Below are positions 1 through 64,000 of a DNA stretch of 64,000 bases, piece by piece. Under the pieces are notes generated by a model. The model had not been told where the DNA came from. It made no database searches and saw only the letters and a list, made by a program, of their open reading frames with translations. A program made the translations under genes and the position numbers. The stretch is from Sorghum bicolor (Eukaryota > Streptophyta > Magnoliopsida > Poales > Poaceae), in assembly GCF_000003195.3 (NCBI RefSeq), contig NC_012870.2, positions 12,826,501-12,890,500 on the forward strand, given 5' to 3'. Each line of letters opens with the position of its first letter. Position 1 is the first letter of the stretch.

Positions 1-37
<37 letters not shown>
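1..37. repeat. (CT)n microsatellite
   Basis: An uninterrupted CT dinucleotide run at the window edge. Read on the minus strand it is a (GA)n tract downstream of the TATA box at 161-170, so it probably lies in the 5' leader of a minus-strand gene that starts outside the window. GA/CT tracts are common in plant 5' UTRs. Confidence 0.95.
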
Positions 38-40
<3 letters not shown>

Positions 41-119
41 CACAGAGGCAGCAGGACCGGAGCTCGACCTAGCTGGAAGCTAGTACACGAAGATGAAATC
101 GAGCTCGAAATGTGAGAGA

Positions 120-661
120 CAACTGAGACTGTGACGGTGGTTCGATGCGGCCTAGTCCACCTTTATATAGAGGTGTTCGGCAGCGCATGGTAGCTGCGGC
201 CGACGCCCCGACGACGACAGCTAGTGTACGGACTGTCCTGACCCGTCTGAGGCTTGAAGCGAAGGTGGCAGGAAACGTCGCAACCGAACGCCCGTTTCGC
301 TCCGCTGGACGGGTCGCCTCGCCGCGGCCACGTACATGCACCCGACGGTGACCGGAAGCTTCCCTGCGAGGCGCAGCCGCGTGTGGCCCCGGTGCGCCGT
401 TGTCGTGCGGGCTCCATCAGTCAGTGTCAATGAGGGAGCCGGGAATCGCTGGCGCCCGGGTCGCCGACGGGATCGGGGGTCGGATAGGGTGTCCCGGGAT
501 GGCGAGACAGCTAGCGGCGATCGTGTGAGGGGCCAGCGGCGGATCGCGCTGCTTTCACGGCCGGCTCGCGCGCATCGGCATCCATCAGATTTTGAGCTCC
601 ACTTCATCGGCGCGTGCGCTCGTTTGGTCGTTCCAATAAGGTTATTTATTACATCGAACAA
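120..661 (-). promoter_or_regulatory. Promoter of an off-window minus-strand gene
   Basis: On the minus strand a good TATA box (CTATATAAAG, 161-170) is followed by about 130 bases of leader running off the left edge, including the GA tract. Upstream of it (170-660) the DNA is GC-rich with no convincing coding frame; the overlapping ORFs here lack any family resemblance. I infer a core promoter and proximal promoter of a gene transcribed leftward. The product cannot be known from this window. Confidence 0.5.
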
Positions 662-671
662 TGTGGACTTA

Positions 672-877
672 GGCTAGTCTCAATGCATGTTTCATGAGAG
701 TGTCATGCACATTAAATAGAGTGCCACATAAGCAAAATTGCTGAGTTGGCAGGGTCATTAAATGAAGAAGTTTCGTCAGACGAGAGAGGAGTTTCATTTC
801 CATGAAACTCATATGGCTCGGTTACCTAGTTTATAGTTTTGGTAACTATGTCATGAAACTATGCATTGAGACTGGCC
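672..877. mobile_element. Tourist-like MITE (206 bp)
   Basis: Terminal inverted repeats begin GGCTAGTCTCAATGCATG and end in the near-perfect complement (CATTGAGACTGGCC). Both sides are flanked by TTA (669-671 and 878-880), the 3-bp target duplication typical of PIF/Harbinger-derived Tourist elements. No coding capacity. Confidence 0.85.
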
Positions 878-1140
878 TTAGAGTCTAAATAAGACTTGAA
901 GTTTCTATCTCTTTCTTCAATAATATGCTGTTACATCAGCAAAATACCATAAATAATACTCTATGATAGAGTTTTGTTTTATGAGTACTTTAATGGTGCA
1001 TGTGCTGGGTGAGTCCACGTCGTCGCCGAGGTGGGGCGCTGTGTCCCTGCAGGGCGTCGGCGCTGGATCTATGCCACTCACCATTCACGTGGTTTCCACA
1101 CGTGGAGAGACATCAAGGTACAGCCGTACGATACAAGTAT

Positions 1141-1374
1141 GGCTTCCAAAATATTTTGCAAAATGTGAATAGTACCAATTTTGTTTGTATTTGACAAATA
1201 TTGTCCAATCATAAACTAACTAGGCTTAAAAGATTCGTCTCGTCAATTCCGACCAAACTGTGTAATTAGTTTTTATTTTTGTCTATATTTAATACTTCAT
1301 GCATACGTCTAAAGATTCGATGTGACGGGGAATCTGAAAAATTTTGTAAAATTTTTTGGGAACTAAACAAGGCC
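1141..1374. mobile_element. Tourist-like MITE, left end eroded
   Basis: Member of the window's most frequent MITE family, which has termini GGCCTTGTTTAGTTCC / GGAACTAAACAAGGCC and a core with CGATGTGACGGGGAATCTG. The right terminus is intact (AACTAAACAAGGCC, ending 1374). The left terminus has lost most of its inverted repeat. Confidence 0.75.
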
Positions 1375-1409
1375 ATATATGTTCGCTTGTCATGTGGCTC
1401 GCTGATTTA

Positions 1410-1639
1410 GGTCCTGTTTAGTTACAGTTTTTTTTAATATCTATTATAGTATTTTTATTTGTATTTAATAATTATTGTTGACTAAATAGGTTTAAAAAAT
1501 TCTTCTCATAAATTATAGACCAACTGTGTAATTAGTTATTTTTTAAATCTATATTTAATGTTTTATATATGTACTGCAAGATTCGATGTGACAAATATCT
1601 TGATCATGTTGTAAAATGGTTCAGGAACTAAACAAGACC
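1410..1639. mobile_element. Tourist-like MITE (230 bp), diverged copy
   Basis: Same family as the copies at 5633 and 6712 but older: termini GGTCCTGTTTAGTT and GGAACTAAACAAGACC, AT-rich interior. TTA flanks both ends (1407-1409, 1640-1642), supporting a Harbinger-type target duplication. Confidence 0.8.
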
Positions 1640-1740
1640 TTATTATGAGAGAAAAAACAGTTAAATAACTAACAGATTTGGTAGATAAACTTAAGTGATC
1701 TTGGAGGCCATGTATGAGCGGATGGGGAGTCCCTCAATTA

Positions 1741-2017
1741 GAGCATCTTCAAGAGATTAGCCAAATTATTTTCTAAAGGTAAATTTGGCTATTGTTGAAG
1801 GAAAAACGTCTCCAACAAACTCTGTAAATGACTCTTCGAATTTAGCAGCTCTCCATCTTACCTTATTCGATCTCTACTTTTGGATAGCCTACCTCACTAG
1901 CCATTCTTTTATAGAGTCTATTGGAGTACTCTAATATCTTTTTGTCAAATCTATTTTAGAGTGTAGCTAAATCAGTGAATTTGACTAGTCATTTTGGCTA
2001 ATCTCTTAGAGATGTTC
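1741..2017. mobile_element. MITE with GAGCATCT termini (277 bp)
   Basis: Inverted termini GAGCATCTTCAAGAGATTAGCC and GGCTAATCTCTTAGAGATGTTC are flanked by TTA on both sides (1738-1740, 2018-2020). A second copy lies at 8077-8318. The TTA duplication suggests a Tourist/Harbinger-type element. Noncoding. Confidence 0.8.
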
Positions 2018-3337
2018 TTATTGTTGTTTTCTTTTAGGGAGCTACAGAGACGATTATTTTTATCGGCTGGTTTTGGTGCAAACCTAGTGGCCTTTTTAGT
2101 AGCACTATTTATAGAAGCTGATTTTTTTCATCAGTCAAAATAAACTAGGAGCATAGAAAAAACATGATTTGTAGCTCCGACTTTAGCAAGGGCTCTGGCT
2201 TCTCTGGTACGAGACTAAAGCAAAGAACCAAAATGTAGGCCACAACCTACTATCTGTGGTGGAATTTATATTTGATGTACTAACAAGGAAACAAAGAAAA
2301 AAAAACAAAAAATGGGTTTAGGTTTGTTTCCTTCTTTGTCTCTTAAATTTCTGGCTGTTCCATGTTTCTCTGTAATTTCCTGCTACTTTTATATTATCAG
2401 CTTTGAATAAATTACCCCTCTTTGAGCAGCATAGTGAAAACGAGAAGAAAAACTTTTAGTATACAATAAATAAATCATATAAAATGTATTGTTCGAATAT
2501 TGATGAAAGCATAAGCACAAGATGAGAAGCTAGCCACATCTTGAGAAAAATATGTAGAAAATACTGGATATTAATTGCTTTACCATCTCCAAACCCACTG
2601 CTCGGTGGTCTTATGTCAACATCTGTATCTACTATTACTATCACAGTTAAGACAACGGATTACCATGGTAGAAGGACTACATTAGAAAAAAACAGCAGGT
2701 CACAGTGGCATTCGAACAACCATCAAAATATCTGAATAAAAATAAAACATGAATTCGTCATGGTCGGCCTCAGGAGAAGCCTTTGCCACCTTCTGGATGC
2801 TATTGGTCCAGGTAGATGTGAAAAAACAATCTATATATAGTAAGCTGACTCCCATGACAGAAAATTTATTTTTTACTTTAAGGGTACATATATCCTAATG
2901 TGCATGCACCATTGGATGATCGCAATTTACATAATTCCGGTAGACGGCCGAATGGTGGAATGGTGAAGGGGGTATTGTGAACTATCTTGCGACAACCCTG
3001 AAAGTTATTTTTGACCCTAAGGGCATATGTCCCCCATATTGCATATGTGTATGTCGTCGTTCTTCATGTATGTTGTATGCACACATATCACTAATTATGA
3101 GGGGAGCCTAGTTATACGTATGAATCACATCGATGATATTGGTATTGACTGGAATCACATCAAAAAGTCGGAACTGGTAGTCACAAAAGCACCCCGCTGG
3201 TTCCATGCTTGTGATGAGACAACATAAAGATAACTACAGAAACTTTAATGACCCTCTATTTTGTAGCCTCTCCTGCAAGGTGAAAGCCGTAAGCATCTTC
3301 GAGCCACGAAAACCATCAACTTGGGAGACTCAAACAA
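2018..3337. other. Intergenic, no supported gene
   Basis: AT-rich intergenic DNA. Short ORFs of 60-66 aa occur on both strands but show no family resemblance, splice context or promoter. I see no RNA gene or complete transposon here. Confidence 0.6.
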
Positions 3338-3578
3338 GGTCTTGTTTAGTTCCCTTGCGAAATTTTTTTGTGCTACTGTAGCACTTTCGTTTGTATGTGA
3401 TAATTATTGTTCAATTATGGAGTAACTCGGCTCAAATGATTTGTCTCGCAGATTACAGACAAACTATATAATTAGTTATTTTTTATCTATATTTAATGCT
3501 TTATTCATGTGTCGTAAGATTCGATGTGACAAGAAATCTTAAAAAAGTTTTGGCTTTTGGGAGGAACTAAATAAGACC
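3338..3578. mobile_element. Tourist-like MITE (241 bp)
   Basis: Same family as the copies at 1410 and 5633: starts GGTCTTGTTTAGTTCCC, ends GGAACTAAATAAGACC, with the family core (GTAGCACTTTCGTTTGTA; TCGATGTGACAAGAAATCT). Flanking triplets are CAA and TAA, so the target duplication is mutated. Confidence 0.8.
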
Positions 3579-4004
3579 TAAATTTCATTGTGTCAAATCC
3601 GGTGTTAGCATTCATTGTGTAGATTTAGTTCTAAGTCAAATCATGAAAAGAGAATTTTTAAAAATTTACATATTTGATACTGTAAATGTTAATACGTACT
3701 CATCTTCGTAATCGTAGTTAAATTTAGAGTAGTTTTACTTAGTTAGGACAAACTCAGATCCATTACATTTGAAGATGGAAGCACCAAAATGAGGAAAGTT
3801 AAACAAACATTGATAAATGATGTTATCGTGATCATCTTTTTCTTGGCCATGATCCAAACATTGTTGAATGGGTACTTGATACATTGTCTGCTTTAACATG
3901 TTTAGCAAATACTAAATCACAGACTTATCATCGCACAAGTCCACATTATTAGATAATTAAATGCTCAAAACTATAACCATGAAATTTGAAAAAAAAAACT
4001 ATAA

Positions 4005-4328
4005 GGGCCTGTTTGGATCCTTAAAATTAAATTTATTTTAATAATTATAATTTAGACATAAATTAATCCAGCTAATATAATTCTATACGGAATATATGTT
4101 TGTATATTATTGTTAGCCATACAAAAGAAGATACTTATATGTTGTATTTCTATTATAGAAGAGAATTGAGTTGAAGTGCGTGAAATTGGAGAATAAAAAC
4201 ATAGCATGCTAATCTATAGAACCAATTTCCATCTTTCATCCTATGAAATTCCAAGTCAAATAGCTTAATTCATTGAGTAAATTTCAATGTTTTTTAAAAA
4301 AAATGAAAGGATCCAAATTAACGGCTCC
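4005..4328. mobile_element. Degenerate MITE with GGGCCTGTTTGGATCC terminus
   Basis: The left end GGGCCTGTTTGGATCC is mirrored at the right by GGATCCAAATTAACGGCTCC. The interior is about 75% AT. No convincing target duplication, so the superfamily is not assigned. Confidence 0.55.
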
Positions 4329-4419
4329 TGATAACAGAACACAAATTTGATGCTATCATGCAATGTGAAGTAAAAAAGATAGAGATTCGAAACACTAGCT
4401 ATAGTAACCCACCTGCAAA

Positions 4420-4960
4420 TCTGTGGATATATATATGCTAACTGATCGCTGTGGGCTGAACGTGCGTGCGGCGCCGGTGTGGGTGATCACATCACAGACT
4501 AATAATGGAGCGAGAGGTGCGCTCGCCTCGTCTCGTCCGGCTCCGGCCACTTTGCTTTCGGCGGTGAGTGCTGAGTAGACGCGTGTCCTGCTCCTGCCAA
4601 AGAGCACAGCTGTCGCGGCGGCGGCGGTCTCTGCACTTGGACGTGCCCTCCCCCTCCTGTTGTGGGGACGGCGTCCTCGTGAGACAATCACAAGAGATCC
4701 GATCGATGGACACCGTATGTATATCAGTATGTTTCTGTGTGTGCTGAATATACAAGTGTACAACACGACCATGCATCATATAGTAGATCACACACCCAAC
4801 CAACGTGTCCATCGCTATTGTCGCCGGGCAGGTGCCGTTGTTTCCGCGCGCCGCTGACAAGCTGGCCTAGTCTGCTAGCGCCTAGCGGCTCCTTGTCTTG
4901 GCCAGGTGTCCTCTCCTCATCAGCGATCTTTGGATATTAGTACGTCGGAGTATATCTGAA
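4420..4960 (+). other. GC-rich island with TATA box; unassigned locus
   Basis: A TATA-like run (GGATATATATATGC, about 4424-4437) precedes a sharply GC-rich stretch (about 4460-4700) in otherwise AT-rich DNA. On the plus strand the first ATG (4505) opens only about 20 codons before a stop next to a donor-like GTGAGT. The longer minus-strand ORFs here (up to 125 aa) have no recognisable domain. It could be a promoter/first exon, a noncoding RNA or a gene relic; I cannot name a product. Confidence 0.25.
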
Positions 4961-5632
4961 TAAACTACTGCAACGAGTACCGAACGTTCGGAGCTGCAGA
5001 TCTTAATCCACGTACGCACTAGTTAGCACACTAATATAAGCCGCTAACATTATTGTTGTGTGCTATATGATGCATGACTCTAATCATTGAAAAGGTGTTT
5101 GCTTAGTTAATTATGGCAGGTTTATTGGATAGTAAAACACCGAATATTTTAGTTTAAAAAAACACCAAATATTTTAGACCTTTTTATATGAATGTGTGCT
5201 TGCTTGCAAACAAAATTTCAACACACAATTTATTTTCACTGTTACTCCAAGAGTATAGTCAGAACAAGTTTCGTAGAACGAGTAATATATTCCATTCTGA
5301 CAACGAATCTTATCTAGCGTGACTACATTTACACAGACAATGTCTGGCATAAAATCTAAATTCATGATGAGAAAGAGGAATATGTGTATATATAGAAAAA
5401 AAAATGCTACGGAGCCAGATCTCAGTTTCTAGAATATAGAGAAACTTTATGTTAAAATTTGGTATGTCGTCGATGGAATCATCGATGCTTGATTGCAGTA
5501 GTAATCACAAACAGATCAACTAGGATATAGTAAGCTGTAAGCTTTGGCCATATCTCTCTTCTGCTGTGTTCTGTTGACCAATACCTGAGTATTTGACTGC
5601 CAAAATCAGCGAGCAAAGGTTGCTGAAAGTAA

Positions 5633-5875
5633 GGCCTTGTTTAGTTCCAAAAATTTTTGCAAAACAGACGCTGTAGCACTTTCGTTTGTATTTGACAAAT
5701 ATTATCCAATCATGGACTAACTAGACTTAAAAGATTCGTTTCGTCAATTCCGACCAAACTATGCAATTAGTTTTTATTTTCGTCTATATTTAATACTTCA
5801 TGCATGCGTCTAAAGATTCGATGTGACGGGGAATCTGAAAAATTTTGCAAAATTTTTTGAGAACTAAAGAAGGCC
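5633..5875. mobile_element. Tourist-like MITE (243 bp), well preserved
   Basis: Starts GGCCTTGTTTAGTTCC and ends GAACTAAAGAAGGCC; flanked on both sides by TAA (5630-5632, 5876-5878). It is very similar to the copy at 6712-6955, suggesting fairly recent activity of this family. Confidence 0.9.
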
Positions 5876-5934
5876 TAAGAATTCCTGTTCCACGCTTGAC
5901 TGTTTGCTAGTGTTCCCATTGCTTATTTGACTTA

Positions 5935-6113
5935 CTACACCACAACCTAAATATAACTTCGAACGAAGGGTTGTTATAAATCGTTTCAACATCCTATATG
6001 GTCCGACGTTATAAATTTATTATAACGTCAGATACATCAGTTATTGAACCTCCCAACATTAAATCGATATTTTTAGCGACCTCCAGGCGACGTTAATTCT
6101 AGGCTGTGTAGTG
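5935..6113. mobile_element. Small CACTA-like non-autonomous element
   Basis: The left end reads ACTACACCACAACCTA. The right end, read on the minus strand, is CACTACACAGCCTAGAAT, giving imperfect inverted termini of CACTA character. Inside is a perfect 10-bp-arm palindrome (6005-6029, GACGTTATAA...TTATAACGTC) typical of such subterminal regions. No clear 3-bp target duplication, so confidence is limited. Confidence 0.4.
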
Positions 6114-6144
6114 TTGGCTAGCACCTTGCAGTATATTAGCTCGG

Positions 6145-7090
6145 CTGAACATTCTTGTTCGTAGTCCTTGTTTCTGTTTGATCTTAGTAGCTTTTCCAGC
6201 CTAGCCTCCACTAGTCTCATTGTTGGCCTCCCTACAGCCCCCTCAAGCTCAAGCATGCTTCAAGAGCTATCCTTAGTCTATGAACCCATGGTAAGGATAT
6301 AGGGCCTCGGACATGCATGGAGATGATCACAGAGAGTCCCATTGATACGAACTCATGCATAAACAAGCAGTGGAACTCGTGTCCCGAGACAGCATCCATA
6401 TAACCTCACGACATTCCGATGGTTGATCCTGTGAGAGCATTGCAACTTCGTTTGTGAAACCATGCATCGATCTCCTTCTGGATTGAAGCTTTTGATCTCT
6501 TGATTCGATGGCAACATTAACATGTCCGTTTGATAGGATGCCTCTGTAGACGGTGCCACGGCCGCCACTGCGGAGCTTGTGTGGGTCTCGTCGAAATGGT
6601 CTGTGTTGCCTTCTCGAGCACAGCCAAGCTGAACGAAGGTCATCATCCTTTCGGCAACCACTCTATCAACAACGAGCTGCTGTGTAACAACCTTCGATTG
6701 TTTTTGCCTAAGGCCTTGTTTAGTTCCAAAATTTTTTAAAAAAATCAACACTGTAGCACTTTCGTTTGTATTTGACAAACATTGTTCAATCATAGACTAA
6801 CTAGGATCAAAAGATTCGTCTCGTCAATTCCGACCAAACTGTGCAATTAGTTTTTGTTTTCGTCTATATTTAATACTTCATGCATACGTCTAAAGATTCG
6901 ATGTGACGGAGAATCTGAAAAATTTTGCAAAATTTTTTGGAAACTAAACAAGGCCTAAGAATAGAGCTTTCAGTTTCTTAGCCTTTTGTGCCCTGAGGAT
7001 GTACACCATAGTGAGGACGAAGACAAAATGAGATTGCACTGCTAGGTCGCAGCCACCTCCTATCGCTACTAGCTAGCAAAACCTGTGAAC
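6145..7090 (-). pseudogene. Wall-associated-kinase (WAK-like) pseudogene
   Basis: Read on the minus strand, pieces of a WAK-type receptor kinase appear in order. First comes a transmembrane/juxtamembrane stretch (about 7085-6958; GGGCDLAVQS..., ending in a Lys-rich KKLKALF). Then follow a juxtamembrane piece with QQLVVDRVVAERMMTF, an N-lobe piece with INHRNVVRLYGCCLGTRVPLLVY (about 6353-6420), and a kinase C-terminus with GRPTM...VEARLEKL (about 6180-6262). In-frame stops and frameshifts interrupt it. The catalytic HRD and DFG region is deleted between 6353 and 6262. A Tourist MITE (6712-6955) interrupts the juxtamembrane segment. WAK identity rests on motif recognition. It cannot make a working kinase. 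Confidence 0.7.
6712..6955. mobile_element. Tourist-like MITE (244 bp) inside WAK pseudogene
   Basis: Perfect family termini GGCCTTGTTTAGTTCC and AACTAAACAAGGCC, with TAA on both sides (6709-6711, 6956-6958). The kinase-like reading resumes on either side, so the insertion hit an existing WAK copy. Confidence 0.9.
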
Positions 7091-7514
7091 AAAAGTGCTT
7101 CCATGAACATTTTGTGTCCTGTCAGAAACGTACAGGATGGCATTTTTTTTTTCAAAAAAGGAGAAACGTACAGGATGGCAATTATTTTTTGTGCTTCCAT
7201 GAACAGGATGTCAAACAGGTTAATTTAATCACGGACCTCCTTGCAAGCTCTAAAAAAAACGAAAGGTACAAAAGAAGATTAAATTCACCTCGGCAACCAT
7301 CGGCACGCCGGACTCGATGCTCTTGGCGGACGTTGTTTTGGGCCTCCAAATGAGTACGAGTCAACAACAGCCCAGTTCAAGAGATGGGCCGGACACGATG
7401 TGGAGTCCAATCATACAACGTGGCCCAGATTCATTTTTATTGCCCAGGCCACCCGAAGACGACGGCCACTGCAGCCATTGCATGTGTTTGTTGGGAGAAG
7501 AGGGCAAAGTTTTA

Positions 7515-7525
7515 GCGCCACATCG
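7515..7525 (+). promoter_or_regulatory. Upstream sequence element (USE) of U2 snRNA gene
   Basis: GCGCCACATCG matches the plant snRNA USE consensus RTCCCACATCG in its last eight bases. It lies about 70 bp upstream of the U2 5' end, the expected position. The TATA-like element expected near -30 is weak (TACAAAA around 7560), so promoter strength is uncertain. Confidence 0.6.
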
Positions 7526-7590
7526 GCTACCGAGAGCTGAGCGCGGAGGGAGAGAGCTACAAAACGAAGGGCACGGCCCCAGAGCAACTC

Positions 7591-7786
7591 ATACCTTTCT
7601 CGGCCTTTTGGCTAAGATCAAGTGTAGTATCTGTTCTTATCAGTTTAATATCTGATATGTGGGCCATGTGCCTACTTTGATATTAAATTATTTTTTGTGG
7701 GGAGGGTCCATTACAGTGGCTTGCCACTGGGGCCCTCAAGCGTCGCCTGGCCGTTGCACTGCTGGCTGGGCCTGGCGCACCCCAAC
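7591..7786 (+). ncRNA. U2: U2 spliceosomal snRNA
   Basis: The first 70 bases are the canonical plant U2 5' domain (ATACCTTTCTCGGCCTTTTG...), including the branch-point recognition segment (GTGTAGTATCTGTTC). A stem-loop follows (GTGGGC...GCCTAC, closed with one G-U wobble), then an Sm site (ATTTTTTG near 7690) and the 3' hairpin CAGTGGC-TT-GCCACTG. The terminal hairpin is GC-rich. Length is about 196 nt, as expected for plant U2. A 3'-box-like sequence follows. U2 base-pairs with the intron branch site in the spliceosome. The second stem differs from the common Arabidopsis form but pairing is kept, so it may be functional; multicopy variants and pseudogenes are common in this family. The 3' end is set by length and homology and could be off by a few bases. 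Confidence 0.9.
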
Positions 7787-7789
7787 CAA

Positions 7790-7802
7790 CACAAAGTTAA
7801 AA
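7790..7802 (+). terminator. Plant snRNA 3' box
   Basis: ACAAAGTTAAAA fits the plant snRNA 3'-end signal CA(N)3-10AGTNNAA and lies directly after the U2 coding sequence. This signal directs 3' end formation of snRNA transcripts. Confidence 0.55.
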
Positions 7803-8076
7803 TTTGTTTGCTTAGCTCTGATCTGGCTGGACTGAGTTTTTGGATTGACTGACTTTAAACCCAAATGAAATCTATTTTGTTTCTCGAACCCGACCTGAGT
7901 TTGGACTGGGCTTGTGCTAATTAGTTTCCTTAATTAGGCTGCATTTAAGTTAGGACAATTTTGGGCTTCGAAATTTGCGCTGTCAATTGGTTTGATAAGT
8001 ATCAGACCGGTTTGATTGTCCTGCCTTGGTTAGGTTTAATTGTCTTGCCCTGGTTAGCAAAATTAACTGCTTGTTA

Positions 8077-8318
8077 GAGCATCTCCAAGAGATTAGCTTA
8101 ATCATTTTCTAAAGGTAAATTTGGCTATTATTAAAGTAAAAATGTCTCACTCTGCAAATGACTCTTTAAATTTAGTAATTCTTTATTTCACCTTATTCGT
8201 TCTTTACTTTTGGACAGTCTACCTCGCTGTATAGTCTATTGGAGTACTGTATCATTTCTTGTCAAATTATTTTAGAGAGTAGCTAAATCGATAATTTGGT
8301 TAGACTTTTTAGATGCTC
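8077..8318. mobile_element. MITE with GAGCATCT termini (242 bp)
   Basis: Second copy of the family at 1741-2017. Termini GAGCATCTCCAAGAGATTAGC and TTTTTAGATGCTC are flanked by TTA on both sides (8074-8076, 8319-8321). Internal segments (ATCATTTTCTAAAGGTAAATTTGGC) match the first copy closely. Confidence 0.8.
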
Positions 8319-8321
8319 TTA

Positions 8322-9344
8322 GCCTTAGGTATTGCCAGCCTCTAACCGGCCGACTGCCAGGATATGACAGTGTTGTTTAATTATGCCCATAAGTTTACTT
8401 TGAAAAAACAGCTTTAGTGATGAAGTGAAGCCCTGTCAAAAATTGAGTTATGCCTAGGAATGGCTTCGGCCCGAACTGAATTGGGTCTAGAAATTGATTA
8501 CTGGTTTCAGCCTCCAAATGGGTATGAGCAAAGCTGAATTATACTTCACAATGGGCTTTCAAGAATGGGCCAAACCCAAATTAGTTTGGTCAGCACCAGC
8601 AAGCTCCTTGCTCTGAGCTTGCGGCCGTGGCAGGGCTTGGCCTGAGCAAATAAGGAGATGGTTTATAGAGAGGGTTTGATCAGCTGTTGGCTTAATACTC
8701 TTCTCTATAAACTTGATCAAACTAAGATCCACCATATTTCATGGCAGATAGAATAACAATCACTTCACTTGTTCTTCTTTTGTTGTTGTCTGCTTTTCTT
8801 CTCACTTTTAGTGCCTAAACCCGTGCCATAAAATAAACTCGTGTTTGTTTAAGAATTTTTGCTTTTCAAAAGCAAGGATTTTGTTGGCTGCCGCCGTACC
8901 GTATATGCCAGCTTTTGAAAATCTTAAAGAGCCGTCTTTGCATTTTAACTTTTGAAAATATGCAATACTCCACAGAACATCATTCACACAGGCTGAGATA
9001 AAAACACTTTCAAACCTTCTCTTGGCTTAATATAGACATAGTTTTTGCTTCTCATAAGCCAATTTCAAAAGTTGTCTTCCACCATAATCCAAATGAAAAA
9101 TCTAAAACAAAAAAGACCGTATTAGGATTCTCGATGAGATCTTGCTAGCCATGGCCACATACTCTATTTGTTAACGAGTAAATTTTCAGTGATTTTTGAA
9201 AAACTTTTTTAGAATTCGCATCTAACGTCGACACTCTCAAATTGCAGTTTCGGCTCCCTAAAATCAGTTTAATATGCTAATGTACGTGGCATGCTGGCGT
9301 GGATGGTTTCATCACATGAGTGGCACATGGCGTCGTAGGTTTTA
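8322..9344. other. Intergenic, no supported gene
   Basis: Intergenic DNA without a convincing ORF, RNA gene or complete repeat. A few pyrimidine- and AT-rich tracts only. Confidence 0.55.
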
Positions 9345-9568
9345 GGCCTTGTTTAGTTCACCCAAAAAATCTAAAATTTTTTAAGATTCTCCGTCACATC
9401 AAATCTTGCGGTAAATGCAGATGAAAAATAAAAACTAATTATACAGTTTGTCTGTAATTTGCGAGACGAATCTTTTAAGCCTAGTTACTTTATGATTGAA
9501 CAATGTTTATCAAATAAAAACGAAAGTGCTACATGTTGTTCTCAATTTATTTTTAACTAAACAAGGCC
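9345..9568. mobile_element. Tourist-like MITE (224 bp), inverted orientation
   Basis: Same GGCCTTGTTTAGTT family, inserted opposite to the copies at 5633 and 6712 (its core reads as the complement: CGTCACATCAAATC, GAGACGAATC). TTA flanks both ends (9342-9344, 9569-9571). Confidence 0.88.
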
Positions 9569-9816
9569 TTAATCAAGGAGCGGTTGAAGCATGCAACAAA
9601 GAACCCCCTTGAGGTTTTGTCCCCCTCATTCCTCATTAGTCAATTTTAAGGAAAGGATATGCATTTTGAAAACAGACATAAATAACTAAGAAATTTACTA
9701 ATTCCTTGTCTGTATAGAAAATAAGGGAAAAAATGGTGGCATGACCAGCGAAGTACTGCCCTGCATACCAATACCAATGACCATAATAAAAACTAGAAAG
9801 GTAGGAAATCAACTTT

Positions 9817-9841
9817 ATAAATAAATAAATAAATAAATAAA
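9817..9841. repeat. (AAAT)n microsatellite
   Basis: About six uninterrupted AAAT units. Confidence 0.95.
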
Positions 9842-9984
9842 CTATTCCAACAAAGATAAAAGAAAAACCGGGAGAAGTGGTGGGCGGTTCGACCAATCCC
9901 AAGGCGCTGCCGCATGTTGTCAAAAAAGAGAGAGAAAAAAAAAAGCGCTGCCGCACAGGTCTCTCTCTCCAGAAGACCCGTACG

Positions 9985-9993
9985 CATATAAAA
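9985..9993 (+). promoter_or_regulatory. Putative TATA box of VPS2.2-like gene
   Basis: CATATAAAA lies about 380 bp upstream of the start codon at 10367, just after a (CT)n tract and before a GC-rich leader. It would place transcription start near 10015-10025, leaving a leader of roughly 345 nt. It is the best TATA match upstream of this gene. Confidence 0.5.
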
Positions 9994-10366
9994 CCACTCC
10001 ACTGACATTCCGGTCCCACACCTCCATGGACCCCACGCCCCATGCCTGAAGCGTGAACGGGTCCAGGTGCCGGTAGCGTCGCGCGTTGTTTTTCCGTCCG
10101 CAACGGCTACTAAAAGCCTGGAGTGACCTAAAAGCTGGGCTGGGTCGGCGACGGACTGACACTACCCGTTGGGCTCGGCTCGCGCGGCGCCGTCCTCCCC
10201 CACTCTCCCCTCACACACACGCACGAACACACAGCACGCGCCGCACCCCCGCGCTCTCCTCTCCTGCGACCAAATCTGCGCGGCGCGGGAGTGAGCACAC
10301 TGAGGGCGGTCTCCTCCTCCTCCTCCCCGTTCGCGAGCGGTTCGTGTCCCGAGCGATCCGGCAGCC

Positions 10367-13343
10367 ATGAACATCTTCAAGAAGAAGGTCGACCCCAAAG
10401 GTGCGGTTACTCACTCTTGGATTTCCTTTGTCGCCGGCGCTCGCGGGCCTTCAGGGATCCGCGAGAAATTAGGGGAAATTTCGCCGCCGTTCTATTTGGC
10501 GCTCTCTGCTGCTTGGCTTCGGTTATTCGGGGGGTGGAAATGCCGTTTCCGCCGTCCGGACTCCGGAGGCGAGGTTCTCCGTGGATTTCTGCCTCCGCAG
10601 GACACGGGTGGACGGAGGCGGCCTGGTTGGGGTTAGGGTTTTAGGGTAACTTGTGCATTTTATTTTTTGTGGGAGGAGTGGAGGAGTCAAGCGTTCCGTT
10701 ACGCGCTGCGGGTTCTCCGCAAACTCGTTGGGGGGAAAAAATTGCGGATCACAAGCTTCGGGTGCTGAACCCACTGCTATGCTTATGAATTGCTGTTTGT
10801 TTGCCACTTGCAGAGGCTCTCAGGACCAGCAAACGTGAGATGGCGGTCGCCACGCGGGGTGAGCAACTGAGCACTGCTGAATGCTGATCAATTGTTTGCC
10901 ACTGCTGATGATTTACTGTTAGTGTTGGCTGCATATTAGTTTGCATTGCTACCCAGGCATCGTGGAAAATTTCAGGGATTGCTGACACATTTGCTAGTCG
11001 AGCTATGTTATATTGAATCAGACTAGCACATGTTCATGAATCTGGGATATAGGTGGAAGCTTTTTTGTAACTTCTATTGTTACAGATTTGGCATACCAAA
11101 TTACAGTAGCTCTTCAATTTAAAGAATGGCGCTTAGGTAGCAGCCCTTTTAGCCTTTATTTCATATTGCTCTCTGTTGATGCTAAAAAGTTCAGCAATTG
11201 CTACCACACTTGCTACTGGATCTTTGTTATATTGATGAATCAGATCAGCAAAATATCATAAATTTGGTAAATCAGTGGGCATTTGATAGTTTCTCTTGTT
11301 ATAAAGTTCAGAAATTAGATTGCAGCAGCAACCCTTCAGTTTCAAATTAGGTTACATGATTCACATCCGTGTGCTAATTTTCTGACACAAACTCCGTATT
11401 TTACATATTTTAGGAGTTGAGCGAGAGATTGGTTCCCTGCAAATGGAGGTATGCAGTATACTGTTTGAAACATTTTAATATAATAACTACAATTTGAGTG
11501 GAGGCATGAAGTGGTCGTGTTAAATCTACCATTTTCTGTTATCTCAAGATGCAGTTTTTACTACAGTATCCTGTGTTCTTTGAATGAGTCTTGCTGATAT
11601 CTATGGTCTGACATAATACAATGGTTACCAAGCCTTAGCCACAATCTAGAAGCAGAAGCCACAGCGTGTCATGGCATGCAAACTATCTATGTGCAAATTA
11701 TAATGTCTACTGTTCGTGATTTCATGGTTGTAATTATGCAGGAGAAAAAGCTGGTCGCAGAGATAAAGAAGACTGCCAAGACTGGAAATGAGGTGAGTCT
11801 GTTAGAAAGTTGAGGGAGATCCCAATTCTCTTCATCCTATGTACTGATGACAGATGATCTGGTTTTCTCAAGGCCGCAACCAAAATATTAGCTCGGCAAC
11901 TTGTCAGGCTGCGGCAACAAATCCTCAATTTGCAAGGCACACGGGCACAGATTCGTGGAGTAGCTACTCACACACAGGCATGGCTACCTTCCTTTCTTTT
12001 TTTTTGGATTTCTGTTCTGATTGCGGACAAGACTAACTTGTGATTAACACATCCATTCGTTATTTAGGCAATGTATGCCGGCACTTCAATCTCTGCTGGA
12101 ATGAAAGGTGCAAGCAAAGCTATGGCAGCAATGAATAAGGTAAGATGGAAGACAGCCATGTTAGTTGTTATTCAGTATCAACTATCAACACATCCTCTTA
12201 AGAAACTTTTGCTTGTGAACTCTTTTTGGACTATCATCTAAGTGACTTCTATATTTCACTGCACATTTCAGCAAATGGAACCGGTGAAGCAGATAAAGGT
12301 TATGAAAGAATTCCAGAAACAATCAACACAATTGGACATGACGGTAATAACATTGACACTGTGCTGGCTTGTTTATTTTACTTCAAAGTTCAAAGCTGTA
12401 ACTTGTCATATAATTCATGCATGGCCCACTGACATGAATCAATTAGAGCATTGTAAAAGCATTAGAAGACATATCAAAGTCGAACAGGTTTCAACATGAG
12501 TCCTGATTGATATGTCTCACACATTTCAGTTTTTGATTGAAGCTTGTATCCCTGACATAGAACAGTTACCATTCACAAGCTCGCAGAACCTCTTAGCATC
12601 CTAAAAATATTTGCAGCTTGCTAGTGTGCTAAACTATAAAATGCGATAGCAAGTTGTTAAACTTTTCTGAGGGATCAGAGTTCAATATCAGTCTAGGACT
12701 GTTATATCAAAAGAATGTTGTTGTAGGCTTATAGCTGTCTCACATTGAAATGGCCGTTACCATGCAGCTCGAGATGATGTCCGATGCCATTGATGAAACA
12801 CTTGACAAAGATGAGGCGGAGGAGGAAACAGAAGAGCTTACAAACCAGGTAACCTAAAGTTCTCAGAATACCACCTTGCAAAGAATTCTGCTTTGATTTC
12901 CACCATATCACGAAAAATTCATCCATGGTATGTCGGGTATGCAGGTCCTTGACGAGATTGGCGTGGATGTGGCTTCTCAGGTATGCTTTCAACAGATGGC
13001 AGTTGTCTGTTGTTCAGATATTGAGCGAGCCTTAATTTTGACTTACCGTTTGCTTTCGGCAAAATGTAGCTTTCTTCGGCTCCTAAAGGGCGCATCGGAG
13101 CAACTAACAAGAAAGTCGATAACAGTCACGCACGGTATGCAAATGATTTTTCAACTGACAACACTATGCCATTTGAATTTAGGTCTGCCCACTGTCTCTG
13201 CATGTTGCCTTTGTTGTTTCTGAGCAAATTGTGGTTTCTGCAGTAATCCTGCAGCTCCTGCGAGGAACGTGGCGGCACCACCCGAATCCTCTGCTGAAGT
13301 CGACGATCTGGAGAGGCGATTGGCATCTCTGCGCCGTATCTGA
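10367..13343 (+). CDS. VPS2.2: ESCRT-III subunit VPS2.2/CHMP2-type (231 aa, 11 exons)
   Basis: Snf7-family ESCRT-III protein of the VPS2/CHMP2 type, expected to polymerise on endosomes for multivesicular-body sorting and membrane scission. Coding exons: 10367-10400, 10814-10858, 11414-11448, 11742-11792, 11873-11977, 12068-12139, 12272-12343, 12768-12848, 12945-12980, 13070-13134 and 13244-13343; all join in frame. The N-terminus MNIFKKK, the basic first helices (KREMAVATRGVEREI, LARQLVRLRQQ), the acidic stretch (ETLDKDEAEEETEEL, about 148-162) and the C-terminal LERRLASLRRI are hallmarks. The last is a MIM1-type motif that would bind the Vps4 MIT domain. Length agrees with Arabidopsis VPS2.2 as I recall it (about 220 aa). 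Oddity: the intron after exon 5 begins GC (CAG|GCATGG), a GC-AG intron. The gene converges with RECA, about 870 bp between stop codons. Confidence 0.93.
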
Positions 13344-13499
13344 GTCTGAGCCGCTGAAGAAAGAACTTGTTTGTAATACTACTAGTAGTTATTCATCTAT
13401 CTATATGTGTAAAGTTGTTTATATGTGTAAGGAAACAGCGAATTGCAAATGATACGGTTTAATAACCTACCTAATGCTTTATTTATTTTGATTTGAAAA

Positions 13500-14216
13500 G
13501 TAACTGCACAGTCAACCTAATCGCAAAAACCAGGGCGGAATCATACGAAGGTTCGCAATTGCGTCACAGACCTTCATATAGCTGGCCGAGCCCACCCGGG
13601 CTGGGCCTCAACCCATTTACGCACAGGCGCACAGCAGCAGCACACCCAACACAGTTTGACGACCTGCAAGGTTCAGTCATCTGCTGGTAACTTTGCTAAA
13701 AAAAAACTGCCGGTAGGTAGCGGCCTTTTACAGAACTCCACTCGTTTAGATTTGGGATTAGCATGGAGCAGGTGCCTGGCATGCTCATCGACGGCAATTC
13801 CAAAAAATAAAAAATAAAAAACCGTTGGTAAGGCAAGCATTTGCACCTGATCCTTCGTTGGAGAGGAATTTACAGCTCATTGTAATATTACAAATCTGCC
13901 CTCCACAGATCTCATAGTACCATTATCAAGTCAGGTTGAACACATGCAGATGTGCAGATAAAGATTAGCTTCATTTAACTGGAAATATCAGTTCCTTGGT
14001 TATTACACTAAATACCCACACAAATTAAATCATTCTCAGTGAGTCAGTGGTGGCACGCGTACAACACATCAGTCAAACTCCCCTCCAAAAGCGCCCACAC
14101 GCCTGCATATTGGTTGATTACCTCTGATAGATCTTCTGTTATCTCTAAGACAAGCCCAGAATTATGGTGCTTGACGGCTTCACAAGTGTTCATCTTTGGA
14201 ACCTCGTCGTGTGCCA
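13500..14216. other. Intergenic/3' UTR space between convergent genes
   Basis: Holds the 3' UTR of VPS2.2 on the plus strand and of RECA on the minus strand. No additional gene seen. Short plus-strand ORFs here overlap RECA exon 13 on the opposite strand and are not credible. Confidence 0.6.
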
Positions 14217-17200
14217 TTATTGCTCATCGTACACTTGTTCATCTTCAGTTGATGATGTCTGCCCGAAAGCTAGTAGGCTCATATGTCTGGATCCTTCTGG
14301 TATCATAGCACGAACCACCTGCACAATCATCAAGCATGTCTGAGGAATAGGATATGAACAAAGACACTAGTGCCCACAAGTATAGAAAGAAAACTAACAG
14401 TTCATCAGATGATTGATATCTATAAATAATTTTTCCTATATGTAACATATTGATATTAAGGAAACAATAAAAGTGAGCATGGCTCTAGTGTTGAATCCAA
14501 GAAGTCCTGATAAAAATCGACATTATAACATATTTTTATGACAAGCCTGTAAAAGACAAATATATGCTTGAAAGAGATTGTATGATCAGATCACATAAAG
14601 AACATATACATGTAAGCCTCTAGTTTGAAGCTTTAAAGCAGCGAAAAATGGATTTGATTGAATCTTGTCAACTGTAGCAGGCTCATGCAGAAAGCCCAGG
14701 CAAAATCCAGCAAACCTTTTCTATCTCATCGCAGATGGTTGGGCTCTCTCGGAGATACTGCAGTGCCTTTTCTCTGCCTTGGCCCAATCTGAGCAATTGT
14801 TCAAGCAAAAAAAAAAAAGCGCACATATCAAAGCTACATCAATACATGGAGAAAATCTTTTGACCAAAACATGAAGATAATTCTACTGTAACACTGATCT
14901 CCTACCAACCTAAGTACCTAAGCAATGAGGCAAAAGGTAAAGTAGAATGATACTGGCAAGGACAAAGTAACTCCCTAGTTTGAATCGAAGTAATATCTGT
15001 TGTTTAAACAATGGTATCAATTTCTGAATATTTGGATTTAATTCTGATACAGTATGATCAGAACGTCTATTAATGATAACTAGAAGTTCTTTATCTAATT
15101 ATCAGGACAGATTGATAACAGAAGGTCACTACTTTTGTCCAGCAAAGGAGGGGAAAAAACTCACATCTGCATTTAATTTTTAAAATAGTTTTAGATCCTT
15201 TACTTGGAAAACTAAATATCAAGAAGGCTCAGATCTTGAGTTATCTTATTATTATATATTGTAAGCACAAAAAAAGAGTATTAAAAGAAAAGGAATTGAG
15301 GCCTTTCCATGGGTCTCATATAATTAGCCCAAATAGGTTAAAAAACATATGAAAATGGAACAAAGAAAGATTTGTCAAAGTAATATTGCTTTCAAAACCA
15401 AATGACATGTAAAGATAGCTCCCATAAGAAATATATTTTTTAAAGCTCAATTATTCACTGAAGATTAAACTCTTCTAAAGCTCCCGGCATACCTTATATC
15501 TTTGTAACTATACCATGAACCCTTCTTTGCAACTACATCCATCAGCTCAGCACAATCAAGAACGCACCCCTGCCCAATATTTTGTTTAGTGTATGATACA
15601 ATGACAAAAGGCTAAAAAATTATAAACTTACCAACTTACTAACACCCTCCCCAAAAATGATTTCAAATTCAGCTTGCTTGTAGGGCCTAGATACCTTGTA
15701 AAGAAGGGGAAAAAGGATATCATGCCTACTGTACAAGTGTCAATCATAAGTACAGAGCAAGAACTACACAAAATTTGGACATACTTTACTCTTCTGCACT
15801 CTGACCCGAACCTTCACACCAACATCTTCATCTCCCTTGGGCTTAGTAAAAGAAAAACAACCATAAACAATCATTCCCACCTCAACTTTCAGGATAGATG
15901 AAATTTACTTTATTGATCTCACAGATTTTATCTTCCCAATGGGCCGTATCTCAAGGCGGACAGATGCAAAGAATTTCAAGGCTATCCCTCCACTAGTGAC
16001 TTCAGGATTTCCATAGAACACTCCAATCTGTTGAATACCAAATCCATCAAATGAATCAACAAAATGGAAATAAGCAATTAGCTGGGAGTCAATGTAACTG
16101 TTTCAGTATTATTACACCTTGTATCTTATTTGATTCAAGAACATAAGAGTACAGCCAGCCTTTGAGGCATTCCCTGACATCTTTCTCAATGCTTGACTCA
16201 TCAAACGAGCTTGTAGACCCATCTGTTGCATCCCTATCTCACCCTGAAAAACAGATAAATTACATTGCCAATGCAGCATTTCATACAGAATTAGCGCAAA
16301 AGAAAAAAAATGGGAGAGGGGCATACTTCAATTTCTGCACGTGGAGTGAGTGCTGACACCGAATCGATACAGATAAGATCTATTGCTCCAGATCTGCACA
16401 TACGGTCCGCAACTGATACACAGTAAGAATATGTTAGCATTTTTTTCATCTAAACAAAGATCTAAATATATAGTGATAGAGTGATCTTCAAGGTTAACAA
16501 ATGAAGGAAGAAATTGTACTGACATACAAGCCCACAAACAAAATAAAACAACACAGCATGTACAGGCTTAACCCAGAATGCTGTCCACTTTGTGTCCAAG
16601 AGGAGGAATCAATCAACCATCTCCTGGTTGAATGTGTTTTCGCTAGGGAGTTTTGGTTTATTTTGCTGCGGCAGGTCGGTCTCCGGGCCTTGTCGCCACA
16701 ACCTACTGAAAACTCCTTCCTTGATTGGTGGGAGACAGCTAGTAATGCTACTTCTAATATGGTAAGGCAAGGGGTTAATTCCATAATCATTCTGGGGGGC
16801 CTGGATTCTTTGGAACCATCATAATAGCTGTGTTTTTTATGGAGCGGCTCCTAGTGTTGCTGGGAATTTAGTAGTGGCTGGGGAGGAGCGCCGGTTGTGG
16901 ACCACGGCAGGAGCTCGAGGCCTTTCCCTCTTGTCAGCCCATCTCCCAGGAGATTAGTGCTTTGGGTCTGTGTGGGTCGTTTTGCAGCCAGCTTAGGTGC
17001 GTCTGTGTTTTGGCTGCTGTAGTTTGTGTTGTGTGAGTGAGTTGTGTTTGGGTGTCTTGTAAGTGTTGGGTTCTTATACCGTCTTTCTTCTTAATACAAT
17101 GAGATGCAGATCAACTGCGTTTTTCGAGGAAAAAAATACTTATACTTCTCAAAATCCAGTATGTGCTATCATTTTATTTGAGAAGAAATACCAATTGCTG

Positions 17201-20200
17201 GCAAAATTTCAACACTACAAGTAGGGTTGTAAATGAGTACAAAATGGTAAATTATATGTGAAAATACAAAAGCATGTCCAGATCACTGGACAGCCTAGAA
17301 AATAAATATTAATATGTATTCATATCAGATGATAATCACTAAATTTGCAGTTTCTAAATCTCCACCCTCCATCCCAAAAAGAGTTCAATTCTAGCTTTTC
17401 CCTAAGTCAATCAATCTCAAGTTTGACTAAATCTATACAAAAAATACTAATATGTCCGGTACCGAATAAGTATCATTAGATTAATCATGGAATATATTTT
17501 CATAGTAAACCTATTTGGAAAATAAATGTTCATACTATTTTCTATAAACTTAGTCAAACTTAAGAAAATCTGACTTAGTCCAAACCAAGAATTGCACTAT
17601 TTTTTAGGGCGGAGGCTGCAACTAATACCATCTCAAAATGACAAAGTAAACCTTCATGGGCCATGGCAGACATCTGCCAAAAGAAAGTTTATACAAACCT
17701 CAACTGAATGAGGCTTATTTAGGGAAGAAAAATTATTGCACTATCAAGCCATCTCTGCAGGACTCTCATATGTTAAATTTAGATATAGGATCCTAGAGGA
17801 TGAATATCAAACTTGAGTGGAACAATATATGAATTGAGACAAAAACTAAAAAGGATGAATATGACTCTATGAGTCCTTTACTAGATAAAATCTGTAGAGT
17901 AAATGAGTAATACTAAAGTAGAGGGAGGATCAATATTATGCAAAGAAGCATTAAGCCCTGTATGTGTGAAATGGATTACTTTCTAGTGCCATCTCTCCAT
18001 TGTCAGGCTGGCAGACAATCAGATTTTCAATATCTACCCCAAGAGCTTTTGAATAAGCTGGATCAAAAGCATGCTCTGCATCGACAAGCATGGCATTTCC
18101 TCCGAGCTTCTGCATATTGGATATTGAACAACTTTTATTGCCATAATTGTTTAATGCTAGATCATAAAAAGTAGTCATTACTAATAATAATAATATCACA
18201 AACCTGTACTTCAGCTATTGCATGCAAAGCCAGGGTAGTCTTTCCACTGCTCTCTGGACCATATACCTGCAAGGTTTTACAAATGAAATAATTTAAAGAT
18301 AGGAGATCAAAATCCAAAATACAGGTAAGACCACTAAAGTGTTTTGTACAAATCATGGTTTGACCTGAATGTGCTTAGATCAAAGAATGAATGAACTACA
18401 CTAGCTGTATTATTGCAGAAAGCATAAAATAAGAAATTACCTCCACTACTCTTCCTTTTGGAAGGCCACCGCCCAGAGCAAAATCTAGTGTTAGACAACC
18501 ACTTGGGAATGTCTCACTGGGTTGGAGACAGTAATAATCAGAATAATAGAAATACAGAACAAATGTGAATACTAATGAACTTTTCAGTGAAGAAATCAAG
18601 AAACTACAAACATACACAAAAGCACCACCAGCACTGCCTAATCTTGTAACACTTCCTTTTCCAAAAGAGCTGTTTATGTCATTCATAGCTGCATCAAGAG
18701 CTTTTTGCTGCAGATGAAATTGTGAATAAATATCTCTTAATGACAAACCAAAGCAACAAGCCAATAATGTAATACATCACTATTCAAAAGGTACAATACT
18801 ATTTCACAAAGATATGTCATCCATTAAAAGAAGGTGAAGAAGTGTGAGATACCCAAATGCCTTTCCAATTCAAGATAGCTGTGCTCAAGAAAAGCAGGAA
18901 TAAACATCCAAACGAAACACCAATGCAAGTATATCTGACAGCAGTATTGTCAACTTTTCAACCTAAGTGGATCGAAGTAAAGAGTTGTCTTATTGAGGAT
19001 AAAGACTACTAGTGTTCCTGATCAGATCAAAACCTATGGGTTGCAGCATCTCACTTGATTCACATTATGTCATCACAGTTCCAGTATGTCTGTGACTAGC
19101 AATAGTACAGCAACTGATTTTGTGCATTTTGAGTACATAGCAGCAAAACAGACTCGAGTAAAAAATTGGGGATCACGATGTTGATATGGATTTAATTTAG
19201 CTTCTCCTACTCCAATGTGGGACTCATCTCATAATGAAAATCCAAACCCTCCCTCCTTTTTATCTCACCAAAAATGAGGCATAGCACACTGCTCTATCAC
19301 CTCTCCTTCCTCTTACATGTCAGATAAGATCATAGATATATATTGTACTAATAGGCAAACATGCCATTTTGTTTCACCTGGACTGCTGCAGTTCACAGGA
19401 GTCCTTGCATTGACTTGAGGGATTAAATTCCTCTGTAGTAGTTTATTAGATGAATGGTGTGTAGTGCAACGGAATGCTTCTCCCAATCACACTGAAGACG
19501 TTCATACATTCTCCCAATCACACTGAAGACATTCATACATGTTTGTCTCTATTTGAAACTTTTGAAGTTCATATCTCATAATTATTTTTAGTTCAACTGG
19601 TCAATGGCATAACAACAGGACCAATTAATCCGATAGATTACTAGGATAGAAACCAAATACTTAACAGTAAGACAAGTCCGCCCCTGATGCATGCAGTAGG
19701 GGGTCAAGCTTGTTAAATTTCCCATGCGATTCATTTGATATACAAGCGCAGGCTATAAGCATAGCACAGTGATGCCTTCCGTTCCTATTGACAAGCGTAG
19801 CAACAGAAGTTCACCGCAGCTGGAGCGCCACTTCGCACACCGTGTGCTAGATGCAATGCAGTGACAACTCAAGGGATAAGAACACTAACAATACTCCACC
19901 GCAGCAAACACCGCGCCGCACTCTGAGTTCTGGACCTCATACGTCGGCGCGAAGACGACAAAGAGCGGTTCTCACGGACTGCGTCTCACTCGTTCGACGA
20001 AATGCCAGAGGACAAGAAGAAAGGGAGGACAAGCCGAAGAGGGGAGCAATAGAGAAGTAAGAGGATATATTCTTACGCGGTCGACGAGGCGAGGGTCGTC
20101 CTCTCCGGAGAGCGCCCCGTTCCCACCGCCGGCGACGAACTCGCAGCGCAGCCGCCGTGCGCGCGCCGTTAGGCCGCCTGCCGCGGCGCGGGGCGCGGCG

Positions 20201-20274
20201 CGTCTCCGGCGACTACGGGCTGGAAAAGAGGGAGCGAGATGGGTGGCGGTAACAGTGGAGACGGCCATTGGCAT
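14217..20274 (-). CDS. RECA1: Plastid-type RecA recombinase (415 aa, 13 exons)
   Basis: DNA strand-exchange ATPase of bacterial type for organelle recombination and repair. Exons from start to stop: 20077-20274, 18616-18707, 18441-18516, 18204-18266, 17980-18109, 16327-16412, 16118-16243, 15923-16027, 15785-15841, 15632-15694, 15493-15569, 14716-14788 and 14217-14318; all phases close. Residues 1-66 are Ser/Arg/Ala-rich like a transit peptide. Walker A is GPESSGKT (125-132), Walker B ends LICIDS (D203), then [20 protein letters not shown] (loop 1) and NQIRYK (252-257). The core follows plant RECA1 (plastid) more closely than the mitochondrial paralogues, from memory of the family. Start: first ATG at 20274; a second in-frame ATG at 20268 is possible. 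A LINE fragment sits in the 1.57-kb intron between exons 5 and 6. Confidence 0.92.
16511..17137 (+). mobile_element. 5'-truncated LINE in RECA intron
   Basis: The plus-strand ORF at 16501-16824 carries a zinc-binding segment typical of the region after plant LINE reverse transcriptase (zf-[21 protein letters not shown], then REFW). A noncoding tail follows, ending in the grass LINE 3' signature (TCTTAATACAATGAGATGCA) and a short poly(A) at 17129-17136. It lies antisense to RECA within the intron between exons 5 and 6, so splicing removes it. I could not identify a target-site duplication. Confidence 0.75.
17360..17617. mobile_element. Degenerate Stowaway-type MITE in RECA intron
   Basis: The left end CTCCACCCTCCATCCC and right end TTAGGGCGGAGG resemble eroded Stowaway (Tc1/mariner) termini. 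The interior carries paired TCAAGTTTGACTAAA and TTTAGTCAAACTTAAG segments like the intact copy at 21668-21927. Confidence 0.6.
19480..19540. repeat. Short tandem duplication in RECA intron 1
   Basis: Two adjacent ~31-bp units (CTCCCAATCACACTGAAGAC followed by A/GTTCATACAT). Differs at one base between units. Confidence 0.85.
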
Positions 20275-20498
20275 GCGTGGCTCCGCTCCAAGCTCGAAGG
20301 CGGCGGCGAGCGCCCGCGGGGAGAGTGGAAACTGGAAAGGGAGAAGAAGAGCCGAGCAAGATAATAGGGGTGGCCGAACACCTCGCCTCGAGATTCGTGA
20401 GACGGTCGGATTTCGGGATTCGGATGGGAGCATTGCGCGATCGTGATCCTTTGAATCCGTGACCGATTCCTCTTTGGTTTGAATACCTGAATAAATTT

Positions 20499-20808
20499 GG
20501 CCTTGTTTAATAAAAAAATTTACGAAATAGACCCGTAGCACTTTTGTTTATACTTCTTCAGGTCCATTTTATCTGACGTACACGCATATCAAGATTCAAA
20601 CCTGATAAAATAGACCGGATGGAGTATTTGACAAATATTGTCCAATTATAGATTAACTAGGCTTAAAAGATTTATATCACAAATTACAGACAAACTATGC
20701 AATTAGTTATTATTTTTATCTATATTTAATATTTTATGCATACGCCGTAAGGTTTGATGTGATAAGGAATCTGAATTTTTTTTGCAAAATTTTTTAGTAA
20801 ACAAGACC
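20499..20808. mobile_element. Tourist-like MITE carrying a nested Stowaway
   Basis: Family termini GGCCTTGTTTAATAA and AGTAAACAAGACC flank a body identical in layout to the copies at 5633 and 6712, but it is interrupted at 20551-20626. Flanking triplets are TTT on both sides. It lies upstream of the RECA start codon. Confidence 0.8.
20553..20624. mobile_element. 72-bp Stowaway MITE nested in a Tourist MITE
   Basis: Imperfect inverted termini CTTCTTCAGGTCCATTTTAT and ATAAAATAGACCGGATGGAG are flanked by TA on each side (20551-20552, 20625-20626). Removing this segment and one TA restores the GTTTGTATTTGAC-type core of the host MITE. Confidence 0.8.
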
Positions 20809-21667
20809 TTTGTATAAATCCCCAGGACGAGACACGAGTTGAACGCCCAACATGTTTAGAACTGTCCATGTGTTCTAAATTATATATAGCTCACTTTCGT
20901 TTCGTTTTAAATTAAATTTAACTAACTTTAACCATACTTTAAGAATATTTTGATACCTACTAGTTCAAAGTCATATGAAGAATCTAATGAAATAAATTTG
21001 GTCGGTTTGAATATGAGAATCAGTTCCCATTCTCTAAAGAATCGCTAGAAACTCTGCCAATCAGTCAAAGGCAATATGATTCTTATTTTGTATATGCTCT
21101 AGAGATCAAAATCACCTCTAGGGTAGTTTCTCCTTATTCCGATTCTGATTCTTCCTTTCATACCTCCTCTCTAATTTAGAAAAATTTGTAGTGGCCCTGT
21201 TCAAAGAGAGACCAATTAAACTGCTTTATTGAACATTGTTCTTCGCCCACAAAAGAATTACCATTTTTTGTAAAACTTATATATATATATTTATGATTTT
21301 TTATACAAAACAATTACTTTCACCACCCTCTACAGATCAGATGCCGGCCAAGATTTTTTTTCTCTACCAGATTCATGGCATTATTTCTACGACAACATAT
21401 TCGCATGCTGACTTTGCTGACCGGACGCAGAACAATGGCATTTCGTGGCGGCAAAGAGGCAAGGCCAAAGGTATATTCGGATCAAATTAATTTGGAATCC
21501 TGGCCGCGTTTACTACACCGCTTGGTCGTTTTGGACGTTTTTCTTGACGTGTTATTTCCTTCGGTTGATAATTGATAGTATACTCCGTATATTATAACAA
21601 AAAAAAATCTGTCTTTTACTTGCTCCGTAAGGCTATGACTACTAAAACCATTCCGTATTAGTATGTA

Positions 21668-21927
21668 CTCCCTCCGTTCCAAATTATAAGTCATTCCAAG
21701 AATCTTGGAGAGTCAAAGCATTTTCAAGTTTGACTAAAAATATAGAGAGAAATATAAAGATTTATGTCATGAAATAGGTACACTATGAAAATATAACTAA
21801 CAAAGAATCTAATGATACTTAGTTGGTACCAAAAATATTATTATTTTGCTATATAAATTTGGTCAAACTTGAAAAACTTTGACTCTCCAAGATTCTTGGA
21901 ATGACTTATAATTTGGGACGGAGGGAG
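21668..21927. mobile_element. Stowaway MITE (260 bp), intact
   Basis: Starts CTCCCTCCGTTCCAAATTAT and ends ATAATTTGGGACGGAGGGAG, a near-perfect terminal inverted repeat, flanked by TA (21666-21667 and 21928-21929). Subterminal inverted segments (CATTCCAAGAATCTTGGAGA) extend the fold-back. Confidence 0.93.
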
Positions 21928-22397
21928 TATCATATATGTCAACGCTCGTGTGTCATGTGTGTCATCCAACGAGTAGTACGGATGGAGTGGATAATAACGC
22001 TACAACGCTAATAGGTCTTGACGTTTCTCCAACGTATTCTAGAACGTTAGAACCGTAGAAGGTAGAACCACACCACACGATCAGTGATTACGTTGAAGGT
22101 TTGTATGAAAGGTCCGTCCACTTATTATGTTATATATATAGTTTTGCACCTAATAAAAACTAGTGGTATGTTTCCTTTTACTTTCTGTTATGAAAACCTT
22201 ATTATACTATCACTTAAAAGAACCTTATTCTGGGACGTTTGATTGCAGCGCTTGACTAATTTCTAGGCTCTTAACTAACCAAATAGGCTCTCAGTGTCGC
22301 TATTGCATTAAGCCACAAACTGAAAATAGCTCAGTTAGTTTCCTGTGTGCATCAAAGTGTGAACTGAAAGTAGCTCATAAAAGTAACATAGTCATAA

Positions 22398-22700
22398 GGG
22401 TGTGTTTGGTTAGGCTGTGAATTTTGGAAAAACTACTGTGAGCTTTGAGCTTTTGAAAAGCTGCTGTGGGATGTGGGTTTTGAGAAATCCAAAAGTCATT
22501 TGGTTGGTCACTTGTGGCTTTTGGAAAAAAACTGAACGGATCCCAAAAGTCAGTGAAAGCAGAGGGTGAGGTGCTTTTGGATTTGTACTACGAGAAAAAG
22601 CTGCTTTTGGGCAAAAGCACTTGTGGCTTTTGGGCCCTTTGGTTGGCTTTTGGCTTTTACAAAAGCAAAAGCAGGTTCAAAAGCCCAACCAAAGAGACCC
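22398..22700. mobile_element. MITE with GGGTGTGTTTGGTT termini (303 bp)
   Basis: Termini GGGTGTGTTTGGTTAGGC and GCCCAACCAAAGAGACCC are inverted. TAA flanks both ends (22395-22397, 22701-22703). The interior is rich in GCTTTTGG / CCAAAAGC inverted segments that would fold strongly. Confidence 0.75.
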
Positions 22701-23390
22701 TAAGTTTCTTGTGGTGGATTCTACTCATTTAGGTGCTTATACTTTTCTAGATTTAATTATTATTGTACAAATATTCTATATATAACAATGGTCCAACATT
22801 CAGGTGTGGTTTTCTAGTCTTGGATATCAAGTTCAAGCTACATGTACATGTGTCACGCAAAATTTGTGTCATTTTATCTCGTATACTCATTATGCCAAAC
22901 TAGCATAACATCATTTTCCATATGCTCTGGTCGGTGGTCGCTCCATCACTGCTTTCTCCAAAACAATTTTATAGTTATCTTATTATTAAGTGAAGCATGA
23001 CTAAATTATGAAAATAGTACGGATCAAATAATACCATTAGATGTTCTATACTCTTTGCTATAGATTTAATAAAATGAAACATAATAAAAAATTGAGTTAA
23101 GATAACTCTAGGACCTTTCTTTGGCCTGTGCCATCTGGAACGATCACATCTTTGAACCCACGGCATCGAAGGGTGGGTCTGGAAAACAAGCCCAAAATTC
23201 AAAGAGGCGCGTGGTTTATTGCTTTTGCTTTTTAAAACTCGTGGTTTATCCATATCGCTAAATCTAGCGACCCCCTCTGGTCTGCTCGGCTTGGGTACCC
23301 TGCACTGCACGCGCGGAGGAAAAGGCAACGAGAACGAAGAGGCGTCCCCGCGACCCCATCCAAGCCGCGTGCGCCTGCGCGTGACAAACT

Positions 23391-23670
23391 GGTAAATAAA
23401 AGCCGGTAACAAAATTTCCGTTGTGCTGCCTTCCCGACAAACGCAGAGCGCCATCGAATCGTCTCGTCTCGTCCCCTCCCTCCCCTCCTCTTCCTCGCCC
23501 AATCCCAGACAAATCCAATCCGAAATCATCTCCCCCCTCGCCTCGCCTCGCCGAGGAAGAGCAGAGAGAAGCGACGCCGCGTTCCTTCCTCCCGCGTCGA
23601 GCTCGATCTTCCCGGAGCCACCGCGGGAGGCGCAGACGTTGGGACAGCCTCGCGCGCGCGTCCCACGCCG
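23391..23670 (+). promoter_or_regulatory. Core promoter and noncoding first exon of LSD1-like gene
   Basis: A TATA-like GGTAAATAAAAG (about 23391-23402) precedes a CT-rich leader. The leader ends at a strong donor (CACGCCG|GTGAGT, intron from 23671). The intron's acceptor (TTCCAG at 23965) sits two bases before the start codon. A 5'-UTR intron of about 295 bp is therefore inferred. The exact transcription start is unknown. Confidence 0.55.
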
Positions 23671-23967
23671 GTGAGTCGCCTCGTCCTCCCCTCATCCTCT
23701 TCTCACGCTTGCCGGGGGTGCCAATCGATCTCGGATCCGTGCGAGGATAGCTGGCATGCGTGCTAATGGTAGGTACGCGTTGGGTGGTTGATCGAACGAT
23801 CGCGCTGTCGTCCCCAATCGAATTCAGTGCTGGGGCCCCCGGGGGTCGTCGCTCGACTCGTCCGATGGTCGGGACGTCGGGTTGCGTTGTTGTTTACGAT
23901 CTAGTTGCGATTGGGTGCTCATTCCGTGCGTGCTCTTTTTTTTTCCCCTCCTCCTTCGATTCCAGGT

Positions 23968-26699
23968 ATGCAGAGCCAGATCGTGTGCCATGCTTGCCGG
24001 ACCGTTCTACTCTACCCGCGAGGCGCGTCCAGCGTCTGCTGCGCCGTTTGCCAGGCCATCACCACCGTGCCGCCACCAGGTACGTACTGGATGCTTGGTT
24101 GGTTTCCCTTTCGACTGCTTGCTCCTCTGGAACTGGGACGCGGCAATAATCGCCGTTGATTCTCTCAACCTGTGCATAGCGAATTAGCTAGGGGTGCAAG
24201 AGAAACGAACATTTGAGCTTCACATTATGTACCCTACTAAGTACTCATAATAATAATGTTTTAATAGTGATAAATAATAAACTACAGAGTTTCGTGGTGT
24301 TTGGCTGGTATCGTGAGTCTGTTTACCAACACACATGAAAAATGGATTGGACAATAATTTACATGTCACAAGTAACTTTATCCTTCCTGCATACGTGCTG
24401 TTCAGTTTGGTTGGAAAAGTCAGCTGTTACTAAAGTTCAAGCTTGACCATACCTAGTTTTAATGTATGCATTCTCTTTGTTTATCGTCTGGGTATCATCT
24501 GGGACTCATGCTAGTCTAATAATCTGATTGTGGCTGCACTTGCACTTGGTTATCTCGTGCTGGGGCCCTCTGGATGGAAAACAGAGAAGTTGGAACTTTG
24601 CTAAAAAATAATGGACAAACCACTTTTTAAGTTTACACGTTCGGGCACTGACAATTCCTGTCTCCCTGCTCTGTATAATGTGCATTTGGTACTGAATACA
24701 TTGTCCGTGCATCTAAGGTGATTGACTGATGCTGGTACACCACAGCGGGTATTTTTCTGTATATGTGTTCATCCAATTGCATGTATTGTGATCCTATTCC
24801 TAGCATCAAAGCACAAATAGGAACTTAAAACATGTGTTACCCATAGTGTTCCACTTGCTATCTCTTCTGCCTTCTTCTATAGTTTTCCCAATAGCATCCT
24901 AAAAATTTGGTGAGCCCATATGATCATCACAAAAGTAAGCATGTTAGCTCACCGGTCATGGCATTTTTTATTGCTTTCACCAGCTTGTTTCTATTGCTGC
25001 GTTAGAATGTGGTGTAATTAAAAAAAATTACATAGCTTCATGTCAGATGCTCTAAATTCATCAGTCATTTGTGTATATATATGACATTAGAAGCAACCCT
25101 TCACAGCTTTTGTACCAAGCTCTATATTTCTATCAAGCTACAGATTCTATATCCTTTTCTTCTGTCCCTTTTTGTTCGCAATTTGTTTATGTGCTCACCT
25201 CTATGTTCCAGTCATCTTCTACCACCATGCATTCTGTTCACAATTTGTTTTGAAATGAGGCAAATCTTACAATATGACTTAGTATGTCTTATCTTCTCTG
25301 TTTCCAATGGAGTTCTTCTGCTGCTTTGCATGAAAGGAAAAGATTTACAAAGGGCTTACAAATACCATTATGAGATTTATAGTTGGTTGATGTTCTTTTA
25401 ACTTGGTTATTACAGGACTGGAGATGGCTCAGCTTATATGTGGTGGTTGTCGAACTTTGCTGATGTATACTCGCAGTGCAGACACCGTAAGGTGTTCATG
25501 TTGCAACACAGTCAATCTTGTTAGACCAGGTGTTATTGATTTCCCCCCTGCTCTTCCCTCTCTGAGCATTTTACATAACTACTTTCAGGCATTCATCCTC
25601 TCTTTACATAGAAGGGTTAACAATAAATTACTTTGTTTGACCATTGTCATTCACAATGAAACTGAGTAAATCTATGCATAACGCCATAGCTTTATGTAAA
25701 TATATTATTGTAGTAAATTAAGTTATGATGATGATACCTTGACATAGTAATCAGGACATGTGGCACACTTGTTTCTTTCTGGTAACTTGTTTTAGCATGA
25801 CCTATAAACCAGGCATAGTTTAATGCTCCATTTAGTTGGGCAAGAGGACATTGAACAACAGCAGTGTGCTTTTTCAACCTGTAATTGTGGGCTCTGTGTG
25901 TATCTTGTTCTGTTTTTCGGCAGCTTGCCCTTTTTAAGCGGCTGGGGATGTTTTGTAGCCTGCTGAGGTGTTTCTGCCATTGAGGCAAAACTGTGTTTTC
26001 TTTCTTCCCTTTAATGCAAGGCAGAGCTCCTGCCACTTTTCTTTCAAAAAAAACTTTAGTTGGATATGGAGCTTAGGTTGCATGTCCATTTGTGTGGGTA
26101 TCCCTTATGATGAGCAATTTCTCTTTTGTGCAGTGAATAATATAGCTCATGTGAACTGCGGCCAGTGCCGGACAACTTTGATGTATCCGTATGGCGCACC
26201 TTCAGTAAAATGTGCCATATGCAATTATGTCACGACTACCGGAGTATGTCAAAGCCTCATTCTTTGCCTACTTGCCATGCAAATGCAATCAGTGTATGCA
26301 GAGTTCACTGAACTTTGTTCTGAATCTCAGGTAAATACTGTGGCACCCACTCCATCTGCGAGGCCAACATCAAATGAGTCTTCATATATTGGCTCATCTA
26401 CTTCTGCTGTAAGTCCTTCCTTATCAATGAAATTCTGGTTTAACTAGTCATTCTTGAAACAGAGTGATTTATCACCTTTTTGTTTTCATCCTGCAGCCTA
26501 AATCTCAACCTCAGAATGTAACTGTTGTTGTTGAGAACCCTATGACAGTTGACGACAAGGGAAAACTTGTAAGCTCTTCTTGACCTACGGAGTTGCATAT
26601 TTTGCATCGTTGACTGAACGATCGTTTGATTAACTTCGTTTTGTTGGCTTCACACAGGTCAGCAGCGTTGTAGTTGGAGTCACAGCTGGGAAAGTGTGA
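23968..26699 (+). CDS. LSD1: LSD1-type zinc-finger protein (175 aa, 6 coding exons)
   Basis: Plant LSD1 family regulator of superoxide-linked cell death. Coding exons: 23968-24079, 25416-25529, 26134-26243, 26331-26408, 26497-26568 and 26658-26699, all in frame. Three LSD1-type zinc fingers of form CxxC-14-CxxC are complete: C7/C10/C25/C28, C46/C49/C64/C67 and C84/C87/C102/C105. They contain the family signatures YPRGAS, MYTR and [11 protein letters not shown] Pro/Ser/Thr linker and a conserved tail ([20 protein letters not shown]) follow, as in Arabidopsis LSD1. Finger 1 has Cys24 where Arg is usual (VCCAVC for VRCAxC), giving three cysteines close together. The family is known to act as negative regulators or scaffolds in nucleus and cytoplasm. 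A LINE fragment lies in the third coding intron. Confidence 0.93.
25840..26054 (+). mobile_element. 5'-truncated LINE tail (215 bp) with 9-bp TSD
   Basis: TTTAGTTGG occurs at 25831-25839 and again at 26055-26063. Between them lies a noncoding stretch ending in a grass LINE 3' signature (CCTTTAATGCAAGGCAGAGC) and poly(A) at 26047-26054. It lies in sense orientation within the LSD1-like intron 25530-26133. Confidence 0.8.
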
Positions 26700-29199
26700 C
26701 TTTCTTGACACTTCGTACATTATTATTGTTTGTTCTATATACAAAGTTGGAAATACCATGCAGCATCCAATGCTTGGTTGCTTGGATATCCTTGGAGATA
26801 CACCATGAAGTATTTTTATTAGGACCTTGCTGATGAAACAATGGTCGGACACTGTGTATTGATTCTTTTGTGTGTATAATATGGGCTCTATTAGACTTCT
26901 GTAATCAGATAGTTGAGAGGAATTACAGCATAGTTTCATTATACGTGCGTTGTTACGCAATTTATTTGTTTGTTAGTTTGTGCTGTCTTGGTTGTTCATA
27001 GTGTGTTACTGTTATACTTGTGTACGGTACTCATTTTAAAAGGGAAAGCTGCAAAATGTTGGCAACGGTTGACTAGGATATGTGATGCGTCAGACAGCGA
27101 TTGATGTGCGGTTACCTCAAGAAACCGAAGCTGCATTTGTCGAGTTCGTTCCCTGATTTGAGCGGGACGAGTTCTGGAGCTATCCTGGTTTGACTTGGCT
27201 TTCTGCTGTTCGGCACCTCAGATCTATATCTCAGTTTAGATCTCCGAAACTACTTTGGCACGGGTCTGGTTCTCAGAATTGAACCAGGAATGGGAGAGTA
27301 TTTTCATTTCGGGGCTATTTCGATGTAGGGTTTGTGTGATTCACTTCCAGAATTTGTCATGTCATGGCGAAGATTTAACAAGTTATATTTGGGCTAGTAT
27401 TTAGTTTGCTACCAAAACTTGCCAAACTCTTCCATTTGATTTGTTAAATCTATGGCAATTTTTATCTAACTTTTGGCTTGCCATATCTTTGGCACGACAA
27501 ATTTTAGAATTCAACTAAGCAAGAACCGTAATGCTGAATTAGAAACAGGATTGCAGTACGATTGTACATAATTTTATTTTTTCTAACCGTGACGTATCGC
27601 GTGTTTAGGAGGAAATCAAGTCAAGTGAAGTAAAAAAAAAGCCGTATGGTAAAGGCTGGGTTACCAAGCAGAGATCACCTAAAGCATGCTAGGGTATTAT
27701 TACCTCCGTTCCATTTTATAAATCATTTGCAGTCGGGCACCCGATCACCAGCCGTCGATCAACGACGTAGCCCAAGAGTGAAGGGCCGAGATCAACGACA
27801 CATATACGTGACATCGTCAATGGGGCGCCAACAGTGCATGTCCTCCTTGACCACATTCACGTCTGGGATGGGAGGTGGTGAAAGAAATCGTATTACATAA
27901 AGACACACCGGACATGCTGCTATGACGCTGCATCGTTGTCTTTTTAGGGGAACAGGAGGAACCGAGAGGGCCAGTCCCTACTTGAAATGCATTAATAAAA
28001 CAAACCAAACCAATACAAGACCAGAGAGACAAGGAAGAAAAACAGAAAGTCCTCATATTACACAAGCTGCTCTAGCCACGAAGAAATAAAAAGCAATGTG
28101 CCTCTATTTCATGACACTACCAAATTAGTGGAGTTCTCCTAATGTTTTTAATTAGTAATAAAACACTAACACTAGTCATATCACTAGAGAATCCTCACTA
28201 GGAGATATTTACTAGAAAAAATTTATACTAAATTTTGAATACTAAAACAGTAGAAATCCACATTACTATAAGAAGTTGAAATTTTTGGTTGTGCGAGGAG
28301 AATAACTAAGCCGATAACTATCTCGATCTGAAAGTAGCCTCTCCTTTGAAAGTATTTGAGGAGCTCCAGTAATTGATGATGGAGTTGTGCCAAATCGAGC
28401 CTAAGTATAAAGCTTATTGTCTACCTAGCTTTGAAGTCAGTAGGAAAATTTTTACATTTAAGCAAACTTTTCAACTATGTTCAAAATAATTTTACATAAA
28501 TATGCAAAAACATGAGACTGACAATTACAAAACTTTCGAGGTCTCCGACTTCAGGACCTATTTAGTTCCCTATTTGAGTAATTTTTTTTTTAAGTTTTGG
28601 CCCACCATTTTGCAGAATAGAACTAAACATCTTCCAAATTTTTTTAGTAAAATGGTTGTCATTTTGCATTCTGAATTTTGGTATCAAGAGGTAAAAAAAA
28701 CAACTAAAAGAGCCTTCACTACCACCTAACCTTGAAAATTTTAGTATTTTGGATGGAACTAAACATAACCCTAAAATGTTTTATATTTTACATTTCATCA
28801 TTACAAAGTAGTTGATATTTTGTATTTTACATTCTATGGCAAACTTAACAGGGCCTCAATTTGCAACTAGAGATAAAAACTTGTTATACCTTGGTTTTAG
28901 AAACACTTAAGCCGATTCACAGACGTGGGGGATCCACTCTAGCCTTGCCCAAACTCATATGTATACACTGCAAAACACGGTGGTTCTGTAGAAGAGAGAT
29001 GAGGAGGGAACCGAGGAAGCAACATGCATGCCGCGCGCTTGCCACTTCTAGTTCTAGGACCGGCAGAGCTCATGCCCTCTGGAGCCGCACGTCAACCTCA
29101 ACCATGGCCATCTTTTCTCTTGTTTCCGCAGCAATGGCAACCTGCTTCTATTTGAATTTTGATACTCTCTATATATACCCGTACTCCCTCCATCATCGT
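26700..29199. other. Intergenic region with degraded repeats
   Basis: Holds the LSD1 3' UTR (to roughly 27000), then AT-rich DNA. A possible LINE 3' tail on the minus strand lies near 27940-28075 (weak). A MITE-like pair TTTAGTTCC...GGAACTAAACATAACC spans about 28557-28775, and a Stowaway-like start (CCTCCGTTCCATTTTATAAA) lies near 27702. No gene could be supported. Confidence 0.5.
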
Positions 29200-29452
29200 C
29201 AGGGACGAAGCCAGAAAAAAATTTAGGGGAGGCTGAAAAAAATTCCACATCGACTTAGATCTACTATTACCTCTCGTAAATATAGATTAATGATGAAATT
29301 CACAAAATATATCTAAAAAATAAAGTTCGCAGCCCACCCTACCCTATAAATTTGTGTCTAAAATTAGAAGAAGAGCACTAGGGATTCCACTAGGCCAGCA
29401 GCGGTAGGGGGGGGCTGGAGCCCCCCTAGTCCCACTGCTGGCTTCGTCGCTA
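29200..29452. mobile_element. hAT-type MITE (253 bp) with 8-bp TSD
   Basis: Termini CAGGGACGAAGCCAG and CTGGCTTCGTCGCTA are inverted (13 of 15 match). They are flanked by the perfect 8-bp repeat ATCATCGT (29192-29199 and 29453-29460), diagnostic of hAT. It contains a G/C-run hairpin (GGGGGGGCTGGAGCCCCCCT). Confidence 0.9.
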
Positions 29453-29496
29453 ATCATCGTAAACGGCATTACCCCCGGACGCGGTTTTTTTTGCCC

Positions 29497-29648
29497 TTAA
29501 GGGCATATGCCCTCACTCTCCCACCCATTAGATTCGTTTCGAGAAGTGTGCAAACATACATCTCAAAGCAGTTTCACATTGAGACGTGTGTTTGCACACT
29601 TCTTAAAGCGAATCTAATGGGTGGGAGAGTGAGGGCACATGCCCTCAA
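29497..29648. mobile_element. Fold-back MITE: ~70-bp arms, very short loop
   Basis: The left arm (TTAAGGGCATATGCCCTCAC...) and right arm (...GTGAGGGCACATGCCCTCAA) are inverted copies with a handful of mismatches. They are separated by roughly 12-15 bases around 29570-29585. A transcript would form an almost perfect hairpin of ~70 bp. Confidence 0.85.
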
Positions 29649-29937
29649 GTTACCCATTACCCCCTCCATTTTCTTTTTTCTCTTTTTTTCTTCCTCGGCT
29701 CATATCTCTGCACTTCTTTTGTTTTATAATATCAGAAGCAAGGGTGTGGCAGTGTGGCTGTGGCCCCTAATAATATTCCAAATTTCCAACATTTTTAGCT
29801 GTTACCTGGCCTAGCTTGCTATTCTTGCTTTGCTCGGCCAACTTATTTGGGACTTAACATGTGATCGATCGCGTTACATATATGGTAGTACTAGTTGTAG
29901 TGTAGACGGGTACATACACTGTGTAGAAGAGCAGAAC

Positions 29938-29972
29938 CTGCACACACACACACTGACACACACACACACACA
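29938..29972. repeat. (CA)n microsatellite
   Basis: CACACA tract with one interruption (CTGA), in the presumed leader of the signal-peptide exon at 29993. Confidence 0.95.
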
Positions 29973-29992
29973 GCAATCCATGCATATCCACC

Positions 29993-30058
29993 ATGGCGAG
30001 GCTCCAATTCATCTTCTTCCTCATGCTGGCAGTCGTCGTCTTCCTCGCGGAGATCCAG
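29993..30058 (+). CDS. First exon of a putative secreted peptide gene (partial)
   Basis: CCACCATGG is an optimal start context. The 22 codons (MARLQFIFFLMLAVVVFLAE plus IQ) form a textbook signal peptide: basic n-region, then about 15 hydrophobic residues. The exon ends CAG|GTAATG, a strong splice donor. A TATA-like run (ACATATATGG) lies about 120 bp upstream. The exon encoding the mature peptide is not evident: an acceptor near 30121 would add a Trp/Arg-rich tail without cysteines, and beyond it lies CACTA-like sequence. It may be a small secreted peptide gene disrupted after exon 1, or one whose exon 2 I failed to recognise. Confidence 0.45.
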
Positions 30059-30289
30059 GTAATGTAGCAAGGAATTGCATGAGAAAATATAATATGTCTT
30101 CCATTCATTTACATTTGTTACAGTATGCATCACGCGTGGGCAGGTGGGAGCTCTCCACACCCTGGTGGGCACTCACCCTGGTCGGCGTGGCCAGATGGGG
30201 GCTCGGGACACGACGGAGGCCACGGCGACGACGGGTCAGAGTCACAACACTAGGGATGAGGCGCTAGCGACTTCGAGCAGTGATATTGA

Positions 30290-30940
30290 TGTGGACTTGT
30301 GGTTTATGTTATGAACCTGTGGCTTATGTTATGAACTTGTGGCGACTTTATGTTAGATTTGTCATATCTATGTGAATTTGTGATATCTGTGGACTCCAAT
30401 ATGTTTTATGTATGATTTATATGTGGATTTGTGATATAGACATGTGGATTTGTGATATGTGGCTGTGCATGTAAAAAATAGAAAAAAAAACAAAAAAATT
30501 CCAGCTTTGTCGAGAGCCAGAATATCAGCACTCGGCAAAGATGGAAAGCCAGAATACCAGAATACCAGCTTTGCCGAGAGCCTACCAGGCTAGCTCTCGG
30601 CAAAGTTCTCCTTTGCCGAGAGCCAGCCTGGCAGGCTCTCGGCAAAGATTTTTTTTTTTTAAAAAAATAAAAAGTCTTTCCGAGAGGCGACTAGCCCGGC
30701 TCTCGGTAAAGACAACGTCAACTTTGACGTTTCTCGACGGCGCCGTGGGTTTTGCCGAGGGCGCTTCTGGCCTTTGGTAAAGTCTTTGCCGAGAGCCTCG
30801 ACAGTGGCTCTCGGCAAAGAATTATTTGCCGAGAGCTTCTTTGTCGAGAGCCACGTGGCAGGCTTTCGGCAAAACCTTTGCCGATGGCTTTTAGGTCTTT
30901 GTCGAGAGCTCTCGGCTCTCGGCAAAGAAGGTGGATTAGT
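30290..30940. mobile_element. CACTA (En/Spm) terminal-region remnant
   Basis: Many direct and inverted copies of a CTTTGCCGAGAGCC motif (30505-30930) are typical subterminal transposase-binding repeats of grass CACTA elements. To their left (30290-30470) lie repeats of the type GTGGATTTGTGATAT, often seen before the 3' terminus of these elements. No CACTA terminus with a 3-bp duplication was located, so the boundaries are approximate. Confidence 0.65.
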
Positions 30941-31286
30941 AGGGACGGTGTGAAAATGGGTGCAAGCAGCCATGCACCATAGTCTAGCGCGCCCCGCGGT
31001 TTCTGGTGAATCAGCTCCAGCGGCACCCTGCTGCATGGCGCAACGCATTGGTGTCCCCGCCTCACGCGCATGCATAGAGAGGAAGAGAGATCAGAGATGA
31101 CCGACCGAGCTAGCTCGTGCTGCCCTGCCACCATGCATGTCTTGCGCCGCCGGCCCTCACACTCTCGCACAGCTACAGCTAGAGCTCCTCCACGGCGGCA
31201 GTGCGGCACGGCGTCGCCCATCCACGCCGTGGATTTGCTTGTTCGATCCCTCGATTCGAGTTTTGTTCCGCTAGCTATGCTCTTAA

Positions 31287-31516
31287 GGCCTTCCGAAAAA
31301 TTTTGTAAAATTTTTCAGATTCTTCGTCACATCAAATCTTTAGACATATGCATGAAGTATTAAATATAGACAAAAAAACTAATTGCACAGTTTGATCTGA
31401 ATTGACGAGACGAATCTTTTGAGTCTAGTTAGTACATGATTGGATAATATTTATCAAATACAAACGAAAGTGGTACTATTTCTATTTTGCAAAAAAATTT
31501 AGAACTAAACAATGCC
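31287..31516. mobile_element. Tourist-like MITE (230 bp), inverted orientation
   Basis: GGCCTTCCGAAAAATT...AGAACTAAACAATGCC with the family core in complement orientation (CGTCACATCAAATC). TAA flanks both ends (31284-31286, 31517-31519). Its right end is overlapped by the target site of the LINE at 31533. Confidence 0.82.
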
Positions 31517-31532
31517 TAAGTTTGCTTTCCTT

Positions 31533-31969
31533 TTTTTTAAAAGGAGGCAAAGCCCCCGCTTTTAAGAAAGCAAGGTAGCAGTTCACAGACTGGGAACACC
31601 AGTTTAACAGGAAAGCAAAAAAGACACTCCCAGAACAAACCAGCCTAATACAAGACTAAATTTCCAACACATCAGACATGAGGATCTCATTAGGCTTGAA
31701 GGACTTGAGCCAGCGAGTGATTGAAGCTTTAATCTGCATGATACGTTCCTGATCTTCCCCTTTAAGCTTCACGCTCCATTTCTGCATCAGCGAAAGAGCA
31801 ATGTACAGAACATCAGTTGGCGTCTTTGGAATCTTCTTTTCAATAGCAATCTTATTCCTAGTTGTCCAAAGGGCCCACGCAAAACCTGCGAAAATAAAGA
31901 TGATTAACCTAATCGGAATAGGCCTTTTGCCTTTTAGCCAGGACCCACAGAAGTCATCCCAAGAAGTAG
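31533..31969 (-). mobile_element. 5'-truncated LINE (437 bp) with perfect 19-bp TSD
   Basis: The 19-bp sequence GCCTAAGTTTGCTTTCCTT occurs at 31514-31532 and 31970-31988. Between them, on the minus strand, is the C-terminal part of a plant LINE ORF2. It shows the post-RT region with WALWTTRNKIAIEKK and a stop at 31656, then a 3' UTR ending in poly(A), seen as poly(T) at 31531-31538 on the plus strand. Only the last ~105 codons survive, the usual product of aborted target-primed reverse transcription. Confidence 0.9.
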
Positions 31970-32277
31970 GCCTAAGTTTGCTTTCCTTGCCCTGCCTCCT
32001 GCTTGATCTGTCGCCCGCAGCAGACGAACTGAACGACAACAGTTTGCTCATGCTTCCATGCATAGTGTCATGATGTGGGACTTGCGCGGATGAGATGAGC
32101 GTCGACGCGTAGGGCCTGCGGGTCGCGACGTTGGCACGGCACCGAGAACGACCGCAAAGGCCGTGACACGGGCGCTGGTTCATGCGTGCTCGATCGATCG
32201 GCTGTCAGACGCGTCGTGGCGAGCGGCTCTGATTTGTGATTCAAACAAACGAGGGAGTAGTTTTTGGATGGCAATAA

Positions 32278-32330
32278 GGCCCTGTAATCGCGAGACGAAT
32301 TTTTTAAGCCTAGTTACTCCATGATTAGCC
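32278..32330. mobile_element. Tourist-like MITE fragment
   Basis: Only the segment matching CGCGAGACGAATTTTTTAAG and CTAGTTACTCCATGATT of the common MITE family is left. Confidence 0.55.
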
Positions 32331-32337
32331 TTAAGTG

Positions 32338-33064
32338 CACAAATGTATAACTCCTCAGAAATTTTAGTTCGCTTATATTTATCACGATAGGACTTGGGTT
32401 CAAGCTTTCCCCAGCTCCTTTTCATCAATAGACTCCTAACGTCTACGAAGGAGCATGGTTCATTCGACCAAATTCCTACCTCTATTTGAGGAGTTTAGGT
32501 TTTGCAAAACTCCATAGACATGTAGAAGAGAAATGTTATCCCCTCATTGGTAACTTATAGTTCCCATATCTGACTAAACCGACGGAAAAAAAAACTTCTA
32601 CAAAATAAATCAGAGGACTAGCTAGTAGCCGGCCCACGTAATATAAAATGGCAAACATACCTTATCAAAGGTGGAAACTTATATTTTATAAATACGTCAT
32701 GGCTTTTTCAAGTGACTGCAAATCAATTGTCGTTTCACGCCTCTCATCCGTTTTGATACACGACATTTCCGCCTATACAGGCCTAACGGGCACTTTTTCC
32801 TTTAAATTCGCCGAATCTAAGCGTTGTCGTGATATGGAAAAAACTAAATTTCGTGTCGAATGCATCAAAATATACTTTCCTCGTAGTCTTTTCTCTCTCT
32901 TAGCCATCAGATCAACAATCCTTGCACTAGTACCTTGTTCGGGGCTGCAAACTGTGTCCATGACCAGCAGGATGAACAAAATCTGCTCCTGGCTGTATAT
33001 CCATAATGCAGCTATCCATCCACAGTAACAAAAACCAGTCGGGCCAAGACATGTGTACCAGTGC
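32338..33064. repeat. Dispersed repeat unit, copy A (with ndhB fragment)
   Basis: This ~730-bp segment is repeated at 35236-35939 with high similarity over its whole length, from CACAAATGTATAACTCCTCA to GGGCCAAGACATGTG. A shorter version lies at 34622-34960. It begins with a chloroplast ndhB piece and continues with a noncoding part (ATGGCAAACATACCTTATCA...). No TIR, LTR or poly(A) seen, so the mobile class is unknown; a Helitron-type carrier is one possibility. Confidence 0.75.
32343..32555 (+). pseudogene. ndhB: Plastid ndhB fragment in nuclear repeat, copy A
   Basis: Translation of the plus strand gives a degraded version of the NDH subunit 2 segment seen cleanly in copy B (35241-35459). 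Shared parts include FHQW-type surroundings and the downstream CRREMLSP-like sequence (ACATGTAGAAGAGAAATG). Substitutions disrupt the frame. Derived from plastid DNA, not functional. Confidence 0.7.
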
Positions 33065-34621
33065 CATGTTTGTTCCTACCAATATTGCGCTCCTCGCAAG
33101 TTGAGGAGTGGCCGATGATGGTCGTTGTGTCCTAGCGCACCTAGTCATGTGCTCGTTAGCCCCTAGCACCTTCCCTAGCTGCTGGTCTTTGTAGCCATGC
33201 CTCCACTGCAAGCCATACCACCAAGCAGACTCCACCCTGTGAAATGGTCACCGGTGTCACTCATTTAGCCTACACCTAAACCCGTCTATGCCAAATCGAA
33301 GGCTAGGGTTGTGTAGCGACCTTGCCTCTGCAAGCCTTTGTGCCACTATCACCATGAGCACCACCACCAACCCTAAGTCACCATCTTTCGCCCCTTGCTG
33401 CCTCCATCAATTCGGAGAGTGTGCGAGCCTCTAGAGGCCATAGGATCAGTCCCTTGAGACTACAGAAGAGCCCCCATAGCATGACATCATCGTCGGTGAG
33501 CCCTCTGGAGCCAAGCATATCAAGCACCTAAGAGCAGAGGAATAGGAGCCCTCTCCCCATTTTCTCCTGTTGGTCACCCACTTAGGTATGGAAATAGGAT
33601 AGATTTGAATCAGGTGGAGCCTTCGCGGATCCGAACCCAAAACTCGAACTCAAAACCTAAATCCACCCTGAACACCGGTTCGAGTGATAATCCAAACCCA
33701 AAACCAAACTTGGTGAATCCCCGAAACCAGATTGGTTAACCTAAACCTGAAACCCACCACTATATGACAATACAAAAAATAATAATGAATTTTTAGCAAC
33801 ATATGCATGATATATATTACATATTCACAAACAAGAGACAATAAGCAACACACAATTTTATGACTCAACGAACGAATTTAATAGCTTAGATAAACAATTT
33901 ATTAATAAAAACATATGAGTTTTTTAATTCAAAATGTTCTATTTTGGACATCCACTGGATATCCATAGGTGAAAACGAAACCCGGTCCCAAACCCAAAAA
34001 CCGTGGGAAAAAACCGAGCCAAACCCGCTGGACCCGAAATCCACGTAGCTTCGACCCAAAACTGCACCATTGCCATATCTACACATGGAGCATCGTATGC
34101 GTAGGCACTGCATGAACCCACTTCCTTATGGACCAATAGTGGTCCACGGTGCACCATGCCCTGGTCCACCGTAGTCCGTAGTCCAGCTTCATGAGGGGAG
34201 GCTACTAGGAGCCAAGCCGACTACATGGCCACCCGGACAACCAATGCGTATCAAGCCTGGCCCAGCCCAAACCAGCTTGCGACCTAGCCCGCTAAGCCCA
34301 CTTAGGCTCAGTCTGTGTTGATTGTTGATCGGTCAGCATTGACCATTGACCTAGACCCCACCTGTCATTGATCGTAGATTTTGGACCCTACCTGCCAGTG
34401 ACCGTTGAGGCATCACCCAATCAGAGAGTGCCATATGGCAGCTCTAAGTATTTTCTTCTCATTTTCTTTTTCAAAAGATGAATTAATCTTAGAAAATCCA
34501 TAGGAAATTCGTACGATTTTAGAAATATGAAACCAGTGTCCAATTTTTTTTCTAAAAATAAGCTCTACGTCATAGGTTATGTCCTCGAACCCCACATGGC
34601 CACATGGCAATCGCCAGGACT
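33065..34621. other. Intergenic region between repeat copies
   Basis: No gene supported. Around 33600-34060 there are many short CCCAAACC/AACCCGAAA-type motifs, a low-complexity pattern often seen in degraded transposons. ORFs of up to 102 aa lack recognisable domains. Confidence 0.5.
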
Positions 34622-34960
34622 ACACCAACGGAAAAAGAACTTTTCCAAAAACAAATAGGAGGGACTAGCCACACCCCCACATTATATAAAATGGCAAACA
34701 TACCTTATCAAAGGCGCGCACTAATTTTTATAAATAACGTTGTGGCTTTTTCAAGTAACTGCAAATCAATTATCGTTTCATGCCCCTCATCCATTCTGGC
34801 GTTTCCTCCTATACGGGCTCAACAGACACTTTTTCCTTTAAGTCCGCCGAATCTAAGCGTTGTCGTTACATGAAAAAACTGAATTTCACACCAAATGCAT
34901 TAAAATATACTTTCCATGCAGTGTTTTTCACTTATTGCCATCAGATAAAACCCGATGGAG
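34622..34960. repeat. Dispersed repeat unit, copy C (no ndhB part)
   Basis: Matches the 3' part of copies A and B (ACCAACGGAAAAAGAACTT, ATGGCAAACATACCTTATCA, TTTTTCCTTTAAGTCCGCCG) but is more diverged and lacks the plastid segment. It may be an ancestor-like form without the capture, or a truncated copy. Confidence 0.7.
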
Positions 34961-35235
34961 ACTTGAAAATGAATTATTTGAGTAATATCTAGGCAGCCCC
35001 GTTTCCCCCTTAAAAATGATCGGAGAACTTTTACCGTTCTAATGATGAAAAGATGATTAGTTTTGAGAACAAAAAAAATCTTTGGTTCTACTTACTATAT
35101 CATATCAATATTTTGCTTTGCACAATAATGCCCTCTAAGTCTTATTAAGTGATAATTTAGAAATTTAGAAAATATAGTTTCAATTTTTTGCAAATAATAT
35201 CTACCTCTATATTACCTCACAGATATTTCTCAATA

Positions 35236-35939
35236 CACAAATGTATAACTCCTCAGGAATTTTAGTTGCGCTTATATTTATCACAGTAGGACTTGGGTTC
35301 AAGCTTTCCCCAGCCCCTTTTCATCAATGGACTCCTAACGTCTATGAAGGAGTGTGGTTCATTCGACCAAATTCCTACCTCTATCTGAGGAGTTTAGGTT
35401 TTGCAAAACTCCATAGACATGTAGAAAAGAAATGCTATCCCCTCATTGGTGACTTATAGTTCCCATATGTGACTAAACCGATGGAAAAGAACTTCTGCAA
35501 AATAAATCAGAGGACTAGCCGTTAGCTGCCCCACGTTATATAAAATGGCAAACATACCTTATCAAAGGTGGAAACTTATATTTTATAAATACGTCGTGGC
35601 TTTTTTAAGTGGCCGTAAATCAATTGTCGTTTCACGCCTCTCATCCGTTTCGATACACGACGTTTCCGCCAATACAGGCCTAACGGGCACTTTTTCCTTT
35701 AAATTCGCCGAATCTAGGCGTTGTCGTGATATGGAAAAAAACTGAATTTCGCGCCGAATGCATAAAAAATATACTTCCCTTGCAGTCTTTTCTCTCTCCT
35801 TGCTCCGGGCTGCAAACTGTGTGTCCATGACCAGCAGGATGAACAAAATCTGCTCCCAGCTGTATATCCTTATTGCAGCTATCCATCCACTCTAATAATA
35901 AAAACCAGCCGGGCCAAGACATGTGATGTGTACCAGTGC
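35236..35939. repeat. Dispersed repeat unit, copy B (with ndhB fragment)
   Basis: Second full copy of the unit at 32338-33064. Its ndhB part is better preserved and the noncoding part is slightly shortened (small deletions near 35790). It ends about 220 bp before the MYB TATA box. Confidence 0.75.
35241..35459 (+). pseudogene. ndhB: Plastid ndhB fragment in nuclear repeat, copy B
   Basis: The first 30 codons ([20 protein letters not shown], then [12 protein letters not shown]) match plastid NDH-1 subunit 2, part of the membrane arm of the thylakoid NDH complex. The frame degrades after VYEG. Only ~70 codons of a ~510-codon protein are present, without plastid context, so this is a nuclear plastid-DNA insertion (NUPT) and not a gene. 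Confidence 0.8.
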
Positions 35940-36160
35940 TGACAGGAGGGGCCCATCCCGGTGCTCCGGACTGCGCCTCCCACGTTGCGCGCATAGGCTA
36001 GGCTAGACTCGGTGATGTGGAGTGGTGACAAGGAGCCACCTCACTTCCCCCTGTCCTCTACCGCACGAATATTAAGGGAGAGTTGGAAGGTCACCCGCAG
36101 CCATGGCCGCTGACCGTTGGATGCGCCGGAGATGGACGGCAGCGGCGGCGCGGGCCCGGC

Positions 36161-36168
36161 TATATATC
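36161..36168 (+). promoter_or_regulatory. TATA box of MYB gene
   Basis: TATATATC at the end of a GC-rich stretch, about 180 bp upstream of the ATG at 36342. It places transcription start near 36190. This argues against the longer in-frame start at 36117, which would lie upstream of the transcript. Confidence 0.65.
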
Positions 36169-36341
36169 GTGCACACCCCGGATCGGAAAGGCCCACTCCT
36201 CACTTGCAAGCCCGGCGTGGCCCTTTCTTCTCCCTGCTGCGTGCTGCTTCCCCCCCTTCTCTCCCCAGCAGAGAAATTCTAGCTGGGGGCGCCGGCCTCT
36301 GCAATTCCCCTTGTTCACCAGGCAAGCCGCGGCCGGCGGGA

Positions 36342-38503
36342 ATGGACTCCGGGAGCTCGGTGCGTTTCGGCCACCAGGACGTGGCGGCTGCAGGCGGCGT
36401 GCACCCAGGTAACGGCGCTCACCCGGCGCTCCCTGGCGCGGGCATGACGATGCCCGCCGGCATGGCCTCGCTCCTGGTCGGCCGCCTCGGCATGCAGGCG
36501 CCGCCCGGCGTGGTTCTGCCCGGAGGAGCCCTGACATCCGCCGGGTACGGCGGCATCATGTCCAGCGCTCTGCGCGCCGCCTGGAGCGGGGCTCAGCAGA
36601 AGCAGCCGCCGCAGCCCCAGCAAGCGGTCGGCGGCTACAGGGCGCACCAGCACAAGGGCCCCTGGACTGAGGCCGAGGACGTGTGAGTGCTCCCTGATCA
36701 CTTCTTCCGATTTGGCTTCTTTTTGGTTCGATTCGATGCAAAAAAGTGTTGATGCTGAACTTGCTTTGTGCTGCTGCCTCGCCTGCTGGATCCGTGCTCG
36801 CTCGCTCGCTCGATGCAGAATCCTGAGGGAGATGGTGATGAAGCACGGCGACCGGAAGTGGGCGGTGATAGCGCAGTCCCTCCCCGGGCGCGTGGGCAAG
36901 CAGTGCCGGGAGAGGTGGACCAACCACCTGCGCCCCGACCTCAAGGTGCGTATTCTTTTCCTGGATCGAACGATCGATCCATCGATTTGTCGTCTCGTTC
37001 GATTTCTTGGATGGATAGATCTTGATGCGTGGAAGCTTGAATTCGATCGATCGATCTGTGTGAAGTAGTAGTAGTAGTGTGTTAAGCTTTTGGTTTTTGG
37101 GGGAACGCTATCCCCTCGCTCTCCCCCACACATGATCCGCGAGGAGGGGAATTTCCTTTGCCTTTAATTTCTACGTATAAATCCTGCTAAATTTTGGTCT
37201 AGATTCGAAAGTGGGCATTAACTCGGTAAGAAATTAGTGGGAGCACTACATCTTTGCAGGTGTTTTTACTCTGGCCACTAACTGTGGCAAATTCTTCATC
37301 AAAGCCACGAATTGATTGCTGCGTACAGCTAGAATCGATCTTTTAGTTTCTTATCTGTGGTTATGCGTACGTATGCCAAGTTTGATGTATGGATGTTCTG
37401 AGTTCGTGACCACTGAACACCGATCGATGTGCATTTCTGATGTTGCAAAGCCAAAAATCGATTAACCTTTGCTTGTGCTTTGTTTCGATCTTTTGAGTTG
37501 TCGTATATGCACCGCTTGCTTGTTTGTTTCTGTGAATGCATACGCTAACACTGATGGATCCATCGATCCATCTCTTTCTCTGTCGACTTGTTGCAACAAT
37601 TAACAGAAGACCCTGTGGACCGAGGAGGACGACATGGCGCTGATCAAGGCGCACAAGCGCTGCGGCAACCACTGGTCGACCATCGCCACTTTCCTGCCCG
37701 GGCGCTCGGAGAACGCCGTGAAGAACCACTGGAACGCCACCAAGCGAAGCCTCAAGGCCAAGCGCCGCCTCAAGAAGAAGAACAACGCGCAGCAGGTGCC
37801 TCCCGGCCAGTGGTCCGTCCTCGAGGAGTACATCCGCAGCGTGTACCCTGACCTCGCCGACGGCGCCGCCCCGACCCCGCCGCCGGAGGAGGACTCATCC
37901 CCTCCGTCGTCCTACAACAACCTTGGGTCCTACTCGTACGGCGGAGAGGTGATCAGCAGCCCACAATCCTCTGCTGCCGCCGCCGCTGCTGCTGCTGCCG
38001 CCGTCGCCGCCGCCGCGGCACCGCCCGGCGCCGCCTTCGACCAGCTGACTGCGATGGGGCTGTACCTGGGCGCGTCGTCGTCGTCCGCGCCGCCGTCGGC
38101 CAACCTGGGCGCGATGAACATGAACTCCGACGCCGTGGCGCCGTTCCTGCAGCTGGACCTCAACACCTACTACGGCGCGCCGACGATGCAGCTCATGCCT
38201 CCCATGGGGCCGCACATGATGGAGCATGACCACCACCACCAACAGGCTGCTGCTTCCTACGCCGCCGCCGCCGCGGCCAACCTGATCACCTACCCCTTCG
38301 TCGACAACATGATGTGGCAGTCGCCGTTCGCCGTCCACCATACCAGCGCCGCCTACGGCGGCGGCGACGCATCTGGTGCCGGCCCCAGCAATGCAGCAGG
38401 CGCCGCCGTTCCGGACGACGTCGACGTCGTTCAGATGGCCTCCAGGGAATTCCTGACTCCGTCGGAGGACGAGGTCACTCTCGACCTGGCCAGGTTCCAT
38501 TGA
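36342..38503 (+). CDS. R2R3-MYB factor, MYB98/MYB64/MYB119 type (454 aa)
   Basis: DNA-binding transcription factor, nuclear. Exons 36342-36682, 36819-36945 and 37607-38503 join in frame. R2 (about 105-156) begins [10 protein letters not shown] and contains [18 protein letters not shown]3 (about 157-206) contains the three spaced aromatic positions and [14 protein letters not shown]. The KQCRERW and NHWNATKR signatures, a basic tail ([10 protein letters not shown]) and a downstream [10 protein letters not shown] motif are typical of the clade with Arabidopsis MYB98, MYB64, MYB119, MYB115 and MYB118. Those act in female gametophyte and embryo programmes. The N-terminal ~100 residues are Gly/Ala/Pro-rich. 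The C-terminal region has a long Ala tract (about 279-298), a His run and an acidic end ([15 protein letters not shown]) that could activate transcription. Exact orthology is not settled. Confidence 0.9.
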
Positions 38504-39356
38504 ACACAGCGCAGCATCATCAGCTAGCTCGTCAAAAGGGCGTGCCAGTTTGTTTACTGCCGTCGTCGTCGTCGTTCCTTTGTTGTATCTTTACATGTTG
38601 TACTAGAATTTTAATTCCCCAGAGAGAAACCGTTTTTCGTGTAATTCCCGTTCAATAATTTGGACCTCCCATGGATCGGACCATGTTTGTACTGTTTCAA
38701 TTCCTAAGCTTAATTCGAAATTTGCTTCTGTATTAATATTAGACTCTTTGCTTGATTTCGAAATCGATCGGTCACTCGTATATATGATTGTGGATATGCA
38801 CTAGGTAGTTTTTACTCCTTCATCGACCCTCATTTTCCTGGCAATCGCCATGCATGATCTAGAGCTTGTACTACGATTGAAGAGAGGTAGCGAGGACGAC
38901 GGACGCCGGTCACGCCGCCGCAGGCATCAGTCAACTCTAGTCGTCGTCATCTTGCATGCAGGCATGCACAGTGCCATGCACGGTCCGCGCGCGCGGTTAG
39001 AGAGATGGCGTCCGGCCGGCGGTGTCTTTTTGTTGTGTGGCGCGGGCGGCCGGTACGCATGCTATCTGCAAGATCGACGTCGACCATGCATCCTTGGCAC
39101 GCAGTTCGTTCGATGGTGCTGATTATGTTCAGTAGAAACTCCATTAGTGGCGTCTAGTGGTGCGGCGGAGTCATTTACGTGCCTGCCAAAACATCCATCA
39201 TTGCCATATTTGCATCCACGTCCAAGAAAGCCTTGGTATTTGGATCTTCTACCCAGCACGCTCTCTCTCTTGTGAGTCATGGTAGTACCGTGTGCTCCTC
39301 CTATTGTTATTTGTTAGGCTTTTTACATGTTTCTGCGCTGGCTTTTACGTTTAATC

Positions 39357-41260
39357 GCCCTGAATTTAGGGGCCTCTTTTTCTGCATGTTAGAAAGCAAG
39401 TCTTTTATACGTGAAGACGAGCCTGGATCGGCTGCTGTATTCTGGTTGTGTATTTGTTTTTTGCTTGTCTTATTACAAGCGTGTCCTACGTACACATCCA
39501 CCTTTTCAATTCATGAGTTCGGAGAGGGGTAGGACGTGTCTCGACCTCTCCTATGGACCAAGGCTCCTAGTGAAACATGTTCAGTGTGGCCTTATAGCAT
39601 GACGGTTTATATGCCAATAAATCCTGCCAAAATAAGATCACTACTTGGGGGGCCATGCCGCCATGGTTAGTAATTAGACATTTTAGTGAGAGCCACTATG
39701 GCAGTAGCACAATTGTCTTCTTGTTAATTATAATAATTTTTTTGCTCTCTCTACGAAAACGAGTAAAGCATGAGATCGAGGACGGATTGGCATCACAAAT
39801 CACTAGTGCCGAACAATTAGTGATGATAACTAATTCTCTACTGGGAGAAACTTGCCTTTTTTGCCTCTCATGGATGGCCTTTTGCTTTTAGTATCGCGTT
39901 TTTGAACTATCATGTGTTGTGAACCTTGTGAATGCTAGAGTGAGTGTGAATCTTCTTTTGTAATAATAAGCTTTGTCCTCATTTGTAAGGATGAAGTCAG
40001 GTTTTATTGCCCTGAATTCGGGGGCTTTCTACATGTTAGAAAGCAGCTTTTTATACAAGAAGATGAGCCTCAGATGTTGTTGTGTTCTGGTTGTCTACTT
40101 GTTTTCGCTTGTCTTACAAGGGTGTCCTACACAGTGCACATCCACCTTTTCATTTCATGAATTTGGAGGGGGTAGGACGCATCTTGGCTTCTCCTATGGG
40201 CCAAGGCTCCTAGTGAAACATGTTGGGTGTGGTGTTAGCTTGACAGTTTATATGCTAATAAATCATGCCAAATAAGATCACTGCTCAGCGGCCATGGTCA
40301 GTAATTAGACGTTTTAATGAGAGCCACTGTGGGTAGGGGCACAATTGTCTTCTTGTTAATTATACTAATATTTTTCCCTCTCTACAAAGATGAGCAAGGC
40401 ATGAGATTGAGGATGGATTGGCATCACAAATCACTAGTGCCGAACAATTAGTGATGACAGCTAATCCTCTACAAGGGGAAACTTGCCTTTTCGCCTCTCA
40501 TGGATGGCCTTTCACTTTTAGGATTTGTGTTTCATGTGTTATGAACCTTGTGAACAATAGAGTGAGTGTGAATCTTCTGTTGTAATAAGCATTGTCTAAC
40601 TCCTCATTTGTACGGATGAAGTCGGGTTTTGTTGCCCTGAATTTAGGGTCTTTCTACATGTTAGAAAGCAACTTTTATGCAAGAAGACGAGCCTCAACTA
40701 CTGTTGGGTTCTGGTTGTCTACTTGTTTTCGTTTGTCTTACAAGTGTGTCCTACACAGTACATATCCATCTTTTCATTTCAGAAGTTCGAACGGGGTAGA
40801 ACGTGTCTTGGCTTTTCCTATGGCCCAAGGCTCCTAGTAAAAACATGTTTAGCTTAGCCTTAGCGTGACAGTTTATATGGAAATAAATCATGCCAAAATA
40901 TATAGATCACTACTTGGGGAGCCATGGCTATTAATTAGACATTTTAGTGATTTAGCCACTGTGGGCAGTGGCACAATTGTATTCTTGTTAATTCTAAAGA
41001 TTTTTTTTGCTCTCTTAGTGGAAATGAGTAAAGCATGAGATCAAGGATGGATTGGCATCATAAATCACTAGCACCGAATAATTAGTGATGACAGCTAATT
41101 CTCAACTGGAGAAACTTGCCTTTTTGCCTCTCATGGATGGTCTTTCTCTTTTGGGATCATGTTTTTCAACTTTCATGTGTGTGAGCCTCATGAATGGTAG
41201 AGTGTGAATCTTCGTTTGTAATAAGAATGCTATGGTTCCTCATCATTTGTGAGGATGAAG
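39357..41260. repeat. Tandem array of three ~0.63-kb units
   Basis: A long unit recurs head-to-tail. The marker GCCCTGAATT(T/C) occurs at 39357, 40009 and 40634. The marker GGATGAAG ends at 39996, 40621 and 41260, giving periods of about 652, 625 and 639 bp. Each unit also carries CTCCTAGTGAAACATGTT-like, ATTGGCATCACAAATCACTA and GCCTCTCATGGATGG segments. Units differ by scattered substitutions and short indels. No coding frame is conserved across units. Confidence 0.88.
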
Positions 41261-42473
41261 ACAAATATTCTTTTTTTATTATCTAAAAAATAGGTGATAC
41301 CATTTCTATGGACTAAGAGTCCTCCAGCGAGTTCACCTCAAAATGATATTTCCATCTACACATAGCAATAGTTTTCCATTTATCTAAGATGATGTTGTTC
41401 CCATGACACAAAGATAACTAGTGCAAATTTGTTCAATTTCAAGTCCAAAGTTTTGGATGAGTGTGCAAAATAGTCGGTAGAAGTTTTTGACATGTTAGTA
41501 GAGAGATTCAATTTATGAAATAGGAAATTGAATAACTTGTTAATGGGAAGTTTGGAAAATAAATGAAAAAATATGGGTGAAGGAAGAATAAAAAGTACCA
41601 TGCATTGTTTCCAACCTTACATGGCATTTTGTGCTCTGCATTGTTGACACGTGTTTGCCATATTGAAGGTCCTCTTCTTAGTTGCCACAAATAGTACTAA
41701 CCTAGAAAGCATATATGGCCTTAGAAACTACACATTATCATGCTAAAAGAAGAGAGAGAATTGAAAAAGTTTGGTTGTCACTCCACATGGTTTGGCTCAT
41801 GATGCCAATGCGATAAGACACTAGGAGAAAAAGGAAGTGCTTACATAGGTTCTAACTAAAGAAAGAAATACTACATGTTCCACCTTTGAAAAAACCCTAA
41901 AAACTCAATGAAGAGAAGTCGAGTTCCAAGTGCAAGGATGACACCTTATGTAAAGGTAGTGATGTCTAACCCTATATGAAGGTAGTGACGTCCAGGAGGA
42001 TCATTGACTGTTCAAATGTCGAGTGAGAAGACAACAAACAACTCCCACAAGAGCAGAAGCAATAGTCAGTGGGTTCATCAATGAGCATAGACAACGACGA
42101 TAGAGTTCGGATGCATTTTTCAAACCCATGTGGAGGAGATTGTACCCAAAGTTAACATCTATGGCCACCAATTTTGGCATGGAGATTGAGCGAGACCAAC
42201 TTAGGGCCCATAAATAAGTCATGGTTGGTGGCATCATTGATGTCCGTGTGGTACCTAGAGTTTATTCCCCTTGCTTTTGATCTATTAACCCCTCAAGGCA
42301 CATGATATCCACTCAAATCTAACACAAACCAATCCTAGCTAGCATGGTGAATGCACGAGGCTCCCAATTTGGGTTTCAATGATTGATAAACACATGGATA
42401 TGTGTGTTGGCAATTCTTAGTGTAATCACCAAAGGTAGACACAAAGCCTAGTCCTCGGCAGCGGTACTAGAAA
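41261..42473 (-). mobile_element. Probable degraded internal region of Athila-like element
   Basis: Noncoding, AT-rich. Read on the minus strand it directly follows the LTR at 42474-44009. The junction (TTTCTAGTACCGCTGCCGAG) resembles the primer-site region commonly seen after Athila-type 5' LTRs. A short tandem repeat (GGTAGTGA..TC) lies at about 41945-41995. No gag frame survives. Assignment is tentative. Confidence 0.4.
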
Positions 42474-44009
42474 TGCTTGTAGATTATTCTTATGTCTATT
42501 GGAAATTCCACAAGCGCACAGAATATATCGATTGTAGCGCTTCACTTGGGAGTGCCAAGCATTGTATTTATTTCCATAGGGAAGCTATATATGGCTAAGA
42601 AATGACTCTGATGAACTTACTAAGAACAACATAATCTAGTATGGGTGATCTAAATAACTGATGAATTGGATAGGGGTTATAGACTAAGTAAACACCTAGC
42701 TATGACCAAATAGGAGACAACCTAGACGTAATAGGAGAGGTCCTAGAGTGTGTAAGCAATATTTCTACCTAGCTCAAGAATATCTAATCCAGCAATCAAG
42801 AATCCTAACTAGTACTTCGGACTGTACACGTCCTGAACTCACCAAAAGGTTGATCAGGCATGACACACAACGAGGTCTATGATTTAAAAACTAGCCCCAA
42901 TGTAGTGGAATACATAGGAAAACGGGGTTGTCACCACCTACCACTACCACATAACTATTCGAAGGGCTAGCCACAATCCAAGCTAACGTATAGTCTAAGC
43001 ACCATGCCTACACTATAAGATACTACTCTAATCCTGCGCAAGAATTAGAGGACCGGCTAGCGGCGAAGAACCTGTACTAGAAGTAAATAAGACAACTAAA
43101 CTATCTATAACTGAACTACTAGCACTCAAGCAGTAAGTATATTCACTCAATGCAATAAGTAAAGGCACTCAATGCACTAAAGTAAAATACTCAAAGTAAA
43201 TGCTGAAAGTAGAAATAAATAATGCAAGAGTACTTACAAAGAGGGAAATACAAGAGCTATACCAGAGGCTCCAGAAGACTCCTCTCTACAGCTCCGAACT
43301 CCACTCTTCACTCTCACTCTCACTACTAGTCTCACTAGAGAGTGGACTACACTACCACAAATGACTCAACTAGCTTTATCTCTATATTGGCTCCGTGAAT
43401 ATAGTCAAACTAGGGGGATATTTATAGGATAGAGGTGACGAGGGTGCTACTAAAGCTCTTGGCGTGAAGTGGAGTGGCAGGCGACAGGAATGTGTGGTGA
43501 GCGCCAGGATCCTATGGCGGGCGCCACCTCTCTTGAACCGACATAGCATCTGACAGCTCCAGATCATCCTTAGAGGTGGTTTGCTTCACAGGTAAGTCGG
43601 TTGACATGTGTTAGAATAATTTGTTGCATGTGGTGGAAGACCACAATACATGTGACACTTGTTCCCTGCCTTTGGATGAAACCGACTTCACTTCGACGTC
43701 CCAGATGTTGACACAGGTGACATGGGGTGCCAGAGGAGGTGGGGTGGCGCCCGCTAGGTGGGCCATGGCGGCCACCACCTGGACCTAGCGCCTGCCACCC
43801 TCCTAGACCCCAGTAGACCCACAGGTAGTGGACTGCCTCTTGGTGATCCAATTCTTGTACATTTTTTACATTTTCCCTGTATACAAATAAAACTCATGTA
43901 CAAGTGGAATTCCATTAGTTTAAACCAAATTCCCTATCATCTATGTCTCTTTTATCCATGAATTGATGTCTTGTTGATGGCTAAAATATGTATTTAGTGA
44001 GCATCAACA
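42474..44009 (-). mobile_element. Degraded LTR, Athila-like
   Basis: On the minus strand it would start TGTTGATGCTCACTAAATAC (44009) and end near CATAAGAATAATCTACAAGCA (42474), giving TG...CA ends. Near its end it carries CACAAGCGCACAG and GTAGCGCTTCAC, which parallel the better preserved LTR at 45361-46597 (CGCAAGCGCACGG, AGCACTTCACCCGG). No 5-bp target duplication detected, so it may be one end of a truncated element. Confidence 0.5.
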
Positions 44010-44417
44010 ATGTGGCTTATATTGTTTTGCAGGGTCAATGACAAAGAGTTAGTCACATTGCAGCCACTCGGTTTTTTCTTAGCCTCGTTGATTGGTTTTA
44101 GTGTATGTCTCAAGGATATTTACGAAGGCTAATAAGGGCACAACAGTGTTTAAATGCTGACTTGGTGTGAATTCAAGGGTACTTAGACTAAGTGTTAGAG
44201 CCTTTGTTTATTTTTGGTAATACTATTAAGAGTGGTTGAGATTAGTAACTTGATCAAAGTTGGAGTCAATAGCATTTTGATGCATATGTGAGAGTTACTT
44301 TGAGCAAAGTTAATCAAGAGTGGCAGGAATTAGACTTATAGAGCCATAATTGATTTACAAAGTGCACCATATCAGTCGATCAAGGTCATTAGATAATTTA
44401 GTGACAATGTGATATAT
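44010..44417. other. Unassigned, between LTR fragments
   Basis: AT-rich, no ORF or terminal repeat recognised. Either old flanking DNA or more of a degraded retroelement. Confidence 0.45.
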
Positions 44418-45360
44418 TGTAACACCTAAAATTTGCTTTCCAAATAATAGGAATTTATTTGAATTATTTAAGTATTTTTGTGAGCATTTAATGTAGTAAA
44501 TAAATAAATTTGGATGAAATTTAAAATTTAACATAGAGATAGAAACTTGTTTAAGCATTCATTCTGAAGCATATTTTATTTGGTATTGTTTGCTTTTGGT
44601 TTGAATTCTATTTAATTCAAATCCTGTTTGCAAAATTGGTTTGGAAAAGCTTTTGGAAAAGAAAAAAGGAAAGGGGAGGTCATCTCCCTGGAATCCAGCG
44701 CCCAGCCCAACTCCCCATCCCCGAGGCCCAGCTTCCCTCTTTCTCCTCGGCCCAGCAGCCAGGCCGGCCCGCGCGCCCCCCACTTTCCCTCCCTTCTCTC
44801 TGGCCGACATCCGGGCCCCGCCCCCTCTTTCACTGACAACCCGACCCCGCAGGGCAGCGCCCCAATCTTCTTCCCCGAGCCGTCACCGAGCGGGATTCGG
44901 CCAGGGAACAAATCCTACCTGGATTTTTCAGGATTTACGCGCTTGAGAGGCTACCCGAGCTCCTATAAAACATCTAGGTCGACCCCGCGTGTTTTTTCCC
45001 ATCTACGCGGCTTATCCGAGCCCTAGCCCTGAGCTTCATCGAGTTTGGAATCTCGCCGAACTTCTCCTCCGCGACCCGACCTCTCCGCTCGCTCTCGGCC
45101 CGAGATTTTCCACTAGGTGGGTTCGCCTCCTTCACCTCGATCTCTTGGTGTTTTTAGTTGGCTCCGAGGTGGCCTAAAACGCGCAAATGAGGAGCTCCGG
45201 CGAGCTCTGGCCCTCCGGCCATGGCGCCGCCGCGCCGGAGGCCAACTCCGGCGGCCGGTCCGCCGCCTGGCGCCCCGGTGTGGATCCTGAGCCGTTGGAT
45301 CAAGATCTAAGGGTCCAAAACAGATCATACCCCTTCGCAGCACTTTTTCATAAAGAGCCC
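44418..45360 (+). mobile_element. Partial Ty3/gypsy LTR interrupted by Athila-type element
   Basis: Begins TGTAACACCTAAAATTTGC, like grass gypsy LTRs of the same broad type as the intact element (whose LTR begins TGTAACATCCC). It has AT-rich then GC-rich U3 and a TATA box CTATAAAA (44963-44970), followed by an R/U5-like GC-rich stretch. It stops abruptly where the Athila-type LTR starts at 45361, suggesting it was the target of that insertion. Confidence 0.6.
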
Positions 45361-46597
45361 TGCTGATATTTGGGAACGCAATAAGGAATTGATCCGCAAG
45401 CGCACGGATATCGGTGAGCACTTCACCCGGGAAATTATCCAGAGTATCGTATTTATTTTTTTTTACCACTAGGAGAAAGAGTGCATCTGACTAACCGGTC
45501 TATTACTACTAACCCTTTAGGCACAAAGAATGTCTTTCGATGTGAGTGATAAATAGAGAAGACTGCAGCCGTAGTCTCCTTCTAACCTTGGTAAGGATGA
45601 TCCACTGTTCTAATGGGGAGGCTAACGGAATCTAGACACCACAAAGGATGTTCAACCCGCACCTATAAACCCTATCCTTCCTGCTAACGAGATATAGTCT
45701 GCAAAGGTAACTCGGAATTGTCACGTTCCTCACTACTACCACGGTCCAGCTAGTCAGGGAATATCTATGAGTACCCCAGCCTAAACACCACGTTTACGCC
45801 AGTAATGATTACTCTAAACTCTACGCGAAGAGATTAAAGTAAACTCATAAACCATAAGAACAATAAAACAATAACTTACTAGAATTTAGAAGTCGAAATA
45901 CTGAAGAATCCTAGGAGCAAGCTTCGGGTTAGGAGAACTTGATCCCGCAGGTACAAGCTTGGAGTAGACACCGACAGGTCGGGCTTCCTCCAATCTACAC
46001 CTCCACTCTATCTCTCTCAATCTAGTAGAAACTAGAAGATCTATTTCTACCTTACATTGGTTGCTAAGCCTAAAAAGAAATATTAATTAGAGAAGAGGTT
46101 TTCCTTCGAGGGCACCCCTCAGTCTCTATGATAATTTCTTCATGTCTTCTCCAGGGGCCAGGGGGGTCTCCTTATATAGTCCTCCTCCTCTATGTGTTTT
46201 TGGGTCGGTAGGCGAGGTGGTACTATGTTTTCCTTGATCCAATAGGTCGGTGGAACATTCCATGCGAAGAGAGTCCTGATTGGCATCCAGCAGGGGGCGG
46301 GCGCCCAGGTCACCAGGGCGGGCGCCCTGGGCGTGGCCCCTTTCGGCCTCCGTCTTCTTCCCGTGGCTTCTCGAGTCTTCTAGATGGTAGAAAATTGCAC
46401 GGTGCGTTGATATCTCTATGTAATCCCGACATGTGGGCCTTTCTTCCTTATTTCCTGATAACCCCCTGCAGAAATAGATAAACAACAAAACTCGTGGAAT
46501 TCTGTCAGATCAAACCCTAATTCTAGGTGTTGGTTGTATATTGGTCCTTTCCCTTGTTTATTTGATAATTAAAATTGATACTTAAGAACCGTCAACA
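45361..46597 (-). mobile_element. 3' LTR of the outer Athila-type element
   Basis: On the minus strand it starts TGTTGACGGTTCTTAAGT (46597) directly after a purine tract. It ends ...CAAATATCAGCA near 45361-45364. It carries GATCCGCAAGCGCACGGATA near its end. Its pol gene lies at 63496-64000, on the far side of the nested element. The left boundary is uncertain by a few bases, and the other LTR is outside the window. Confidence 0.7.
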
Positions 46598-46612
46598 AAT
46601 ACCCCCATACTT
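46598..46612 (-). promoter_or_regulatory. Polypurine tract of outer Athila-type element
   Basis: AAGTATGGGGGTATT read on the minus strand, immediately preceding the LTR start TGTTGACGG. This is the expected site for plus-strand DNA priming. Confidence 0.65.
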
Positions 46613-47245
46613 AGGCTTTTACTCGTCCTCGAGAAAAGGATGGTTAAGAACAATATCTGGGGTAAAACATTTTAAAGCATTCTTTATATTTGCAGGGTGT
46701 TAAAAATTCCACTGTGTACCATAGTCAGGGATGTTTATGGTTAAGAGTAAAGATCCTTTCTTCTCAATCCTGTCACTTGGAGTTTTTGTATATTTTTGAA
46801 AGAAAGTTAGCATACCTTTTTATCCTCATAGGTTCTCTCAGATTACTCATTATCTTTTATATATCTCACTGAGGTTGTTTTATTTTGCAAAATTTCTCAA
46901 GCATACTTACTTTGCATTTATTGCCTGATCAAAACGGGATCCGAGGAGGGGAATGTCATACTCTTAGATCAAAGACTTTGGAAATTAAAATCTTTGTCAA
47001 CTCTTGCTGGCATATTGCTTATTAGAGGGACCATGGGCTATCATTTTCTCTTTTTCTTTTTTTAAGTGGATACCGAGGTACCCCTAATTCTACTGCCGGA
47101 CACTTGTCCATTTTTTTTCTGCGAGGTTGTCGAACACTTGCTCCTTTTTATTTCCTCGAAATATCTCTATTTTTGCATAGCCCATGCCTCTAATGCAATA
47201 ATACTTCGGAAGAGCGAATCTTTCTGAATAAATGTCTTGATCTTA
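46613..47245 (-). mobile_element. Outer Athila-type element, 3' internal noncoding segment
   Basis: Noncoding internal DNA between the nested element and the 3' LTR. Continuity with 61822 onward is shown by the TCTTA target duplication (47241-47245 and 61817-61821). Short plus-strand ORFs are not credible. Confidence 0.65.
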
Positions 47246-50200
47246 TGTGGCAGAACCCCCTAAGTGTTCGGGCCCACCGGCACCTGCCATTGTCCTAAGG
47301 ACCTCTGACGGTGATGCCGGGAGTCCTCCCACTTTAGAAGTCCGATGAGCATCACGGGACGCTCATTCCACTGCTACCTGTGGCGTACCAAGCTGCTCGT
47401 CCTGACCACTGGTAATGGTCAAACAACGAAAACTGCTTCTTCTCGCCCTTACAGGATAGCAAGTGGCCACCTTAACACCAGGATCATTCGTTGCGAAGAT
47501 AAAGCAGTAACTCAACGACACAAGACCAAAATAATATTTCAGAGTGAAACAGCGGAAGTATTACATAACTTAATTTACAAAAGGAGTTCTTCCAAATAGT
47601 AGAGTGTTATTACAAGCCTGGTCCAGCGGAGCAACTGAAACTTTAGTATAGACAGCACAAATTTACAGACCCTGCCCATGGGTCACGCTTATTCTTCTTC
47701 GTCGTCAACCTCGACGACGGTCACACAGCAGGGTCCGAAACAAGTCGGCTCCTGCGCTTCACCTGCAACAGGGGTATTGAAACCCTGAGTACGGGAGTAC
47801 TCAACAAGACTTATCCGACGGAAAAAGAGGAGAATTTAGGGATGCAGGCTTAGGGTAGACAAGGGGTGGCTAAGCAAGGAGCCCAATTGTTTTGCGTAAA
47901 AGCTTACTAGTAGTGCATCCTTATTTTCAAGTTTTACCCCGAATTCCTCCCTCGCAGAGGCAGAGGAATTCGAGGATAGTCTAACTGGTTGTTCCCCACA
48001 GACGAATCCGTGAGTTCCTAGTCCTATCATTAAGTATTATTTATCGATGGCCATAGCTTCATGTCGCTATGAGTCCGGGAATTGGGATCCGAATCTCATG
48101 AGACATTTTCCCCTTTCTCATTTTATCACTTAGTTGCATATTTAACTACGATGAGGGTCGAAGGAATTGAGTCTCCCAATCGGGGAGCAACGACGATTCG
48201 AATCGCTTAGCAATCCAGCTGGAGTTCCTAACCACCCGACATATGTAGAATCAAATCTTGCATATATCAACCCAAATCAAGCTCTCCCCAAATTTGACCA
48301 GGTTCGCGGCACCCGAGAGCACAGTACTCCACCATCCTACAGCCGATCTAGATGTTTTCCGGTCATCTCAGATCCGTAAGGTGGGTACACACTACTCTCG
48401 CCATCTTTCCACTCCCAGTGCGCGAGTAGCTGTTCGCGTCGAGGGATCACAAGACTGGGCTTGCCGAGGGCAAGTGGCTAGTACTATAAATTCTCAACCC
48501 AGCAGGCCAACAACGGACCGGTCCTTAATCGACACAGTTGGAGACACTACTTTAAGACTCCATTCTTAAAGCAAGTCCACCGACCGGTCTCAATTTGAAA
48601 CATCATTGATCATAAGTGTATTCCACAACAACCCTTCAAACTTTCTTGTTTTAAAACCTATCTAGTAGCAGGGCTAAGCATCACTACGCAGTTTAAAATA
48701 AAACAGGTGTCAAGGACAGGATAACAGATATCAAGGTAGTAAATGCAGCAAGTAGGTTAACCCAATTCTCAACTACCTAATGCAGCATTTTCAATTCATA
48801 AGTGATAAAAGATTTAAAACATCCAAGGAGGGGTTAATGCATCCGGGGCTTGCCTTGGTTGCAGGGCAGAGAGGGACCCTCGGAGACTTCCCAAGTCTCG
48901 GATCCGACTTCCTCGAACGGAGCACCGACCTCGGGGTTCGGTTCAACGGGCGCTCCTTCGGTCACGGACACTATACGCAAAATGATGAATGCTCATGAGA
49001 TGCGTATGACAATTATGCAAGAAGGGCTAAATCAAGTACAATTTGTCTTCCCAATGCAATATAGAATAATTAATAATAAATTTGTTCACTAACCTATTGT
49101 TTTTACTCAAGAGGTTGCATCTGTAATCTAAGACTTTATTTAATTCATAATTATCTTAAATTAATTAATTATTAAATCTATTTATCTTAATTAATTTTTA
49201 ATTAATTACTAATGACAGTAATTAAGCATTAGGGCTAAACAACAATTAAATGCCAAAGGTCATTAGGGTTAATGACCTCAGGTCATCACACAATCCAAAA
49301 GTCACTCAACCCTAATTATGAGGATTTAACTAATCACTAGTTAATTATTTTGGAATTATTATTCAAGTACTAAATAAGGGTTTATTAATATTTCAATCAA
49401 ACATTATCCAAATGCTACCAAATTTTGTGTGGAGCCAGGGAATAATATTCAGAGGCTCCCCACAATTTTTGGTGATTTTTGGACATGTAAATAAATTATT
49501 AAAATTCTTAGAAGTTTTATTCATTATATAAAGTAGGAAATTTTTACACCCTTGCAAACTATTGGAAAACAGATACTAATATTTTTCCATTGTTCTATTC
49601 CTTTTAGGGAAGCTCTACAAAAATTCCTATGATTTTTGAATCAACACAGGATTTATTACACAATTTCAAATATAAAACAAAAACTGCATAAAAGAAAAAA
49701 AAGAAAAGACATTGCAGCGGGTGGCCGGATTTCGGCCCGCAGGCCGGCCCGCTTCGGCTCGGCCCGCGCGGACGCTGCGCACGCCGCCTTCTCTCCGCGC
49801 GTCCGCTGACGAGCGGGGCCTGCTCGTCAGGCCCCTCCCCCCTTCCAGCGAGACGCTGACAGGACGACCCCGCCTGTCAGCTGCGTCTCCTACGCGTACG
49901 GCGGCGCTGCCGCAGCTCCGGCGGCCGCTAGCGAGGTCCCTGGCTCCCGCGTGCGCGCGCACCAGCTCCGCCTCACCTCCGCGGACCCCTCTCTACCACG
50001 TACTCGCGCTCTTCTGCCTTCTTCCTATCGCAACCGCGTCACCGGCGGACGGCCGCCATGGCCGACTATCGGCCGGCCACCAGGACCCGGTAGAGTGCAA
50101 GCTGACGGTCTAGGGAGCTCCTACAGGGGTTGGGGAGGATGGTGCTCACGGTGCAAGTCTCGGGGAAGCAGCTGAAGCCGCTGGCGACGGAAGCAGTGTC

Positions 50201-51518
50201 GTCGGGCGGGAGCTCTGGCTCCGGCCAGCTTGTTCCGGTGATCCTGCTCACATTCAAGGAGAGGGAGCAAGCGCATGAGCAACCGGGGCACGGAGGGAAC
50301 TCGAAACAGTCGCCAGAGGGGTGTGATACTCACTGGAATACCGTGGCCACGGGAAGAACTCCGCGGCGGCGGTCTCGGCCGGAGTTGGAGAAGAGGGAGG
50401 AGCTCTGGCGTTTGAGGGGGTTAGAGAGGAAATTTGGGGGTGCACTGGATTCGCAAGGAGGTGGCGAATACGGCAGCGTGCTCAATTTGGCGCGAAAGGA
50501 ACGGAGTGCGGTGGATTTCAGAGAGAAAGAGATCGAGTTCCTCCGGCCGTGGTCAGTGAAAACGGACGGCGTCGTCCACGTCGGTGCTCAAGTGGAGGGG
50601 GAAGGCAAGTCCGGGGCATCCACGTCGCCTGGCGACCCTGGCAGCAAGCAGCTGCGTGCACTCACGCATGCGCGCGGCGCTGCTCGCGCGGCAGCTGCGC
50701 TGGACAGGGTGCCGGTGATCCCTATCGGATCACTGTAGCAACCCCTATCTTCCCCCTTTTGTCCCCTTGCGAAATTCAGCCAAAATTTGAACTAAAGCCC
50801 AAATTCCACCAAAACAAAAGTTGTGCCAAATTTTGTAAGCTACAAATCATATTTAGGTGACCAGAGCTGATTTTGAGTGTAACAGGGTGAATTTGGCCAA
50901 AACAGTTTGAAAATCAAACTCAAATCAAGGAAATTCCAAATTTTTGAATTGCGGCAAAACAGAATTTCCAAAATTACTTTTGATTTTGCATAACAACTTG
51001 AAAAACTCCCAACATGAAAGTTGCTCAACTTTTTGTGCTCTACAACTTTCTTGTTGACCACTTTTTAAAATTCCAAATAGATTTTGAACTGGGGTTTTAA
51101 GTTGGAAAAGGGGACAATTTCTGGAAATCTGTATTTTCAAAATTACTTTGAATTTTGTATTGAAACTTCAAAAACTCAAAACACCAAAGTTGTACATCTT
51201 GCCAAGAGCTACAACTTTGCTTTTGAACTCAACCTCAAATTTTGCTTAGTTTTTGACTTATGCAAAAGGGGGCAATTCTAGGATCCAGAAATCAGGGTTT
51301 TTCCCCCCCTTAGCTTTTCGGAAAATTCCCACCCTAGGATTTTAGCAACCACACAAGCATCAACATTCCACATAAACACACTCTACCTCCCTAAGCTCAA
51401 GCAATAAAAATAAACTTGTTTTAAGTTGATGCATGCCAATGTGCTTTAACAAATATGATTTGCAATGCTCATGATGACATGATCCATTTTTAGTAACCGT
51501 AACATCAGGGATGTTACA
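47246..51518 (-). repeat. 3' LTR (4273 bp)
   Basis: Starts TGTAACATCCCTGATGTTAC and ends GGTTCTGCCACA when read in element sense, so TG...CA ends. A ~1-kb GC-rich block (49715-50745) sits between AT-rich arms. Near the start (50960-51225) a ~168-bp degenerate tandem repeat occurs (CAAAATTACTTT...CTACAACTTT). Plus-strand ORFs within it, up to 202 aa, are antisense and have no family resemblance. Confidence 0.95.
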
Positions 51519-51535
51519 GCCCTTCCCCCTTAAAG
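51519..51535 (-). promoter_or_regulatory. Polypurine tract of the nested chromovirus
   Basis: Minus strand reads TTTAAGGGGGAAGGGC immediately before the 3' LTR. This is the expected plus-strand primer site for reverse transcription. Confidence 0.8.
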
Positions 51536-51725
51536 AAATCTCGTCCCCGAGATTTAAAACCTTAGGGTAAGTAATGGAAAAGGAAATTTGTCAAAACTCT
51601 TTCATCTTCAACTTTTCCATAAGGCAAGGAGTTGGGGAAAAAAATACTTCATTATAAGTATATATGTACATTAAGTACATGGCTTTGGTGACTCTTTTCC
51701 TTCACTAGAGTACACTCTCTGGTTA

Positions 51726-54700
51726 TCATCTATTGTCCTGAAGAGAAGCATGGAATTCAGGAAAATTCTCTAGCAAGTAATCCTCAGATTCCCAGGTGGC
51801 TTCTTCTTCAGAGTGCTGGCTCCATTGTACCTTATACCATTTGGTGGTTGTTCTTCGAGTAACTCTATCTTTTTGATCCAGTACTCGGATAGGATATTCC
51901 GAATAAGTTAGATCTGGTTCAAGCTTTACATCTTCAATATCTTGAACTCGGTCTGGTACCCGAAGACACTTTTTCAGTTGAGACACATGGAACACATTAT
52001 GTACCCCGGATAATCGTTCGGGCAGTTTAAGGCGGTAAGCGACTTGTCCACATCGGTCAATAATTGGAAATGGACCAATGTAACGAGGCGCTAACTTGCC
52101 TTTAACACCAAAACGATTTACTCCTTTCATTGGGGATACTTTCAAATATACATGATCACCTTTGGCGAACTTCAATGGTCGACGTCTTTTATCAGTGTAA
52201 CTTTTCTGTCGGGACTGAGCAACTTTCAAGTTATTTTGGATTTGTTTCACTTTGTTCTCAGTCTCTTTCACTAAGTCAACTCCGAAGAACCATCTTTCTC
52301 CAGGTTCCGACCAGTGTAACGGAGTTCGACATCGGCGACCATACAGTGCCTCAAAGGGAGCCATTTTGATACTCTCTTGATAGCTATTATTGTAGGAAAA
52401 TTCTGCTAGAGGCAAGCAGTCATCCCACTTATCTGGAAAATTCAGGGCACAAGATCTTAATAGATCTTCTAGGGTTTGATTCACCCTTTCAGTTTGCCCA
52501 CCGGTTTGAGGGTGGTAGGCTGTGCTGTATAAAAGCTTAGTGCCCAGGGACTCATGTAAACATTTCCAGAATTGGGAGACAAATTGTGTGCCTCTATCCG
52601 ACACTATTGTTTTTGGCACCCCATGCAGACTTAGGATACGGTCGAAATAAATCTTAGCATAGGTGGAGGCAGGATACAATAGCTTTACCGGCAGAAAATG
52701 TGCTGTTTTGGTGAGACGATCGACTATGACCCAAATGGAATCAAATCCCTTGGCCGTCTTGGGTAACCCTACTATGAAATCCATACTTATGTCATCCCAT
52801 TTCCATGCGGGGATAGGCAAAGGTTGCAACTCCCCAGCGGACTTGAGATGAATGGCTTTGACTTTTCGACAGGTATCACATTGGGCCACATAACGAGCTA
52901 TCTCTATCTTCATTTTTGTCCACCAAAATCTTTGCCTTAGGTCCTGATACATCTTATTGCTTCCCGGATGAATAGAATACCTCGTGGTATGAGCTTCATC
53001 TAGGATTCGTTGACGTAACTCAGGTACCTTTGGAACCACTAACCGGTTCTTGAACCAAATTACTCCTGCATCATCCACCCTAAAGTCGGTGGGTGCTCTA
53101 TTAGAAATCTTTTCTTTAAGATGTTTCATACCTTTGTTTTCTTTTTGTGCCTTTATGATTTGAGCTTCGAGATCGAAATCGATCTTTAAATTGGAAAGGC
53201 TTCCTTGGGAAATCATTTCTATTCCCAAGTTCTCTAGCTCTTGGCACAAAGTTATATCCCTAGGCGTCACTGTTAAGCAATTACAGTGAGCCTTACGACT
53301 GAGGGCATCCGCTACTACATTTGCCTTGCCAGGGTGATAATGCACCTCAAGGTCGTAATCTTTAATTAACTCTAGCCACCTTCGCTGGCGCATATTAAGC
53401 TCGGCTTGAGTAAAGATATACTTCAAGCTTTTGTGATCGGTGTATAAATGACATGTGTTCCCCAACAAATAATGACGCCAGATCTTTAATGCATGTACCA
53501 CGGCGGCTAGTTCGAGATCATGGGTCGGGTAATTCTCTTCATGCGGTTTGAGTTGCCTGGAGGCATAAGCAATTACACGACCCTCCTGCATTAGCACACA
53601 GCCTAATCCAATCCCCGATGCGTCACAATATACATCAAAGGGTTTTTCAATATCTGGCTGGGCTAAGACAGGTGCAGTTGTCAACAACCTTTTCAGAGTC
53701 TGAAAGGCTTGCTCACATTGGGGTGACCAAACAAATTTTGTTTGACTTTTGAGCAAGGTTGTGATTGGTTTGGCAACTCTGGAAAAGTCCGGGATAAAAC
53801 GACGGTAATATCCCGCCATGCCCAGAAAACTACGGACCTCATGTACCGTAGTCGGGGGTTTCCAATTCAACACATCTTCTACCTTGCCTGGGTCTACAGC
53901 GACTCCTTCCGCTGATAATACATGACCCAGGAAATGAACTTTGTCCAACCAGAATTCACATTTGCTGAACTTGGCATATAGCTGATGCTCCCTAAGACGG
54001 GTCAGCACGATTCTCAAGTGTTCAGCATGTTCCTTCTTAGTCTTGGAGTAAATCAAAATGTCGTCAATAAAGACAACAACAAATTTATCTAGTTCTGGCA
54101 TGAAGACAGAGTTCATCAGGTACATAAAATGGGCCGGTGCGTTAGTCAACCCAAAAGACATCACCAAGTATTCATACAGCCCGTAACGGGTTGTAAAAGC
54201 TGTCTTGGGCACATCTTCCGGCCTAATTTTAATTTGGTGGTACCCTGATCTCAAGTCAATTTTTGAGAATACCTTGGCCCCGGCTAACTGGTCAAATAAT
54301 AAGTCAATGCGGGGCAGTGGGTACTTGTTCTTAATCGTCACCTCATTTAGGGGACGATAGTCGACACACAGCCTTAATGTGTGATCTTTCTTTTTCACGA
54401 ACAAGGCTGGGCAACCCCATGGAGAAGAACTGGGCTGAATAAAACCTTTCTGTAACAACTCCTGTAATTGGGCTTTTAATTCAGCCAGCTCTTTCGGTGC
54501 CATTCTGTAGGCCCTTCGAGATATTGGGGCTGTCCCTGGTTTCAATTCTATACTGAATTGTACATCCCGGTCCGGAGGCAGACCTGGTAAGTCTTCAGGA
54601 AATACATCCAGGAAATCTCGAACTACCGGGATATCTTTGACTTCAGACACCTTAGCGGCATGAACTTGCCCAATTGTCCGCTTGGGAGTGACTAATTGAA

Positions 54701-56258
54701 TTAGCAAGTAAGAATTCTCATTGGGCAATGGAATTTTAATAGTTCGATGCAAAGTGTCCAACACAACCCCTCGTTGTGCCATCCAGTTCATGCCTAAGAT
54801 GACATCAATCCCTTGGTCCTTAAGGACAATCATGCTAGTAGGAAAATTGTGCCCACCAAATTCGATGGGTACTTGGTGAACCATTTCTTTAGACATCAGC
54901 CGTCCTCCTGGCGACTGTATATAAAAATGATCTTGTGTTTCCCCAATGGGTATGCCATGCTTTAACACAAAGGTGCGATTAATGAATGTATGGGATGCAC
55001 CAGAATCGAAGAGCATTAAAGCAGGATGTTTCGCGACAGGAAACGTACCCATCATCACCGGTTCACCCTCTGGAATCGTTTCCACTTCAGTATGGAAAAC
55101 TTGCCCTGTCTTCTTTACCGGTCTACCTTTCTGTACTTGTTGCCCTTTCTGAGCCCCAGTTCTGAACTGACTCGGCTGGGGTTGGCCCATAGGTGGCCTT
55201 GGAAAGGTAGGGTTGGTTTGGCGGGGAAAAGGGCACTCTTTAGAGAAATGCCCAGGCTTACCACAATTGAAGCAAGGGTAATTGTGGCTGGGCGGAGCAG
55301 TAGGGCGAACACCCAGGGCGTTCGGCTGGCGTGGTGCAAAAGCGATGGCAGTAGGTCGAGAGTATACCTGCTGCCCAGGTCTGTACTGTGGAGGGGAGAA
55401 AGGACCACGATAAGGTGACGGTGCTTGGAAACGTCCGTGGCCCTGTGGATGATATAGGATCCTCTGGCGCTTTTGACCGCGACCAGAGAAAGAAGAGGAA
55501 GCAGCCTTCTTCTTGGCTTCCTTGTGTTTCCTATTCTTTTCCTCAGAGGCGATGGCAATATTTACCGCCTCATAGAAAGTAGCATTTTGGCAAGTGGTCA
55601 TCATGGTCTGAAGTTTAGTATTTAGACCACGCATGAAACAGGCTTTCTTCTTCCTGTCTGTGTTCACATAATCCGTGGCATATTGAGAGAGATGATTGAA
55701 CCTTGCCACGTATTCCATAACACTCTTATCGCCTTGCTGCAAGGCGAGAAACTCTTCGGCCTTCATTGCCATGAGCTCTTCGGGGATGTAGTGGGCGCGA
55801 AACGCGTCCCTAAACTCGGTCCAGGTAACTTGGTGTCCGGGAGCTTGAATAGCTAAGAAGTTCTCCCACCAGGCACCTGCAGCTCCTCGAAGCTGCTGAG
55901 CTGCAAATAGGGGTTTCTGAGTTTCTGAACACTGAATCAAACTGAACTTATGTTCCATGGTTCGGAGCCAGTCATCCGCTTCTAAAGGCTCATCGGCCTT
56001 TGTGAACACCGGGGGCCTGGTCTCGGTAAAATCCACATACCGAGTCTCTCCGTCCCCGTTACGCGGTGCCCTGAAGTTTGGAGCAGGGTGTGGTTGACGC
56101 TGTGCTAGCTCGCGCAGCAAGCGAGCATTATCAGTAGTGGCACTTAACAAAACAGCAATGGCGTGAGCCAAAGAAGGCGGAGCAGGTGGAGGGTTGGGGA
56201 TATTATCCCCTCCCTGAGATGTTCCAGCTCCATCAGATCCGCGAGTACGCATCGGCAT
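51726..56258 (-). CDS. Gag-Pol polyprotein of Ty3/gypsy chromovirus (1510 aa)
   Basis: Single uninterrupted frame. Order of domains: retrotransposon Gag (about 80-210), CCHC zinc knuckle [14 protein letters not shown] (from C329), aspartic protease with DSGASH (D418), reverse transcriptase with FIDD (D732/D733), RNase H with YCDASG (D879), integrase zinc-binding domain (HPG...CDTCRK), and DDE core D1160, D1221, E1257. A chromodomain-like tail follows at about 1455-1502 (Y1455 and W1479 of the aromatic cage present, third cage residue not evident). All catalytic residues are present. The PR-RT-RH-INT order defines Ty3/gypsy, and the tail defines a chromovirus. The ATG context is weak (CAG before ATG), and the ATG follows a sequence that looks like a 3' splice site. 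It shares a frame with the upstream accessory ORF but is separated by stops. Confidence 0.96.
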
Positions 56259-56465
56259 CTGTTACAAGAATCGTAGATACCTGTTACCACGTAAAATTCA
56301 TAACACAGAACATATCTTACATTCACTTATTAAACATTAGTTCGACACATCAAGAGTAAACAAGTACAACTTTTCAAACCAAAAGAGGACTTATATATTA
56401 CAAACCCGAACCCCACTACGGCAAGCTAAGATCCCTACAACGACGTTGCCCTCGGTTTCACCGAA
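56259..56465 (-). promoter_or_regulatory. Spacer with candidate 3' splice site before gag
   Basis: 207 nt between the accessory ORF stop (TAG) and the gag ATG. Several in-frame stops rule out simple readthrough. It ends TCTACGATTCTTGTAACAG|ATG, pyrimidine-rich with a terminal CAG exactly at the gag start codon. That could allow a spliced mRNA with gag first. Inference only. Confidence 0.4.
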
Positions 56466-57170
56466 CTAATCGGTGTGGCCAGAGCTGTAGCCCGGGTCGT
56501 CATTGCCATCATCCTGATTACCCCCTGGGTTGTGGTCATCGGGGTCGGACTCCTCTTCATCACTGAGGCCTGGATCGGGTTCTCCATCGTCTGCCAGCTC
56601 GCCATCCGTATCCATTTCTCCTTCGCCGGGAGGTGGGTGGAGTTGATGATACAGATCAAATGCAATATCACGATATTGCATAGCCAAATCATTAACTGTA
56701 TCTAAGTGATGTGCCAGCTCCAGTTTCTCCAGCTGGAGCTGGTCCTCTCGTTGCCACGCGACATCCCGTTGTGCGGTGACCGTGGCCGCCATCTTCACAT
56801 ACAAATCCTTAAGATACTTGGCCTTGCCCAACTTTGCGTTCATCCTAGTTAACTCATGCCTATGGGTGCTCCTAGCTTCTTCCTCTCGGGCAATGGCTGC
56901 ATTCCGCTCCTCCACCATCCGAGACAACATAGCTTCACAATTTTCTGTAGCTTGTTTTTCTTTGGCCAGTTGAGCTTTAAGTTTGCCAATCTCCATAACA
57001 TTGTACATTCTCTCTCTCATCACCTCAGTCAACTCGGCGGACAACCTGTCCACCTCCTGCTGAGGCGGTGAACGGCTACTACTGGCTTGATCACTGCGTG
57101 GAGCTAGCTGATGTCGGGGAACTCCTTTTGGACCAGTCCGCTTACGCGGGGTCTGCTTCTGACGAGCCAT
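56466..57170 (-). CDS. Accessory ORF with histone H3-tail-like N-terminus (234 aa)
   Basis: Lies between the primer site and gag in the element's sense; not a standard Ty3/gypsy gene. The first residues, MARQKQTPRKRTGPKG, match mature histone H3 (ARTKQTARKSTGGK) at A1, R2, K4, Q5, T6, R8, K9, T11, G12 and K14. A PR-QLA match follows, offset by one residue. There is no histone fold. Residues about 38-165 are a long Glu/Lys/Arg/Leu-rich helix with heptad character (coiled coil). The last ~45 residues are strongly acidic (DGELADDGEPDPG...). The start context is optimal (A at -3, G at +4). It sits directly after CTCACCCTCTACAG|G, a strong 3' splice-site look-alike. Function unknown; the H3 resemblance suggests interaction with chromatin readers or writers, or with the element's own chromodomain. 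Confidence 0.8.
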   Translation of the reverse strand: MARQKQTPRKRTGPKGVPRHQLAPRSDQASSSRSPPQQEVDRLSAELTEVMRERMYNVMEIGKLKAQLAKEKQATENCEAMLSRMVEERNAAIAREEEARSTHRHELTRMNAKLGKAKYLKDLYVKMAATVTAQRDVAWQREDQLQLEKLELAHHLDTVNDLAMQYRDIAFDLYHQLHPPPGEGEMDTDGELADDGEPDPGLSDEEESDPDDHNPGGNQDDGNDDPGYSSGHTD

Positions 57171-57529
57171 CCTGTAGAGGGTGAGTTTAGATTAGTAAGG
57201 GAGACCTTAAAGGTTAGCAAGAATAGGACTGATTCTATTCACCCAACCCAAACAAGGAGGAAGGAACTTAACCAGTTAATATATCATGATGCATGCACGA
57301 ACTTACGATTCCTACTAACAATTCATAACAACAGGACCTTAAATTTTTACAACATAGGGCAATACTTTATGTTGCTCCTCCATACCACTTCAAAAATTCT
57401 AAGAAAGCCTACAGACAGGGATAGGTTATGACTAAGCACTTGGACTCAAAATAGGCAGATTTATAGTACTAGATCCAAACGAATTTTTGAAGTTTTTCAA
57501 TAAGTACAGCAGTCATCTTAGCAACGAAT

Positions 57530-57541
57530 GCTCTGATACCA
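57530..57541 (-). promoter_or_regulatory. Primer binding site (initiator tRNA-Met)
   Basis: Minus strand TGGTATCAGAGC, two bases after the end of the 5' LTR. It is complementary to the 3' end of plant initiator tRNA-Met, the usual primer for plant chromoviruses. Confidence 0.9.
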
Positions 57542-57543
57542 GC

Positions 57544-60500
57544 TGTGGCAGAACCCCCTAAGTGTTCGGGCCCACCGGCACCTGCCATTGTCCTAAGGAC
57601 CTCTGACGGTGATGCCGGGAGTCCTCCCACTTTAGAAGTCCGATGAGCATCACGGGACGCTCATTCCACTGCTACCTGTGGCGTACCAAGCTGCTCGTCC
57701 TGACCACTGGTAATGGTCAAACAACGAAAACTGCTTCTTCTCGCCCTTACAGGATAGCAAGTGGCCACCTTAACACCAGGATCATTCGTTGCGAAGATAA
57801 AGCAGTAACTCAACGACACAAGACCAAAATAATATTTCAGAGTGAAACAGCGGAAGTATTACATAACTTAATTTACAAAAGGAGTTCTTCCAAATAGTAG
57901 AGTGTTATTACAAGCCTGGTCCAGCGGAGCAACTGAAACTTTAGTATAGACAGCACAAATTTACAGACCCTGCCCATGGGTCACGCTTATTCTTCTTCGT
58001 CGTCAACCTCGACGACGGTCACACAGCAGGGTCCGAAACAAGTCGGCTCCTGCGCTTCACCTGCAACAGGGGTATTGAAACCCTGAGTACGGGAGTACTC
58101 AACAAGACTTATCCGACGGAAAAAGAGGAGAATTTAGGGATGCAGGCTTAGGGTAGACAAGGGGTGGCTAAGCAAGGAGCCCAATTGTTTTGCGTAAAAG
58201 CTTACTAGTAGTGCATCCTTATTTTCAAGTTTTACCCCGAATTCCTCCCTCGCAGAGGCAGAGGAATTCGAGGATAGTCTAACTGGTTGTTCCCCACAGA
58301 CGAATCCGTGAGTTCCTAGTCCTATCATTAAGTATTATTTATCGATGGCCATAGCTTCATGTCGCTATGAGTCCGGGAATTGGGATCCGAATCTCATGAG
58401 ACATTTTCCCCTTTCTCATTTTATCACTTAGTTGCATATTTAACTACGATGAGGGTCGAAGGAATTGAGTCTCCCAATCGGGGAGCAACGACGATTCGAA
58501 TCGCTTAGCAATCCAGCTGGAGTTCCTAACCACCCGACATATGTAGAATCAAATCTTGCATATATCAACCCAAATCAAGCTCTCCCCAAATTTGACCAGG
58601 TTCGCGGCACCCGAGAGCACAGTACTCCACCATCCTACAGCCGATCTAGATGTTTTCCGGTCATCTCAGATCCGTAAGGTGGGTACACACTACTCTCGCC
58701 ATCTTTCCACTCCCAGTGCGCGAGTAGCTGTTCGCGTCGAGGGATCACAAGACTGGGCTTGCCGAGGGCAAGTGGCTAGTACTATAAATTCTCAACCCAG
58801 CAGGCCAACAACGGACCGGTCCTTAATCGACACAGTTGGAGACACTACTTTAAGACTCCATTCTTAAAGCAAGTCCACCGACCGGTCTCAATTTGAAACA
58901 TCATTGATCATAAGTGTATTCCACAACAACCCTTCAAACTTTCTTGTTTTAAAACCTATCTAGTAGCAGGGCTAAGCATCACTACGCAGTTTAAAATAAA
59001 ACAGGTGTCAAGGACAGGATAACAGATATCAAGGTAGTAAATGCAGCAAGTAGGTTAACCCAATTCTCAACTACCTAATGCAGCATTTTCAATTCATAAG
59101 TGATAAAAGATTTAAAACATCCAAGGAGGGGTTAATGCATCCGGGGCTTGCCTTGGTTGCAGGGCAGAGAGGGACCCTCGGAGACTTCCCAAGTCTCGGA
59201 TCCGACTTCCTCGAACGGAGCACCGACCTCGGGGTTCGGTTCAACGGGCGCTCCTTCGGTCACGGACACTATACGCAAAATGATGAATGCTCATGAGATG
59301 CGTATGACAATTATGCAAGAAGGGCTAAATCAAGTACAATTTGTCTTCCCAATGCAATATAGAATAATTAATAATAAATTTGTTCACTAACCTATTGTTT
59401 TTACTCAAGAGGTTGCATCTGTAATCTAAGACTTTATTTAATTCATAATTATCTTAAATTAATTAATTATTAAATCTATTTATCTTAATTAATTTTTAAT
59501 TAATTACTAATGACAGTAATTAAGCATTAGGGCTAAACAACAATTAAATGCCAAAGGTCATTAGGGTTAATGACCTCAGGTCATCACACAATCCAAAAGT
59601 CACTCAACCCTAATTATGAGGATTTAACTAATCACTAGTTAATTATTTTGGAATTATTATTCAAGTACTAAATAAGGGTTTATTAATATTTCAATCAAAC
59701 ATTATCCAAATGCTACCAAATTTTGTGTGGAGCCAGGGAATAATATTCAGAGGCTCCCCACAATTTTTGGTGATTTTTGGACATGTAAATAAATTATTAA
59801 AATTCTTAGAAGTTTTATTCATTATATAAAGTAGGAAATTTTTACACCCTTGCAAACTATTGGAAAACAGATACTAATATTTTTCCATTGTTCTATTCCT
59901 TTTAGGGAAGCTCTACAAAAATTCCTATGATTTTTGAATCAACACAGGATTTATTACACAATTTCAAATATAAAACAAAAACTGCATAAAAGAAAAAAAA
60001 GAAAAGACATTGCAGCGGGTGGCCGGATTTCGGCCCGCAGGCCGGCCCGCTTCGGCTCGGCCCGCGCGGACGCTGCGCACGCCGCCTTCTCTCCGCGCGT
60101 CCGCTGACGAGCGGGGCCTGCTCGTCAGGCCCCTCCCCCCTTCCAGCGAGACGCTGACAGGACGACCCCGCCTGTCAGCTGCGTCTCCTACGCGTACGGC
60201 GGCGCTGCCGCAGCTCCGGCGGCCGCTAGCGAGGTCCCTGGCTCCCGCGTGCGCGCGCACCAGCTCCGCCTCACCTCCGCGGACCCCTCTCTACCACGTA
60301 CTCGCGCTCTACTGCCTTCTTCCTATCGCAACCGCGTCACCGGCGGACGGCCGCCATGGCCGACTATCGGCCGGCCACCAGGACCCGGTAGAGTGCAAGC
60401 TGACGGTCTAGGGAGCTCCTACAGGGGTTGGGGAGGATGGTGCTCACGGTGCAAGTCTCGGGGAAGCAGCTGAAGCCGCTGGCGACGGAAGCAGTGTCGT

Positions 60501-61816
60501 CGGGCGGGAGCTCTGGCTCCGGCCAGCTTGTTCCGGTGATCCTGCTCACATTCAAGGAGAGGGAGCAAGCGCATGAGCAACCGGGGCACGGAGGGAACTC
60601 GAAACAGTCGCCAGAGGGGTGTGATACTCACTGGAATACCGTGGCCACGGGAAGAACTCCGCGGCGGCGGTCTCGGCCGGAGTTGGAGAAGAGGGAGGAG
60701 CTCTGGCGTTTGAGGGGGTTAGAGAGGAAATTTGGGGGTGCACTGGATTCGCAAGGAGGTGGCGAATACGGCAGCGTGCTCAATTTGGCGCGAAAGGAAC
60801 GGAGTGCGGTGGATTTCAGAGAGAAAGAGATCGAGTTCCTCCGGCCGTGGTCAGTGAAAACGGACGGCGTCGTCCACGTCGGTGCTCAAGTGGAGGGGGA
60901 AGGCAAGTCCGGGGCATCCACGTCGCCTGGCGACCCTGGCAGCAAGCAGCTGCGTGCACTCACGCATGCGCGCGGCGCTGCTCGCGCGGCAGCTGCGCTG
61001 GACAGGGTGCCGGTGATCCCTATCGGATCACTGTAGCAACCCCTATCTTCCCCCTTTTGTCCCCTTGCGAAATTCAGCCAAAATTTGAACTAAAGCCCAA
61101 ATTCCACCAAAACAAAAGTTGTGCCAAATTTTGTAAGCTACAAATCATATTTAGGTGACCAGAGCTGATTTTGAGTGTAACAGGGTGAATTTGGCCAAAA
61201 CAGTTTGAAAATCAAACTCAAATCAAGGAAATTCCAAATTTTTGAATTGGGGCAAAACAGAATTTCCAAAATTACTTTTGATTTTGCATAACAACTTGAA
61301 AAACTCCCAACATGAAAGTTGCTCAACTTTTTGTGCTCTACAACTTTCATGTTGACCACTTTTTAAAATTCCAAATAGATTTTGAACTGGGGTTTTAAGT
61401 TGGAAAAGGGGACAATTTCTGGAAATCTGTATTTTCAAAATTACTTTGAATTTTGTATTGAAACTTCAAAAACTCAAAACACCAAAGTTGTACATCTTGC
61501 CAAGAGCTACAACTTTGCTTTTGAACTCAACCTCAAATTTTGCTTAGTTTTTGACTTATGCAAAAGGGGGCAATTCTAGGATCCAGAAATCAGGGTTTTT
61601 CCCCCCCTTAGCTTTTCGGAAAATTCCCACCCTAGGATTTTAGCAACCACACAAGCATCAACATTCCACATAAACACACTCTACCTCCCTAAGCTCAAGC
61701 AATAAAAATAAACTTGTTTTAAGTTGATGCATGCCAATGTGCTTTAACAAATATGATTTGCAATGCTCATGATGACATGATCCATTTTTAGTAACCGTAA
61801 CATCAGGGATGTTACA
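57544..61816 (-). repeat. 5' LTR (4273 bp)
   Basis: Copy of the 3' LTR at a constant offset of 10298. Substitutions I can see: 60311 (A; T at 50013), 61250 (G; C at 50952) and 61349 (A; T at 51051). It should contain the promoter; I could not fix the transcription start. Confidence 0.95.
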
Positions 61817-61821
61817 TCTTA

Positions 61822-62486
61822 GGAGCACGATAAATCTCTCAACAAGGGTCTAACTCATTTTGAACAAACTCAATACAGAGGAGATAGCTTTTATAATCAT
61901 AATTAATATTTTCAGTTTTATCAGGCATATAAAACACTGAGGATGGTAGCTAGAATTTTGAATATTTTGAAATAAATTCTCCAAGCAACAATGATATCAA
62001 GAATAAGAAACTCATACTCTACCATCACACATTCCATACTGTCTTAAGTAACACAGGGTTTTAAAATGATTTTATAATAGTTGCAAGTTTTCAGGAAATA
62101 TCATTGATTGAGATTAATCATAATTAGAAATATTTTAATTTTATCATGTCGGAAACAGTAATCTGCATAATCAAAATATGTGTATGTGTAAAGTAAAGTG
62201 TGCAGAGTGCGTACCTGACTCGTGGAGTGGTGTAGTCGGAGTGTGTTTAACATGTCGAGGGATCTCCCCCATACTTGTTTTCTGCTTTCTTGCACAAAAA
62301 TAAAGTAGAGACACACAAGACATAATAATAATAATACTCTTTATTAATCTTGAGGCATTTATTACAAAAGACTAGTAGTAAACTGATAGCAAACTGATAA
62401 TAATTAACCGATGATAATAGTAAACCTAAATCGAATTTAAAGATAGATAACTAAGATGCATTGCCTCAAGGTCTAATCTAGATAAC
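61822..62486 (-). mobile_element. Outer Athila-type element, internal region
   Basis: Noncoding, AT-rich segment between the accessory ORF and the nested insertion. In the outer element it continues into 47245-46598. Confidence 0.65.
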
Positions 62487-63118
62487 TTAGCGGCGCTCTA
62501 ATTCCTTAATCTTCTTGTTGGCACTGGCAAGATCTTGCCTAAGGCCTAGTATAATGGTATTGTGGTTAGAGAGCTGCCTAGTGAGGGAATTAATCGAGGA
62601 CTGGTGGTCTATGATAACTCTGTCTAGTCTGCGAACGTCCTCATCAATATCCATTATAGTCTTGCGACGCTTGGAAGGTGTCTCAAAAGCATTGAGAGCG
62701 TGCTTCGGGGTTGCCTTTGGAGGGATGAAACGGACTTTGGCTGCTCTAATCTCTTCAAAGTAAGGCCTTTCCTCCTCCGTAGTGTAGTGAACACTGCTGA
62801 TCTCGCCGCTCCGGTTGGTCTTGACTCCAACGACCCTCTCATTGGGTCTAGGTGGAAGGATCCTTGTGCCGGTTGGCACCTTGATAGTGGTCTTCGTCTT
62901 GGATGATGATCCTTTGAGGAGTAGGGGTTGTGGCGGTGCGGTGAGAACTGGTTGAGCATGGTAAGATTGGGCGGAGCTGCGTTGGTGTAATGGCATGGCT
63001 TCTAGCTGTCGCTCTGTGTTGGCCCCGGGACGAGAGCACGAGCATCGGGGTCTTCCACAGGCTCCATGTTGAGGTTGAAGGGGACGACTTCCCAATCTTC
63101 GTGGTACTTCTCGGCCAT
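62487..63118 (-). pseudogene. Accessory ORF downstream of pol in Athila-type element, frameshifted
   Basis: After pol, in the env-like position of Athila elements. An ATG at 63118 opens a 38-codon frame (MAEKYHEDWEVVPFN...) ending in TAG at 63002. A second frame, open from 63095 to a stop at 62487, carries the rest: a Ser/Pro-rich part, then ...TPSKRRKTIMDIDEDV and a C-terminal coiled coil (RLDRVI...LTRQL...LRQDLASANKKIKELERR). One frameshift probably separates two parts of the original ORF. No signal peptide or membrane segment is seen, so it is not an obvious envelope-like protein. Function unknown. Confidence 0.5.
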
Positions 63119-63135
63119 TGGATCGGCAAGGGACT

Positions 63136-63495
63136 AATCAAGCTCTAATTGAAGGAGAGAAGGCTTGGTGGCTTGGTGTTTGAAAACTGAGGTCAGAGGT
63201 CTCTTTATATAGGGGTCAAAAGGTGCCTCTATGGGTTGTTTGGGTTACTTCCGTCGATGTGCGTGCGCAACTTTCCATCTGAGGGATTATTTGGATTACC
63301 ATAAGTGCATTTTCCATAGTAGAGAAAATCGAGACCGAGGGGGAACAGGAGCTGGGCGCCCGCCCACCTAATCTAGGCGCCCGCCCTCTCTCTGGCCCCT
63401 CTGTGGGCCCACTTTTCCGAGCGCGTTTCTAGATGCGAAATTATTTAGAAAAATATATATATGACCCAAAAACATTAGATTAAAAAGGTCGGGCT
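63136..63495 (-). other. Spacer between pol and accessory ORF
   Basis: Noncoding segment of the outer element, including a TATA-like CTATATAAAGAG (minus strand, about 63200-63210) about 85 bp upstream of the accessory ATG at 63118. This could be an internal promoter for the accessory ORF. Confidence 0.35.
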
Positions 63496-64000
63496 TTAAT
63501 TCTCCGTGGGAAGGTAAAAGTGGACTACGTCTATTTCTTCTAATTCTTTATTGGGCTCTAAAAATAATTTAAGACGTTGACCATTTACCTTGAATAACGT
63601 ACCTTCGTCATTTTGAAGTGTGATAGCTCCGTGGGATGATGACTTAATTACCTTGAATGGTCCTTCCCATTTGCTCTGGAGTTTTCCATGCCCGAAAAGC
63701 TTCACCCTAGAATTAAAAAGTAATACCTTATCTCTGGGTGTGAACTCCTTCTTCTTGATTCTCTTGTCATGCCACCTTTTGACTCTTTCTTTGTAGATCT
63801 TTGAGTTGTGATATGCCTTCTCTCGCCATTCTTCCAATTCCGATAGTTGCATTCTTCTATAATCTCCGGCAACATCTAGGTCCATATTCCATCTCTTTAT
63901 GGCCCAGTGTGTTTTGAACTCTAGTTCAACGGGCAGATGGCAAGTCTTTCCGTACACCAATTGGTATGGAGACATTCCAATTGGGGTCTTATATGCTGTC
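63496..64000 (-). CDS. Athila-type Ty3/gypsy pol, integrase C-terminus (partial)
   Basis: The frame is open from the window edge to the stop at 63496. It reads [21 protein letters not shown]..., the post-catalytic integrase region of Athila-type elements. Then follow a basic segment ([20 protein letters not shown]) and the terminal GPFKV...HGAITL fold characteristic of integrase C-terminal domains. The catalytic part, RT and gag would lie to the right of the window. Confidence 0.85.

What the first reader, a model, noticed from the sequence alone, without database searches (positions are those of the whole stretch)
56466..57170. Retrotransposon-encoded protein with a histone H3-tail mimic
The extra ORF upstream of gag begins MARQKQTPRKRTGPKG. 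Aligned without gaps to mature H3 (ARTKQTARKSTGGK), 10 of 14 positions are identical, including the modifiable residues K4, R8, K9 and K14, while S10 is replaced by Arg. A second block, PR-QLA, follows at H3 positions 16-21 with one inserted residue. The rest is a coiled coil with an acidic tail, so it is not a histone gene. H3K9 and its methylation are bound by chromodomains, and this element's integrase ends in a chromodomain-like domain. The protein could recruit or saturate H3 readers/writers, counter silencing, or tether integrase. I know of no description of such a protein, but that is only my recall.
Basis: partly seen in the sequence, partly recalled or inferred. Interest (0 to 1): 0.93.

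Follow-up and report, generated by a model that had tools for sequence, protein, structure and literature searches.

The report
Plant retrotransposon protein mimicking histone H3
A young, intact plant jumping gene carries an extra protein whose flexible front end closely copies the tail of histone H3, and distant relatives keep that copy, centred on lysine 9, while the rest of the protein has changed, so it may engage the host's gene-silencing machinery.

Summary
Window 56466-57170 (minus strand) encodes a 234-aa protein (ORF0) upstream of gag-pol in an intact Tekay-type chromovirus (47246-61816; LTRs 4273 bp, 3 differences). Its N-terminus matches H3 at 10 of the first 14 positions, and at 15 of H3 1-21 with one inserted residue. 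Against six divergent relatives the first 26 residues are 69-85% identical, the rest 21-42%; some relatives are closer to H3 (MARTKITARKSTG). Profiles built from ORF0s alone retrieve histone H3 from the PDB (best E 2.7e-5 and 9.7e-6; all 60 hits listed in each search are H3 or CenH3). The equivalents of T6, R8 and K9 are unchanged in 16 of 16 clade representatives. AlphaFold2 gives a low-confidence (probably disordered) tail, a 143-residue helix and an acidic tail. ORF0s at this place in related elements are published without known function; my searches found no mention of H3 likeness. Best reading: the rod displays H3-like tails that dock host factors reading H3 around K9, as silencing decoy or chromatin tether; that step is inferred. 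Against: no DNA of relatives was obtainable (no dN/dS), and within one large clade the block is no better conserved than the rest.

The parts
47246..61816 (-). Whole Ty3/gypsy chromovirus (Tekay type), flanked by the 5-bp target-site duplication TCTTA
   Evidence: LTR ends, TSD; domains
57544..61816 (-). 5' LTR, 4273 bp
   Evidence: 99.93% identical to the other LTR, 3 mismatches
47246..51518 (-). 3' LTR, 4273 bp
57530..57541 (-). Primer-binding site TGGTATCAGAGC (complement of initiator tRNA-Met 3' end; the assignment to that tRNA is recalled)
56466..57170 (-). ORF0, 234 aa plus stop: the protein with the H3-like tail
57093..57170 (-). ORF0 residues 1-26: H3-tail-like block MARQKQTPRKRTGPKGVPRHQLAPRS (H3 1-21 with one inserted residue)
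56640..57068 (-). ORF0 residues 35-177: single long helix, presumably a coiled-coil rod
56469..56639 (-). ORF0 residues 178-234: acidic tail, low model confidence
51726..56258 (-). gag-pol, one uninterrupted ORF of 1510 aa (gag, zinc knuckle, protease, RT, RNase H, integrase)
51756..51863 (-). C-terminal chromodomain of the integrase (residues 1466-1501), with the Tekay signature EEATWESE
   Evidence: signature EEXTWEXE from PMC3350952 (passage)

Best explanation
ORF0 is a histone H3-tail mimic carried by a Tekay-type chromovirus of plants. Shown: an N-terminal tail that resembles H3 residues 1-21 beyond chance and that is retained between divergent ORF0 clades, with T6, R8 and K9 unchanged; a long helix behind it; an acidic tail. 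Inferred: the helix oligomerises and presents several tails; the tails are bound (and perhaps methylated on the K9 equivalent) by host proteins that recognise H3 around K9, such as SUVH-type methyltransferases, CMT3-type or agenet-type K9 readers, or demethylases; by occupying them ORF0 weakens H3K9me/DNA-methylation silencing of the element while it is expressed (anti-silencing decoy).
For: H3 resemblance beyond chance. Retention between clades: seven representatives, 21 pairs, first 26 residues 62-92% identical (mean 77%), rest 21-74% (mean 31%), the N-terminus higher in all 21 pairs; maximum-likelihood site rates in 16 representatives: mean 0.43 for residues 2-26 against 1.81 for the other 153 sites (p 6e-6), and 0.50 for residues 2-15, which played no part in choosing the sequences (p 0.0018). 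What is kept is sequence, not just charge: non-basic sites are slower (0.33, n 16) than basic ones (0.62, n 9). K9-centred: T6, R8, K9 equivalents in 16 of 16 representatives, while A1 is identical in 11, R2 in 9, K4 in 10 (R in 6), K14 in 7, K18 in 0; in 132 proteins K9 is K in 130 and the core is ARKS in 87. A low-confidence, probably disordered, region that is the slowest part of the protein is typical of a linear binding motif. Precedent (abstract openings in the listing): plant transposons encode anti-silencing proteins (VANC; PMC10398659, PMC5735166).
Against: No binding, methylation, expression or silencing data. No dN/dS: no DNA of any relative could be fetched (genome search did not complete). 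In a sample of one large clade drawn without using the N-terminus, residues 3-26 are no better conserved than the rest (consensus frequency 0.847 against 0.862) and K9 is K in 58 of 66, as expected if most copies are decaying after insertion. 117 of 249 proteins seen do not show the block reaching position A1, most of those looked at because the called protein starts at an internal codon; a real loss cannot be excluded. The window copy has PRKR at H3 7-10, which fails the mammalian EHMT2 substrate pattern [GCSAKLN]RK[TGQSVMALNKER] of PMC10611923 at its first position. K4 is Arg in 107 of 132.
Confidence: 0.4

Rival explanations
1. Tether: the H3-like tail is held by heterochromatin proteins or by the integrase's own chromodomain and brings the pre-integration complex to (or keeps it off) H3K9-methylated chromatin.
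For: The element has a chromodomain integrase; Tekay elements are chromoviruses; a helical rod with a tail would suit a bridge.
Against: The chromodomain is type II and by eye keeps one of three cage residues; the literature found no interactor for type II (PMC3350952, passage). Related dicot elements integrate without ORF0 (PMC3485330, passage).
Confidence: 0.22
2. Nuclear import: the tail copies the part of H3 that importins recognise, so that ORF0 (and bound Gag or integrase) enters the nucleus. (That the H3 tail is an importin cargo signal is recalled, not looked up.)
For: Resemblance extends to the P16-A21 region of H3.
Against: K14, K18 and K23 are poorly kept: identical in 7, 0 and 3 of 16; an import signal would not need T6, G12 or a fixed inserted Val.
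Confidence: 0.12
3. An ordinary basic nucleic-acid-binding or NLS-like tail that only happens to resemble H3.
For: The window tail is very basic (KQTPRKRTGPKG); the single-sequence database score is weak (E 0.3-1.6); P0045 is matched by 14 of 20,000 of its shuffles.
Against: Family profiles hit H3 at 1e-5 and shuffled columns do not; non-basic sites evolve more slowly than basic ones.
Confidence: 0.13
4. A fossil: an H3 gene's first codons were captured and the stretch is kept for a nucleotide-level reason (packaging, splicing, translation start), not for the protein.
For: Different clades keep different H3 residues (Q5 and K14 in some, A7 and S10 in others), as descent from an H3-like ancestor would give; splice-acceptor-like sequence abuts the ATG.
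Against: Not tested: needs DNA of several clades, which could not be fetched.
Confidence: 0.05

Closest known systems
ORF0 of grass chromoviruses Retrosat2, RIRE3, RIRE8, FRetro3 (Gao et al. 2012, PMC3485330; passages only)
   Same: An extra ORF upstream of a single gag-pol ORF in an element with LTRs above 3 kb; fast-evolving overall.
   Different: That paper inferred hydrolase-like functions from modelling; in its held main text 'histone' and 'coiled' occur 0 times. The LTR ends differ from the ten bases it gives for RIRE8/Retrosat2.
Histone mimics recognised by EHMT1/2 and HP1 (H3K9-like 'ARK' motifs; PMC10611923, passages)
   Same: A short H3K9-like motif in a non-histone protein; ARKS in 87 of 132 ORF0s.
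   Different: Those are motifs of about four residues in host proteins; here the likeness runs over H3 1-21 at a protein's N-terminus in a mobile element. The window's own PRKR fails that motif.
Viral histone mimics such as influenza NS1 (recalled; a related review, PMC10612106, seen only in a listing)
   Same: A parasite's protein copies a histone tail.
   Different: NS1's likeness is a few residues at the C-terminus (recalled); this is an N-terminal, much longer copy in a plant retroelement.
VANC anti-silencing proteins of VANDAL DNA transposons (PMC10398659, PMC5735166; abstract openings)
   Same: Accessory transposon protein proposed to counter silencing.
   Different: VANC binds element DNA; no H3 mimicry; different class of transposon. 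For ORF0 the anti-silencing role is only inferred.
SNAG domain of SNAIL/GFI1 (recalled; papers only in a listing)
   Same: An N-terminal H3-tail mimic that docks a histone enzyme (LSD1).
   Different: SNAG depends on the free N-terminus; many ORF0s have one extra residue before the block (51 of 132) and K4 or R there.

Membership tests
Tekay/Del chromovirus | Ty3/gypsy gag-pol with integrase ending in a chromodomain | tested here: met
   Chromo 24.9 bits, just under the curated 25.1; chromodomains among PDB hits, best E 0.029
Tekay/Del chromovirus | Chromodomain signature EEXTWEXE | tested here: met
   EEATWESE; signature from PMC3350952 passage
Grass ORF0-bearing elements (Retrosat2/RIRE3/RIRE8 type) | LTRs above about 3 kb, ORF0 upstream of a single gag-pol ORF | tested here: met
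   description from PMC3485330 passages
Grass ORF0-bearing elements (Retrosat2/RIRE3/RIRE8 type) | LTR ends TGTCACACCC / GGGCGTGACA (RIRE8, Retrosat2) | tested here: not met
   this LTR reads TGTAACATCC ... TTCTGCCACA on the element's strand
Grass ORF0-bearing elements (Retrosat2/RIRE3/RIRE8 type) | Sequence similarity to the published ORF0 proteins | not testable with these tools
   the published ORF0 sequences are not held; no supplementary look-ups allowed
Histone mimic | Resemblance to a histone tail beyond chance | tested here: met
Histone mimic | The stretch is exposed or disordered | tested here: met
   residues 1-30 mean pLDDT 48-54, no secondary structure (model only)
Histone mimic | Bound or modified by a histone reader, writer or eraser | not testable with these tools
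   needs bench work
EHMT2-type H3K9 substrate motif | [GCSAKLN]RK[TGQSVMALNKER] at H3 7-10 | tested here: not met
   window copy PRKR fails; of 132 relatives ARKS (87), GRKS (2) and ARKA (1) meet it (pattern from PMC10611923 passage)
Histone H3 | Histone fold after the tail | tested here: not met
   one continuous helix 35-177; no histone family among 4 weak Pfam hits

The most novel reading that the evidence does not exclude
A whole group of plant LTR retrotransposons encodes a dedicated, oligomeric histone H3-tail mimic, acquired from H3 or evolved toward it, that is written and read by the host's H3K9 machinery and so lets the element blunt its own silencing or steer its integration: the first retrotransposon-encoded histone mimic.
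Probability: 0.4. Interest if true: 0.93.

Novelty: new variant of a known kind. Interest (0 to 1): 0.85.

Why it matters
How plant LTR retrotransposons, which make up much of many plant genomes, meet H3K9/DNA-methylation silencing is poorly understood, and ORF0 has been a protein without a credible function. A conserved H3(1-21)-like tail gives it a specific, cheaply testable hypothesis (peptide pull-downs). If true, histone mimicry, known from viruses and host regulators, would extend to a large class of plant mobile elements, and natural variants (ARKS and PRKR clades, K4 or R4) would serve as probes of which H3 contacts matter.

Tried and rejected
Looked for DNA of relatives to compute dN/dS: viral contigs with the window protein and two alignments (2, 19 and 23 pattern matches, none confirmed) and genome contigs (82 pattern matches, none confirmed). 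So purifying selection rests on protein rates only.

Rejected: a histone gene (no histone fold); an enzyme (the published hydrolase suggestion does not fit a single long helix); chorismate mutase or Atg16-like labels (Pfam PF01817 at 18.6 bits, below its cut-off of 27; PF08614 precomputed on some relatives), which look like coiled-coil matches. Free-N-terminus (K4/PHD or SNAG-type) recognition as the main function is disfavoured because the residue before the block and K4 vary.

Bias to keep in mind: the relatives were picked by the motif GVPxHxL (or GIPxHxL) near the start, so P16, L20 and the H at position 18 are constant there by construction; T6, R8 and K9 are not. The alignments A1 and A2 were chosen by me from hits that show the N-terminus. 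In one search the 200 column shuffles used 28 alignment columns of A2. In one search the 'rest' includes residue 1.

Full report
What is there. On the minus strand, 56466-57170 is an ATG-to-TAG frame of 234 codons, with an in-frame stop 7 codons upstream (leader). It sits between the primer-binding site (57530-57541) and gag-pol (51726-56258, 1510 aa) of a complete LTR retrotransposon, 47246-61816: LTRs of 4273 bp with 3 mismatches, target-site duplication TCTTA. The gag-pol frame is uninterrupted and has gag, protease, RT, RNase H, integrase and a chromodomain. The chromodomain carries EEATWESE, fitting the Tekay signature EEXTWEXE (PMC3350952, passages). That the host is a plant, probably a grass, is inferred from this lineage and from PMC3485330 (passages), which reports ORF0 in grass elements only; no tool named the host.

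The H3 likeness. MARQKQTPRKRTGPKGVPRHQLAPRS matches H3 at 10 of 14 positions without gaps and at 15 of H3 1-21 allowing one inserted residue. Shuffling the first 30 residues 20,000 times never reached the score. Searching the PDB with the single protein gives 90 hits at E up to 10; of the 60 listed, 59 are H3, aligned start to start, at E 0.3-1.6, below one coiled-coil hit at 0.079: suggestive only. The family settles it: profiles of 22 and 16 ORF0 proteins, with no H3 among them, give H3 at best E 2.7e-5 and 9.7e-6, and all 60 hits listed in each (of 170 and 166) are H3 or CenH3. An N-terminus-only profile scores 27.7 bits on an H3 fragment; 200 column shuffles give a mean of -2.4 and a maximum of 7.5, the reversed profile 0.1.

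The family. The window protein finds 58 proteins; the profile of 22 finds 1849, of which 120 were listed. Of the first 140 sequences (window protein included) 104 show the block near the start and 36 begin downstream of it. Many of those 36 begin at positions where the window protein has internal ATG, GTG or TTG codons (lengths 195, 192, 184, 180), so start choice by a bacterial gene finder is the likely cause, but loss is not excluded. Several divergent relatives are closer to H3 around K9 than the window copy: P0052 MARTKITARKSTG (16 of 21 H3 positions), P0079 MARTRKTARKSTG (15 of 21), P0046 MARTKQTPRKKTG (15 of 21).

Conservation. Among seven representatives (21 pairs) the first 26 residues average 77% identity and the rest 31%, the N-terminus higher in every pair; window against the other six: 69-85% against 21-42%. 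In 16 representatives (from 131 block-bearing proteins of at least 140 residues, clustered at 80%), site rates are 0.43 for residues 2-26 and 1.81 elsewhere (p 6e-6). As those were picked by GVPxHxL, I repeated the test on residues 2-15, outside the motif: 0.50, p 0.0018. H3 T6, R8 and K9 are identical in 16 of 16, G12 in 15, T3 and T11 in 12, A1 in 11, K4 in 10 (otherwise R), S10 in 8, A7 and K14 in 7, Q5 in 6, G13, A15 and K18 in none. So the copied part centres on K9, with K4 tolerated as R, and acetylatable K14, K18 and K23 mostly lost.

Result against. To avoid choosing by the block I searched with residues 60-191 of one relative (1358 hits, 120 listed). 54 of the 120 called proteins begin after residue 10; in the other 66 the N-terminus is not better conserved than the rest (0.847 against 0.862 consensus frequency), and the K9 equivalent is K in 58 of 66. 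Many changes are R to C or H, as decay of methylated CpG would give (inference). This fits neutral decay of inserted copies and says nothing for selection within the clade; the case for constraint rests on comparisons between clades. dN/dS could not be done.

Structure and mechanism. AlphaFold2 with 58 sequences: residues 1-34 without structure and low confidence, helix 35-177 at high confidence, acidic end without structure (mean pLDDT 79.0, pTM 0.42). A disordered tail that is the slowest-evolving part of the protein, and whose non-basic sites are slower than its basic ones (0.33 against 0.62), points to sequence-specific recognition rather than charge. The simplest reading is a rod that displays H3-like tails to host factors reading H3 around K9. 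Whether that serves to sequester them (my first choice, 0.4), to tether the element (0.22), or for import (0.12) is not shown. The element's own chromodomain is a poor candidate partner: type II domains lack Y24 and usually Y48 (PMC3350952, passages), and by eye this one keeps only the tryptophan. The window copy has P7 and R10 (PRKR); the mammalian EHMT2 pattern of PMC10611923 (passages) excludes P7, so this clade may have drifted from, or not yet reached, a full K9 substrate.

Origin. Different clades keep different H3 residues (Q5 and K14 in some, A7 and S10 in others), while P13, G15, the inserted V and H18 are shared by all 16 (the G, P and H of GVPxHxL were part of the filter). That suits descent from a more H3-like ancestor, perhaps capture of the start of an H3 gene, but the tree is unrooted and weakly supported at its centre, so convergence is open.

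Known or not. ORF0 as such is published (PMC3485330). In my searches I found no report of H3 likeness in a retrotransposon ORF0; passages looked at in PMC3485330, PMC13317346, PMC6696364 and PMC3726574 do not mention it. The library holds open-licence papers only, so subscription papers, including the original RIRE3/RIRE8 description (recalled), were not seen.

Noticed in passing
window 57171-57190 and 56259-56275 (minus strand): Splice-acceptor-like sequence abuts both start codons: CTCTACAG-G-ATG before ORF0 and CTTGTAACAG-ATG before gag-pol. Alternative splicing could decide which of the two is translated; the leader also has 6 upstream ATGs.
   Followed up: no
P0044, P0064, P0075, P0130 and similar: Some relatives are called with an in-frame extension before the H3-like block; P0044's ends LTLYRM, matching the window leader read in frame. 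If translated from the earlier Met the block would not be N-terminal.
   Followed up: partly
P0057 and P0049-P0061, C-terminal ends: The acidic tails hold hydrophobic-acidic runs (VINISDDEE, VIYISDD, LVYFSDEDE) that look like SUMO-interacting motifs (recalled pattern, not tested).
   Followed up: no
window 62487-62996, minus strand: 169-aa ORF, basic and Pro-rich with a C-terminal coiled coil; only sub-threshold Pfam matches. Possibly another element's accessory ORF.
   Followed up: partly
window 63496-63975, minus strand: 159-aa ORF resembling the end of a Ty3/gypsy integrase of a different element (sub-threshold SH3_Tf2-1).
   Followed up: partly
window 50139-50738 and 60437-61036, plus strand: Identical 199-aa frame in both LTRs, antisense to the element; no Pfam match. 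Probably mechanical.
   Followed up: partly
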